IMG/VR virus record: IMGVR_UViG_3300030450_001307
Span: 1-46,209 of that record
Source: a virus
DNA length: 46,209 nt
Reading direction: 5' to 3' (one strand)
In this document: positions 1 to 46,209 of the stretch, one piece after another
Layout: every line of letters starts with the position of its first letter
How positions within the stretch are numbered: position 1 is the stretch's first letter
The notes under the pieces: generated by a model
What the model was told of the DNA's origin: nothing
Databases searched by the model: none
The model's input: only the letters and a program-made list of their open reading frames with translations
Program-made: the position numbers and the translations under genes

Positions 1-318
1 ATTACAGGCTATATACGATGGATATCTTGATGCCCAAGAAAAAAAAGAACCTTATACTTGGGATGTTATATTTCATAGAGTTCTTGAAAACGGCAATCCT
101 CTTTGGGAGTCTTATTTTAGTAAAAGTAAGATAAATCAAATAAGAAAAGATTATGAGAACGTAGGTCAGTTACATAAGTTTGCACAAGAATATATGAACG
201 ATGCAAGAGATTTGGCTACGGCTAAGTTTAAGATTGATAAGTTACAGCATCACGATTATGAATTTGTTTCAAATAAAAATCAATGCTATCTTAAATCAAA
301 AGATACTGTTATCCCAGT
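1..318. repeat. Left copy of the terminal redundancy (about 97% identical)
   Basis: Bases 1-318 match 45892-46209 without gaps. There are nine substitutions, at positions 46, 94, 130, 151, 199, 211, 220, 238 and 244. All lie at third codon positions of the large-terminase frame; only the first changes an amino acid (Lys to Asn). The repeat shows that the contig closes into a circle of 45,891 bp. The differences look like two natural strain variants rather than sequencing error. A physical terminal repeat is less likely because the repeat falls inside a gene and simply ends at the contig edges. Confidence 0.93.
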
Positions 319-907
319 AAATGTTTACTTGGGTGTTGACCTTGCTTACGAAGCTAATGCTAATAATGACTATCAAGTAATTATGGTTACTGCAATAGAT
401 AGTGAAAAGAATTATTACATTCTTGACTACTATCACGAGCACTTGCCTTTATATGAAATGCCACAAAAAATATTTGAGATAGCTAAAGAATATAGTCCAG
501 TTAGAAGAGTTAATGTAGAGCACGTTGGAGCTCAAGGTATTATAAAAGACTCTGTTAATAATATGAGTGGGTTTGATAGAAAGATGGCTCCAGGTATTGC
601 TAGAGGAGTAAGACCTCCACAAGGAATTAAAAAAGAAGATAGAATAGAATCTGGTATTTGCCCTATTGTAAATCGTGGAAAGCTATTTCATAGAAAAGTT
701 CATCAAGAACTCGTTGATGAAATGTTTCATTTTCCAAAAGGAAAGAACGATGACCTTCTTGATGGTCTTTGGTACTCTATTGTAAATGCAAGAGCACCCC
801 TTAGCAAGAGTTTTTCTTCTGAAAACTTTCAAGCAGATAGTGATGATTTGCCCAAGAAAAGAAAAAAGTCTATAGTAAGAAGTTGGATTACTGGACAAAG
901 ATCATAA
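2..907 (+). CDS. terL: Large terminase subunit, C-terminal part (headful nuclease domain)
   Basis: This is the 3' part of the terminase large subunit, broken by the contig edge; the 5' part is at 45212-46209. Joined across the 318-base overlap the gene encodes about 528 aa. This part holds the RNase H-like nuclease, which cuts concatemeric DNA: VYLGVDLAYEANANNDY carries the first catalytic acidic residue, and a late acidic pair (NDDLLDGLWY) fits the last metal ligands. The tail is basic (KKRKKS), as in many TerL proteins that bind DNA or the portal. The gene is followed by a promoter and then the portal gene, the usual order. An ATG at 194 is internal and is not the real start. Confidence 0.93.
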   Translation, partial: LQAIYDGYLDAQEKKEPYTWDVIFHRVLENGNPLWESYFSKSKINQIRKDYENVGQLHKFAQEYMNDARDLATAKFKIDKLQHHDYEFVSNKNQCYLKSKDTVIPVNVYLGVDLAYEANANNDYQVIMVTAIDSEKNYYILDYYHEHLPLYEMPQKIFEIAKEYSPVRRVNVEHVGAQGIIKDSVNNMSGFDRKMAPGIARGVRPPQGIKKEDRIESGICPIVNRGKLFHRKVHQELVDEMFHFPKGKNDDLLDGLWYSIVNARAPLSKSFSSENFQADSDDLPKKRKKSIVRSWITGQRS

Positions 908-914
908 AAAAAGC

Positions 915-943
915 TTGACAAAGTATATAAAAAACATTATATT
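915..943 (+). promoter_or_regulatory. Sigma70-like promoter before the portal gene
   Basis: TTGACA (915-920), a 17-bp spacer and TATATT (938-943), in the 65-base gap between large terminase and portal. Transcription should begin near 950. It is one of six promoters here with the same 17-bp spacing and the same -10 box, and would drive the structural operon. Confidence 0.75.
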
Positions 944-972
944 ATATATAATACATATTGAGGAGTCCGACT

Positions 973-2988
973 ATTAACTACGTAGAAACCTTTGCTGAGC
1001 ACGAAGAAGCACAGCAGAATAGAGACTTATTTAGAAGATATAGAGACGCTAGAGCCAACTGGGATACAGAAGCTAGAGACGCAATAGATTTTGTATTGGG
1101 CAACCATTACTCATCAGAAGAATCTGAAATACTTCAGTCTGTTGGTCAAGGTGATTTTATTATAGACAGAGTTTATGCTGCTGTAGATAAATTAAAATCA
1201 TTACTTACATCTCGAAATCCAAAGTTTAGTGCAGTTGCAAGAGAAGATTCTGATTATAAATTATCAAATGTTTGGCGAACAATACTAGAATACATTTGGG
1301 ATATATCGGATTGCAACACTCATTTCAAGCAAGTTGTCCACGACTATTCAGTATCTGGGATTGGATATTTTTATGTTTATGTTGACCCAGAATCAGATTT
1401 TGGAAGAGGGGATGTTAAGGTTACTGGGGTCAGTCCTTTCCGTGTTTATGTTGATCCAGCGTCAAGGGATAGATATTATGCTGATGCGTCTTCTATTCTT
1501 CTTTCTACAATACTAACGAAAGAACAATTACTAGGACTTTATCCAAAGCTAGAAGAAATAATTGATAGTATAAATGGATCAACAGATGAAGAAGACTACC
1601 CAGCCTCAAAGAAAAAAAATTCTTCCTCTTCTTTTACGCCAGATGTGGTTAAAGATTATGATAGGGGTGGTTATGAGAAATACAAAATCCTCGAAAGATT
1701 TGAAAAAATAAAAGTTCCTTACTATAGATTATTTAATAAGGAAACACAAGAAGAGAAAATAGTAGACCTAGATTCTTTTCAAAAAATTCTATCTGAAAAC
1801 TCTCATTTGATAGAATCGGGACTGGTTGAAGCCGTAGAAGTCTTACAAACACGGATAAAACACGTAGCTACAGTAGGACAAATATTACTCTACGAGCAAG
1901 TGCTTAATACTGATATATACCCCATTATACCAGTCCCAAATATTTGGACTAATACTCCTTATCCTAAGTCCGATGTAAACAAGGTTAAGGATTCACAAAG
2001 ACTAATTAATAAATTATTCTCATTAACTTTAAGTCACGCTCAAGCTTCTGCTGGTTTAAAGTTATTAGTTCCAGAAGGTAGTGTTGATGATATTGGTCAA
2101 CTAGAAAGAGATTGGGCAAACCCTAATGCTGTTATAGAGTTTAATCCAGAATTTGGAGAACCTCATTATCCAGCACCACAAGCTTTATCTTCTGAATTTT
2201 ATGCATTAATTAGCAGGGTAGAGAATTATATAGATTTAAATTTTGGTATTCCAGAACTATTGCAAGGATTTAGAAGTGGAGCTGCTGATACAGCTAGAGG
2301 AACTTATCTATTGCAAGAAATGGGAGAGTCAAGAGGTAGATCAAAATTAAGGGATATAGAGGGAAGCTTAGATGTGCTTGGCAGATGTGTATATAATTTT
2401 GCTAAAGGACATTATGGCTTTAAAAAGACTTTTAGAATCGTGCAACCTAATAACGATATAACAGAGTTTACTGTAAACAATAGACTTTATGACGATAAGA
2501 CTAAAGAGTTACAAACTATAGATAATGATATATCTTTAGGTCAGCATGATATTCGGATAGTATCGGGCTCAACGCTACCATCAAATAAGATGGCTGAGTA
2601 CAATATGTATTTAGATGCGTATAAGTTGGGCTTGGTAGACGATGTCGAGGTTTTAAAGAAAACTGAAATCTACGACAAAGAAGGTGTTCTGCAACGAAAA
2701 GGTGCTATGAATCAGATGCAGTCTTACATAAAACAGCTTGAAGAAGAGGTTAAGAAATTGCGTGGTGATCTGCAAACTTCTGAGCGTGAAATGATTAGCG
2801 CAAGAAAACAGACTATCACACAAAAATTTAAGAGTGGTTTAGATACCGTCTTAAATGATATGAAAGATAAAGAAAGAAAAAATCTCAACAGGCTAGAGAA
2901 TGTAATAGACAAAGCTGATTTGCAGGCTAAATTCGGAGGAAAGCAAGAACAAGGCATACAGGGTGCCGAACAAGGCGTTGAAGGTTAA
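973..2988 (+). CDS. Portal protein (probable ATT start)
   Basis: Portal: the dodecameric ring at the capsid vertex through which DNA is packaged and ejected. About 671 aa, a usual length for podovirus-like portals. The N-terminal half contains LFRRYRDARANWDTEARDAI, and the core has GVSPFRVYVDPASRD and a clip/stem-like segment before an acidic, coiled-coil C-terminus (about residues 570-660). The order terL, portal, scaffold, capsid supports the call. No in-frame ATG exists near the 5' end. A TTG lies at 958 but has no ribosome site. GAGGAG at 960-965 is 7 bases from an in-frame ATT at 973, so ATT is the best start. The 5' UTR would then be about 23 bases. Confidence 0.88.
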   Translation: MNYVETFAEHEEAQQNRDLFRRYRDARANWDTEARDAIDFVLGNHYSSEESEILQSVGQGDFIIDRVYAAVDKLKSLLTSRNPKFSAVAREDSDYKLSNVWRTILEYIWDISDCNTHFKQVVHDYSVSGIGYFYVYVDPESDFGRGDVKVTGVSPFRVYVDPASRDRYYADASSILLSTILTKEQLLGLYPKLEEIIDSINGSTDEEDYPASKKKNSSSSFTPDVVKDYDRGGYEKYKILERFEKIKVPYYRLFNKETQEEKIVDLDSFQKILSENSHLIESGLVEAVEVLQTRIKHVATVGQILLYEQVLNTDIYPIIPVPNIWTNTPYPKSDVNKVKDSQRLINKLFSLTLSHAQASAGLKLLVPEGSVDDIGQLERDWANPNAVIEFNPEFGEPHYPAPQALSSEFYALISRVENYIDLNFGIPELLQGFRSGAADTARGTYLLQEMGESRGRSKLRDIEGSLDVLGRCVYNFAKGHYGFKKTFRIVQPNNDITEFTVNNRLYDDKTKELQTIDNDISLGQHDIRIVSGSTLPSNKMAEYNMYLDAYKLGLVDDVEVLKKTEIYDKEGVLQRKGAMNQMQSYIKQLEEEVKKLRGDLQTSEREMISARKQTITQKFKSGLDTVLNDMKDKERKNLNRLENVIDKADLQAKFGGKQEQGIQGAEQGVEG

Positions 2989-3065
2989 CATATAGAGTCA
3001 AGCTTTACCAACAGGGTATCGAAAGGTGTCTTGAAATCGAGTAAAGAGATTCGGAAAGGAAAATA

Positions 3066-3929
3066 ATGGAAGACCAAACAACAGAACAAGTAGGTAATAC
3101 TTACGAGGAAAGACTAGAACAAGACAGAAAAGGTATAGATATATCTATGCCAGATGTTGAAGTAGTTTCAAAAGAACCACAACAACAAGAAGCAGTTGAG
3201 AATGATCAGCAAGACTATAGAGTCCCAAGTGAAATGACTGCAGAAGGAAATGAAGAAGAAGTTAATTATGCTACAGATTGGGAACAGGAAACTAGAAAAT
3301 TCCAATCTATGTATGACAAACAAAAAGCTGAATTTGATGCTTTAAATTCTCAAATACAACCTTTGCAACAACTGCAATCTGTTTTAGAATCTAGACCAGA
3401 CGTTGTTCAATCAATACAACAACAACTCGAAGGAAAGCCTATTCAAAATAATGAGCCAAAATCTCAAGAAAACATTGTAGATGAAAACTCATTTGACCCG
3501 TGGGAAGCCTATTACAAACCCGACTCTCCGTCGTACAAGTTACGAGTAGAGAAGGAAAAGGCTTTGGTTAATGAAGCTGTCTCTGAACAGATGGCTGGTA
3601 TCCAAAGTCAAGTTGCTATGCAAAATCTTAAGACAGAGCTAAAAGGCAAATATGGAATGCAAGACGAAGGTGAAGTTGATCAGTTTATTAATTTTGCTAT
3701 GACACCAAGAGACCAACTACCAGTTGAGTTTTTAATTGATGTTTATAGACAATATTATAATAAAGGAATAAATGCTCCATCATCTGAAAATATGCAAGCC
3801 GTAGCTGATGCTCAAGCTATGCCAAGGTCTGCTGGAGTTTTACAAGGTGGAGAACCTAAAGTAAAAAGCGAAGTAGATGTTTCTTGGGATAGAATCTTAA
3901 AAGCTGGCAACGCTGGAAGATTACTTTAA
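3066..3929 (+). CDS. Capsid scaffolding protein
   Basis: 287 aa, strongly hydrophilic, rich in Glu and Gln, with a predicted helical middle (about residues 75-125, WEQETRKFQSMYDKQKAEFD) and no enzyme motif. Size, composition and position between portal and major capsid gene are those of a scaffold that guides procapsid assembly and then leaves. A ribosome site (GGAAAGGAAAATA) precedes the ATG. No protease is recognisable nearby, so exit without cleavage is possible. Sequence-level homology cannot be shown here; the call rests on context and composition. Confidence 0.78.
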   Translation: MEDQTTEQVGNTYEERLEQDRKGIDISMPDVEVVSKEPQQQEAVENDQQDYRVPSEMTAEGNEEEVNYATDWEQETRKFQSMYDKQKAEFDALNSQIQPLQQLQSVLESRPDVVQSIQQQLEGKPIQNNEPKSQENIVDENSFDPWEAYYKPDSPSYKLRVEKEKALVNEAVSEQMAGIQSQVAMQNLKTELKGKYGMQDEGEVDQFINFAMTPRDQLPVEFLIDVYRQYYNKGINAPSSENMQAVADAQAMPRSAGVLQGGEPKVKSEVDVSWDRILKAGNAGRLL

Positions 3930-3953
3930 TAATAAATATGGAGGCTATTAAAA

Positions 3954-5351
3954 ATGGCTACACAAGGGATTAAACTCTCTAGCGATATTACTGCCGCTGC
4001 CACTAGTGCAGGCGTAGGACAAGCTCCAGATAGAAGACGGTTATACGATTTTAGTGATCGAGTTGCTGAATTGGCTCCAGAAGAATCACCATTCTTCGTA
4101 TACCTTTCTCAAGTTGCTAAATCACCTACCGATGACTCAGTTTTTCGTTATCTAGAGAATAGATCAAAAATAAATATGACAACAAGAAACTTCTTGTTAG
4201 CTGCCGATGTAAACGGTGGCTCTGCTGTTACTGCTGGACAGAATTACACTTTTACCGTAGATGCTGATACTTCTACTGGTGGTGTTGCATCTGGTGGAGC
4301 TTCAGTTGATTTCCTAATTAAAGGAATGGTATTCGTTGTGAATACAACTACTGGTTCTGAGACTGCTGGTTATGCTCAAACTATGGTAAGAATAGAAACT
4401 GCTCCAAATGATGATGGTACTACTAGTTCTTTTAGTGGTAAGATCATTGACGTTTCAAATGCGAATGTTTCTGGATATAACGTTCTTGTAGACAATGACG
4501 TATGTCAAGTAATTGGTACTGCATTTGCTGAAGGTTCTGCTTCTCCAGACACTTTTTCAACTGAAATTGAAGATGACTTTGGATACACTCAGATCTTTAA
4601 GACTGCTTGTGAACTATCAAACACAGCTATTGCAACACGTTATCGTGGGTATGCAAATGAGTTTGAAAGAATTTGGGCAACCAAATTACGTGAGCATAAA
4701 GTAGATATTGAGCGTGCAATGTTATTTGGACAAAAAGCTCGTACTGGTGGAGTTCAATACACCGAAGGTCTAGTTGGACACATTGTTAAAAATGCTAACC
4801 CAACTACTGATGACTCTGCATTTAGTTACACATCTGGAGCTCCTTACTATCGTAGTGTTGCTCAAGCTGAGTTAACTTATGATAGATTACTTGCTGACTT
4901 AGAAGTTATCTTTGACCCAGCAAGGGGTGGTTCTTCAGATAGATTAGTGCTTGCTTCATTACCAGTAATTACTTTCTTTAACAAGCTAGGCGACGGTGCT
5001 TTTATGGATGCTTCTATGGGATATAATAATGGAGTTAATCGTTATAACTTTGAAGAAAGACAAGGTCAATTTGGTCATAAGATTATGACTATTGATACTG
5101 TTCACGGAACAATGCACTTAGTTAAAGAGCCATTATTTAGAGGTCTTTCCTCTGGATTTATGTTAATGGCTGATATGAGTAAACTAATGTATAGACCGCT
5201 AGTTGGTAACGGTTTAAATCGTGATACACATATCATTACTAATGTTCAGAATACAGATGAAGACTTACGTAAAGATATGGTTATTACTGAGGCTGGTCTT
5301 GAAGTTACACTTCCAGAGTGTCATGCACTCTATGAAGTAGAAAGTGTATAA
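3954..5351 (+). CDS. Major capsid protein
   Basis: 465 aa, directly after the scaffold gene, with a strong ribosome site (GGAGG, 10 bases before ATG). The N-terminus (about 1-70) is helical with RRLYDFSDRVAELAPEESPF, typical of HK97-fold capsid proteins of aquatic podo- and siphoviruses (SU10-like group). A Gly/Thr-rich insertion (about 85-190) could form a surface domain. The segment from about 230 to the end, with NEFERIWATKLREHKVDIER and LYRPLVGNG-like hydrophobic patches, fits the P and A domains. Relatively even codon use and a strong start suit high expression. Main uncertainty: the subfamily. Confidence 0.87.
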   Translation: MATQGIKLSSDITAAATSAGVGQAPDRRRLYDFSDRVAELAPEESPFFVYLSQVAKSPTDDSVFRYLENRSKINMTTRNFLLAADVNGGSAVTAGQNYTFTVDADTSTGGVASGGASVDFLIKGMVFVVNTTTGSETAGYAQTMVRIETAPNDDGTTSSFSGKIIDVSNANVSGYNVLVDNDVCQVIGTAFAEGSASPDTFSTEIEDDFGYTQIFKTACELSNTAIATRYRGYANEFERIWATKLREHKVDIERAMLFGQKARTGGVQYTEGLVGHIVKNANPTTDDSAFSYTSGAPYYRSVAQAELTYDRLLADLEVIFDPARGGSSDRLVLASLPVITFFNKLGDGAFMDASMGYNNGVNRYNFEERQGQFGHKIMTIDTVHGTMHLVKEPLFRGLSSGFMLMADMSKLMYRPLVGNGLNRDTHIITNVQNTDEDLRKDMVITEAGLEVTLPECHALYEVESV

Positions 5352-5362
5352 GGAGATTACAT

Positions 5363-5824
5363 ATGTATACTAATTATCTAAACGCAAATAGTGGAACTGC
5401 AGGACTCGCTTTAAAGGTTATAAAGATGACTGCTAGTACTGCTTTAGAAGCAAAGCATAGTGGTTCTATCATTCTTGTTAATCCAACTGCAACCACAGAA
5501 ATAGATCTACCTTCATTGGCAGATGCTGGCTCTGGATGGTATTGCAAGATTGTTTTAACTGAAGATACTGATGGTTCAGATGCAGGAATGGGTCAAAAAG
5601 TTAATATTGACTTTGGCTCTGGTAATGATGTTGTTGGCTTGATAGGAGATACTGGTGATGGTGCTGCTGGAGACCAGGCTGTTAACAACGATGACTTTAT
5701 CGCCTGTACTGCAAGTGCAAGTCCTGGAGATATGTTTGATATCTTTACAGATGGTGAAAGATGGTACGTACATGGATTGACTAAGGATGCTTCTGAAACT
5801 CCATTTGCTACTGCTGCTGGTTAA
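5363..5824 (+). CDS. Probable head decoration or beta-rich virion protein
   Basis: 153 aa, starting 11 bases after the capsid gene behind an AGGAG site. It is rich in Gly, Ala, Ser, Thr and Asp with alternating hydrophobic residues (IILVNPTATTEIDLPSLADA, GSGWYCKIVL), a beta-rich pattern. The position right after the major capsid gene is usual for decoration or cementing proteins. The segment KIVLTEDTDGSDAG also resembles beta repeats of fibre proteins. No known family is recognised with certainty. Confidence 0.55.
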   Translation: MYTNYLNANSGTAGLALKVIKMTASTALEAKHSGSIILVNPTATTEIDLPSLADAGSGWYCKIVLTEDTDGSDAGMGQKVNIDFGSGNDVVGLIGDTGDGAAGDQAVNNDDFIACTASASPGDMFDIFTDGERWYVHGLTKDASETPFATAAG

Positions 5825-5863
5825 TAAATCCGAATAAATAAGGATTGACAGTTTTGGATACTG

Positions 5864-5890
5864 TGGGGTTATCAATAAAAGATAGCCCCA
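5864..5890 (+). terminator. Strong RNA hairpin after the capsid/decoration genes
   Basis: The arms at 5864-5873 and 5881-5890 form a 10-bp stem (TGGGGTTATC with GATAGCCCCA, one G-U pair) around the 7-base loop AATAAAA. No U-run follows directly, so it is probably a partial terminator or an RNA stability/processing element that limits read-through after the most abundant virion genes. Confidence 0.5.
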
Positions 5891-5920
5891 AACATCCTAA
5901 ATTAAAATAAGGAAAATAAA

Positions 5921-6130
5921 ATGGCTGATTATAATTCATCTAATACAAATGTAAAAGTATTTATTCACGACCCAAAAGGTGGTGATAAGAGTAGTGCTGC
6001 TGGGCATATAGCAAAAGATATCTATGACTATATTGTTGGCTTAGATTCTACTAACAATAAAATCATATCAGTTACTCACTCTCCTATGAATGGAGAAAGA
6101 GTAATGACTATGATAGTTTCTGGTTCTTAA
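5921..6130 (+). CDS. Small virion-region protein, unknown function
   Basis: 69 aa, ATG preceded by AAGGAAAATAAA. Mixed alpha/beta character, with HIAKDIYDYIVGLDSTNNKI and a C-terminal strand (VMTMIVSGS). No motif is recognised. It lies between the decoration gene and a zinc-ribbon gene, with one base between its stop and the next ATG, so it is co-translated with the head genes. Confidence 0.6.
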   Translation: MADYNSSNTNVKVFIHDPKGGDKSSAAGHIAKDIYDYIVGLDSTNNKIISVTHSPMNGERVMTMIVSGS

Positions 6131-6131
6131 T

Positions 6132-6338
6132 ATGAGTTGTCAGCATTGCAATAAGTCTAATAAAGAAAATTGGTTTTACTGCAGGTCTTGTGGGAAGAGA
6201 GCCTCTGCTCCTAAGTTCACTACAAATTCTTTTATGAGAAGTGATATAGCTAAAAGAACTGATATAGAATTTGGAACTATGGATAGGCAAAAAAGTATTG
6301 ATAAGATGAGAGACGGAGCTTGGAAGTTTGATGCGTAG
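6132..6338 (+). CDS. Small zinc-ribbon protein
   Basis: 68 aa with two CxxC knuckles at the N-terminus (C3xxC6 and C18xxC21) that should bind one zinc ion, then a basic and polar tail. Such short ribbons in head operons are often of unknown role, either DNA-binding or structural. It follows its neighbour by one base. It overlaps a possible small basic frame that starts at 6331. Confidence 0.62.
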   Translation: MSCQHCNKSNKENWFYCRSCGKRASAPKFTTNSFMRSDIAKRTDIEFGTMDRQKSIDKMRDGAWKFDA

Positions 6339-6459
6339 ATTTGGTAAAGGATTAAAAACAGTATCCAGTTGCACGATGGCTGGAGGAAGGAAAAAAGAAA
6401 ATGCTAAGGTATCCAGGAAAAAAGAAAAAAGTCAAAAAAAAGAAAAAAAAAGTTTCTAA
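6331..6459 (+). CDS. Possible 42-aa basic protein (doubtful)
   Basis: An ATG at 6331 overlaps the stop of the zinc-ribbon gene and opens 42 codons rich in Lys, Arg and Ser. It competes with a 24-aa Lys-rich frame at 6401-6475 in another phase. The coupling to the upstream stop favours it, but it has no clear ribosome site of its own. Only one of the two frames is likely to be translated. Confidence 0.25.
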   Translation: MRRFGKGLKTVSSCTMAGGRKKENAKVSRKKEKSQKKEKKSF

Positions 6460-6475
6460 TAAAAAAAGATATTAA
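6401..6475 (+). CDS. 24-aa lysine-rich micropeptide
   Basis: ATG at 6401 sits 10 bases after GGAGGAAGG, one of the best ribosome sites in the region. The product has the core GKKKKVKKKKKKVSNKK, about 60% Lys/Arg. It ends four bases before the next gene. Such a peptide could neutralise DNA in the capsid or bind RNA. The length is unusually short, and the A-rich sequence alone could produce it by chance, so the ribosome site is the main argument. Confidence 0.45.
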   Translation: MLRYPGKKKKVKKKKKKVSNKKRY

Positions 6476-6478
6476 TAA

Positions 6479-7996
6479 ATGGCTGAGACAAAATTTAATG
6501 AGCAAATAGTAAATCTAGTAGGAGCATTTAGCGATGAAGCTGCATTAGATTCTTTTATAACGGAAGGTGCTAATGAAGTTATAAATGCTATGCCTCGTGC
6601 TATAATGGAAAGAGTTGCAAAAGAAACTGCTGTTACTGATGGGACTACAACATCCGAAGGTCATAAAATACTGCATATGCTTAGAAACGATAATACAATA
6701 GACCAGCCTTGTCGATTAGTTTTAGCAAGCAAAAGAGGTAGAATACAAGATCCTTCTGATATGGAATTTGCTACTACATCAGATCCAGCTTATTACATAC
6801 AAGATGGAAAGATAAATATATTTCCAAACGGTAACGGCTTGATGGTTTCAGTCCCTACATACAGTCAATCTTCTCCTTTAGATGCAAGCGAAATATCCAC
6901 TATAACTAATTTCCCAGATGAGTATGAATACCTTGTTACGCTGTATGCAGCCATAAAAGCATTACAGCAGAATATGAATTCTCTACATAGTAATTCAGAT
7001 ATTACAACTGCTTTAACTGCTATTAATTCAGAAATAGATGAGACGTTAACGATAGCAGATTTAATTAACACTCAAGTAGATGCAGCTATTGTAGAGATAG
7101 CTGAAACCGTTACCAATGTAGATAGTGCAGTAGATACTGCTTTAGCAGCTATGACAACTGCAGCTGGTAGAATAAATACAGCTGTTCAATTAGCTAATTT
7201 AGAATTTGATAAAGGCGATGCTTTATTAGACTTAGGAGAGGCAGATACGGAAACAAGCATAAATACTGCATTATCAGCTATGGTAGCAGCAATAGAAGCT
7301 GCAGAAGCTGCTTTTGATAAAATGGATGGAGCCGATGAATCTATATTTGGAGACGAAGATACTTTTACTACTGCTAGCTCTCAATTAACAAGAGTAAAAG
7401 ATGCAGTTGATAAAGTTTCAGATATTATTAATGGAAACCAGCCTTCTGCTACTACTGATGCTTTTGGAGCTCAAGCTAATGAAGATATTGAGCTGGTAAC
7501 ATCTGCTTTAAATATTGCTCAAACAGAATTATCTAGAGCTCAAGTTCATTTATCAGAATGGAATGCTATTGGAGATATGAGAATCAAACAAATTAATGCT
7601 TCTTTATCTGAGGCAAATGGCTATGGAAGTGAAATACAAGCTAGACTTGCTCAAGCTCAAGCTAAAAGAGAAGAGTCTAATTCTAGAATACAGTTAGGTA
7701 ATTCTTATTTAGCAGAAGCGAATACTGCTTCTAGTGAAGTGCAGACTTATGGCAATGAAGTATCTCAAAGATTAGCACAAGTTGGTGCTCAAGGCAATGT
7801 AGCTGCAAGTTATATAAATGCTGCAACTGGGTATGCCAATGAAATTCAATCTAAATTAAACATAGCTTCTGCTTATGGTAATGAAATTCAATTAAGATTA
7901 AATGTTGATGGAACAGAATATGGATGGTATCAACAACAGCAAGTAAAATTGCAAGCCGATTATGACAAAGGCATTCAAATTATGAGAGGTGCTTAA
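6479..7996 (+). CDS. Neck/adaptor-type virion protein with long helical region
   Basis: 505 aa. The first 150 residues (FSDEAALDSFITEGANEVIN, then a beta segment with YYIQDGKINIFPNG and FPDEYEYLVTLYAAIKALQ) look like a head-to-tail adaptor domain. From about 160 on it is Ala-rich and helical, with repeats of the type INAATGYANEIQSKLNIASA, which suggests a coiled-coil rod. It comes just before other connector-like genes. The stop TAATGG overlaps the next ATG. It could equally be a fibre anchored at the neck. Confidence 0.55.
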   Translation: MAETKFNEQIVNLVGAFSDEAALDSFITEGANEVINAMPRAIMERVAKETAVTDGTTTSEGHKILHMLRNDNTIDQPCRLVLASKRGRIQDPSDMEFATTSDPAYYIQDGKINIFPNGNGLMVSVPTYSQSSPLDASEISTITNFPDEYEYLVTLYAAIKALQQNMNSLHSNSDITTALTAINSEIDETLTIADLINTQVDAAIVEIAETVTNVDSAVDTALAAMTTAAGRINTAVQLANLEFDKGDALLDLGEADTETSINTALSAMVAAIEAAEAAFDKMDGADESIFGDEDTFTTASSQLTRVKDAVDKVSDIINGNQPSATTDAFGAQANEDIELVTSALNIAQTELSRAQVHLSEWNAIGDMRIKQINASLSEANGYGSEIQARLAQAQAKREESNSRIQLGNSYLAEANTASSEVQTYGNEVSQRLAQVGAQGNVAASYINAATGYANEIQSKLNIASAYGNEIQLRLNVDGTEYGWYQQQQVKLQADYDKGIQIMRGA

Positions 7997-8265
7997 TGGC
8001 TTTAACTGGTGTTACTTTAAACACAAGCCCTAGTTTTACTCAAGTAACTTTAAACACAAGCCCTAGCTTTACTCAAGTAACTTTAAATACTAGTCCATCT
8101 TTTACTGGTGTTACTTTAAATACATCTCCTAGCTTTACTGCTGTTGCTTTAAATACAAGTCCATCTTTTATTTTATCTGGTTCTTTTTTAGATGCTAGTA
8201 ATAATTGGGAAAGTGAAACTAGAAAATGGGCTCAAATAGGTATGCTTGGAAAGGATTCTAATTAA
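7996..8265 (+). CDS. 89-aa protein with five 11-aa tandem repeats
   Basis: Residues 6-60 are five copies of VTLNTSPSFTQ with small changes, followed by a short tail (FLDASNNWESETRKWAQIGM). The Ser/Thr/Asn-rich repeat with regular V, L and F is likely beta structure, such as a small fibre or spike stacked on the tail. It is coupled to both neighbours by one-base TAATG overlaps. I do not recognise a family. Confidence 0.65.
   Translation: MALTGVTLNTSPSFTQVTLNTSPSFTQVTLNTSPSFTGVTLNTSPSFTAVALNTSPSFILSGSFLDASNNWESETRKWAQIGMLGKDSN
8011..8175 (+). repeat. Five tandem 33-bp coding repeats
   Basis: Units start at 8011, 8044, 8077, 8110 and 8143. The first two are nearly identical in DNA; later ones differ mostly at silent sites. 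This suggests stepwise duplication of an 11-codon unit under selection for the peptide. Confidence 0.88.
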
Positions 8266-8588
8266 TGGCTGTTCACGGATTAACTGTAAAAAAAATTATA
8301 TCAAGAGTAAGGCAAGCTTTTCCAGAAGCTCCAGAAACTTATATTATGAATTTAATTAATGAAGCTCTTGTGGAACTTGGTAAATATAATACTAAAATAG
8401 AATATGCAAAACTTACTACGGTAGCAGATCAACAATGGTATACTTTAAAAGATCAAGTTGGGGGAGCAACAAATTCGGGAATAGAAATAAATAAAGTTTA
8501 CAGAGTTGACTTTATGGATTCATCTGGGGATTATACAAAGATACCTAGATTGTTAAATAATGAAATACAAACAACGGATATAGACTAA
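8265..8588 (+). CDS. Head-tail connector, N-terminal-type half
   Basis: 107 aa. ISRVRQAFPEAPETYIMNLINEALVELG is the helical start typical of small tail-adaptor (gatekeeper) proteins of podoviruses. QQWYTLKDQVG and INKVYRVDFMD continue the expected beta part. The stop overlaps the next ATG by one base. The next protein looks like the missing second half, so this connector seems to be made from two chains. Confidence 0.55.
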   Translation: MAVHGLTVKKIISRVRQAFPEAPETYIMNLINEALVELGKYNTKIEYAKLTTVADQQWYTLKDQVGGATNSGIEINKVYRVDFMDSSGDYTKIPRLLNNEIQTTDID

Positions 8589-9019
8589 TGGCTAGTAGTT
8601 ATAGTAGACCAGAAGATTTTATAGCTTGGTATATCTCTGGAGACCACCTTGCTATTGTTACTACAAAAGGTAGTGATTCAAATACTGTTCATCAAAGATT
8701 GGGAGATTATAAGCCTATCAATGAAGCAGTAACTAATGGAGTATTAATACATTATACTGGAGAGCCTAATGCTGTTACTGCTATAACAGATACTCCAGAT
8801 ATAGATAATAGTATGCATACTGCTTTGATTGATTATGTAAAATTTAGATTGTACCAAGATAGAGCTGGTACAACAGCTGATGGCAATATTGCTTCTGTTG
8901 CTATGAATATGGCTAGAGCTCATGAAAATAAATATAATGAGCTTACTAAAAGATATGGTATGAAGAAGCGAGATAAAACTGGAGCCCCACGAAGGGTGCT
9001 TCCAGCAGATTTAAGATAA
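8588..9019 (+). CDS. Head-tail connector, C-terminal-type half
   Basis: 143 aa. Starts with a Trp-rich beta stretch (EDFIAWYISGDHLAIV), then IHYTGEPNAVTAITDTPDI and a helical end (LIDYVKFRLYQDRAG and ARAHENKYNELTKRYG). The pattern 'beta core, then DYVKFRLYQ helix' is the usual second half of phage adaptor proteins. It directly follows the 107-aa gene with a one-base overlap. It ends with a basic tail. Confidence 0.55.
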   Translation: MASSYSRPEDFIAWYISGDHLAIVTTKGSDSNTVHQRLGDYKPINEAVTNGVLIHYTGEPNAVTAITDTPDIDNSMHTALIDYVKFRLYQDRAGTTADGNIASVAMNMARAHENKYNELTKRYGMKKRDKTGAPRRVLPADLR

Positions 9020-9058
9020 TAGTCTTTAAGACGGTGGTGGAGGTAATAGGAGTTTAAT

Positions 9059-10111
9059 ATGGCTGGTTTCCCAAAATTTCAAACAAAAGAAGTTCTAAAC
9101 AAAGTTCTGAACTCTGGAGAAGATGCGTTAAAAGTAGATATAGATAACGTAACTCTTAAAACAGAAGGATCAGATATAACTATAGAGGTGCATACTGACA
9201 AAGCTGAAGACAGTATGTTGGTATTTAGTAACACTACTAAAGATGGAAGTGGTACAAGTTACGTTCCGTTAATTGATAGTGATGGGCATTTACAAGTAGA
9301 TGCTTTGTCTACTGCATTACCTAGTGGAGCAGCTACTGAAGCAAAGCAAGACGTTATTGAAACTACTCTTACTGCAATAGAGACTGATGCTGCAGCTATA
9401 GAAACGTTATTGATAGGTATTGACGCTGACACTAACGCAATTAAAGTTGATGCAGATGCAATAGAAACATTAATAACATCAACTAATTCTAAGATAGATA
9501 CATTTGATGCAGTATTAGACAATATACTTACAAAAAATACCGAGATAGATTCTGTATTAGATACAATTAAAGTTGATACTGAAGCAATAGAAACTGCAGT
9601 AGAATTATTAGATAATGCTGTTGATGGTAATTATTTAAATGTGAATGCTAATATAGCAGGAACTGATTTTGTTGGTGGAGCTGGAGCAGTTGCAGGTGGA
9701 GTGCAAAGAGTTACATTGGCTTCAGATGATCCTGCGGTTACAGATTTAGCAGCTATAGAGGTATTGTTAACTGCAGCTAATGTAGATCACGCTGCAAACG
9801 AAGCTCTACTTACTACTATTGATTCTGATACTAATGACATTAAAACTGCTACTGAAGGGGCTCAAACATCTTTAGCTGATATGATATATGGAACTGCAGT
9901 AGCTATCGATATTGATAGTGGCAATCATACTTCTTTAAGTCATAATGCTTTATATGTTGGAACTGGTGGAAATGTTAAAGTTAATATGGGCACAAGTGGT
10001 ACTGGTATAACTTTTAGTAATGTAGCAAGTGGTCAGATACTACCTATACAAATAACTCAAGTATGGCAAAGTGGAACAACAGCTAGCGATATGGTAGCGT
10101 TAAAAGAATAA
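9059..10111 (+). CDS. Coiled-coil tail fibre or tail-associated protein
   Basis: 350 aa. The N-terminal 90 residues are beta-rich. Residues 100-185 repeat short units such as AIETDAAAIETLLIGIDADT and IKVDADAIETLI, i.e. a trimeric coiled-coil rod. The motif GVQRVTLASDDPAV follows, then a beta C-terminal domain (about 280-350). Similar Asp/Ala/Ile rods are common in fibres of aquatic podoviruses. A GGAGGTAATAGGAG site lies upstream. The stop overlaps the ATG of a 39-aa gene. Confidence 0.62.
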   Translation: MAGFPKFQTKEVLNKVLNSGEDALKVDIDNVTLKTEGSDITIEVHTDKAEDSMLVFSNTTKDGSGTSYVPLIDSDGHLQVDALSTALPSGAATEAKQDVIETTLTAIETDAAAIETLLIGIDADTNAIKVDADAIETLITSTNSKIDTFDAVLDNILTKNTEIDSVLDTIKVDTEAIETAVELLDNAVDGNYLNVNANIAGTDFVGGAGAVAGGVQRVTLASDDPAVTDLAAIEVLLTAANVDHAANEALLTTIDSDTNDIKTATEGAQTSLADMIYGTAVAIDIDSGNHTSLSHNALYVGTGGNVKVNMGTSGTGITFSNVASGQILPIQITQVWQSGTTASDMVALKE

Positions 10112-10230
10112 TGATTACTTGGGCTAGAACGCAATTAAATTTTTTAAAGTCAGTATATGACGTTATTTGGAATGTTACACAGCTTAATTGGGAAGAAGAC
10201 AATGTTAAGTGGGATGAACACACAGGTTAA
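10111..10230 (+). CDS. 39-aa protein, TAATG-coupled to the fibre gene
   Basis: ATG at 10111 shares a base with the upstream stop (TAATG), and the frame runs 39 codons to TAA. The product is rich in Trp (positions about 4, 20, 26, 33) and acidic towards its end. Short Trp-rich accessory proteins next to fibre genes can be assembly helpers or fibre-tip partners; nothing more can be said. The S74 fibre gene starts 19 bases downstream. Confidence 0.5.
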   Translation: MITWARTQLNFLKSVYDVIWNVTQLNWEEDNVKWDEHTG

Positions 10231-10249
10231 ATTTTATAAGGAATAAATT

Positions 10250-13141
10250 ATGGCAAGTTTAAATGGACAAACTATAGCTGCTAGTTACGAACAATTACTT
10301 CACGTAGATAGAGATGGTGGTGGTAATGGAGCAAGTTTAGTATCTGTAAAAGATGGGGATAATGGTACTACGTTTTGTATATCTATGACAGATGCGTCTA
10401 CTGGTAAAGCCGTTTTGGCTGTAGATGGTAGCCATGCAAATGGTACAGAAATACAAATTGATAACTCTGCAACTGACGGAGATGCATTTTTATCATTTCA
10501 ATTAAGCGGTACATCAAAATTTACAATGGGTGTAGATGATGGTGATTCTGATAAATTTAAGATTGGTACAACAGCTATTGGTACAGGTACTATGTTTGCT
10601 CTTGATACTAATTCAAGAATGAGTATGTCGAATAATGATAGTGGTGGAACTGGTGGTGCAGATTCTACTTCTGGAAATACTTTTTTTGGTTATTTAGCTG
10701 GTCAAAATAGTGAAGATGGTTCTCATAATAATACCTTAATTGGTCATAAGGCTGCTGGGGGTGCATCGTGGAATAACTTTGAGAATAATGTTGTTATCGG
10801 AACTTCCGCTGGAGCGGCAGCTACTACAGCAGACCAATGTGTAATTATTGGTCATAACGCTGGAACAGCTATTACTGGTTCTGAAGATTTAGTTTTAGTT
10901 GGTCAAGGCGCTGGTTCATCTTTAACGGATAATGTTGATAAAGTTATATTTATTGGTAGAAATGCTGGGTCTACAACAAACGATACAGCGTCAAGCGGTA
11001 CTGTTGGAATAGGTCATGTTGCATTAACATCCCTTACAGATGGATTTGCAAATACAGCTATTGGATTTGAAGCGTTAACTACAAATACTCAAGGAGACAA
11101 AAATGTAGCTATTGGATATAGAGCAGGTAAACTTTATAATCCAACTGCTAATTATGGCAACTCTGTATTTATAGGTCATGAAGCTGGTTCGACTACTACA
11201 ACAGCTAGAAAATCAACTGTTATTGGAGATTTAGCTTGTAGTGTTGGAACAATGACTGGTGAAGGAAATACAGTTGTAGGTCATTTTTCGGGAGCAGATT
11301 TAGCAGGTGGAGCTTCAAATACACTTGTAGGATTAGAAAGTGGAGCAAATGTTACATCTGGTAATAATAATACAATGCTTGGAAGCGCATCTGGTACTGC
11401 TTTAACAAGTGGTGTAGCAAATGTGCTTTTAGGTTATAGAGCAATGTATAGAGCTAGTACTTCAGCTGATAGTAATGTAGCTATTGGTTATGAATCTATG
11501 GGTGGAAACTGGGGTACTGCTGATGTAAATAATTGTGTTGCTATTGGTAGAGATACATTAGCATCAACTTTAACATCTGCAGCTTCTCAACAAGTTGCCG
11601 TAGGTGATACAGCTTTATATGGTTGTACGAGTGGTTCTGAAAATGTAGCAGTTGGATATATGGCTTTAGCTGACTTAACAACTGGAGGGTCAAATGTAGC
11701 TGTTGGGTTTAAAGCAGCTCAAAATTTAGAATTAGGTGAATCTCATAATATTGCTATCGGTGGTAATTCGATGGAAAATTTAAAAGAAAATCATGCTAAT
11801 GCAGAAATTAATCATAATATAGGTATTGGAACTGCAACATTAAACGGAGGAAGTTTAGGCGATGGAGTAAATTTTCAATATAATATAGCAATAGGTGGTA
11901 ACGCATTAAACTCTACTGGTACAACTCAACATGAAGGAACTATTGCCATTGGATATAACGCAGGAACTTCTATTAACGCTGAAGCAGCTGAAGGTTCTGT
12001 ATTAATTGGACATGGAGCTGGTGGAAGTATTACATCTGATTCGGGAAATACAGCAGTAGGTTTTTCAGCTTTAACTGCAGCTAGTGGAGGTGGTACAAAT
12101 TCTAATGTAGCCGTTGGGTATGAATCAGCAAAAGCCATATCTGGCAATAGCAACGGCAATGTTGCAATAGGGTATCAAGCTATGGAAACAGCTACTGAAA
12201 ACGATAGAAATACAGTAATAGGATACAGAGCTTTTGCTAATGCTAGTAGTGGAGAAGATGGAAATATTATTATAGGGTATAGTGCTGCAAGCGGTTTGCG
12301 AAATGGTGATTCAGATGAAAATGTTATTATAGGATATGAAGCAGGAACTAGTGCTATTGGAGGTTCGATAGCTCGTTCTATCGCTATTGGTGCATTTTCA
12401 TTACAATCTACTGCTGGCAATGCTGCATCTGATGTTATTGCAATAGGGCATAAGGCTTTAAAATCGATGACAACTGGCAGTCAAAATACTTGTGTTGGGT
12501 TTCTGTCTGGGGAAGATATAACTACTCATTCTGCTAATACATCCCTTGGGTATAAAGCTGGTTTAAATGTAGCAGGAGACCATAATACTTGTATAGGAGC
12601 AAGCGCTGGAGATGCAATTATAAGTGGTCAAGAAAATATTTGTCTTGGCTCAAACACAGACCCATCAGCTAATGATACTGATAATGCTATTGTTATAGGT
12701 TTTAATATTACTGGTGGTGGAAATCAATTTAGTTTTGGCAAAGCAAGTAATGTTGTTTCTAATACATATACATCGGATGCAGCTTTTTCAAGAAGTTCAG
12801 ACGAAAGATTAAAAACAGATATTAAAGATGATACATTGGGTCTTGATTTTATTAAAGAATTAAAAACTAAAACTTTTAAATGGAAACCTTCAAATGAAGT
12901 TCCAAAAGAACTAACAGAGCATTATAGTGAAAAAAATAATATGGACACAGACGTTGTAATGCATGGGATGATTGCACAAGAAGTAAAAGAAGCTTTAGAT
13001 AAAGCTGGTGTTAGCACTTTTGGAGGTTGGTCAGAAAAGTCAGATGGTTCACAAGATATATCAAGAGAAATGTTTGTAATACCACTTATAAAAGCAGTTC
13101 AAGAATTGTCAGCAAAAATAACAGAATTAGAAAATAAATAA
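10250..13141 (+). CDS. Tail fibre with YadA-like beta-roll repeats and S74 self-cleaving chaperone
   Basis: 963 aa. An N-terminal beta domain (about 1-125, including SRMSMSNNDSGG) is followed by about 30 loose repeats with the core N(V/T)xIGxxAG, e.g. NVVIGTSAGAA and NVAIGYRAGK. This is the left-handed parallel beta-roll seen in trimeric autotransporter heads and phage fibres. Residues about 849-963 are the intramolecular chaperone of the endosialidase/S74 family: SSDERLKTDIKD with the conserved Ser and Asp, and MHGMIAQEVKEAL. It should fold the trimer and then cleave itself off at the Ser. No enzymatic depolymerase domain is seen. It probably binds the host receptor. Confidence 0.88.
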   Translation: MASLNGQTIAASYEQLLHVDRDGGGNGASLVSVKDGDNGTTFCISMTDASTGKAVLAVDGSHANGTEIQIDNSATDGDAFLSFQLSGTSKFTMGVDDGDSDKFKIGTTAIGTGTMFALDTNSRMSMSNNDSGGTGGADSTSGNTFFGYLAGQNSEDGSHNNTLIGHKAAGGASWNNFENNVVIGTSAGAAATTADQCVIIGHNAGTAITGSEDLVLVGQGAGSSLTDNVDKVIFIGRNAGSTTNDTASSGTVGIGHVALTSLTDGFANTAIGFEALTTNTQGDKNVAIGYRAGKLYNPTANYGNSVFIGHEAGSTTTTARKSTVIGDLACSVGTMTGEGNTVVGHFSGADLAGGASNTLVGLESGANVTSGNNNTMLGSASGTALTSGVANVLLGYRAMYRASTSADSNVAIGYESMGGNWGTADVNNCVAIGRDTLASTLTSAASQQVAVGDTALYGCTSGSENVAVGYMALADLTTGGSNVAVGFKAAQNLELGESHNIAIGGNSMENLKENHANAEINHNIGIGTATLNGGSLGDGVNFQYNIAIGGNALNSTGTTQHEGTIAIGYNAGTSINAEAAEGSVLIGHGAGGSITSDSGNTAVGFSALTAASGGGTNSNVAVGYESAKAISGNSNGNVAIGYQAMETATENDRNTVIGYRAFANASSGEDGNIIIGYSAASGLRNGDSDENVIIGYEAGTSAIGGSIARSIAIGAFSLQSTAGNAASDVIAIGHKALKSMTTGSQNTCVGFLSGEDITTHSANTSLGYKAGLNVAGDHNTCIGASAGDAIISGQENICLGSNTDPSANDTDNAIVIGFNITGGGNQFSFGKASNVVSNTYTSDAAFSRSSDERLKTDIKDDTLGLDFIKELKTKTFKWKPSNEVPKELTEHYSEKNNMDTDVVMHGMIAQEVKEALDKAGVSTFGGWSEKSDGSQDISREMFVIPLIKAVQELSAKITELENK

Positions 13142-13151
13142 GGAAAATATA

Positions 13152-13397
13152 ATGAAAAATTATAAAGCACTAAAAACAGCAGGTAAAGTTTCAGTTGCCA
13201 AAGATGACGATGGAATCTATACTACAATTCAAAAATATTATGACGCATCAACTGGTGAAGCTCAAGATGATATTGTAAGAGAAGTTAGATTAGTAGCTAT
13301 TGGACACGATATTCAATCTGTTAAAGATAGAATTGTTAATCTTGAAGCAGAGCAAGCAGATTTAGAACAGTTAGAAACTGATTTAAAAGCACTTTAA
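13152..13397 (+). CDS. Small fibre-linked protein, unknown
   Basis: 81 aa, ten bases after the fibre stop and behind AAGGAAAATATA. The first half is mixed beta (IYTTIQKYYDASTGEAQ), the second half a charged helix (VKDRIVNLEAEQADLEQLET) likely to be a coiled coil. Proteins of this size directly after an S74 fibre may be fibre chaperones or capping proteins. No known family is identified. Confidence 0.55.
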   Translation: MKNYKALKTAGKVSVAKDDDGIYTTIQKYYDASTGEAQDDIVREVRLVAIGHDIQSVKDRIVNLEAEQADLEQLETDLKAL

Positions 13398-13400
13398 TAA

Positions 13401-13631
13401 ATGAAAAGATTCCTAAGTAAAATTGACAGATTCTATATAGGATTTTATATGGCTTGTTTTATTACTATAACATCTATAATGGTAGCAAGTTGTTCTGAAG
13501 AATTTTATTTTGGAAAAAGTATAGACGAGTTAAATGCTGAAATGACAGAAATAATGTTTGAAACAGATAGTCTTTTAATGGATATTAATAATATAATAGG
13601 AGACTCTATTGGAATCAAAGCCTCTAAGTGA
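13401..13631 (+). CDS. Small lipoprotein, possible outer-membrane spanin-type
   Basis: 76 aa. A basic start (KRFLSKIDR) and a hydrophobic stretch end in a lipobox-like MVASC at about residue 31, so the Cys may be lipidated after cleavage. The mature part is short and acidic. It lies in a cassette with three single-TM proteins and the endolysin, so a role in lysis (o-spanin-like) or membrane anchoring is a reasonable inference. The signal is longer than usual. Confidence 0.5.
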   Translation: MKRFLSKIDRFYIGFYMACFITITSIMVASCSEEFYFGKSIDELNAEMTEIMFETDSLLMDINNIIGDSIGIKASK

Positions 13632-13884
13632 AAGCTCTAGTTTAAATATAAGCTTGCCAATGCTGATCCAAGCTATTGGATTAATAGGAGCTATGGTATG
13701 GGGTTATGGTCAATTAAATACCAGGATTCAATTTGTAGAACATCAAGCTGCAAGTAATGAGCAAAGTATAAAAGAAATGAAAGCTATGCAAAATCTTCCT
13801 ATCCCTTCAGATGTTAGACAGGATGAAAAGATTGAAAGAATAGAAGAAGAAATTATGAGGTTAAGAGATGGCAAAAGGGATTAA
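13609..13884 (+). CDS. Single-TM coiled-coil protein (lysis cassette, TTG start)
   Basis: 91 aa, read from a TTG at 13609 with TAGGAG 7 bases upstream; it overlaps the lipoprotein gene. One TM helix (SLPMLIQAIGLIGAMVWGYG) is followed by a soluble coiled coil (TRIQFVEHQAASNEQSIKEM and IERIEEEIMRLRD). The next gene has the same layout and similar membrane segment, so the two look like tandem paralogues. Candidates are an inner-membrane spanin or a pinholin partner. Confidence 0.55.
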   Translation: MESKPLSESSSLNISLPMLIQAIGLIGAMVWGYGQLNTRIQFVEHQAASNEQSIKEMKAMQNLPIPSDVRQDEKIERIEEEIMRLRDGKRD

Positions 13885-14131
13885 TGCAGATAGTGAAATA
13901 CATATTAGTATAGCTTTATTAATTAAGGCAGGTATTTTAATTGCTATTGTTACAGGCTCTTGGTATCAAGCTCAAATGAAATTTGCAGAGCAAGGGAGAA
14001 GAATTAAAGATTTGGAAAGCAAGGTTACTGTGTTAACTGCTAGTGTTGAAGGGATGGAATCGCAGCATATACAGAAGCTTGAAGAAGAAAACAAAAGCCT
14101 AATGGAGAAGTTAGGATTAAAAAGAAGATAA
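13868..14131 (+). CDS. Single-TM coiled-coil protein (paralogue of previous)
   Basis: 87 aa, overlapping the previous gene by 17 bases. IHISIALLIKAGILIAIVTG is a TM helix resembling LNISLPMLIQAIGLIG of the neighbour. After it comes a continuous coiled coil (QGRRIKDLESKVTVLTASVE and HIQKLEEENKSLMEKLG) ending in basic residues. One TM plus periplasmic or cytoplasmic coil is the layout of i-spanins (Rz). The order lipoprotein, TM-coil, TM-coil supports but does not prove this. Confidence 0.55.
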   Translation: MAKGINADSEIHISIALLIKAGILIAIVTGSWYQAQMKFAEQGRRIKDLESKVTVLTASVEGMESQHIQKLEEENKSLMEKLGLKRR

Positions 14132-14148
14132 GAGAATAGGAGATCAAA

Positions 14149-14373
14149 ATGGCAAAAGAACAAAAAAAAGAAGCTGTTTTAAAAATAGATGAGAAAGAGT
14201 ATTTAGTAGATGATTTAAGTCAAGAGCAAAAGGTTATGGTTGACCATATTGCTGACCTAGATAGAAAGATAAGCACATCTACTTTTAATCTTCAACAGTT
14301 ACAGTTTGGGAAACAAGCTTTCATAGATGGATTAAAAGCATCTTTAGAAAAAGATTCTGAAGCTGAAAAATAA
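14149..14373 (+). CDS. Small charged coiled-coil protein, unknown
   Basis: 74 aa behind an AGGAG site. KIDEKEYLVDDLSQEQKVMV is followed by a helix with heptad spacing (VDHIADLDRKISTSTFNLQQ). This resembles small phage proteins annotated only as hypothetical and found in structural operons. No membrane segment, Cys motif or enzyme signature. Confidence 0.55.
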   Translation: MAKEQKKEAVLKIDEKEYLVDDLSQEQKVMVDHIADLDRKISTSTFNLQQLQFGKQAFIDGLKASLEKDSEAEK

Positions 14374-14387
14374 ATAACAGAGGAACA

Positions 14388-14690
14388 ATGCTCGAAACAT
14401 ATGCAGAATACGGAGCAGTAGGAGTGGTGATAGTTTTATTTGGATATATGGTACTAAACCTTATGTCTAGTCAGAAATTGCAAAATGAAGACTTAGATGA
14501 AATAAGGCAAGCGAATGCAAAGCTAGAAACAAAGATGAGTAATGTTGAGAGCATTGTTTTAAAAATGCTAGATAGATGGAATAAATCAGATGATGTATCT
14601 TCAAGACATAGAGAAGATATTGTAAAAGAACTAAACGACGTAACAGATGATTTAAGTTATATTAAAGGAAGGATGAATGGCAGGTCATAA
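14388..14690 (+). CDS. Holin-like single-TM protein
   Basis: 100 aa. The N-terminus is a TM helix (YGAVGVVIVLFGYMVLNLM), then a cytosolic helix (EIRQANAKLETKMSNVESIV, DRWNKSDDVSSRHREDIVKE). The layout resembles BhlA/UviB-type holin-like proteins. Position two genes before the endolysin fits. Its stop overlaps the next ATG by one base, and that next gene is an even smaller membrane protein, so the two may act together. Confidence 0.5.
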   Translation: MLETYAEYGAVGVVIVLFGYMVLNLMSSQKLQNEDLDEIRQANAKLETKMSNVESIVLKMLDRWNKSDDVSSRHREDIVKELNDVTDDLSYIKGRMNGRS

Positions 14691-14833
14691 TGATTGATAC
14701 AACTAAAGCTGTCGCAAATGGGATTGTCGGTGTAGGTGTATGGTGGGTAAATTTACCAATGACGTTGCAAATGGCTGTTTCTCTAGCAACATTAATTTAT
14801 TTAATAATTAAAATAAAAAACGAATTAAAATAG
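14690..14833 (+). CDS. 47-aa membrane protein, candidate holin
   Basis: ATG at 14690 overlaps the upstream stop (TAATG). 47 codons: a Gly/Val/Trp-rich hydrophobic segment (GIVGVGVWWVNLPMTLQMAV) runs into a second one (SLATLIYLIIKI), ending with a short basic tail (KNELK). Two very short membrane segments in a tiny protein just before the endolysin suggest a holin or pinholin. There is no conserved motif to prove it. Confidence 0.55.
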   Translation: MIDTTKAVANGIVGVGVWWVNLPMTLQMAVSLATLIYLIIKIKNELK

Positions 14834-14842
14834 GAGATAGTA

Positions 14843-15070
14843 ATGGGTTTAAAGGAAATGTTAATTGCAGCTGCAGAAAAGCAAGCTGATTTAGTAAAAG
14901 ATCAAATGATTGAAAAGCTTGGTTCAGATGAAATGAATGAAATGATTGCTACAAAGATCAATGAGAAGATTGATATACCTTTTGTTAGTGAAGAGAAAGA
15001 ACAAATCTTTTTTGAAAAATGTGTAGACATTATTAGCGACCTTATTGAAGGCGTAATTAAGGGAAAGTAA
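14843..15070 (+). CDS. Small acidic helical protein, unknown
   Basis: 75 aa with a good ribosome site (AGGAGATAGTA). Helical and charged (MLIAAAEKQADLVKDQMIEK) with a second helix IFFEKCVDIISDLIEGVIKG. The stop overlaps the start of the endolysin gene, so translation is coupled. It may be an endolysin regulator, but no family is recognised. Confidence 0.55.
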   Translation: MGLKEMLIAAAEKQADLVKDQMIEKLGSDEMNEMIATKINEKIDIPFVSEEKEQIFFEKCVDIISDLIEGVIKGK

Positions 15071-15462
15071 TGGCAAGGTTTAGCACAAAAAGTAAATCAA
15101 AGCTTAGCACTTGTGATAAAAGACTGGTTAAGCTTTTTGAAGAAGTAGTTAAACATTTTGATTGTACCATTATAGAAGGACATAGAGGACAAAAGAAACA
15201 AGATGAAGCATACAATAAAGGCAATAGTAAACTCAAGTTCCCAAATGGTAAGCACAATAAAAGCCCTAGTATTGCTGTTGATGTCGCTCCCTATCCTATT
15301 GATTGGACTGATCGTGATCGCTTTCACTATTTTAGTGGTTTCGTTTTGGGAATTGCTTCCCAAATGGGACTTAAAATAAGATGGGGTGGAGACTGGGATA
15401 TGGATACACAAACCAAAGATAATAACTTTGATGATTTAGTCCACTTTGAGATTAAGGAATAA
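15070..15462 (+). CDS. Endolysin, M15 (VanY/LAS-type) peptidase
   Basis: 130 aa. It probably cuts a peptide bond in peptidoglycan stems (L-Ala-D-Glu or DD/LD type). Zinc ligands are visible: H62 and D71 in HNKSPSIAVD (HxxSxAxD) and H125 in DLVHFEI. The Arg/Gly motif EGHRGQKKQDEAYNKG is the usual N-terminal substrate-binding part. The length suits a single-domain phage endolysin without a cell-wall-binding domain, as in Gram-negative-infecting phages. There is no signal peptide, so release should depend on a holin. Confidence 0.88.
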   Translation: MARFSTKSKSKLSTCDKRLVKLFEEVVKHFDCTIIEGHRGQKKQDEAYNKGNSKLKFPNGKHNKSPSIAVDVAPYPIDWTDRDRFHYFSGFVLGIASQMGLKIRWGGDWDMDTQTKDNNFDDLVHFEIKE

Positions 15463-17858
15463 TGCCTAAACAGTTTAAAACATATACTCGATTTGATGGT
15501 GGTTTAAATACTAAAACTAATTCAAGGTCTATTCTTGATAATGAATTAGCTCAAGCTAATAATGTTATTGTAGATGAGTTTGGAATAGTTAAGTCTTGTG
15601 GAAAAACTGCTGCTAATACTGGTAGCGGTAAAGACTATCAAGCTCCAGCTGTGACTGCAGTTCAAGCTGGATATGGATTGTTTCAAACTAAATTTGATTA
15701 TAATAAAAGCAATTCAAATGCCTCAGTAATATCTACTTTTTATGCTAATGCTGATGATGGCTCAAAAGTAACTGTAGAAAGATCAGATGGTCAAGGAAAT
15801 GCTTTTACAGATGACACTATAGACCTTGGAGCTGTTACTAGTGCTGAGCAAGGTAAAGTTATAATGCATATTGCGGATGGCATAGTAAGGGCTTGTGATA
15901 CTAATTTATCTAATACATCTACAACTGTTAAAAAATATGGATATTTTCAGAATACAGATAGATGGAGAAATTCTTCTGGGACAACTCAAACTCCTGGTAA
16001 CTATAATGGAGCAACTGGGTTTCAAGATTTAGATACTAAAATTAGTAAACCTACAAGAGGTGTTTGTAGTATAGGAATGAGAGGAACTACGACTAGCGGT
16101 GGTAGCGATACCTTATTAATATCATCTATTACAGATTCTTTTCCATCTTCAGTATCTACAGAGCTATCTAGTGCTGTTTATTTAGCCGTAAATATAACAG
16201 ATGCAGCTGCAGGAAGTGCAGGGGTGGATGCTATTTCAAGCAGGTCAACTGACGAAAGACTAGTTGTTGCAGGTTCTGGAGCTAGCTTTAGTGATTCTGG
16301 AGACACTTATGGAATATATCCACCAGACGCAACTGGTTTTAATTTAGATTTCGATATAACATCATCTGGCGGTACTTGGATAGCTGGTACTTATGAGTTT
16401 GCAACTACTTTTTTATATGATGGAAATCAAGAATCTTTACCATACTTACTTAGTGGAGAGCTTACAGTTACTGCTAATGACAGTATTACTTGCACGGTGA
16501 TGACAACAAATAACAATGGTGGAACAGTTTTCCCTGCAAACTTAAAAGGTGGAAGAATATATTTTAGGAAAAAAGATAGTGACGAAGCTTTTGTATTTTT
16601 TGGTGAAATAAGCTTTGTTAATGGGACTAAGCCTACTTTAGATGGAGAGTTTACACATTGGACTCTTGAGTATGGATCTGTTGCTCCTTTTGTTCGTTCT
16701 TCTTTTACTAGTATTTCTATAAATGCAGATACCTATGAATCTTTAAATGGATATAGCCAAGATTCTTCTTTTATTAGCATTGGTCTTGCTGGAGAAAAAT
16801 ATCAAACTAGCGTTGTTAGCAACAGAAGAGCTTTTATTGCTAACGTAAAGTATACTAACGAAGAAGGTATTCTTGTTAACAAGGGAGATACTATTAGATA
16901 TAGTGAGATAAATAAATTTGATACTTTTCCAGAGTTTAATTTTTTAGATATAGGTGTAAATGATGGAGAAGATTTTATTAAGCTAGAAGCTTTTGCAGAT
17001 AGGTTGCTTGCTTATAAACAAAAAACTTTATATGTAATAAACATTGGTGGTGGTTCTGATACACAATGGTTTTTAGAATCTACGCAAAACAATATGGGTG
17101 TAGACTTTCACGGAGCAGTAACTAAAACAGAATTAGGTGTTTGTTGGGTAAATAAAAATGGTTTATACATATATGATGGTTCAAAAATAACTAATTTGCA
17201 AACAAAAATAATTGAGTCAGAGTGGACTAGCTTTGTAAACGATGATACTATAATTGGATACGAGCCAACACATAAGCACTTAGTTATAGTTAGAGACGCA
17301 GCAGCTTCTGGAAACACAAGTGGAGATGCTTATATATATAGCTTTACTACAAACTCTTTTGTTTTTGTAGAAGATTTATTTGCTGATGTAATAAAAACAA
17401 ATATTATTACAGATTTATATAATAATATGTCAGCTGGGTCTGGAACAACTAGTATTGTTTCTTATGATGGAGAGCCAGACTATCATACTACTTTTGATAT
17501 TAAATTAAAAGATGATGATTTTGGATTTCCTAATACTGCTAAAAAAATATATGGAGTCACAATAGAATATTCATCTAATGCAAAAGATAGTGATGATGAC
17601 CAGGTAAACCATTCAAACGGTTTTAAATATTTTTATACTAATAGTAATGGAGATAAACAATCAGTTGCAAATGGTGGAGATATAGTTGGGACTACAGGAG
17701 ATTTAGATGTGAACAGAATAAACTTTAGCCCTCCATTAACAGTTTCTTCTTTTCAAGTTCAAATAGATTTAAATGCTGCTGATGATGAGACAGCCAATAT
17801 AAATAAAATAAATAATATTGGCGTAGAATATAGACCATTGTATAAGAGAATAACATAA
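15462..17858 (+). CDS. Large tail hub/nozzle-type protein
   Basis: 798 aa. The start FKTYTRFDGGLNTKTNSRSI, then LAQANNVIVDEFGIVKSCGK, is the signature of podovirus tail tubular/stabilisation proteins (T7 gp12 or P22 gp10 type): a Phe-x-Gly-Gly motif, an Asn-Asn site and a Gly turn. The centre has blades with repeated Ser/Thr/Gly turns, and near 490-620 a beta-propeller-like part (DRLLAYKQKTLYVINIGGG, LGVCWVNKNGLYIYDGS). It should form the distal tail through which DNA passes. It is coupled to the endolysin gene by a one-base overlap. Confidence 0.75.
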   Translation: MPKQFKTYTRFDGGLNTKTNSRSILDNELAQANNVIVDEFGIVKSCGKTAANTGSGKDYQAPAVTAVQAGYGLFQTKFDYNKSNSNASVISTFYANADDGSKVTVERSDGQGNAFTDDTIDLGAVTSAEQGKVIMHIADGIVRACDTNLSNTSTTVKKYGYFQNTDRWRNSSGTTQTPGNYNGATGFQDLDTKISKPTRGVCSIGMRGTTTSGGSDTLLISSITDSFPSSVSTELSSAVYLAVNITDAAAGSAGVDAISSRSTDERLVVAGSGASFSDSGDTYGIYPPDATGFNLDFDITSSGGTWIAGTYEFATTFLYDGNQESLPYLLSGELTVTANDSITCTVMTTNNNGGTVFPANLKGGRIYFRKKDSDEAFVFFGEISFVNGTKPTLDGEFTHWTLEYGSVAPFVRSSFTSISINADTYESLNGYSQDSSFISIGLAGEKYQTSVVSNRRAFIANVKYTNEEGILVNKGDTIRYSEINKFDTFPEFNFLDIGVNDGEDFIKLEAFADRLLAYKQKTLYVINIGGGSDTQWFLESTQNNMGVDFHGAVTKTELGVCWVNKNGLYIYDGSKITNLQTKIIESEWTSFVNDDTIIGYEPTHKHLVIVRDAAASGNTSGDAYIYSFTTNSFVFVEDLFADVIKTNIITDLYNNMSAGSGTTSIVSYDGEPDYHTTFDIKLKDDDFGFPNTAKKIYGVTIEYSSNAKDSDDDQVNHSNGFKYFYTNSNGDKQSVANGGDIVGTTGDLDVNRINFSPPLTVSSFQVQIDLNAADDETANINKINNIGVEYRPLYKRIT

Positions 17859-18049
17859 TGGCTATTGATAGAGAAAAAAGATTTTTATATAACTCTAAAG
17901 GAGTTAAAACAAAACTACAAAAAGGCTATCCAGCTAGTAACTCTGGCAATGATGGCGAAGAAAGAGTAGTCAAGACACCAGATGGTAAGCTTAGGCTATA
18001 TAGAAAAGAACTTGGTGCTTGGCACTATTTAGAATTTACAAGGAGTTAG
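17858..18049 (+). CDS. Small tail-linked protein, unknown
   Basis: 63 aa, one-base overlap with the hub gene. Basic and polar with a conserved-looking segment GEERVVKTPDGKLRLYRKEL and AWHYLEFT at the end. The pattern suggests a small beta domain. Such genes follow the nozzle gene in other aquatic podoviruses, but no function is known. Confidence 0.55.
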   Translation: MAIDREKRFLYNSKGVKTKLQKGYPASNSGNDGEERVVKTPDGKLRLYRKELGAWHYLEFTRS

Positions 18050-18050
18050 G

Positions 18051-18857
18051 ATGACTTTAGCAGAAATAATGGCAGGAGCAAGAGCTGGTCAATCTATTGG
18101 TCAAGCTCAATCTTTTACTAATTTAACTGGTACAGCTGCAGATGAAAGAAGAGCTTTAACTGATGCCAGAAGACAATTAGAAGAACAACAAAAAGAAAGA
18201 GAAAGACAGGCAGCTGGTCAAGAAAGAAAAAGAGGTAAAGGTAGGTTATTAGGAGGGCTACTAGGTGCTGGTTTAGCTTTGGCTACAGGAGGAACATCTT
18301 TGGCTTTAGGTGCAGGAGCTGGTCTTGGAAGTTTTCTTGGTCAAAAAGCAGCTGGTGATTTATCTTTAGATGATGTTAGTTCTGGATTGGGTGGAGGTAT
18401 GTTTTTTGGTGGAGCCAGGGAAGATATTTCTGGAGCAGAAAGAGATGTTAATAGATTTTTAAATGAAGCAGAAGATAATTTTAAACAAAGACAATTTACT
18501 AGTGCTATTGGAGATGCTTTTACTGGATACAAAGCAGGTAATTTTTTATCAAATATAGGAGAGCTGTCTAAAGATGCTGTTAAAGATAAATTTAGTTTTA
18601 AAGATTTATTTTTTAAAAAGGAAGATGCAGTAGACCCTTTAATGGAGGTTGCTGAAAAAGCAAAAATGCCAAGTTTAAATTTAATGGGAAGCCAAAGGTT
18701 GGAAAATCCTCTTCTTAAAAGTTCATATCAGCGTGGAATGGAATTGTTAGAACTTGAAGATAAATTTCCTTTAGGAAGAAATCCAATGTCTTCTAGGTTA
18801 GGAAGTCTTAATTTAATACAAATGGGAAAAGGAAGTCGATATAATCCATATAGTTAG
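18051..18857 (+). CDS. Internal (ejection) virion protein with Gly/Ala hydrophobic segment
   Basis: 268 aa. A basic helix (about 38-65, DARRQLEEQQKERERQAAGQ) precedes a Gly/Ala-rich membrane-like segment (LLGGLLGAGLALATGGTSLA). Such glycine-zipper stretches occur in ejected proteins that enter the host envelope (P22 gp7/gp20/gp16-like logic). The rest is helical and polar. It is the first of four consecutive genes of this style. Function inferred from composition and place. Confidence 0.55.
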   Translation: MTLAEIMAGARAGQSIGQAQSFTNLTGTAADERRALTDARRQLEEQQKERERQAAGQERKRGKGRLLGGLLGAGLALATGGTSLALGAGAGLGSFLGQKAAGDLSLDDVSSGLGGGMFFGGAREDISGAERDVNRFLNEAEDNFKQRQFTSAIGDAFTGYKAGNFLSNIGELSKDAVKDKFSFKDLFFKKEDAVDPLMEVAEKAKMPSLNLMGSQRLENPLLKSSYQRGMELLELEDKFPLGRNPMSSRLGSLNLIQMGKGSRYNPYS

Positions 18858-18874
18858 AGCAAGGAAATAATATT

Positions 18875-19498
18875 ATGAATTTTTCACAATTACTAGAGCA
18901 GTCTGGTTTATCTCAACAAGCAGATTTATTTAATCAAGATCCAACTAAGATAGCACAGTCTTTAGGTTTTACTGGAAACCAAGCTGCACAGTTTGGACAA
19001 TTTTTTACACCATTCAACCAAAAGCAAATCTTGAAAGCCTCTGAAGAAATTGCAAGAAAAGAAGCAGAAAGAACTGGGTTTTTGCAATCTGATTTTCAAT
19101 CTGGCTTTAAAGGTCTTGGGGTAAGCTTAGGTCAAACTACAAAACAAATAGGTCAAGCAGCTGGACAAGCTGGATTTTCAGGATCTGGAGCAATCCAAAA
19201 ACAGATAGGTGAAAGCAGAAGAGCAGCTAATGAAAGTTTAGCTGATATAATGCAAAGAAGGCAACAAGGGTTAATAGGTATACAAGAACAAGCTGGTCAA
19301 GAAAGAGCTAATCTAACCTCATTGATGTCAAATTATTTAGAAAATGTATATGCACAAGCTAGAAGAATACAACAGCTAGACCCAACTGGAGGTCAAGCTA
19401 CCAATCCAAATCAATCTGGATATGTACCAACATATCAAACAACAGATGAGTTTGGTCAAGGCGGAACTCAGACTGGCAATACTTATACTGGATTTTAA
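18875..19498 (+). CDS. Internal virion protein, Gln/Gly-rich
   Basis: 207 aa, high in Gln, Gly and Ala, with a helical core (LGQTTKQIGQAAGQAGFSGS) and few hydrophobic stretches. The start has SGLSQQADLFNQDPTKIAQS. It lies between two other probable ejection proteins. High Gln content with repeated GQxxG steps resembles soluble internal core proteins. No enzyme motif. Confidence 0.55.
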   Translation: MNFSQLLEQSGLSQQADLFNQDPTKIAQSLGFTGNQAAQFGQFFTPFNQKQILKASEEIARKEAERTGFLQSDFQSGFKGLGVSLGQTTKQIGQAAGQAGFSGSGAIQKQIGESRRAANESLADIMQRRQQGLIGIQEQAGQERANLTSLMSNYLENVYAQARRIQQLDPTGGQATNPNQSGYVPTYQTTDEFGQGGTQTGNTYTGF

Positions 19499-19509
19499 TA
19501 GGAGTTAAC

Positions 19510-21195
19510 ATGGCAAACGGATTTACATTTGAATCACCATTAAATAAATTGTTGGATGAAACAATTCCAAGATTTATAAGTCAACAGCTTGATAGGCAAG
19601 AAAGAGAAAAAGTTAGAGAGCAAGCTAGGCAGGACAGGCAAGACGATATAAATAGACAGCAAGAAAATATGCTAAGGCAAGAAAAACTTAATAAAGAGAG
19701 GTTTGAAAAGCAATTTCAAGCAACTGAAAGAATGAATCAATGGGAAAGAACTAAGGAAAGGGAAGATATTCGTCTTAAAGAAGAGGCAATAGTAGAAAAT
19801 AAAAGACAAATTGCTAAGCAAGAAACAAGAGCCGATGAACAAATGCTTTATAACTCGTTTATTGATGGAGATAATTTGCAAGCTATTATAGATAAAGTTG
19901 ATGTGGATGAAGATGGAAATTATACTTCCAATATGTTTTCTAATCCTATCCTTAATCGTATGATTGTTGGTAAAGCTAATGACGCTCAAAAAGAAATTAA
20001 TAATAATAAAGCTTTTGTAGAATCTCTTAGTAAATTTGATGTAAAATTACAGAATCTTTTTGGTGATAGAATTAATCAGAAAGGTATGTTACCAAAGGCT
20101 AATGAGATTGTTTTTAATTATTTACTACAAGAAACAAAAGATCAAGATGCTCAGAAAGCTAAACAATTATCTACAGTTATATCTTTCTACGGTGAAACCC
20201 AAAAAAGACTTAAATCTGAAAAAGATACTTTAAATGAGATGTTAACAGCAGGGGTCGCTAGTGAAGAAGATATAGTAGCACAGCGTAATACTATAGCTAC
20301 AATAGAAGAAAGTATATTAAATTATAATAAAAGAATTAAAGGGATAATAAATAATATGCCATCTTACGAGCCTACTGTAGAAGGTACTGATTCAGAAAGT
20401 AATGGTATAGAAGAAGTAGTTGATAAAAATATTGGGTCTAATCCATTCAACGCAATAGATATAACAGATAATCCAGAAGCAGCTGAGAATGCTTCTCCTG
20501 GAGATTTTGTATCTATGAATAATAAAATATATCTTAAAGACGATGATGGTAAGTTTGAGCCATATAATATTTCTCCAGAAGCTAGTGAAAGACCAGACCT
20601 AACTGCTGTTCAAAGATTGTCTCAAACTTCTAAATCCGATAAAGATTCTAATTTGGCTTCTAAAGGGATAAACTTTCTTACCTCTGGTTTTCCTCTTGCT
20701 GGTTTCTCAGCTAATCCTAAAGGCTCCTTAACTACTGCGAGAGATGTATTGAGTGAAACACCTAGAATACAAGAGCAATTTGGAACTGGAAAAGGTGGTG
20801 TGTTAACATTAGGTGGGTCTCCAAAAGAACAAGTGCAAGCAGTTAGGGTTGTAGAAAATAACTCAGATAATGCTATAGATGACTTAGCAAAGAGTAGAAG
20901 ATTAGCTGTTGCAGGAAAAGAAAGCGAAGAAGAGTATCAAGAAAAAAGAAACTTAAAAAACTTAGAGGTACAAAATTTAATATCAAATGCTTATGAAGCA
21001 TATTTAAATGAAGAGACTACTGATAGAGTTAAGGTTAGGTTAAAAAAGTTTTTACAAAAGATGAAAGATACACAGAAAAAACCTACGTTTACTGGTATAG
21101 CAGGTGGAAGTGGCAAAGTAAAATTTAGATGGACTGGTGATAGAAATCTTTTTAATCAAGATACAATAGACTTATTAAACGAAATACAAATTTAA
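19510..21195 (+). CDS. Internal virion protein with long charged coiled coil
   Basis: 561 aa. Residues 20-105 are an unbroken charged helix (QQLDRQEREKVREQARQDRQ, then RQIAKQETRADEQM), a coiled coil rich in Arg and Gln. The middle has further helices; after about 290 it is less ordered, with a Gly-rich C-terminal part (FTGIAGGSGKVKFRW). The start follows AGGAGTTAACA. It is one base from the giant downstream gene, so the two are likely to be made together as ejected core proteins. Confidence 0.6.
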   Translation: MANGFTFESPLNKLLDETIPRFISQQLDRQEREKVREQARQDRQDDINRQQENMLRQEKLNKERFEKQFQATERMNQWERTKEREDIRLKEEAIVENKRQIAKQETRADEQMLYNSFIDGDNLQAIIDKVDVDEDGNYTSNMFSNPILNRMIVGKANDAQKEINNNKAFVESLSKFDVKLQNLFGDRINQKGMLPKANEIVFNYLLQETKDQDAQKAKQLSTVISFYGETQKRLKSEKDTLNEMLTAGVASEEDIVAQRNTIATIEESILNYNKRIKGIINNMPSYEPTVEGTDSESNGIEEVVDKNIGSNPFNAIDITDNPEAAENASPGDFVSMNNKIYLKDDDGKFEPYNISPEASERPDLTAVQRLSQTSKSDKDSNLASKGINFLTSGFPLAGFSANPKGSLTTARDVLSETPRIQEQFGTGKGGVLTLGGSPKEQVQAVRVVENNSDNAIDDLAKSRRLAVAGKESEEEYQEKRNLKNLEVQNLISNAYEAYLNEETTDRVKVRLKKFLQKMKDTQKKPTFTGIAGGSGKVKFRWTGDRNLFNQDTIDLLNEIQI

Positions 21196-21196
21196 T

Positions 21197-24100
21197 ATGG
21201 GTAGATTTACATATGAAGATATATCTAAGTCTACTCAAACTATTATTCCTAAAAAATTTACGTTTGAGGAGCTATATAAAAACCTTAACGGCAAAGATTA
21301 TATTCCTAAATTAAAAGATGATTATTTAGATAAGTGGCTACCAGATTGGATTAAAAAAGGATATAATGAATCTATTACTGGTATGACAGAAAGAGTTATT
21401 ACTGGTAAAGATAGATTTGATATTTCTAGATATGATGGTAGTATTTTATCTGATATAGGCTCTGCTGTAATTGGCTTTATGATGCCTGCTGATATAGCAG
21501 CTACAATATCTGGAGCAAAGATCGGAGGCTTTGCTGTAAAAGGTGCTAGTGCGGCAACATCTGGATTGAAAAAAGCTATGAATATGGGTGCTAAAAGAAT
21601 GGTAAACTTTGGTTTGAATAAAAGGCTTGCTGATAAAGCAATAGAAGAGGGAGCTAAAAAACTTTTATCTGGTGCGTCTACCCAAGCTGGTGCTATTGGA
21701 ACTTATACTGGTTTAAACTCAGCTTTAAAACAATTAATAGAAACTAATGATATTGATTGGACTAAAACTTTAACAGATGCATCTAAGGCTAGTTTATCTG
21801 GTGCATTAGGAGGAGCTCTGTTTGGTAGAGCAATGGGGAGAGGGTCATCTACTACTTCAGCTTTAACCCAAGAGGCTTTAGGGTTTAGCGCTTTAGATCC
21901 TATTTTAAGTGGAAGGTCTCCAGAACCTGAAGATTTTATTACTGGACTTGGAACTGTTTTAGGAATAAGAACTGCTCAAAAAGCTCCTGCATTTTTAAAA
22001 AATGAATTTTCTAAAATAAGGCAAAGGTATTCTACAAAAGAATTTGACCCTACAAATAAATTATCTTCAGCAGAAAAAAATGATTTAATAAATTTAGCAG
22101 AAGATAGAGCTACTCAATCTACATTAGCTCAATCGTTTGGAGAGACTTGGAATTTAAAGCAAAATATAAAAAGTCAAAAATGGAAAGGCTTACCAGAAGT
22201 TAGAATTATTGAAGAAATAAAAATGTCAGTCCCCACAAGCCAACAGTTATATGATCAAATTGAAAACGGATTAAAGTCTAGCTTAAAAGTGGCTGGGTTA
22301 TCTCCCAGTAAAGACCAAGTAAAAAAATTATATATAAAAAGGTTGGAGAAATTAACTGGTAAAAAGACAAAAGGGTTTAAAGAGGTTAAGGGATTTAAAA
22401 TTTTAGAAGAAGGTGGAGTTAGGAGAAAAGATATTACATCTAAAGAATTTTTTTCTGTTTACGGTAGGAATGAAGTAGTAAGAATGAACGCAGAAAGTCT
22501 ATCTTTAAAATTAAAAAATAAATTAGAATTAGATGACGATGCGTTTTTAACTGAGTTTAATAATATTGAACTTTCAAAAGTTGGGGACGGACATCTTAAA
22601 GAAGTAAATGAAAGACTCTTTAAGAGGGTAGAAAGAAATACTTATTACAAACAATTTACAGAGTATTCAAATGAAATACCAAAAAAAGATTTATTTGACC
22701 ACGTTTTTGGAGAGAATATAGCCAGATACTTTAAGTCTTACTCAAGGTCATTTAAAAATCCAAGAGCTCAAAATATAGCAAAGTCAATGTCTGATGCTAG
22801 AAATAATATAGTGAACAGAGAGTCTACTAGATTAAATGAGCTAACCAACTCTCCGCTTAAAGAGATATCAAAAAATCCAGAAAAGCAAAAAGAAGTTTAT
22901 AAACAAGTTCTAGGATTAGAACCTACTAGCTTAGAAAATAAAAAATATGTTGATTGGCTAAAGAGTTGGGCAAAAGAATCTTATCAGTATGCTGGGACTG
23001 GAGGCATAATTAGAGCTGGTGAAATAAGTAACTACCTTCCTATAATATATAAGCCAAAAGTTAAGAATGCGTTGTTTGATGACTTTATAACTATTGATGA
23101 AAAATTTAATTTAGCTTTTGACAAGACATTAAAAGGGACTGAAGTTGAAGCTGCATTTGCTAATCTTATTGAAAAGTCAGTTCAATCTAATACAATAAGC
23201 AAAACAACAAGGGATTTTATACTAGCAGTAAAAGACACTTATAATGTCAGTATGAAAGAAGCTTATGATTTGGTAACAGAGGGTATCACCCCTAACACAA
23301 TAGCCCCAATGAACTTTGTTGAAAAAGGTAGAAAATTAAAGTTAACAAAAGATAACTTTGAAAAACTTTCTCCATTTCTTGAGACAAATCCATTTACTTT
23401 AGTAGCTGTTTATGACCATAGATTAGCAAGAAGAATTGAAACTTCTAAAATATTTGGTAGAAACAATGAACTTGTAAATAAATCTGTATCTCAATTACAA
23501 GCCTCTTCTCCTAGGGAAGCAGCTTTAATTACAGATGGGATAGCTAAGCTTACTGGTGCAGTAGAAAATGATGTAACTAAAAACTTTTCTCCTAGAGTTA
23601 GAAAGCATATGCAAAATCTTATGGCTTTTGAAACTATATCAAAAATATCTTTAGGTACTGCTACTATTGCAAACATAGGTCAGCCATTAATATCTATTCT
23701 GCCTCAGCTAGGAATGGTTAGAACAGTAAGAGGGTTTGTTAAGCTTCTTGACCCAGAGTATAGAAAAAAATTATCAACTCCTCAAGTAGAATTAGTAAAA
23801 GAAGTTTTAGGAGAGACTGGTAGCGGCTCTGTTATGAGAGGGTATGCTGAAAAGTTTGCTAAGTATAGTGGATTTAATCCTATAAATAAATTCAATAGTT
23901 TATTAGCTGCATCTGTAGCAAAAACAGCTATTGATGATTTTATAAGAATAGCACAAAGATCTCCTAATAGTATTCGAGGTAAGCAGGCAATACAAAAATT
24001 AAAAACATATTTTAATATAGATGCTACTGGAAATAAAATTCCTACTGAAACTCAAATGGTATCTGGAATGGCTAACTACGCTAAGAAATCTCAGCTACAA

Positions 24101-24868
24101 AGAGATTTTCTTAGAGAACCTTTTTGGTTTAGTAACCCTAAGATGAGACCGTTAGTTATGTTTAAAAGTTTTGGATATAACCAAGCTAGATTTATTAAAG
24201 ATAGTATAAAATCAGAAATGAAAATGGGTAACCCTATGATATTCTTAAGGCTTGGACTTGCTGGTATGGCTGGAGGGTCTGCAATACAGTTTGCAAAAAA
24301 TTGGATGTTTGAAAAGATTTCTGGGAAACCAGTATACAATGAAAAAGACCCTTTGTTTGATGAGTTTATAGAGAACTTATCTTCAGTTGGGGCTTTCGGA
24401 ATGTTAACAGATTTTATAGACGTTGAAAACTCTGTTGGAAATCTTAAGTTTGCAGTTACTCCAGTATTTTTAAGCGATATGGAAAATGGATTTAAAGCTT
24501 TAAATGAATTTCAAAAAAGCGTAGATACGTTTGGTATGACGCAAACTCCTTTTAGAAGAGCTTTATATAGAGCATCCCCAATACTGGGTTCTATTCCCAG
24601 GAGAACTTTTGAAAGATTCGTGGCTACAGAGGGTCAAAAAAGATCAGCTCAAAAAGCTAGAAAAGGAAGAGTGAAAAACGACATACTAGAACTAATGATA
24701 AAAGGAAAAAGCGATAAAGCTTTAAGTAGGCTTAGAAAATGGAATAAAACATTTCCTAGAAACCAATTTACTTATGACGACATAAGTCCTAAATCTATTT
24801 ACAGAAAAGTAATGTCTAAACAAATAAGAATTAATCAAGAAAATCTAAACCTAGGAACTTTAATATGA
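21197..24868 (+). CDS. Giant internal virion (ejection) protein
   Basis: 1223 aa, the longest gene. Residues about 85-120 contain a hydrophobic Gly/Ala stretch (SAVIGFMMPADIAATISGAK) and a second one near 195-215 (ASLSGALGGALFGRA). Further membrane-like parts near 815-835 and 1010-1030 (LRLGLAGMAGGSAIQFA). The rest is helical and basic. A protein of this size in a phage with no tape-measure or major tail gene fits the large core protein of podoviruses that moves into the host with DNA. No lytic-transglycosylase motif was found. Confidence 0.7.
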   Translation: MGRFTYEDISKSTQTIIPKKFTFEELYKNLNGKDYIPKLKDDYLDKWLPDWIKKGYNESITGMTERVITGKDRFDISRYDGSILSDIGSAVIGFMMPADIAATISGAKIGGFAVKGASAATSGLKKAMNMGAKRMVNFGLNKRLADKAIEEGAKKLLSGASTQAGAIGTYTGLNSALKQLIETNDIDWTKTLTDASKASLSGALGGALFGRAMGRGSSTTSALTQEALGFSALDPILSGRSPEPEDFITGLGTVLGIRTAQKAPAFLKNEFSKIRQRYSTKEFDPTNKLSSAEKNDLINLAEDRATQSTLAQSFGETWNLKQNIKSQKWKGLPEVRIIEEIKMSVPTSQQLYDQIENGLKSSLKVAGLSPSKDQVKKLYIKRLEKLTGKKTKGFKEVKGFKILEEGGVRRKDITSKEFFSVYGRNEVVRMNAESLSLKLKNKLELDDDAFLTEFNNIELSKVGDGHLKEVNERLFKRVERNTYYKQFTEYSNEIPKKDLFDHVFGENIARYFKSYSRSFKNPRAQNIAKSMSDARNNIVNRESTRLNELTNSPLKEISKNPEKQKEVYKQVLGLEPTSLENKKYVDWLKSWAKESYQYAGTGGIIRAGEISNYLPIIYKPKVKNALFDDFITIDEKFNLAFDKTLKGTEVEAAFANLIEKSVQSNTISKTTRDFILAVKDTYNVSMKEAYDLVTEGITPNTIAPMNFVEKGRKLKLTKDNFEKLSPFLETNPFTLVAVYDHRLARRIETSKIFGRNNELVNKSVSQLQASSPREAALITDGIAKLTGAVENDVTKNFSPRVRKHMQNLMAFETISKISLGTATIANIGQPLISILPQLGMVRTVRGFVKLLDPEYRKKLSTPQVELVKEVLGETGSGSVMRGYAEKFAKYSGFNPINKFNSLLAASVAKTAIDDFIRIAQRSPNSIRGKQAIQKLKTYFNIDATGNKIPTETQMVSGMANYAKKSQLQRDFLREPFWFSNPKMRPLVMFKSFGYNQARFIKDSIKSEMKMGNPMIFLRLGLAGMAGGSAIQFAKNWMFEKISGKPVYNEKDPLFDEFIENLSSVGAFGMLTDFIDVENSVGNLKFAVTPVFLSDMENGFKALNEFQKSVDTFGMTQTPFRRALYRASPILGSIPRRTFERFVATEGQKRSAQKARKGRVKNDILELMIKGKSDKALSRLRKWNKTFPRNQFTYDDISPKSIYRKVMSKQIRINQENLNLGTLI

Positions 24869-25026
24869 TTAAAAAAGTAAAAGCACCAGCTGGTCATCAT
24901 TGGATGAAAAAAGGTAAGAACAGTTACAAGCTAATGAAGCATACTGGTAAATTTAAAGCACATAAAGGTGCATCTTTAATGGCTGGTTTTGAAGTACAGA
25001 AAGTTCATAAAGCCAAAAAGAAATAA
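24865..25026 (+). CDS. 53-aa lysine-rich protein
   Basis: ATG at 24865 overlaps the stop of the 1223-aa gene (ATGA), and the frame runs 53 codons. About one third Lys, with HHWMKKGKNSYKLMKHTGKF in the centre and KAKKK at the end. It is very basic and could neutralise packaged DNA or bind RNA. It is followed by two more basic genes, which suggests a small group of packaged DNA-binding proteins. Confidence 0.6.
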   Translation: MIKKVKAPAGHHWMKKGKNSYKLMKHTGKFKAHKGASLMAGFEVQKVHKAKKK

Positions 25027-25039
25027 GAAAAAAATATAA

Positions 25040-25372
25040 ATGAAAAAAATACTAATAATATTATTTTTTACTCTACCATTAGTAGCTCAAGAAGTTGAAG
25101 AAACCGCAGGTGAAAAAGTAGTAAAGACAATCCAAGACTGGGACTTTAAAAAATACGAAGCGGCTCATAAAAGAGCACATATGAAAATAGACAAGAAACA
25201 AGGTGTTCAAAATAAACAAAGAACGATGAAACAAGATCGCAAGAAGATGAGAACACGTCATTTAATTCAAACTTTAGTTATTAGTGGGCTTGCTTATTAC
25301 ATTGGGTATGAAGTAGGTAAAGATAAAATGATAAAGAAAAATAAAACTACTTCAAAGCGTAAAAAGAAATAA
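25040..25372 (+). CDS. Exported or membrane-bound basic protein
   Basis: 110 aa. It begins with a signal-peptide-like stretch (MKKILIILFFTLPLVAQE, cleavage plausible after VAQ). A very basic middle follows (KRAHMKIDKKQGVQNKQRTM), then a hydrophobic helix (LIQTLVISGLAYYIGYEVG) and a Lys-rich end (KKNKTTSKRKKK). A secreted protein in a late operon might alter the envelope during lysis or act in the virion. No family is recognised. Confidence 0.55.
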   Translation: MKKILIILFFTLPLVAQEVEETAGEKVVKTIQDWDFKKYEAAHKRAHMKIDKKQGVQNKQRTMKQDRKKMRTRHLIQTLVISGLAYYIGYEVGKDKMIKKNKTTSKRKKK

Positions 25373-25378
25373 GAAAAA

Positions 25379-25687
25379 ATGGCAAAGAAAAAAGACTTTA
25401 GATTGGATAGAGCTGGTGTTTCTGGTTACAATAAACCTAAGAGAACTCCTAGTCATCCTACAAAGTCTCATATCGTAGTAGCAAAAGAGGGAACTAAAGT
25501 TAAAACTATACGTTTTGGTCAGCAAGGTAAAAAGGTAGGAACTCTATCTGGTACTGCTGGGGAACCAAAAAAAGGTGAGTCTGCTAGAATGAAAGCTAAG
25601 AGAAAATCATTTAAAGCTAGGCATAAAAAGAATATAGCAAAAGGTAAAATGTTTGCAGCTTGGTGGGCAGATAAAGTAAAATGGTAA
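25379..25687 (+). CDS. Conserved small basic phage protein
   Basis: 102 aa. The segment KTIRFGQQG followed by SFKARHKKNIAKGKMFAAWW and ADKVKW is a pattern I know from small proteins of aquatic phages, of unknown function. It is strongly basic, so DNA or RNA contact is likely. Its last codons (Lys, Trp, stop) and the leader of the next gene form a 21-bp stretch that reappears at 26917. Confidence 0.62.
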   Translation: MAKKKDFRLDRAGVSGYNKPKRTPSHPTKSHIVVAKEGTKVKTIRFGQQGKKVGTLSGTAGEPKKGESARMKAKRKSFKARHKKNIAKGKMFAAWWADKVKW

Positions 25688-25698
25688 TATTATGAATG
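25678..25698 (+). repeat. 21-bp leader repeat, copy 1
   Basis: The sequence around AATGGTAATATTATGAATG is identical over 21 bp here and at 26917-26937. Here it spans the end of the 102-aa gene and the start of the 169-aa gene. Confidence 0.85.
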
Positions 25699-26201
25699 GA
25701 AGAAGGGAAATGCCTTGGTATACGCAAAAATTTTTATCTATGTTAGGAGATGGAAAAAGTTTTCTTTATACTGATGTTGATGGAAAACTTAGGCACTCCT
25801 ATGAATGGTCACCAGAAGGAGTAAATATAACATACAATGTGCTTTCTGATGAGCTTGATTTTGATCCATCTATGGTTAACAGATTTAATATTTTAACAAA
25901 AGCTCTTCCAAAAGAAACTTTAAGCTATATTAAAACTGGCAAGGTTAGTCAAGAATTAGAAAATATAACAAAACCTCTTTTAGATATTTATTTTAATAAG
26001 GATAGCGACTCTCAATCTGATTTGTTAAAAGCTATATTAGAATATAATAAAGAAACCAATCTTTATACTGATGAAGGCAAAAAATTTGTACAAAGAACTA
26101 TTGATTCTGGTCTTTTAAATGTTGAAAATTTAAGAGATTTATATTTTAAAAAATATGAAAATAAATATCCATACAGAAATCAAGAGGATAAGGTGAAATG
26201 A
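25692..26201 (+). CDS. MNG-type small protein A, unknown
   Basis: 169 aa, beginning MNGRREMPWYTQKFLSMLGD. Hydrophilic and helical from about 55 on. It is the first of four consecutive genes whose products begin with Met-Asn; three begin MNG. It lacks the IDDI/LAQFLSQAQ module of the next two. Possibly an internal virion protein expressed last in the late operon; no motif to support more. Confidence 0.5.
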   Translation: MNGRREMPWYTQKFLSMLGDGKSFLYTDVDGKLRHSYEWSPEGVNITYNVLSDELDFDPSMVNRFNILTKALPKETLSYIKTGKVSQELENITKPLLDIYFNKDSDSQSDLLKAILEYNKETNLYTDEGKKFVQRTIDSGLLNVENLRDLYFKKYENKYPYRNQEDKVK

Positions 26202-26208
26202 TAATACT

Positions 26209-26904
26209 ATGAATGGTAAATCAATAGATGATATATTAAAAGCTACTGACTTAGCTCAGTTCTTATCTCAAGCTCAGTCAGATGCTACTAACGTAGAGGT
26301 TAGAATGGCTCAGCAACGAGAACCAGATACTCGGCAATACACTATGAGTCAAGCTAGACCAGTTATAGTAGCTCCTGGATTAGGGTTGTTAGAGTCCGCT
26401 GACATATTTAAAGGTGCTAGTCTAATTGGAGCTGGTACTAAAAAGATGATGGATCTTTTTAAGTCTATGTCTAAAAGATCAAAGGACACAGAAGGTTTTG
26501 CTCAATCAGTTGCTAGTGAATTAAGAAAACAAAAATCTAGAAAACAAGGTGTCGATCAATCTGTCTATAAAGTAGCAGAGTTGCTACAAAATATTAGAAA
26601 AAAAGATGTTAAGATGTTTGATGATATTGAAGCTTTTGCACCCAGAGAAGCTGTTTCGCTATCTCCAGAGCAAGCTGGATCATTAATTAATCAAAAATTA
26701 CATAGTATGGCAAGAAGTGATATTGCAAAAGGAACTGATAGTTTTGAGCAGTTACAAAAAAGTTTAACAGATGAGCTTAATACTCTGTTTGAAGCTACTA
26801 AAAGAGATGCAAATACATCTAGAATTTTAAAATCTATAATGGAAAGATATAATAAAACTGGAGTTCCTATTTTTACTCCAAAAGCAACTACTCTTGCAAA
26901 TTAA
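26209..26904 (+). CDS. MNGK-type small protein B with shared N-terminal module
   Basis: 231 aa. The N-terminus MNGKSIDDILKATDLAQFLS then QAQSDATNVEV matches a segment inside the next protein. It continues with a short hydrophobic part (VIVAPGLGLLESADIFKGAS), then a helical basic body. The module may be a binding or packaging tag shared by this group. No enzyme motif is visible. Confidence 0.55.
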   Translation: MNGKSIDDILKATDLAQFLSQAQSDATNVEVRMAQQREPDTRQYTMSQARPVIVAPGLGLLESADIFKGASLIGAGTKKMMDLFKSMSKRSKDTEGFAQSVASELRKQKSRKQGVDQSVYKVAELLQNIRKKDVKMFDDIEAFAPREAVSLSPEQAGSLINQKLHSMARSDIAKGTDSFEQLQKSLTDELNTLFEATKRDANTSRILKSIMERYNKTGVPIFTPKATTLAN

Positions 26905-26916
26905 AAAACAAAAATT

Positions 26917-26937
26917 AAAATGGTAATATTATGAATG
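26917..26937 (+). repeat. 21-bp leader repeat, copy 2
   Basis: Identical to 25678-25698. Here it still contains the AAA TGG TAA that ends the 102-aa gene in copy 1, though no such gene ends here. It looks like the scar of a duplication. Confidence 0.85.
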
Positions 26938-27470
26938 AAAAAATAATTGAAATTTTAAATAGCCTTATGTCTGAGGATAAAAAAAATAAACAACCTTACA
27001 TCGATGGGGACGCTATTGTTACAAACTCTCCTTATCAAAACGCAATTTTAAACCAAGTGATGTCAAATATTTCTACACCTCACGGAGGGGGTATGATGAG
27101 ACCTAGCGATGCATTGAAATTCTATAACGAAGACAAAGATATGGCTCAAGAACAAATGCGAGCAAGGTACTTAGGGGAGAGCAAAACTATTGATGATATA
27201 ATAAAGCAATCTGATTTAGTAGAATTTTTATCCAAAGCTCAAGCAGATAAAACTCGAGTAGAAACTCCTACTGAAATATCTACAGATAATATGGCTAGAA
27301 GAATAGGATATAGTTCTGATATACGTACTCCAAATGATTTGGTTAGATATCTAACTACAGTAAGACCAGCTTTTGAAGTTAACACTCCAGAAAACAACAG
27401 TAATGTGGATAACTTTTTTAAGATGATCGAAAGTATTGATGCTGTTCCCAAAGGAAGAAAGAAGTCATAA
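26931..27470 (+). CDS. MNE-type small protein C with internal shared module
   Basis: 179 aa. Residues about 84-111 carry KTIDDIIKQSDLVEFLSKAQ and ADKTRVE, clearly alike in sequence to the N-terminus of the 231-aa neighbour. The part before it (IEILNSLMSEDKKNKQPYID) is not shared. Its stop overlaps the next ATG. The duplicated leader upstream indicates this gene arose from, or was recombined with, its neighbour. Confidence 0.55.
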   Translation: MNEKIIEILNSLMSEDKKNKQPYIDGDAIVTNSPYQNAILNQVMSNISTPHGGGMMRPSDALKFYNEDKDMAQEQMRARYLGESKTIDDIIKQSDLVEFLSKAQADKTRVETPTEISTDNMARRIGYSSDIRTPNDLVRYLTTVRPAFEVNTPENNSNVDNFFKMIESIDAVPKGRKKS

Positions 27471-27964
27471 TGAACGGAAAATCAGTAATGGATATCTTAA
27501 AAGAGTCTATGATAAAATATAGTGGAGGATATGATGAGTCTATGTATACGCCTCAAGGAGGTCGATCTCGTTTAGGAATGGCTAATGAATATGGACTTGA
27601 TCCAGAATCTATGGTTATAGATACTTTATCTTTTATAGACCCAGCAAATTATACATTTAATATATCTGGCAAGAATGTAGAGACTGGAGGAAAAGTAGAT
27701 GGTACTGTTCGCCAATATGGAGCATTGCCTTTAAAAATGGACGTAACCAAAGCAATGGGAGAGCACTACAAAGACGACCCTTTTGCTGAGCTTGATGCAG
27801 TTATATCTTTAAAAAAACTTTTAGAAAACGTAGGGAAAGAACCTATTAAAAAAACCAATGAAGATAGCTTGATGAGAAGCAAGATGATGAAAGCTCTTGG
27901 TATCGAAAGCGATGAAGAGTATGATGCTTTTTTAAAATTTAAACAACGAATGGAAAACAGGTAG
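27470..27964 (+). CDS. MNGK-type small protein D, last gene of the late operon
   Basis: 164 aa, beginning MNGKSVMDILKESMIKYSGG, a shortened form of the module in the two genes before it. The middle has YGLDPESMVIDTLSFIDP and the end a charged helix. It overlaps the previous gene by one base and ends before the convergent terminators. Unknown function. Confidence 0.52.
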   Translation: MNGKSVMDILKESMIKYSGGYDESMYTPQGGRSRLGMANEYGLDPESMVIDTLSFIDPANYTFNISGKNVETGGKVDGTVRQYGALPLKMDVTKAMGEHYKDDPFAELDAVISLKKLLENVGKEPIKKTNEDSLMRSKMMKALGIESDEEYDAFLKFKQRMENR

Positions 27965-27965
27965 T

Positions 27966-28007
27966 AAATAAAAAAAAGAGGGCATAGCTCGACTACTACA
28001 CCCTCTT
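27966..28007 (-). terminator. Intrinsic terminator of the leftward operon
   Basis: On the minus strand AAGAGGG (28007-28001) pairs with CCCTCTT (27982-27976) and is followed by a T-rich run (TTTTTATTT). This is a standard rho-independent terminator for the replication operon. It sits directly against the stop of the last late gene, so it also guards the late operon from antisense transcripts. Confidence 0.7.
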
Positions 28008-28066
28008 CGCACAACATAGAGCATATGGCTAGCTCTGAAGAAAAATTTTCTCTCTCCCTCCTAGGT

Positions 28067-28100
28067 TAGAAGGGCTTAGCGTAAAAACTTTGCCCTTCTA
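28067..28100. terminator. Second hairpin in the convergent gap
   Basis: TAGAAGGGC (28067-28075) and GCCCTTCTA (28092-28100) form a perfect 9-bp stem with a 16-base loop, overlapping the stop codon of the metallopeptidase gene. No clear T-run follows on either strand, so it may halt late transcripts weakly or protect RNA ends. Confidence 0.45.
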
Positions 28101-28472
28101 GCTCTGCTCTTCCTCATCATTGTTCGACCATCTTTTTTCATATTCTTTGTGAGCCCATTTCTCTGCTTTAATTTCCCACTTATTATCCTCATAATAATCT
28201 CCACCACAATTAACAGCTACGGTTCCTGCTTGAGCATACTTCTTTAAGAATTTAGTTATACCTATTCTTCTAGCATCTAACATATGTTTTGCTTCGTGCA
28301 ATAAAGTTATTATCATATCCTTTGGGTCTCTATCTTCTTTTGGTATATCTTTTAATATAACTTTATCTTCATCTGGTATAAAGGAAGCTTTAACTTCTAA
28401 GTTTTTATCCATAACAATAGATGGATATAAATCATATTCTTTGAATATAACTTTGGCAATTTCATTAAGCAA
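28098..28472 (-). CDS. Small HExxH zinc metallopeptidase-like protein
   Basis: 124 aa. LLHEAKHMLD (H59, E60, H63) is a zinc-binding HExxH site on a helix. A Glu-rich helix at about 100-104 (WEIKAEKWA) may supply the third ligand, as in minimal gluzincins/IrrE-like proteins. It might cleave a host or phage protein. It overlaps the DnaB-like helicase gene by 8 bases and is the last of the replication operon, so it should be made with replication proteins. The target is unknown. Confidence 0.65.
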   Translation of the reverse strand: MLNEIAKVIFKEYDLYPSIVMDKNLEVKASFIPDEDKVILKDIPKEDRDPKDMIITLLHEAKHMLDARRIGITKFLKKYAQAGTVAVNCGGDYYEDNKWEIKAEKWAHKEYEKRWSNNDEEEQS

Positions 28473-29820
28473 TTTCTACCTGCCTTTCTAACTCTACTGA
28501 GTTCTTTCTTTTTTCATGATCAGTTGCTTCTTTAATGTCATTAAATAGTTTGCAACTATCTCCAGAATATCCTAACTCTACAGAACCTGGTGTACCATAT
28601 CTATTCTTAGATACAATCAACATCATTTCATTAGGCATCCATATCCTTCCATTAGAATCTTCTTCTCCATACCTAGATACATAAGGGTAATGAGTAAACA
28701 CTACCATCTCTGCATCTTGCTCAAGAGAACCAGACTCTGCAAGGTCTGATAACCTAGGAGTAGAATCAATTCTGTGTTCAATATTTCTGTTTAATTGTGA
28801 TACTAAAATTACGCACATATCATTACCTTTTGCAAGCCATTTGTAACGCATTGTTGTATCACGAATCTTATGCCTTAAATCACGATTGTCATTTGATGGG
28901 TATTCAATCAATCCAATATGGTCATCAATAACAACATCTGGTTTTATCCTAGATATTTCGCTGAATGTATCGTGCATATCTCTAACAGAATCATACATAA
29001 ATAATTTATCTTTGTAATTTTCTCTAATATAATCCATAGCTCTATCTATTTCTGGCTTAGTAGCTTTTGATCCAGTTCTTAACCCTCTATAAGATAGAGT
29101 GTCTGATTCCATAGCTATAAACTTTTTCATCATTTCTATATTAGGCATCTCACGATTGAATATAATTACTTTCTTTCCAGAGAGGACTAATTGTCTAGCC
29201 ATATTAGCAGCTACGGTAGTCTTTCCATTTGCTGGTCTTCCAGCTACAATAGTTATCTCTCCTCTAGTCATTCCGTGTACTACTGAATCTAACTTTTCTA
29301 TTCCAGTCTTTATTATACCTTTGCTATTAAATATAGAGTCATTTGTTTCCTCTAATGTTTTCTCTATATTGAAATCATTCTTAGATGGTCTGAGATTTAT
29401 AAGATTAGAAGAGTCTAGATTGACATCATTAATAAGTGAGTCTATATCTATATGATTATCTTCTGCATTCTTTATTAATCTATGTGAGTGCTCTACCATT
29501 TTTCTTCTTAGGTAGTGTTCGTGAACCATCCTTGCATAGCTTTCAGCGTTAGAAGGACTAGCTTCTTTTGTTGTTATACCAGTTATCTCATAAGAAATAG
29601 ATTTCTCTTTGTGTTTTTTAGTAGGAAAATTATGAACCACAGAAACGGTATCTATAGTTTCATTTTTATTTCTTAATTTTATAACAGTATTCCATATATC
29701 TCTATTAAAATCATTATAAAATACTTTGTCTTCTTCTACCCATCTTCTAACAATATCTATATTAGATGGGTCTAAGATAATACTAGCCAATAATGATTCT
29801 TCTGCTTCTATATTATGCAT
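28465..29820 (-). CDS. DnaB-like replicative helicase
   Basis: 451 aa, usual for DnaB-type hexameric helicases. An N-terminal helical domain starts at HNIEAEESLLASIILDP. The RecA core has Walker A GRPANGKTT (194-202), Walker B VVIDD (296-300), SQLNR (341-345) and the arginine-finger region RLSDLAESGSLEQDAE (356-371). The ATG follows GAGGTTAT. No primase domain is fused, and no primase gene is seen, so host DnaG is probably used. The upstream 129-aa protein may be a loader. Confidence 0.93.
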   Translation of the reverse strand: MHNIEAEESLLASIILDPSNIDIVRRWVEEDKVFYNDFNRDIWNTVIKLRNKNETIDTVSVVHNFPTKKHKEKSISYEITGITTKEASPSNAESYARMVHEHYLRRKMVEHSHRLIKNAEDNHIDIDSLINDVNLDSSNLINLRPSKNDFNIEKTLEETNDSIFNSKGIIKTGIEKLDSVVHGMTRGEITIVAGRPANGKTTVAANMARQLVLSGKKVIIFNREMPNIEMMKKFIAMESDTLSYRGLRTGSKATKPEIDRAMDYIRENYKDKLFMYDSVRDMHDTFSEISRIKPDVVIDDHIGLIEYPSNDNRDLRHKIRDTTMRYKWLAKGNDMCVILVSQLNRNIEHRIDSTPRLSDLAESGSLEQDAEMVVFTHYPYVSRYGEEDSNGRIWMPNEMMLIVSKNRYGTPGSVELGYSGDSCKLFNDIKEATDHEKRKNSVELERQVEIA

Positions 29821-29827
29821 ATAACCT

Positions 29828-30217
29828 CTAATCTACCCTTGGTGGTATCCTATCCATAGATAGATACTCATTCCTCTTTCTTACAGTCTTACTTGAATTG
29901 CTATTCATAACTATAGCAGATAGGTATCTTAAACCCTTTCCCTCTTTAGGAGAATTAGACTTCAAGTAATTGTTTATAGACATAATTATCATATCGCTAT
30001 CACAAGAATCTATCTCAGATAGGAATGAATATATCTCTATATCTGTTAATTGTAGGGTTCTAGATGCGTTAACTTCTTTGATTGCTAAGTCTATTAGGCT
30101 TAAACATTCTTTGCTATAACGCATTCTCTTGGTGTTTATTTGACTCTTGTACTCTTGTTTTTTTATTCTCGATCCACAAGTAGGACATTTCTCTTTTTTT
30201 ATAGACACTCTGGACAA
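29828..30217 (-). CDS. Zinc-knuckle protein before the helicase; possible helicase loader
   Basis: 129 aa. One CxxC near the N-terminus (CPTCGSRI) and a helical body with IYSFLSEIDSCDSDMIIMSI and KGLRYLSAIVMNSN. Small helical proteins of this kind, just upstream of dnaB, often load the helicase or bind the origin; that role is inferred only from position. It opens with TTG (30217) or GTG (30208); the frame overlaps the previous gene end. Confidence 0.5.
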   Translation of the reverse strand: MSRVSIKKEKCPTCGSRIKKQEYKSQINTKRMRYSKECLSLIDLAIKEVNASRTLQLTDIEIYSFLSEIDSCDSDMIIMSINNYLKSNSPKEGKGLRYLSAIVMNSNSSKTVRKRNEYLSMDRIPPRVD

Positions 30218-30639
30218 TCTTTCTTTTCCATCCTTATTGTACCAAAGACGCTTTTGTCTAAGTACTCAACAGAACATCCACTAGCAAGTTCTCTTATTCC
30301 GTGATACTCTCTTTTACATTTAGTGCATCTCTTCGGAGTCATTTTACTGTTTGAAGTTCTTCTATCGTTAGACTGGGTAGCCTTAGAATGATTCTCGCTT
30401 CTTATCCCAGCAAAATCAAACCATTCATCATCAAAATAATGAAGCAATGATTCTGTATATGCAAAACTTTTTCTTGCATACTCTAATCCATTGTTTTTGT
30501 TTGAGTAAGCTCCACCTACTGATTCCGAGAGAGAGATTTCACCATCTCTAACCATTCTTCGTATCTCTGGATTACGTAAATCTGCCCTCGGTCTTCCTTC
30601 ACTAGTTGTATGTCTACTTCTTTCGTCGGTTTTAGCCAT
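30199..30639 (-). CDS. Zinc-ribbon protein, unknown (start uncertain)
   Basis: Up to 146 aa. The C-terminal part has CTKCKREY and, near the end, CPEC, which with each other could hold one zinc. The N-terminal part is charged (ADLRNPEIRRMVRDGEISLS). The first ATG gives a 124-base overlap with the nuclease gene; the ATG at 30552 would cut that to 37 bases. Such long overlap is unusual, so the later start should be considered. Function unknown; the site suggests replication. Confidence 0.5.
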   Translation of the reverse strand: MAKTDERSRHTTSEGRPRADLRNPEIRRMVRDGEISLSESVGGAYSNKNNGLEYARKSFAYTESLLHYFDDEWFDFAGIRSENHSKATQSNDRRTSNSKMTPKRCTKCKREYHGIRELASGCSVEYLDKSVFGTIRMEKKDCPECL

Positions 30640-30827
30640 TTTGCTACTCTCTTTCTTACTTTACATTGTGCTTTGTGTTTGTTAATTAACAGATCAACTT
30701 CTGAATGCTCTCCTAAAGACCTGCCATCAGAGCCCCACGCTCTTTTAGAATTTAATCCTTTTTCTATTGCTTTGTCAACACATTCTTTTTCGAATCTGTT
30801 TCCTTTTTGTTTGCTTCTACTCGCCAT
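30516..30827 (-). CDS. PD-(D/E)XK nuclease, Holliday-junction-resolvase-like
   Basis: 103 aa. KGNRFEKECV holds the first acidic residue (E14), SEVDLLI the Asp (D45) and QCKVRKR (Q54, K56) the Q/E-x-K motif. This is the compact fold of Hjc-like resolvases, which cut branched DNA. It suits a genome with an annealing protein and concatemers. It would resolve recombination intermediates before packaging. The small size argues against a restriction-type role. Confidence 0.65.
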   Translation of the reverse strand: MASRSKQKGNRFEKECVDKAIEKGLNSKRAWGSDGRSLGEHSEVDLLINKHKAQCKVRKRVAKWLKPTKEVDIQLVKEDRGQIYVIQRYEEWLEMVKSLSRNQ

Positions 30828-31062
30828 AATAATAGCAACTACATTTTTCGTAGTTCTCCATATTTCTATCTAACCAATATCTATAATCATAACTAGCATT
30901 ATCGTAATAAGGATAACAAGACTCGCATAAAAGATAATGTCTACTCCTGGAACTGCAACACAATAAAAGGATATGCCATCGATCACTCTCTTTGCATTTA
31001 CAGTTAGAGCAGTACTTAGGTATCTTTCTTTTCTTCGCTATTACTATCTGCGATGCTTTCAT
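30817..31062 (-). CDS. Cys-rich zinc-binding small protein
   Basis: 81 aa with CSNCKC, a CC pair, CESC and a late CSC, i.e. two likely zinc sites. Tyr-rich at the end (PYYDNASYDYRYWLDRN). It overlaps the nuclease gene by 11 bases and the coiled-coil gene upstream by 47. It is one of about a dozen Cys-knuckle proteins in this genome. No function can be assigned. Confidence 0.55.
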   Translation of the reverse strand: MKASQIVIAKKRKIPKYCSNCKCKESDRWHILLLCCSSRSRHYLLCESCYPYYDNASYDYRYWLDRNMENYEKCSCYYYGE

Positions 31063-31252
31063 CTTCTAACTTCTCCGCTTTTTTTTGTATAAATTTAGCA
31101 AGCTTCTCAGTATCTTTTTTCATCTCTAAGTAATGCTCTATCAATACTCTTAAGGTTTGTATGTTATTGTTAATAGACCCAACCACCTTATACAATGTTT
31201 GCATATCGGATTGAATCTCTTTTATTGTAGGTTTGTTTTTTCTTTTTTTCAT
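31016..31252 (-). CDS. Small coiled-coil protein
   Basis: 78 aa from the ATG at 31252 (a TTG upstream at 31279 has no ribosome site). The start is basic (KKRKNKPTIKEIQSDMQ), then a heptad-like helix (VVGSINNNIQTLRVLIEHYL) and an acidic tail. Might dimerise and bind DNA. Unknown function. Confidence 0.5.
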   Translation of the reverse strand: MKKRKNKPTIKEIQSDMQTLYKVVGSINNNIQTLRVLIEHYLEMKKDTEKLAKFIQKKAEKLEDESIADSNSEEKKDT

Positions 31253-31367
31253 AATTTTTTTAGTGGAGATTGGTGCCAACCAAGGTTATCTCTTATTCTA
31301 GAGTTAATACACATACTAGTTATTAGATTTATATTAATAACCTCTCTCCACTAATTCTCTGAGTTCT

Positions 31368-31601
31368 TCAAAAAGATGAGTCTTTAAATTTAAGCTCTCT
31401 TTTAATCTCTCTAAATCTTTCGTATCTTTTTCTAAGCTTGAACAATAAGAGTTTATCCTCTCTTGATGAGAGATCGTAGATTGCTTTCTTTGGAGCAACT
31501 TCTCTCTTGATTTCAACCATCTCATCTATTGCTCTCTTCCATCCCATCATACTTGACATCTCTTTTTCTATCTCTATCCACTTGTTTATTTCCATTTCCA
31601 T
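31368..31601 (-). CDS. Charged helical small protein
   Basis: 77 aa, beginning MEMEINKWIEIEKEMSSMMG, nearly all charged helix (LFKLRKRYERFREIKRELKF). It overlaps the gene upstream by 80 bases. A 63-aa frame in another phase at 31334-31525 overlaps it and looks like a shadow. Ribosome site weak (AAAGAGA). Kept because of the operon position and helix pattern. Confidence 0.42.
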   Translation of the reverse strand: MEMEINKWIEIEKEMSSMMGWKRAIDEMVEIKREVAPKKAIYDLSSREDKLLLFKLRKRYERFREIKRELKFKDSSF

Positions 31602-31767
31602 TCTCTTTCTTTCTTATGACTAAACCTCTTTGCTCTGCTTTAGTACATATAAACTTTATAAAATTATCTATATCATCATTGGTTGTTTCATCGCCCTTTT
31701 CTATCATCAAAGATTCTATATCATTTGAAGACATCTCTGATGCTTCTGCCATAGTTATTCTATTCAT
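31522..31767 (-). CDS. Small acidic/basic protein, unknown
   Basis: 81 aa. The first half is acidic and helical (ASEMSSNDIESLMIEKGDET, DIDNFIKFICTKAEQRG), the end is basic. The ATG overlaps the stop of the upstream gene. The 3' part also encodes the start of the next gene in another frame, so the last residues may be constrained by that overlap. No motif. Confidence 0.5.
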   Translation of the reverse strand: MNRITMAEASEMSSNDIESLMIEKGDETTNDDIDNFIKFICTKAEQRGLVIRKKENGNGNKQVDRDRKRDVKYDGMEESNR

Positions 31768-31948
31768 CTATTATTCCCTCGTGCTTTATATTTATTTTTA
31801 TAGAGAACTCTCTGTCTGATTGATCTTTAAAACTTATGTAATGTTCTCCAGTTTCTGATTCTCTTTTTATATTAAAACTTTTTACTTCTTTTATTCCATA
31901 GAAAGACATTAATGTCATCATAGAGCTATTCATATTGTGAGTGTCCAT
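31760..31948 (-). CDS. 62-aa protein, unknown
   Basis: Begins MDTHNMNSSMMTLMSFYGIK; the rest is a beta-type pattern (VKSFNIKRESETGEHYISFK, EFSIKINIKHEG). It overlaps its downstream neighbour by 8 bases and begins one base after the stop of its upstream one. A compact small domain without cysteines. Unknown function. Confidence 0.5.
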   Translation of the reverse strand: MDTHNMNSSMMTLMSFYGIKEVKSFNIKRESETGEHYISFKDQSDREFSIKINIKHEGIIDE

Positions 31949-31949
31949 A

Positions 31950-32123
31950 TTAATTCCCTGTTATCTCTGCCTCAGATATATCAAAGGCTTTGTTCTCGTG
32001 ATACGCATCTGTTTTCTTTGCACATTCTATACAAAACATCTCATCAACATTCTCATCTATGAATATTACCTCACAGATATTATACTTTTCTTCGCAAGAT
32101 ACGCAGTAAAAATTATTATTCAT
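31950..32123 (-). CDS. Small zinc-ribbon protein
   Basis: 57 aa from the ATG at 32123, chosen because GGAGAG lies 6 bases before it; an ATG at 32168 has no such site. YCVSCEEKYN (CxxC) and FCIECAKK (CxxC) form one zinc ribbon. Short acidic end. Probably a small adaptor or DNA/RNA-binding knuckle; unknown function. Confidence 0.58.
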   Translation of the reverse strand: MNNNFYCVSCEEKYNICEVIFIDENVDEMFCIECAKKTDAYHENKAFDISEAEITGN

Positions 32124-32199
32124 ATTAATCTCTCCAGAAGGAGTGCAAGAGAAGGATAGCTCCTGCACTCCACAGATTCCCTATTTGTCAAACAACCAA

Positions 32200-32784
32200 C
32201 TAAAAGGGTAAATCTTCTGTTCTTTTCTTCTGTCCTTCCCACTTAAATATAGCAGATGCTTTTGGAGTAGTTACTTCTTTTCCCTCTGTATCTCTCCATT
32301 TATTATGGTAAACCTCTATCTCAACTGGCATACCTACGACATCACTTTCGTCTATAATTGGCAGAAAGAATCTACCATTCTCATCTGCCTCTGTTACTAT
32401 ACCAAAGGATTGTATTAATTCCATATAAGATTTATTTGACCCAGTATTCTCTTGTAAGTCTGGGTATGTTAGCTTATCTGGCTTAACAAATCTAAAGAAA
32501 CCCTTAGACCGAACCTCTTTACCTACAAACACCTTCCCACTAATCTCTTCTCCATTCTCTTCATATACATTCTCTTCGTTCTCTGGTGCTATCTCAAACT
32601 TTACTTCGTATATATCAGATAGGTATTTATTTTTAATAGGGACATTCTTTTTTATTACTAACTCTACTGCATACGCTTTATACATTCCTACTGGCATTAC
32701 TCCAGAGAAATCTACAGATGGGTCGTAGTATGATTCAGAAGAATCTTTACTACTATCTTCTAATATTGTATCTAAATTACTCAT
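32200..32784 (-). CDS. Probable ssDNA-binding protein
   Basis: 194 aa from ATG 32784, overlapping the annealing gene's stop. PVGMYKAYAVELVIKKNVPI opens an OB-like beta barrel; FVGKEVRSKGFFRF, GMPVEIEVYHNKWRD and TPKASAIFKW complete it. An acidic N-terminus replaces the usual acidic tail. It resembles DUF669-type proteins that sit next to annealing proteins in phage recombination cassettes. It ends EDLPF, as many SSB-like tails end with a short acidic-hydrophobic tip (DLPF), which in host SSB recruits partners. Confidence 0.7.
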   Translation of the reverse strand: MSNLDTILEDSSKDSSESYYDPSVDFSGVMPVGMYKAYAVELVIKKNVPIKNKYLSDIYEVKFEIAPENEENVYEENGEEISGKVFVGKEVRSKGFFRFVKPDKLTYPDLQENTGSNKSYMELIQSFGIVTEADENGRFFLPIIDESDVVGMPVEIEVYHNKWRDTEGKEVTTPKASAIFKWEGQKKRTEDLPF

Positions 32785-33355
32785 CGCTATCATTATTCTC
32801 GCTTTCTTTTATTAAGTCTAGTATCCTAGCCTCATAGCTTGTTATGTTGGTTTTATTGATCTTTCCACTAGAGATACCTTCATCTATCTTTTGCATCACG
32901 TCTGTATCTTTAGTCTTTTCTGCTAGATTAGTTATTCTCTTTATTAAAGACTCGTCTAGCTTAGAGTCTGGTAAGTCTTCTCCTGCAAAGATATACAAGC
33001 CTAATCCGTGTAGAGCTATTGCTTTAGCTAGGCATCTTTGTATAGAGGTGTTTATTTGAAAAGCATTTGGTGTCTTTATAGGTTGGTTTCTATTATCTAA
33101 TACTGGATGTACTTGTTCTCTAGAGATACCATTTACATTGACAGACACCTTAACAAAACATCCTGCTTCTGTCTGCATATATGGTTGCTTACTCCCTTCC
33201 AACCCCCACTCGTGAACAATCCAGGTAGCTTCTGGTGCTACTCTAAGGAGTTCTCTTACTGCCCAAGCCCAACTTAAATAGTTAAATTGACCTTTCTTTT
33301 CGGTATGAGTAGAGACATCTACTTTATCTAATGTTTCAAATATATTACTTTTCAT
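32777..33355 (-). CDS. Single-strand annealing protein, Sak/DUF1071 type
   Basis: 192 aa. KKGQFNYLSWAWAVRELLRV is the hallmark start of the Sak (DUF1071) family, and NTSIQRCLAKAIALHGLGLY a second conserved block with the Arg/Lys that contact DNA. It anneals complementary strands for recombination-dependent replication and repair. It works with a ssDNA binder (next gene) and an exonuclease (upstream), a standard phage trio. Confidence 0.82.
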   Translation of the reverse strand: MKSNIFETLDKVDVSTHTEKKGQFNYLSWAWAVRELLRVAPEATWIVHEWGLEGSKQPYMQTEAGCFVKVSVNVNGISREQVHPVLDNRNQPIKTPNAFQINTSIQRCLAKAIALHGLGLYIFAGEDLPDSKLDESLIKRITNLAEKTKDTDVMQKIDEGISSGKINKTNITSYEARILDLIKESENNDSDE

Positions 33356-33388
33356 ACTAATTTTACTTTCTGTTTATAGTTACAATAA

Positions 33389-33449
33389 AAGAGAAGAACC
33401 TTTGCTGATTAACGATTGTTGGGTTTTTATAGCCGTCAAAACTTCTCTT
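33389..33449 (-). promoter_or_regulatory. Stem-loop between nuclease and annealing-protein genes
   Basis: AAGAGAAG (33449-33442 on the minus strand CTTCTCTT complement) and its partner at 33389-33396 form an 8-bp stem around a 45-base loop. It is followed on the minus strand by TTTTATT. It could be an attenuator that sets the ratio of nuclease to annealing protein. The large loop lowers confidence. Confidence 0.35.
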
Positions 33450-33451
33450 AT

Positions 33452-34333
33452 TTATACTATATCTTGGTTGTTAATATGTGGACATTGGTATCTAACTTCA
33501 CAATATTTCTTACACTTCATACCATCCCACGTTTCTTTTTTACTACATTTTTCTGGAGTTATATTCTTCTCTAAAGACTCTAGTAATTTATCTCTCTTGT
33601 CTCTAAAGTAATCTAGTAGATGATCGTTATGTATATAAGGAACCTCAACTAAGTATATGTTTTTCTCTATTCCTCTATCTCTAGCTGCTAGTATACCACC
33701 ATCTCTAACTGTCATCTGAACATACATACTCTCTACTTGATGACCAGTAGACTCTAACATATATCTATACATATTTATCTGCCAAGACCAATCTCCGAAA
33801 TCTGCTTTCTCTGGATTAGCCCAGTATCTTTTTACTTTCTTTGGAGTTCCTTTTCTACCCCACCTACCAGTTCTCTTATAAACTTCTCCACTAGGGTCAT
33901 CTTCTAAGAAGAATTCCATACCTAATATTTGAGATGCCTTATAAGAACCAGTATTTTTATAGTCTATTAAAGACTTTGTATCTTTATCATACAAATCTAC
34001 GATACCAGTTATATCTAGACCTTCTAACTGTATCTCTGCTTCTTCCTCGCTTGCGTTGTCCTCTAATTTTTTATGATGTAGAGTTCCTGCGAGAGAGAAA
34101 GCTAAGCTTTGAGGGTCTATATAATATTCTTCTGTTCTTTGTAGATAGGCTTGACAAGTACCATTGAGTAGCTCTGTAACAGATGGCTTTCTATCTGGAT
34201 CTCTCTGTTTAGCCATCTCTTTTAGAGCAGTAGGGTATACTCCCATTCTATTAATGTCTAGCTTGTTATTCTCTAGAGCATCTTCGAATGTTATAGTATC
34301 TCCTTCTGGATATATAAAACCTATAGCTGGCAT
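33452..34333 (-). CDS. Cas4/AddB-like Fe-S exonuclease
   Basis: 293 aa PD-(D/E)XK nuclease: H86-H87 in AGTLHHKKL, D113 in GIVDLYD, D124-x-K126 in LIDYKNTGS, and the QxxxY motif in QINMYRYML. The cysteines C60, C274, C278 and C284 match the one-plus-three arrangement that holds a 4Fe-4S cluster in Cas4 and AddB. It probably resects DNA ends to give the annealing protein single strands. Here it precedes that gene and lies behind a leftward promoter. There is no CRISPR array or Cas1, so an immunity role is not supported. Confidence 0.8.
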   Translation of the reverse strand: MPAIGFIYPEGDTITFEDALENNKLDINRMGVYPTALKEMAKQRDPDRKPSVTELLNGTCQAYLQRTEEYYIDPQSLAFSLAGTLHHKKLEDNASEEEAEIQLEGLDITGIVDLYDKDTKSLIDYKNTGSYKASQILGMEFFLEDDPSGEVYKRTGRWGRKGTPKKVKRYWANPEKADFGDWSWQINMYRYMLESTGHQVESMYVQMTVRDGGILAARDRGIEKNIYLVEVPYIHNDHLLDYFRDKRDKLLESLEKNITPEKCSKKETWDGMKCKKYCEVRYQCPHINNQDIV

Positions 34334-34356
34334 TTATTTTCCTTTCTCATAGTCAC

Positions 34357-34385
34357 AATATAGTAATTTAAAAAATATATATCAA
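34357..34385 (-). promoter_or_regulatory. Leftward sigma70-like promoter for the recombination genes
   Basis: On the minus strand TTGATA (34385-34380), 17 bp, TATATT (34362-34357). Start of transcription near 34350, about 17 bases before the nuclease ATG. Its -35 box lies 14 bp from the -35 box of a rightward promoter. Confidence 0.7.
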
Positions 34386-34399
34386 GTAGTATTTTTTCC

Positions 34400-34428
34400 T
34401 TGACAAGTAGTCTAAAAGTCCTTATATT
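34400..34428 (+). promoter_or_regulatory. Rightward promoter with no sense gene (antisense)
   Basis: TTGACA (34400-34405), 17 bp, TATATT (34423-34428). It shares 20 identical bases (34412-34431) with the methyltransferase promoter at 42307-42326. It faces a run of minus-strand genes, so any RNA would be antisense or non-coding. Confidence 0.65.
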
Positions 34429-34484
34429 GTAACCACGTTCAGAGGGTTAATAATTATATAATATATATATATATAACTATATTA

Positions 34485-34706
34485 CTATTCAGTTTCATAA
34501 TTACAATTACAATTATTTCTATGGTTTGATATCATACTATCTAAAGTCTCATAAGCAGTATAAACATCTAAGTTATTTGGTTCTACATTATCCCATTCAT
34601 CCCAATTAACATTATTAGCTATCTTCATTGCTTCTTCTTTATTATTAGCCTCTACAACCATTGTGCAGTCTGTTGCTAACGTTCCATATACTTCAAACTT
34701 TTTCAT
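34485..34706 (-). CDS. 73-aa protein, unknown
   Basis: KFEVYGTLATDCTMVVEANN and KEEAMKIANNV suggest a small beta-alpha domain of the type seen in many phage proteins with 'EA..A' helices. The end is Asn/Cys-rich (CNCNYETE). It is the gene that a transcript from the 34400 promoter would oppose. SD AAGGAGG-like sequence (GAAAGGAGGTAAGTA) precedes the ATG. Confidence 0.55.
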   Translation of the reverse strand: MKKFEVYGTLATDCTMVVEANNKEEAMKIANNVNWDEWDNVEPNNLDVYTAYETLDSMISNHRNNCNCNYETE

Positions 34707-34749
34707 TACTTACCTCCTTTCTATTATACATATTACTATTTAATATATT

Positions 34750-34872
34750 TTATATAAAAGGAATTTCTATAGGTTCATATATATCTGCTGGAAACATATA
34801 CCATAGAATCATTACTAGAATTATTGGTATTAATATACTACCAGTCGTATAGAATGAATTTTTATAGTACAT
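34750..34872 (-). CDS. 40-aa membrane peptide
   Basis: ATG at 34872 overlaps the stop of the upstream gene (TAATG), then 40 codons. A hydrophobic helix TGSILIPIILVMILWYMF follows a short polar start; the end is acidic (PADIYEPIEIPF). A small inner-membrane protein made early might affect superinfection or host membrane, but nothing specific can be shown. Confidence 0.55.
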   Translation of the reverse strand: MYYKNSFYTTGSILIPIILVMILWYMFPADIYEPIEIPFI

Positions 34873-35108
34873 TACATTACTTCTCTTTCTTTGTTCTTTA
34901 AGTATTCAAATACTTCATCGTAAACATTTGTAATATCTTCATTTAAGGTACGGCAATGGTCTATTTCTTTAACCCATTCTACCTTTTCTGAAAATAGTTT
35001 TGTAAGTAACCATTCTACCTCACCTCTAGTATCATCGCATTCATCTATTATCCAATCGGTAACTTTTTTAATATTACTTTTAAGTGTTGGATTGTTAGCA
35101 ATAGCCAT
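34872..35108 (-). CDS. Small helical acidic protein
   Basis: 78 aa from ATG 35108, which shares bases with the previous stop (TGATG). Helices VTDWIIDECDDTRGEVEWLL and VYDEVFEYLKNKE. No cysteine motif or enzyme signature. Co-translated with the zinc ribbon before it and the membrane peptide after it. Confidence 0.5.
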   Translation of the reverse strand: MAIANNPTLKSNIKKVTDWIIDECDDTRGEVEWLLTKLFSEKVEWVKEIDHCRTLNEDITNVYDEVFEYLKNKEREVM

Positions 35109-35266
35109 CACTCTACCTCACTTTCATACCTACCACATTTTATACATTCCCTTAGTCTTTCACCATTTCTGTATTTAGCATCTTGGTCTTTATTAATATC
35201 AAATACAGAATCTCGCTTACAATCGTTACAATATTCTATTTTAGTTTTTCTTTTATCTTGTATCAC
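35108..35266 (-). CDS. 52-aa zinc ribbon (GTG start)
   Basis: Starts at GTG 35266 with GAGAGG 4 bases upstream and ends TGA at 35108. YCNDCKRD (C13xxC16) and CIKCGRY (C41xxC44) form one zinc ribbon. It directly follows the amidoligase gene. It may be DNA- or protein-binding. Confidence 0.6.
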   Translation of the reverse strand: MIQDKRKTKIEYCNDCKRDSVFDINKDQDAKYRNGERLRECIKCGRYESEVE

Positions 35267-35291
35267 TTTACCTCTCTTTCTTTGTTTATGT

Positions 35292-36578
35292 TTATATATA
35301 GAACTCCAAAGCTCTATAATCTTCTTTCTGTTCTGTGTTGTAGAACTTAGTTAATCTAGATCGAACATAGTTTGTAGTTTCTACTCCTAGCCTAAGATAT
35401 CTAGCAAAGTTACCAAAGGTTAGATTACGTTCCTCTATTATATGCTGAAGAGTCTTAATGTATCTATGCTTGGATATTATATTGTCCATATCATCCTCTC
35501 TACAATATGTCGATAATAGCTTACCAGTATCTACAATCTTCTGACATATAGTAATCCAATTATGTATCTTTATTGGATTAAGAGTGCCAGAGTGATACCT
35601 AAACTCTATAGAGCCGTTAATAATCCTAGAGTGCATATTCATACCACAATATCTAGCATCATTATACTTATCGTAAGAGGGGTAAGCTCCCCAAGCTTGA
35701 TACCAAGAGTTTATAAACTCTTCACTACTATCTATACTCAATATCTGTTCTCTACTTAAAGGTATTCTCCTTGCCCATCTAGTAGTTACCCTAGAGGGAG
35801 GCATCATCTTATAGATAATGTCTTGAGCAGACTTACCTAATAGTAGAGTCCATTTCAAGTCTTGATAGTCTAGGTCTCTAGCATCAACGTGTACGTGTAG
35901 ACCACAGCTTTTATTTATATAGTAGAATCCACTATTTAGATAACGAAGCATAGTATCTATAGACGTTCTCATAACGTCTCCTTGCATAGGTCTTTTCATA
36001 ACCCACTCTACACCTCTATCCTCTTCAAACTCTCCTACGTTAATACTACCATCGCTAACTGGTCTGAATCTAGGAGAATATTCTAATTCTCCATTATCAA
36101 TCATCTCCCAGAAATCACTATGGTTAGTGACACATTCTATCTCCAATCCTATATGTCTATCAGATTGTCCTTCTAATATACTTCCGTCTACCATCTCTTT
36201 TACATTGTAACTCTCTAAGTCTACATCATCTCCATCTCCTGGGTCACAATTCTCACAGTAATACTCTTCAGCACGTTCTCTCCATATAAGATCGTCTCTC
36301 CAACTATCTTCTCCACATTCAGAACAGCAACCTATGTAATCGTGATAGCAATCCTCGCAATATAGCATATCTCCATAATGTTGAGATTGTTCTATTGGGA
36401 AGTCATCATTACAACTTTCACAATAGAAGGTATGCTCTCCATAACAATCATCACATAGAGTCTCCATTCCATTTATATTTGTAGTATGTTTTAAGGAATC
36501 TGCTCCGTTGGTGAACTCATCCTCGCAACAATCACAACTATAACTTTCTTTTTCTTTGTTTATTTCAGACATAGACAC
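35292..36578 (-). CDS. Zinc-ribbon-fused amidoligase (Amidoligase_2)
   Basis: 428 aa. Residues 15-111 have six Cys pairs (C15, C42, C53, C74, C85 and C108 with their partners), i.e. about three zinc ribbons. Residues 143-355 are an ATP-dependent carboxylate-amine ligase of the glutamine-synthetase-like fold: GLEIEC (144-149), SDGSI (175-179), CGLHVHVDA (225-233) and GMNMHSRIINGSIEFRYHSG (312-331). It should join an amine or ammonia to a carboxylate. Amidoligase_2 genes are known to neighbour class II glutamine amidotransferases, as here (36868-38034). The substrate is unknown; the ribbons may bind DNA, RNA or a protein target. Confidence 0.85.
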   Translation of the reverse strand: MSMSEINKEKESYSCDCCEDEFTNGADSLKHTTNINGMETLCDDCYGEHTFYCESCNDDFPIEQSQHYGDMLYCEDCYHDYIGCCSECGEDSWRDDLIWRERAEEYYCENCDPGDGDDVDLESYNVKEMVDGSILEGQSDRHIGLEIECVTNHSDFWEMIDNGELEYSPRFRPVSDGSINVGEFEEDRGVEWVMKRPMQGDVMRTSIDTMLRYLNSGFYYINKSCGLHVHVDARDLDYQDLKWTLLLGKSAQDIIYKMMPPSRVTTRWARRIPLSREQILSIDSSEEFINSWYQAWGAYPSYDKYNDARYCGMNMHSRIINGSIEFRYHSGTLNPIKIHNWITICQKIVDTGKLLSTYCREDDMDNIISKHRYIKTLQHIIEERNLTFGNFARYLRLGVETTNYVRSRLTKFYNTEQKEDYRALEFYI

Positions 36579-36581
36579 CTC

Positions 36582-36896
36582 CTAAGCTATTCCGTGATTA
36601 GTAGTAACCATATAGAAAGACAGATAGTTCTTCTCTCTAAGCCAACCTATTCTCTTTAATGTATCGAATATGTCTTTTGGCTCTAAAGATTTAACCTTTA
36701 TGTTTTCCATATCTATCATTCTATCAGCTAGAAATTTGATATAATGTCCAAACGATCGAGTGTCTGTAAAAGGGTTGCTCTTAGCTTTTTTATAGAGCTT
36801 ACGCAATGCCTCTTCTTTTGTCTTGTATCGTATTGGAGATTGTATACCAACTATCATAGCTACCTTCTTAGAGCTGAAAGGATGCTTGTTCTTCAT
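36582..36896 (-). CDS. Linker gene between amidotransferase and amidoligase
   Basis: 104 aa, basic, with KTKEEALRKLYKKAKSNPFT and FGHYIKFLADRMIDMENIKV. It overlaps the amidotransferase gene by 29 bases and ends 3 bases before the amidoligase, so the three are co-translated. Possible substrate, substrate carrier or adaptor of the system. No family recognised. Confidence 0.55.
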   Translation of the reverse strand: MKNKHPFSSKKVAMIVGIQSPIRYKTKEEALRKLYKKAKSNPFTDTRSFGHYIKFLADRMIDMENIKVKSLEPKDIFDTLKRIGWLREKNYLSFYMVTTNHGIA

Positions 36897-38034
36897 CGTA
36901 ATCTCCTTTCATATAGAAGTCATCTACATAGCATTTCTCACACAGATACTCGTCATTAGCTTTGTATGTGTCTCCCTCTGTAGAATCACAGCTACCACAA
37001 TTTATACCATCTTTCATAGCCTCTTTGATATCTAACTCTGAATTTACTTTGTATTCACAATCATAACAGATATAAGATTTCTTATCTTCGTTATAGATAA
37101 TCTCTACGTAATCAACTTTCTTATTGCAAGAGTCGCAATCTATTGTTTTCCAATCTTCATAGTGGTCACTATATCCAAACGTATTATAGTTGTAATTGTA
37201 ATTACGACTATTCTCCATAATATAGTTAGCTTCTAGAGAATTGGTTACATAAGACTTCTCTTCGTAGACAAGTTCTTTATCTGTAAACTTATGTGTATTA
37301 AATGTGTATAACTTATCCACATCTAGTGTATGTATCTCTTCAGTATATAGAGACCAGAGCTCATCGTATATATAAGCTGTACCCTTACCATCATCTTCCT
37401 CTATACACGCATCTTCTATAGCTGATTCTAATATCTCTTTTGTAGAGGCATAGAATAAAACTCTAGCTTCACTCCAGTATACATAATGACAAGGTCTACC
37501 ATCTTCTCGTAATAGATGCAATGTGTTCTTATTGTCTCTAGTCCAAGCCAATGCGTAGTCTCCATAGATTTCATCTAGACATTCTTGTAGGTTATTGTTG
37601 GCATCAAATAGAGCAAACACAGCCTCAGAATCTACCTCGTATACTCTCTTTTTGTTTACGGATATATCCTCGTGATTGAAAATCATTCCATTATGAGTTC
37701 CAATAATAGAGCCGCAGTTAAAAGGATGAGCATTTCTTAGAGACTTGCTTCCGTGAGTAGCAAACCTAGTATGACCTAGGACTACTGACGATTCCAAGCT
37801 TATCTCTGGTACGATCTTTCTCTTCCAGTCTTTACTCTTAACAAAATTACTAGACTTCTTTAGAGACTTAAAGATTAAAGGATTCTTACACTCGTCTATA
37901 ATAGCTATCCCAGTAGAGTGTGTACCTCTAATCTCTGACTCTATAAGTAGATTCTTCATAATCTGCCTTATAACTCCTAGTTGCTCTGGAGTCTGTGCGT
38001 TGCTCTGCTTTGCAAAGCCTGCTATACCACACAT
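36868..38034 (-). CDS. Class II glutamine amidotransferase fused to zinc ribbons
   Basis: 388 aa. C2 in MCGIAGFAKQ is the Ntn-hydrolase nucleophile after Met removal. GTHSTGIAI, LGHTRFATHG (R90) and GTHNGMIFN (N115, G116) with D135-S136-E137 are the other conserved sites. It should release ammonia from glutamine, presumably for the amidoligase. The C-terminal 90 residues hold two zinc ribbons (C300/C303 with C323/C326, and C346/C349 with C365/C368). No synthase or isomerase domain is fused, unlike PurF, GlmS or AsnB. Confidence 0.88.
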   Translation of the reverse strand: MCGIAGFAKQSNAQTPEQLGVIRQIMKNLLIESEIRGTHSTGIAIIDECKNPLIFKSLKKSSNFVKSKDWKRKIVPEISLESSVVLGHTRFATHGSKSLRNAHPFNCGSIIGTHNGMIFNHEDISVNKKRVYEVDSEAVFALFDANNNLQECLDEIYGDYALAWTRDNKNTLHLLREDGRPCHYVYWSEARVLFYASTKEILESAIEDACIEEDDGKGTAYIYDELWSLYTEEIHTLDVDKLYTFNTHKFTDKELVYEEKSYVTNSLEANYIMENSRNYNYNYNTFGYSDHYEDWKTIDCDSCNKKVDYVEIIYNEDKKSYICYDCEYKVNSELDIKEAMKDGINCGSCDSTEGDTYKANDEYLCEKCYVDDFYMKGDYDEEQASFQL

Positions 38035-38125
38035 ATATTTCTCTCTTTCTTTGATTGTAGAATACTATCTCATAGGCAATTCCCTTTCGATAATATTCTT
38101 GGTTGTTTGTTTTTCATCTATACTG

Positions 38126-38296
38126 CTACCTCTCTCTTGTAGGTAATTCTTTTAAATCTGTATATATCTCTAATACTTTTTCTATAGACTCGTGTACGTC
38201 TATATTCCTAACATTACTATCTTTAGTATGATATATATTTCCTAAATCTTCTATAGATTTATATAATCTATCTAATAATTTAAATGTTATATCCAT
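38126..38296 (-). CDS. 56-aa helical protein, unknown
   Basis: ATG 38296 overlaps the upstream stop (TAATG). ITFKLLDRLYKSIEDLGNIY and VHESIEKVLEIYTDLKELPT form two amphipathic helices. A gap of about 90 bases separates it from the amidotransferase ATG. No known family. Confidence 0.52.
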   Translation of the reverse strand: MDITFKLLDRLYKSIEDLGNIYHTKDSNVRNIDVHESIEKVLEIYTDLKELPTRER

Positions 38297-38496
38297 TAGA
38301 TTTTCTCTTCTATTACTTCTAATAATCGCAATGCTATCTCTTTTGCTTCGTCTCTAGTTAATACCATTGAAATACTTTTTCTATAGATTTGCTCTTCTGT
38401 TAGTCTCCTACTAACTAGATACATTAAACCTTTCTCGCCTCCAAAGAATCTTGTTATTTTGATTCCGTCTATATTGGTTTTAAATTCTGTACTCAT
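38296..38496 (-). CDS. 66-aa protein, unknown
   Basis: A beta start (FKTNIDGIKITRFFGGEKGL, MYLVSRRLTEEQ) then a helix (TRDEAKEIALRLLEVIEE), a simple alpha/beta domain. It begins one base after its upstream neighbour's stop and is coupled downstream. Unknown function. Confidence 0.52.
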   Translation of the reverse strand: MSTEFKTNIDGIKITRFFGGEKGLMYLVSRRLTEEQIYRKSISMVLTRDEAKEIALRLLEVIEEKI

Positions 38497-38497
38497 T

Positions 38498-38650
38498 TTA
38501 TCTCCCTATGGTATCTTCTATCCACCATATCACTCTCTTTGTTGTTATGTAGCCTAATGTTCCTAATAGACCACCGAACGCATATAACATATGTGCTAGA
38601 CCGTGAGGCTCTCCACATAGTCCTAGTAGATGTTTGATTGTATCTATCAT
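38498..38650 (-). CDS. 50-aa membrane-associated protein
   Basis: ATG 38650 overlaps the upstream stop, with GGAGATAGT before it. Two hydrophobic segments (GLAHMLYAFGGLLGTLGYIT and a short first helix), a basic hinge (TTKR), then Trp-rich VIWWIEDT. Probably in the inner membrane. Early expression might point to host takeover or superinfection exclusion; this is inference. Confidence 0.55.
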   Translation of the reverse strand: MIDTIKHLLGLCGEPHGLAHMLYAFGGLLGTLGYITTKRVIWWIEDTIGR

Positions 38651-38889
38651 ACTATCTCCTTTTCTTTATTTACTTTTCTAGTTATTAATACTAATACATA
38701 TTCTAAAGCTTCTATCCAACCTTTGTCTATATCATTCATATAAGATATATCTATAGTATTAAGATTTAAATATCTATAATTTTCTTTTATATCAATTATA
38801 GTAGTCTCTATATCTTTTTGTATATCGTCAATCTGTTTATCGTAGGTCTTTATTATATTAGAGACTCTAGGGTCTATCTTATCTGCCAT
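38647..38889 (-). CDS. 80-aa helical protein, unknown
   Basis: Starts at ATG 38889 (MADKIDPRVSN) behind AAGAAAGAAATTTAT; earlier ATGs lie in the previous gene. Helical coil (YDKQIDDIQKDIETTIIDIK) then IDKGWIEALEYVLVLITRKV. No motif. Confidence 0.5.
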   Translation of the reverse strand: MADKIDPRVSNIIKTYDKQIDDIQKDIETTIIDIKENYRYLNLNTIDISYMNDIDKGWIEALEYVLVLITRKVNKEKEIV

Positions 38890-39034
38890 ATAAATTTCTT
38901 TCTTTCTCTCTATACCATATAGCATAGAGTTGTTTCTTTGTCTTGGAGTCGCCATCACTCTTAGACGTGTTAAAGTATTTAGCGTACCACTCTACCAATT
39001 GCCACTTTCTATGATGTGGGCATCTACTTTTCAT
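38879..39034 (-). CDS. 51-aa basic protein, unknown
   Basis: ATG 39034 overlaps the previous gene's end. CPHHRKWQLVEWYAKYFNTS then KTKKQLYAIWYREKE: Trp/Tyr and Lys-rich with a helix that resembles small DNA-binding or phage-encoded HTH-less helical motifs. Too short for a family call. Confidence 0.42.
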   Translation of the reverse strand: MKSRCPHHRKWQLVEWYAKYFNTSKSDGDSKTKKQLYAIWYREKERNLYGR

Positions 39035-39269
39035 TTTTTCTACAATGCCATTGACTATATGGTTCATCGTACCAGTCTGTCCAGTATATACTCTCCATCT
39101 TTAAGTCTTCTCTAAAAAGTTTTTTTGTATACCCATCTTTAAATAGACATTTATCTGAGCATCTATAATCTGCACCATCTCCACCACACCATCCCTCCCA
39201 CATTCCTTTATTACAACCATCGCATTCTCTAGGTGCTTCTTTATTATATCTTTTGATATTGTCTACCAT
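39024..39269 (-). CDS. Cys-rich zinc-binding small protein
   Basis: 81 aa with CDGCNKG, a Cys in WEGWCGG, CSDKC and a final HC. These can hold one or two zinc ions. The pattern recalls short 'CxxC...CSDKCxF' zinc fingers (DUF2256/DUF2116-like). Function unknown. Overlaps both neighbours. Confidence 0.55.
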   Translation of the reverse strand: MVDNIKRYNKEAPRECDGCNKGMWEGWCGGDGADYRCSDKCLFKDGYTKKLFREDLKMESIYWTDWYDEPYSQWHCRKNEK

Positions 39270-39526
39270 TTAGCTACTCTATCTTTAATGTAGTCTTTAA
39301 ATCTTCTGTATATAGACCTCTTAGCTAGAGATAACTTGTCTTGTAGATAATCTATTTGACTCTCTAAGTTAGGTATTAAATTTGGATTATCAATTATTCT
39401 ACTAATAATTTCATCGCTATTTATTTTGTCTATACGTTTTTGCTTCTCTGCAATTTTACTCTCTAGCTCTGCAACTCTCTCTTGAGATTTAGTTAGAGCG
39501 TCCCATATTTTCTTACTTTCAGCCAT
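39263..39526 (-). CDS. Coiled-coil small protein
   Basis: 87 aa. Heptad helix KSQERVAELESKIAEKQKRI then LESQIDYLQDKLSLAKRSIY and a basic end (RRFKDYIKDRVAKW). Likely a dimer, possibly nucleic-acid binding. No domain name can be given. Confidence 0.52.
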   Translation of the reverse strand: MAESKKIWDALTKSQERVAELESKIAEKQKRIDKINSDEIISRIIDNPNLIPNLESQIDYLQDKLSLAKRSIYRRFKDYIKDRVAKW

Positions 39527-39551
39527 AGTATATACTCCTCTCTATATTATT

Positions 39552-39722
39552 TTAATATGTTACTAGCTTATCGTCTACCATCTCATTGGCTATATAAGCT
39601 GTGGTTATTCTATCTATAGTCCTCTTATAGGTTATGCCTCTTAATAGAGCAAGTCTTTCTCTCTGCTCGTCCCAGTCTCTACTACGAAACACCTCTATGC
39701 CATCTACGTATATAACATACAT
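39552..39722 (-). CDS. 56-aa protein, unknown
   Basis: ATG 39722 with GAGAGGAGT 8 bases upstream. MYVIYVDGIEVFRSRDWDEQ, then a helix (RERLALLRGITYKRTI) and TTAYIANEMVDDKLVTY. A compact alpha/beta protein. Not seen in longer frames because of its length. Confidence 0.55.
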   Translation of the reverse strand: MYVIYVDGIEVFRSRDWDEQRERLALLRGITYKRTIDRITTAYIANEMVDDKLVTY

Positions 39723-39755
39723 ATATATGTACTCCTCTCTAGGTTGATTGGTTGT

Positions 39756-40145
39756 CTACCAGGTTCTTTCCTCTCTCAGTATCGGTCTTGCGAGACGAGG
39801 GTCGATCTTGGAGACTGGCATCACTCTCTTAGTTCCTACCAGTCTATGTCTTTTGATTCTATTTCGCATCAGTCTCTCTTCTTCCATTCTCTCGAAGAGC
39901 ACCAGTATACGATGTATCTTTCTATATCTAATTCTTTTGTCTCTATCGTAAATCTCTACATCTTTACCTTCTCTATAATCTTTCTTCCTCAGAGACATAA
40001 AAATATCTATCAATACCCTTAGTTTATCGAGCTCTAATTCATCTCCATTGGGTAGCACTAGATAGAACTTTTCATTCTCTCTAAAGACCTCATATTTAGA
40101 GACATCTTTTTTCTGCTCTATATGGTCAATAATTGTATATGACAT
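39756..40145 (-). CDS. 129-aa basic protein, unknown
   Basis: N-terminal beta hairpin (YEVFRENEKFYLVLPNGDEL), then Arg-rich helices (DKRIRYRKIHRILVLFERME) and KRHRLVGTKRV near the end. It is very basic after residue 50, suggesting DNA or RNA binding. It starts just below the 64-bp palindrome. Unknown. Confidence 0.55.
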   Translation of the reverse strand: MSYTIIDHIEQKKDVSKYEVFRENEKFYLVLPNGDELELDKLRVLIDIFMSLRKKDYREGKDVEIYDRDKRIRYRKIHRILVLFERMEEERLMRNRIKRHRLVGTKRVMPVSKIDPRLARPILREERTW

Positions 40146-40211
40146 CTTCTCTCTATCTTCCTTTCCTCTATATAAAAATTTTATCTATAAAAAAAAACTC
40201 TACGAAAGTAT

Positions 40212-40275
40212 GATCATTAACACAAAGGGAAAAAAATTCCTCTAGGAGGAAAAATTTTCCCTTCGTTCTATGATC
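40212..40275. repeat. 64-bp imperfect palindrome
   Basis: Outer arms GATCAT/ATGATC (40212-40217 and 40270-40275). Inner arms AAGGG...CCTC and GAGG...CCCTT, centred near 40244, with a 3-base internal mismatch. One half (40246-40263) recurs exactly at 40794-40811 beside the phased repeats. It sits in the 142-base gap after the 96-aa gene, so it could act as a terminator, as a cruciform or as a protein site. Confidence 0.6.
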
Positions 40276-40287
40276 TGCTCGGTCTCT

Positions 40288-40578
40288 CTAAGACTTTACG
40301 TTTGCACCATTGATTCTTATTAGAGCCTTAGAGCCGTCTTTTTTAGTAAACTCTATGGTATTAGAATTACTATTTAACTTGATTAAATCTCTAATAGCTG
40401 TTTGAATCTGTTGCTTTTTAGAGCCATCTTTGTAGTCTTTGACTAGATATTCAGTATAGAGCATATTGGCTTTAACACCTTTGACTCTGTATTCACTCAT
40501 ATCTGTACCAGTCTTTTTTAATAACTCATAAGTCTCGGGCTTTAGAGCTTCTCTAGTATCTTTTTTATTTGTAGACAT
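40288..40578 (-). CDS. First gene of the leftward operon, unknown
   Basis: 96 aa from ATG 40578, chosen because AAGGA lies 7 bases before it. Basic, with KPETYELLKKTGTDMSEYRV, TEYLVKDYKDGSKKQQIQTA and a beta end (IEFTKKDGSKALIRING). Placed next to the candidate origin, it may be a regulator or origin-binding factor; that is only inference. Confidence 0.52.
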   Translation of the reverse strand: MSTNKKDTREALKPETYELLKKTGTDMSEYRVKGVKANMLYTEYLVKDYKDGSKKQQIQTAIRDLIKLNSNSNTIEFTKKDGSKALIRINGANVKS

Positions 40579-40639
40579 ATAAATGTCCTTTCTTAGTTGC
40601 GATTTCATAGAGTGTAGGAAGCAGTCTATTCGATATGCT

Positions 40640-40674
40640 CTCTATTATACATATAACTCTATTATACATATATC
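40640..40674 (-). promoter_or_regulatory. Duplicated -10-like element before the leftward operon
   Basis: CTCTATTATACATAT occurs twice, 18 bp apart, giving two TATAAT boxes on the minus strand 65-85 bases before the first gene. No good -35 box is found, so an activator or another sigma use is possible. Confidence 0.4.
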
Positions 40675-40698
40675 TCTCAAATGAAATCTGGTTTTTGT

Positions 40699-40727
40699 TT
40701 GACATAAAAGAAATTAACGATTATTTT
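40699..40727 (+). promoter_or_regulatory. Weak rightward promoter into the repeat region
   Basis: TTGACA (40699-40704), 17 bp, TATTTT (40722-40727). It would send RNA across the phased repeats, where no gene exists; a primer or regulatory RNA is possible. Confidence 0.35.
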
Positions 40728-40793
40728 TACCAATTCCTAAATAATAAAAAAATAAATTTTATGTTTGTTGATCTATAGTGATCTTAAATAAAA

Positions 40794-40811
40794 GAGGAAA
40801 AATTTTCCCTT
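40794..40811. repeat. 18-bp copy of the palindrome half
   Basis: GAGGAAAAATTTTCCCTT is identical to 40246-40263. It lies 4 bases before the phased repeats, so both ends of the control region carry the same near-palindromic site. Confidence 0.75.
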
Positions 40812-40815
40812 ATCA

Positions 40816-40955
40816 TTCGAAATTTAGACCAAGCAGTTGAAATATAAAATCAATGGTCGAAATATAAAATAGCTAGTCGAAATATAGAATCATTGTTCGA
40901 AATATAAAATCAATGGTCGAATTTTCAACCAAAAAGTCGAAAACCAAACAAATCG
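40816..40955. repeat. Seven phased 20-bp repeats (iteron-like)
   Basis: Units start at 40816, 40836, 40856, 40876, 40896, 40916 and 40936. The consensus GTCGAAATATAAAATCAATG is best kept in units 2 to 5; all keep (G/T)T(C/T)GAA at the front. Exact 20-bp phasing, no spacers and AT-rich bodies resemble iterons or stacked operator sites for one DNA-binding protein. Confidence 0.85.
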
Positions 40956-40975
40956 GAGGTGGGGGGTCGGGGGCG
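40955..40975 (+). other. Isolated G-rich tract
   Basis: Four G runs (2, 2, 6 and 5) within 21 bases in an otherwise AT-rich genome, right after the phased repeats. It could form a G-quadruplex or an RNA:DNA hybrid that primes replication. Confidence 0.55.
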
Positions 40976-41131
40976 AGAAAAGACTCACACACAAAATGCT
41001 GTAATTTTTACAACTGTGGAGTGTATATCTAAAACATAGGGTACAGATCAAATACTAGAATAGTTCTATTTGTCCCAAATTTGCTGTTATACGGAGGTTT
41101 TTTAATTTATGCGAGGGAATATATAGATATG

Positions 41132-41458
41132 CTATTCTTGAAACGTTTTTAGCGATTCTACGTATTCATATTTATTGTGGTTATAACACCAGTTATTTGC
41201 ATTATCTACCAGATACTCATAAAAATGCTTAGTACCTGCAGAATCTACCATCATCATAGTGTCTGAATATCTTTTTATTTCTAGCTTATGTAGCCTGTCG
41301 CATTCAAAACAAAAGAAATGGTCTGTATCCTTCAGTTTGTAGATGTCGGTGTTAAATATATGCTTCTTGCCTTTGAGGTCAGTATAGTTATAATAGGAGG
41401 TTTTAGGGATATTACTGCAACCAATGAACAGTAACAACACAGAGAGTACTTTTTTCAT
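41132..41458 (-). CDS. Small lipoprotein
   Basis: 108 aa. MKKVLSVLLLFIGCSN is a lipoprotein signal with lipobox LFIGC (C14). The mature part has several Cys (CFECDR and a late WCYN) and a beta-type pattern. A phage lipoprotein outside the lysis cassette, read towards the origin, may block superinfection by related phages at the receptor or envelope. That role is inference. Confidence 0.65.
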   Translation of the reverse strand: MKKVLSVLLLFIGCSNIPKTSYYNYTDLKGKKHIFNTDIYKLKDTDHFFCFECDRLHKLEIKRYSDTMMMVDSAGTKHFYEYLVDNANNWCYNHNKYEYVESLKTFQE

Positions 41459-41563
41459 TTTGAGATTTTTTGAACCTTTCTTTCTTTTTTATTTTATAGG
41501 GTGGTGATATAGTATAAAACCAATTCTGTAAATTTTTTGGTAATTTTTTTTCGTAAGTCATAT

Positions 41564-42205
41564 TTACCATAGAATACTTTTTAATATTTCTTTACAAAGC
41601 TCATAAGGAACTTTACTTTTTCCATAATAATCATTAGGCTGGAATCCTTGTATGCCAGTTTCACTTGAACCTCTTGGAGAAGATTCGTGACAACTATCTC
41701 CTGGGCTACACATTTGCCTTGGAATCCAATCAGCATTAGTCCATATATCTGTTGGCTTCATAACCTTTTCTCCATACTGACAATAAGTAACAGTTTTCAT
41801 TATATAAGGATCGATCAAATTCAACTTCCTTAATTTGCCACGAGGATTTTCAATAATATAAATAAGATTAGGATTCTTCTCTTTTATAAGATTGATTATC
41901 TCTACTGTCTTTTCTACTAGCTTAACTGCTTCTTTTGCCTTTTCTGTCTTTGGAGTATTATCTTTATTCCAATGCAATCCAATAGAAGCTACACTAAAAC
42001 ATTCACAAGGAGGAGATGCCCAAACAATATCTGGATATCCTTTTAAAGCATCAACTGCTTTTAAAATATTAAAATCAAATATGTCACAAGTAAAATCTAT
42101 ATCCTCAGAATATTCACAATCAGTAGAATAGGTCTGCAACGCAAAACATTCAGCCGCTTTAGAAAAACTTCTTGTACCAGCAAATAACTCAAGAACCTTT
42201 TTAAT
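41564..42205 (-). CDS. Short C5-cytosine DNA methyltransferase (ATT start)
   Basis: 213 aa from ATT 42205. Motif I is LELFAGTRSFSKAA (residues 5-18, SAM binding), motif IV is ASPPCECFS with catalytic C67, motif VI is IIENPRG (E119). A TAG lies just before the ATT, AAAGGA lies 8 bases upstream, and the first possible TTG (42139) would delete motif I, so ATT is the only start that keeps the SAM site. The family usually has over 300 aa; a clear target-recognition domain is missing. It may protect phage DNA from restriction. It lies behind a leftward promoter at 42310-42338. Confidence 0.78.
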   Translation of the reverse strand: MKKVLELFAGTRSFSKAAECFALQTYSTDCEYSEDIDFTCDIFDFNILKAVDALKGYPDIVWASPPCECFSVASIGLHWNKDNTPKTEKAKEAVKLVEKTVEIINLIKEKNPNLIYIIENPRGKLRKLNLIDPYIMKTVTYCQYGEKVMKPTDIWTNADWIPRQMCSPGDSCHESSPRGSSETGIQGFQPNDYYGKSKVPYELCKEILKSILW

Positions 42206-42309
42206 CTAAAAAATCCTTTCTTTTTCTAAGTTATGTTAATAACTTATTTTTCTTTATATAGTATATATAATATATATTATATATATATCTTCTTAGTATA
42301 GCTATATAC

Positions 42310-42338
42310 AATATAAGGACTTTTAGCGTGTTTGTCAA
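42310..42338 (-). promoter_or_regulatory. Leftward promoter of the methyltransferase gene
   Basis: Minus strand: TTGACA (42338-42333), 17 bp, TATATT (42315-42310). The region 42307-42326 is identical to 34412-34431. Transcription should start near 42303, leaving an AT-rich 5' UTR of about 98 bases. Confidence 0.75.
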
Positions 42339-42353
42339 GAAAAAAAATAAAAC

Positions 42354-42382
42354 TTGACAAAATATTCTTTTTACCGTATATT
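42354..42382 (+). promoter_or_regulatory. Rightward promoter giving a leaderless message
   Basis: TTGACA (42354-42359), 17 bp, TATATT (42377-42382). The ATG at 42389 lies 7 bases after the -10 box, about where transcription should start. It drives the packaging-side operon. Confidence 0.75.
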
Positions 42383-42388
42383 GAGTGT

Positions 42389-42586
42389 ATGCAAAAATAT
42401 AAAAAACAAGATGCACGTACCTATTGTGCGAACTGGGATAACGGTAAATGTTTAGGATGTGATATGTATTCTGTAGGAAAAAAATTAATAATGCGTATTG
42501 ATTCTAAGAAACAAGGAAAGGAATGCACAGTAGATACCGAGTGTAATTATTTTAGTAGAGTTGTAGTACCAGCATTATCAGTATAA
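42389..42586 (+). CDS. Cys-rich small protein, likely leaderless
   Basis: 65 aa. YCANWDNGKCLGCDMYSVGK, then ECTVDTEC and YFSRVVVP near the end; five or six Cys could bind one or two metal ions. The ATG at 42389 coincides with the expected transcription start, so no ribosome site is present; an upstream TTG-type start would lie inside the promoter. First gene of the operon; unknown function. Confidence 0.6.
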   Translation: MQKYKKQDARTYCANWDNGKCLGCDMYSVGKKLIMRIDSKKQGKECTVDTECNYFSRVVVPALSV

Positions 42587-42604
42587 ATAAAGTAAAGGAA
42601 TCGT

Positions 42605-42949
42605 ATGAGAGAGATTACCAAGAAAATAGAGGATATGTATCCTCAGATGATGGAAAGGTTCGGAGAGATCACAGCTGAACAATATGAATTATTTTGTAAA
42701 AAACAATATGACTATGGAAGTGGAAATATTACTTTAGGTGGAGACCTTGAAAACGAAAGCGATAGAATGTTATCTCTTATTGCTTTAGTTATTCGAATGA
42801 ATGATAAGGTCAATAGATTAAAAAACATTATTATAAAGAATCGTGGAAAGAATGCAGTTACCGATGAAACATATATGGATGCGTTTAGAGACTTATCCGT
42901 ATATGGAGTTATTGCTCAACTAGTATCTGAAAAAGTCTGGGGTAAATAA
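42605..42949 (+). CDS. DUF1599/Nmad1-like protein
   Basis: 114 aa. QYELFCKKQYDYGSGNITLG, SLIALVIRMNDKVNRLKNII and DAFRDLSVYGVIAQLVSEKV match the all-helical DUF1599 (nucleotide modification associated domain 1) pattern, with a Tyr-Gly site, a Lys-rich helix and a Tyr-Gly near the end. Such proteins occur in phages with modified or protected DNA, but their activity is not known. One-base overlap with the exonuclease gene. Confidence 0.6.
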   Translation: MREITKKIEDMYPQMMERFGEITAEQYELFCKKQYDYGSGNITLGGDLENESDRMLSLIALVIRMNDKVNRLKNIIIKNRGKNAVTDETYMDAFRDLSVYGVIAQLVSEKVWGK

Positions 42950-43911
42950 TGAATTGGTCAGATGAAGAAATAAATATTCTTAAACGATATAAAGAAACAG
43001 ATAATAAAGCATCTGATATCTATAAGCAATTAATCCTCAATGGCTATGATCGAACACTAAAAGCAGTTAGAAGAAAGATTGAAAAGATGAATCTAGGTAA
43101 ATCCACTAACAGCGAGGATGGGTTTAATCTTCCAAAGATATTAATGCTGGATATAGAGACCACACCAATAGCAGTTTGGGTTTGGAGCGTAGGGAAACAA
43201 TATGTTCAGCCAAACTTTATTATGAAAGACAGTAATGATAAGCCTATGGATTGGCACGTATTAAGCTGGTCTGCTAAATGGTTGTACGATGATGAGATAT
43301 TAAGTGATGTGTTAACGTCTAAAGAAGCAATAGAAAGAAACGATAAAAGAATAATACAATCTGTCTGGAAATTACTAGATGAGGCGGATATAGTAATTGC
43401 TCATAATGGAGACAAGTTTGATCTTAGAAAGCTAAAAGCAAGATTCTTAAGTAATGGTATGTTTCCACCTATGCCGTATAAGACGATAGACACCCTCAAA
43501 ATAGCGAGAAAAGAGTTTGCCTTAACCTCGAACAAGCAAGACTATATAACGAAGCTTCTAGGGCTAGAAGAAAAGCTAGAAACAGATTTTCAATTATGGC
43601 TTGATTGTATGAAGGGAGATAAAAAAGCATTACTAAGAATGGAAGAGTATAATAGGCACGATATAATGGGACTAGAACAAATGTATTTAAAACTAAGACC
43701 TTATATTAAAAACCATCCTAACATAGCTGTTATGATGGATGAGAATGTATGTTCTACCTGTGGAAGCAGTTCAATAAAAAAACATACTAAAAAATATTAT
43801 ACTGGAGCTAGTGCTTATGATATATACTTTTGCAAGTCTTGCCTGTCTCCGCACATCAGAGGAAAGTCAAATATATCAGAGAAAAAAATTACATACAGAT
43901 CTACTTCTTGA
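42949..43911 (+). CDS. DEDD 3'-5' exonuclease with Myb-like start and zinc ribbon
   Basis: 320 aa. Residues 1-50 form a SANT/Myb-like helical domain (WSDEEINILKRYKETDNKAS). The exonuclease core has D68 and E70 (MLDIETTP), D158 (HNGDKFDLRK), D181 and D238 (YNRHDIMG), the RNase H-like DEDD set. The C-terminus has a zinc ribbon (C268, C271, C295, C298). It may proofread or trim DNA ends with the host polymerase, or degrade host DNA. Its stop codon overlaps the -35 box of the next promoter. Confidence 0.78.
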   Translation: MNWSDEEINILKRYKETDNKASDIYKQLILNGYDRTLKAVRRKIEKMNLGKSTNSEDGFNLPKILMLDIETTPIAVWVWSVGKQYVQPNFIMKDSNDKPMDWHVLSWSAKWLYDDEILSDVLTSKEAIERNDKRIIQSVWKLLDEADIVIAHNGDKFDLRKLKARFLSNGMFPPMPYKTIDTLKIARKEFALTSNKQDYITKLLGLEEKLETDFQLWLDCMKGDKKALLRMEEYNRHDIMGLEQMYLKLRPYIKNHPNIAVMMDENVCSTCGSSSIKKHTKKYYTGASAYDIYFCKSCLSPHIRGKSNISEKKITYRSTS

Positions 43912-43936
43912 CAAAGTGGCTAAAATAACTTATATT
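43908..43936 (+). promoter_or_regulatory. Promoter of the terminase genes
   Basis: TTGACA (43908-43913), 17 bp, TATATT (43931-43936). Spacer and flank (GGCTAAAATAACTTATATTG) match the extended element of the 34.4 and 42.3 kb promoters. Expected start near 43943, at or beside the ATG at 43945. Confidence 0.75.
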
Positions 43937-43944
43937 GTATATTG

Positions 43945-44709
43945 ATGATTACTAGAAAAATAAATAAGATTAATCATCCTATATATGAAGATATGGGAGA
44001 GTTTGAGAAATACAATCCTGGTATTGATGTTATTGAAAACTGGAGAGATGGAACTGAAGGCGATTGGATAGTTTCAGATGATGGTCAAGTTTGTCAAGTC
44101 TTGAAACGTGGTGAACTTAAAGCTTCAAAGACATCTAACAATCTTAAATATTATATTAGGATTCCATTAGGAACATTTGTTTGTAATGATAAAACAAGAA
44201 TAGAGGGAGAACCTAGAAAGAACCTTTATTCTTTTGGCTTGGCTAATAAAACAGTCTGGAATCACAAGATTGAAAAAAAGGAAACTACGCACAGAGAGTT
44301 TCTTTTTGCTCAGTTTGTTGCTAAGGGCGACAATATAGTGGATTCTTTTGTTAAGGCATACCCAACCAATAACAAAAAGTATGCTAAAGGTCAAGCCAAA
44401 ATACTTATGAAAGCAAAAAGGATACAAAAATTGATTAGAGAAGAAATAGATAAAGTACTTACAGAGGCGGATATTACTCCTTTGTATTTATTAGAAGAAA
44501 TGAGATCTATTGTTGACAACAGTCAGTCTCAAGATAAAGACAAAATACAAGCTATTAAAACATTAATGCAGATTAGTGGAATGATGGACACAGAAAAAAG
44601 AAGTGAGTCTGTTGCTGTATTCCAAGGATTTACAAAGGAACAATTAAATGCCATCGGATCTGGAGAGGTCAAGCAAATTGCAGAAGCTAACAAAGAAGTT
44701 GAAGTCTAG
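43945..44709 (+). CDS. terS: Small terminase subunit
   Basis: 254 aa. LFAQFVAKGDNIVDSFVKAY and KAKRIQKLIREEIDKVLTEA, then TPLYLLEEMRSIVDNSQSQD and KIQAIKTLMQISGM are the HTH and oligomer helices of small terminases. It should bind the pac site and load the large subunit. The N-terminal 100 residues are an extra domain with beta pattern (DGTEGDWIVSDDGQVCQVLK), longer than usual. ATG 43945 has almost no leader. The TTG 3 bases earlier is an alternative. Confidence 0.8.
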   Translation: MITRKINKINHPIYEDMGEFEKYNPGIDVIENWRDGTEGDWIVSDDGQVCQVLKRGELKASKTSNNLKYYIRIPLGTFVCNDKTRIEGEPRKNLYSFGLANKTVWNHKIEKKETTHREFLFAQFVAKGDNIVDSFVKAYPTNNKKYAKGQAKILMKAKRIQKLIREEIDKVLTEADITPLYLLEEMRSIVDNSQSQDKDKIQAIKTLMQISGMMDTEKRSESVAVFQGFTKEQLNAIGSGEVKQIAEANKEVEV

Positions 44710-44872
44710 TTATTGTGTACTATGTGGGAGTAAGTTATTTCCAACTGCCTATATAATACAAAACTTAGATAGTGACTTAATATACGTTGAATGTATGAGC
44801 TGTATGACTATATATGATAATAATTTAGAAATAGATTCTGTTGGCTTGCCAGCAGTTCACGGAGTAAGTTAA
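44699..44872 (+). CDS. Small zinc-ribbon protein between the terminase genes
   Basis: 57 aa from TTG 44699; an ATG at 44648 would overlap terS by 62 bases. YCVLCGSK and ECMSCMTI (two CxxC) form one ribbon. The stop overlaps the ATG of the cyclotransferase-like gene, so the two are co-translated. Unknown function; could help terminase or the modification genes. Confidence 0.55.
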   Translation: MKSSYCVLCGSKLFPTAYIIQNLDSDLIYVECMSCMTIYDNNLEIDSVGLPAVHGVS

Positions 44873-45240
44873 TGAGTAAAGAGAGAAATATAAAACTAGC
44901 TGTCTATGGTACACTTAGAAATGGATCAGAAAATACTGGTATGGTTGAAAGGTCATCTCTTGTATATCCTGGACATAAAAATTTTCCAGCTGTTATTCAA
45001 AACGATAAAGGAGCTGGAACCGTTGTTGAAGTCCATAATGTTTCAGAAGAAGACTTATCAAGATATGATATGTATGAAGGAGTAGACTCTGGGCTGTATA
45101 GAAGAGTAATGGTGCAAATTCAAATGGATAGTGGAGAAGAAGAAGAGGCGTGGATGTATGTAGCTGGAGACGAGATGATGCAAAGAAGTAACTCTTTTAG
45201 AGTTATAGAAAGTGGAGATTGGTACAATAGAAAACTTTAA
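44872..45240 (+). CDS. Gamma-glutamylcyclotransferase-like protein
   Basis: 122 aa. VYGTLRNGSENTG has the YGTLR substrate loop (12-16), and RYDMYEGVDSGLYRRV has the catalytic Glu (E69) of the GGCT/AIG2 fold. Enzymes of this family release gamma-glutamyl groups as 5-oxoproline. Here it could remove or edit the group that the amidoligase/amidotransferase pair adds. It lies between the terminase genes, 7 kb from that pair, but in the same genome. Confidence 0.75.
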   Translation: MSKERNIKLAVYGTLRNGSENTGMVERSSLVYPGHKNFPAVIQNDKGAGTVVEVHNVSEEDLSRYDMYEGVDSGLYRRVMVQIQMDSGEEEEAWMYVAGDEMMQRSNSFRVIESGDWYNRKL

Positions 45241-46209
45241 TATAAATTCAAGCGGTCTTTCTGAAAAAGAAAGAGTATTAAATTTAGTATCAAAAGATTT
45301 AATTGCTTTTGGTCAACTATTCCTTCCAGAAGATTTTATGAAAAGCAATCCTGCTCCATTTCACTATGAAGTAGGAAATAAGCTTCTTGATAAAACTCTT
45401 AGAAAGCTTTGTATAGTTTTACCTAGAGGTCATTCTAAGTCTACTATGGCTAAGGCAGCTTTGCTTCATAGAATATATTTTAACCCACAAGGTAAAAAAG
45501 AATTTGCTGCTTGGGTATCTGAAGAACAAGGGCAGGCTGTTGATCATTTAAAATATATTAAGAATCATATTGAGTATAACAATGCATTGCATTATTATTT
45601 TGGAGATATGGTAGGAGGCAAATGGACAGAGAAAGAAATAACTACTAGTAGAGGAGATAGAATAATAGCAAAAGGTACTAGTCAAAGATTGCGTGGTAGG
45701 TCTGAACTAGGGACTAGGTATACAAATATTGTACTTGATGACTTTGAGTCTGAGTTAAATACAAAGACTCCAGATAGGAGAAGAGAAATAAAAGAATGGT
45801 TGATGTCAACTGTTTATCCGTCTTTAGAAGAATCTAAGGGCAACGAGGGATCCATTTGGTTAATTGGCACTATCGTACATTACGATTCAGCATTACAGGC
45901 TATATACGATGGATATCTTGATGCCCAAGAAAAAAACGAACCTTATACTTGGGATGTTATATTTCATAGAGTTCTTGAAAACGGTAATCCTCTTTGGGAG
46001 TCTTATTTTAGTAAAAGTAAAATAAATCAAATAAGAAAAGACTATGAGAACGTAGGTCAGTTACATAAGTTTGCACAAGAATATATGAATGATGCAAGAG
46101 ACTTGGCTACAGCTAAGTTTAAGATTGACAAGTTGCAGCATCACGATTATGAATTTGTTTCAAATAAAAATCAATGCTATCTTAAATCAAAAGATACTGT
46201 TATCCCAGT
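45212..46209 (+). CDS. terL: Large terminase subunit, N-terminal part (ATPase domain)
   Basis: The 5' part of the packaging motor gene; it continues at bases 2-907 after the circle closes. Walker A-like LPRGHSKST (70-78) and Walker B IVLDDFES (173-180) define the ATPase. A GTG at 45212 overlaps the cyclotransferase gene; ATA at 45227, 9 bases after GGAG, is another possible start, and no ATG occurs before residue 43. It is cut by the window end. The sequence from 45892 on repeats bases 1-318. Confidence 0.9.
   Translation, partial: MEIGTIENFNINSSGLSEKERVLNLVSKDLIAFGQLFLPEDFMKSNPAPFHYEVGNKLLDKTLRKLCIVLPRGHSKSTMAKAALLHRIYFNPQGKKEFAAWVSEEQGQAVDHLKYIKNHIEYNNALHYYFGDMVGGKWTEKEITTSRGDRIIAKGTSQRLRGRSELGTRYTNIVLDDFESELNTKTPDRRREIKEWLMSTVYPSLEESKGNEGSIWLIGTIVHYDSALQAIYDGYLDAQEKNEPYTWDVIFHRVLENGNPLWESYFSKSKINQIRKDYENVGQLHKFAQEYMNDARDLATAKFKIDKLQHHDYEFVSNKNQCYLKSKDTVIP
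45892..46209. repeat. Right copy of the terminal redundancy
   Basis: Repeats bases 1-318 with nine substitutions at third codon positions. It marks where the circular genome was opened by assembly, inside the large-terminase gene. Confidence 0.93.

Follow-up and report, generated by a model that had tools for sequence, protein, structure and literature searches.

Genes for amidoligases and amidotransferases have been noted in phages for more than 15 years without a known substrate. The same question is raised by a locus in the stretch of viral DNA analysed here (46,209 nucleotides; hereafter the window), in which a class II glutamine amidotransferase (GAT) and an Amidoligase_2 enzyme (AMID), both bearing zinc modules, lie on either side of a gene for a 104-aa protein (MID). 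Phage cassettes of GAT, amidoligase and gamma-glutamyl cyclotransferase (GGCT) are a prediction of Iyer et al. 2009, taken up again in PMC5498523 and PMC10580990. Published guesses at their role, which trace to Iyer et al. 2009, are a peptidoglycan change against superinfection or the synthesis of a small molecule (PMC5498523, PMC10580990, PMC11318856). In the portions of this literature covered here, we found no report of activity for such phage enzymes, and amidoligase and zinc ribbon were mentioned together only in other contexts. The first-pass annotation had proposed an undescribed modification system in which ribbons hold both enzymes on a common macromolecule. We find that the observation is real and conserved, and was partly misread.

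Results

Three genes on the minus strand of the window

The three open reading frames of the annotated cassette were confirmed, with Pfam matches for GAT and AMID. Their features are:

36868-38034, minus strand: GAT, class II glutamine amidotransferase, 388 aa (PF13522, E = 2.7e-15)
37420-38034, minus strand: catalytic part of GAT, residues 1-205
36922-37146, minus strand: C-terminal zinc modules of GAT, four CXXC, residues ~297-371, net charge -11
36582-36896, minus strand: MID, 104 aa, basic (+12), predicted alpha-rich fold, candidate new family
35292-36578, minus strand: AMID, Amidoligase_2, 428 aa (PF12224, E = 6.6e-18)
35529-36161, minus strand: ligase domain of AMID, residues 140-350
36237-36545, minus strand: N-terminal LIM-like zinc modules of AMID, three, six CXXC, residues 12-114, net charge -24

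The MID gene overlaps that of GAT by 29 nt and lies 3 nt from that of AMID. The GAT protein begins with M-C, so that Cys2 is the predicted nucleophile, and in addition to PF13522 (GATase_6) it matches PF13537 (E = 2.1e-9). The CXXC motifs lie at residues 300, 323, 346 and 365 of GAT and at residues 15, 42, 53, 74, 85 and 108 of AMID, whose PF12224 score is 65.9 bits against a curated cut-off of 22. Exonuclease and annealing-protein genes adjoin the cassette.

Elsewhere in the window, a 191-aa ORF (41564-42139), apparently truncated or TTG-started, matches part of phage DNA methyltransferase families. The two ends of the contig (1-318 and 45892-46209) are nearly identical over ~318 bp and cut the terminase gene TerL in two; although the collection detected no end repeats, the genome in this record is probably close to complete, at ~45.9 kb.

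The cassette is conserved across a family of uncultivated phages

Scans of IMG/VR gave approximately 100 related contigs, near-duplicates being counted in the layouts that follow. GAT and AMID are adjacent, or split by MID alone, in ~100 contigs. The commonest layout is AMID1 (~600 aa)-GAT-MID-AMID2, found in 54 contigs; 25 contigs carry GAT followed directly by a long AMID (~580 aa), and 19 share the GAT-MID-AMID order of the window. In three further contigs called as AMID-GAT-AMID, MID is there and was overlooked by the ORF caller only. The recurring order agrees with the single operon originally annotated, and the search for the three genes in other phages recovered them as a core set; the set itself needed amending, as MID is missing from one sub-group and a second amidoligase usually lies upstream.

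The annotation was to fall if the neighbourhood proved unconserved or the active sites decayed, and it withstands this check. The neighbourhood is conserved, and the catalytic residues checked are invariant: in GAT, C2 (the proposed nucleophile) and the glutamine-pocket residues R90, H103, N115, G116 and D135 are each identical in 61/61 sequences, and E146, E148, D176, H228, H230, R263, R309, N314, H316, E325 and R327 of AMID are also invariant, in both paralogues. The GS/GCS-like motifs of AMID (E-x-E, H-x-H, R and E-x-R) are intact, and PF12224 is matched by 68/68 relatives. Because the cysteine pairs of AMID are invariant or nearly so in these 68 relatives and the GAT-AMID order recurs in ~100 contigs, both the cassette and its cysteine pairs are conserved far beyond chance. 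When contigs were chosen by terminase, the amidoligase was present in 20 of 23, and in all nine of those of at least 40 kb; the family terminase is at most ~31% identical to terminases of named phages. All parts of the cassette, together with the GGCT described below, are thus core genes of one large uncultivated phage family.

Comparison of the window with its nearest relative, locus L001, gave dN/dS below 1 everywhere. Identity is 93% in GAT and 50% in the ribbon region (36237-36545), and dS rises from 0.15 in GAT to 0.96 in the AMID ribbons, likely through recombination at the start of AMID. As the jump in dS points to recombination, we do not take the faster divergence of the ribbons as selection.

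Several further features of the family were observed. Contigs 3300030708_000851 (80 kb; L006/L023) and 3300030101_002855 (64 kb; L047/L054) each contain the entire set twice, with GGCT and in diverged versions, and represent a junction of two members of the family, made in nature or during assembly. In 38 loci (e.g. L055 2148-2567), the gene directly preceding GAT or AMID1 encodes a PF03013 pyrimidine-dimer DNA glycosylase, which was not seen in the window. The amidoligase paralogues carry extra domains, N-terminal in AMID1 (~200 aa; e.g. L044 2736-3350) and C-terminal in the long AMID (~180 aa; e.g. L011); hhalign showed no relation of these to MID or to each other, and there is no Rosetta-stone evidence of a MID fused within either enzyme.

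A cyclotransferase lies in the terminase operon

A component overlooked by the earlier annotation is a GGCT elsewhere in the window, which belongs to the same theme:

44872-45240, plus strand: GGCT, gamma-glutamyl cyclotransferase, AIG2-like, 122 aa (PF06094, E = 1.2e-15)
43942-44709: TerS, neighbour of GGCT
from 45212: TerL, neighbour of GGCT

Its profile match (44899-45225) scores 58.6 bits against a cut-off of 22.8, and both the YGTL loop and the D-x-Y-E motif with the catalytic Glu are conserved. PF06094 was matched in 46 of 50 records, comprising 45 of 49 family contigs and the Arthrobacter control. In all 20 loci examined in full, GGCT is flanked by the two terminase genes, and it stands beside TerL in 67/67 loci picked by terminase alone that had sufficient upstream sequence. 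It belongs to a separate operon and could act independently of GAT and AMID.

Relation to described phage cassettes

As in the window, a class II GAT, an Amidoligase_2 and GGCT are found in one phage in the phiEco32-like, PSA-HP1 (Pseudoalteromonas) and Laroyevirus phages. All three share one region in Arthrobacter phage Waltz, MW202615 and E. coli phage Bas86; the last two additionally encode an ATP-grasp protein and another COOH-NH2 ligase. Unlike the enzyme of the window, the amidoligases of Waltz, Ottawa, MW202615 and Bas86 have no CXXC zinc modules, and cassettes of the Iyer type have no MID. Classic cassettes are contiguous, whereas the GGCT of the window sits between TerS and TerL and not beside GAT-AMID. 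The PF14395 COOH-NH2 ligase of phiEco32-type cassettes was found in none of 49 family contigs, with the control record positive, and is ruled out as a missing partner. By gene content, the window phage belongs to the GAT-amidoligase-GGCT theme, but it departs from the classic cassettes in contiguity with GGCT and in PF14395. The claim of a system undescribed as a kind is therefore not supported; the MID family and the ribbon-defined sub-type are what survive of it. What is new here is not the chemistry but the acidic, LIM-like zinc modules, the basic MID and the duplicated ligase, and earlier descriptions of such phage enzymes seem to mention neither zinc docking modules nor a small partner.

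Ribbon-bearing pairs occur outside the family

We examined 58 amidoligase loci in 291 genomes from the class to which Ruminococcus callidus belongs (Clostridia). Triple-module amidoligases made up 17 of them, and in 16 a class II GAT is adjacent downstream, the 17th being cut off by the end of its contig. The other 41 amidoligases are plain: no GAT lies within ~4 kb of any of them, and ten or more occur with GGCT. These data support the ribbons as the probable mark of a distinct amidoligase sub-type. The Clostridia pairs (Ruminococcus callidus and others) share with the window the six-CXXC N-terminal module, at much the same spacing, and the adjacent GAT; they differ in the order AMID-GAT, in a GAT usually without ribbons and in having no MID. 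Their flanking genes vary, and in several cases include those for a serine recombinase and DUF960, a hint of mobile elements.

In Mycobacterium phage Marvin (gp105-gp106), an amidoligase bearing CXXC modules at its N-terminus has directly behind it a GAT that bears them at its C-terminus. Here the similarity is remote only, the amidoligase comes first, its N-terminal module is shorter and no MID was found nearby. In the OM43 phages MEP401 and MEP402 an amidoligase and a GATase are adjacent (MEP401 gp05-gp06; PMC10580990), but the module, unlike that of the window, is a single CXXC pair in mid-protein. A module-bearing amidoligase/GAT pair was also found in MW202733. On a Mycobacterium paragordonae plasmid (L395), a CXXC-module amidoligase is followed by a GAT-profile ORF with C-terminal CXXC modules, in a Marvin-like arrangement.

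The zinc modules are acidic and LIM-like

Strong acidity marks the modules of AMID2, of the long AMID, of the GAT tails and of Clostridia, and those of AMID1 are near neutral; per 100 residues, the net charge is ~ -22 in AMID2 modules and ~ -15 in GAT tails. The best PDB matches of the AMID module profile, although weak, are to LIM and RING domains. Among 68 relatives, seven match LIM (PF00412) at E < 0.01, and a Clostridia homologue (L278) scores over the curated cut-off, but the AMID of the window itself gives no match. LIM likeness speaks for a putative role in protein docking and against nucleic-acid binding, and the strong negative charge likewise disfavours DNA or RNA as the ligand. Of the common macromolecules once proposed for the ribbons, protein remains in keeping with these properties, while DNA, RNA and the ribosome do not.

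Ribbons are present on both enzymes in the window, as annotated, but those of GAT range from none to three modules across the family. With 25 members having none or a single CXXC, they are dispensable. MID accompanies every ribbon-bearing GAT (76/76) and is absent otherwise (0/28; 25 family members and three outgroups). In a quick tree, the long AMIDs that go with the GAT-AMID layout fall into a single clade, so that this co-occurrence probably reflects one evolutionary event. The tree also splits phage and Clostridia ribbon amidoligases into two groups, yet a single origin was not rejected (p-AU 0.37), so that the link between ribbons and GAT gains no support from independent pairs. It amounts to an association that is consistent over deep divergence, yet of only one or two origins, and neither this link nor that of MID with ribbon-bearing GATs counts as statistically independent evidence.

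MID appears to be an undescribed family

MID has 73 homologues in the family, usually basic, with charges from -3 to +14. Pfam, PHROGs and NCBIfam held no convincing family for it, and PADLOC likewise gave nothing convincing. Its AlphaFold model (pLDDT 75) had no convincing fold match in the PDB, and one match in BFVD, to a viral protein model (E = 3.9e-4), was uninformative. Assignment to a known family was accordingly rejected, and MID appears to represent an undescribed one. The two enzymes, considered as a defence system, were without a PADLOC match.

Predicted folds and proposed chemistry

The model of AMID has a mean pLDDT of 91. Residues 119-413 superpose on YbdK (Z 13.0, rmsd 4.3 over 236 residues), and the fold also matches glutamate-cysteine ligase (Z 12.7), glutamine synthetases (Z 10-11) and PafA/Dop, in line with a carboxylate-amine ligase. 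GAT resembles GlmS most closely, with a weak match to EgtC (TIGR03442, E = 8.5e-6). Cumulatively, these findings suggest that the cassette encodes a conserved pair that probably uses glutamine nitrogen to form amide bonds on an acid-bearing target.

From these data we infer a possible order of steps. GAT would hydrolyse glutamine and hand the ammonia to the GS/GCS-type amidoligase, which would phosphorylate a carboxylate with ATP and convert it to an amide. The acidic LIM-like modules on the amidoligase, and on GAT where present, would tether one enzyme to the other and hold a protein or peptide substrate in place, with basic MID bridging the acidic modules in lineages that have a ribbon-bearing GAT. 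The second amidoligase of most relatives may form a second, related bond, and GGCT, supplied from the packaging operon, may trim or recycle gamma-glutamyl-amide products as 5-oxoproline. The target would most likely be a cell-envelope peptide or a host or virion protein, and not nucleic acid. The spread of MID charge and the near-neutral ribbons of AMID1 weaken the idea of an electrostatic bridge. To the scheme as a whole, a docked, glutamine-fed GAT-AMID complex that forms amides on a carboxylate of a peptide or protein, with MID bridging and GGCT processing, we give about an even chance.

Discussion

The main rival concerns the chemistry. EgtC and BtrG-type enzymes take off gamma-glutamyl groups, and glutamate-cysteine ligase attaches one. 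The amidoligase might thus add a gamma-glutamyl group to an amine as a protecting or regulatory tag, to be removed by the GAT-fold protein and GGCT with no use of free ammonia, in which case GAT may be a gamma-glutamyl hydrolase instead of an ammonia donor. The nearest solved folds of AMID (YbdK and glutamate-cysteine ligase), the weak EgtC match of GAT and the constancy of GGCT as a partner agree with such a cycle, as does the frequent pairing of plain amidoligases with GGCT and without GAT (Clostridia; Geobacillus phage GR1). Glutamine is itself a gamma-glutamyl amide, so motifs cannot separate the two chemistries. Given that GAT is nearer GlmS than EgtC, and that a single system would hardly need two unrelated enzymes to take off gamma-glutamyl groups, we consider the tag cycle unlikely, though a serious contender. 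A comparably tentative place goes to envelope modification for superinfection exclusion, in which peptidoglycan stem peptides would be amidated or cross-linked during infection. It is compatible with our preferred chemistry, GS/GCS ligases and GGCT suit gamma-glutamyl peptides, and it is the published hypothesis for related podovirus cassettes (PMC5498523, PMC10580990); against this, we found no supporting experiment in the literature covered here, the LIM-like docking modules are left unexplained, and the PF14395 partner of phiEco32-type cassettes is absent (0/49).

Two other readings are considerably less probable. The genes might be independent metabolic genes, fixed as neighbours in one phage lineage without a joint complex, and synteny within one family could indeed be inherited linkage; that the ribbon-amidoligase/GAT pair recurs with different flanks in the unrelated phages Marvin, MEP401 and MW202733, and in elements of Clostridia, makes this improbable. 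Zinc ribbons bind nucleic acid in some other proteins, and exonuclease and annealing-protein genes lie beside the cassette, so that hypermodification of DNA or nucleotides, such as amidation of a carboxylated base by enzymes tethered through their ribbons, also comes into consideration. The ribbons are strongly acidic, however, the neighbours are merely conserved early genes of the family, and the window proteins that were scanned revealed none recognisable as base-carboxylating, thymidylate-synthase-like or deazaguanine-related; we regard this reading as the most improbable of all.

The pairing of ribbons with GAT splits amidoligases at large into a GAT-paired kind, probably docked, and a plain kind that is often paired with GGCT. 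As a ribbon-bearing pair is present in the cultured phage Marvin (M. smegmatis) and a cassette in Bas86 (E. coli), the old question of their substrate becomes directly testable. More speculatively, and we advance it as a possibility we would not yet bet on, these enzymes may form an unrecognised amidoligase sub-type, in which the LIM-like triple module docks the ligase to a glutaminase and a protein target, with MID as adaptor and often with two ligases, and by which phages of several unrelated lineages would modify a protein side chain or C-terminus in the course of infection. If this is true, the LIM-like docked sub-type would be a phage protein-modification system with a zinc docking module.
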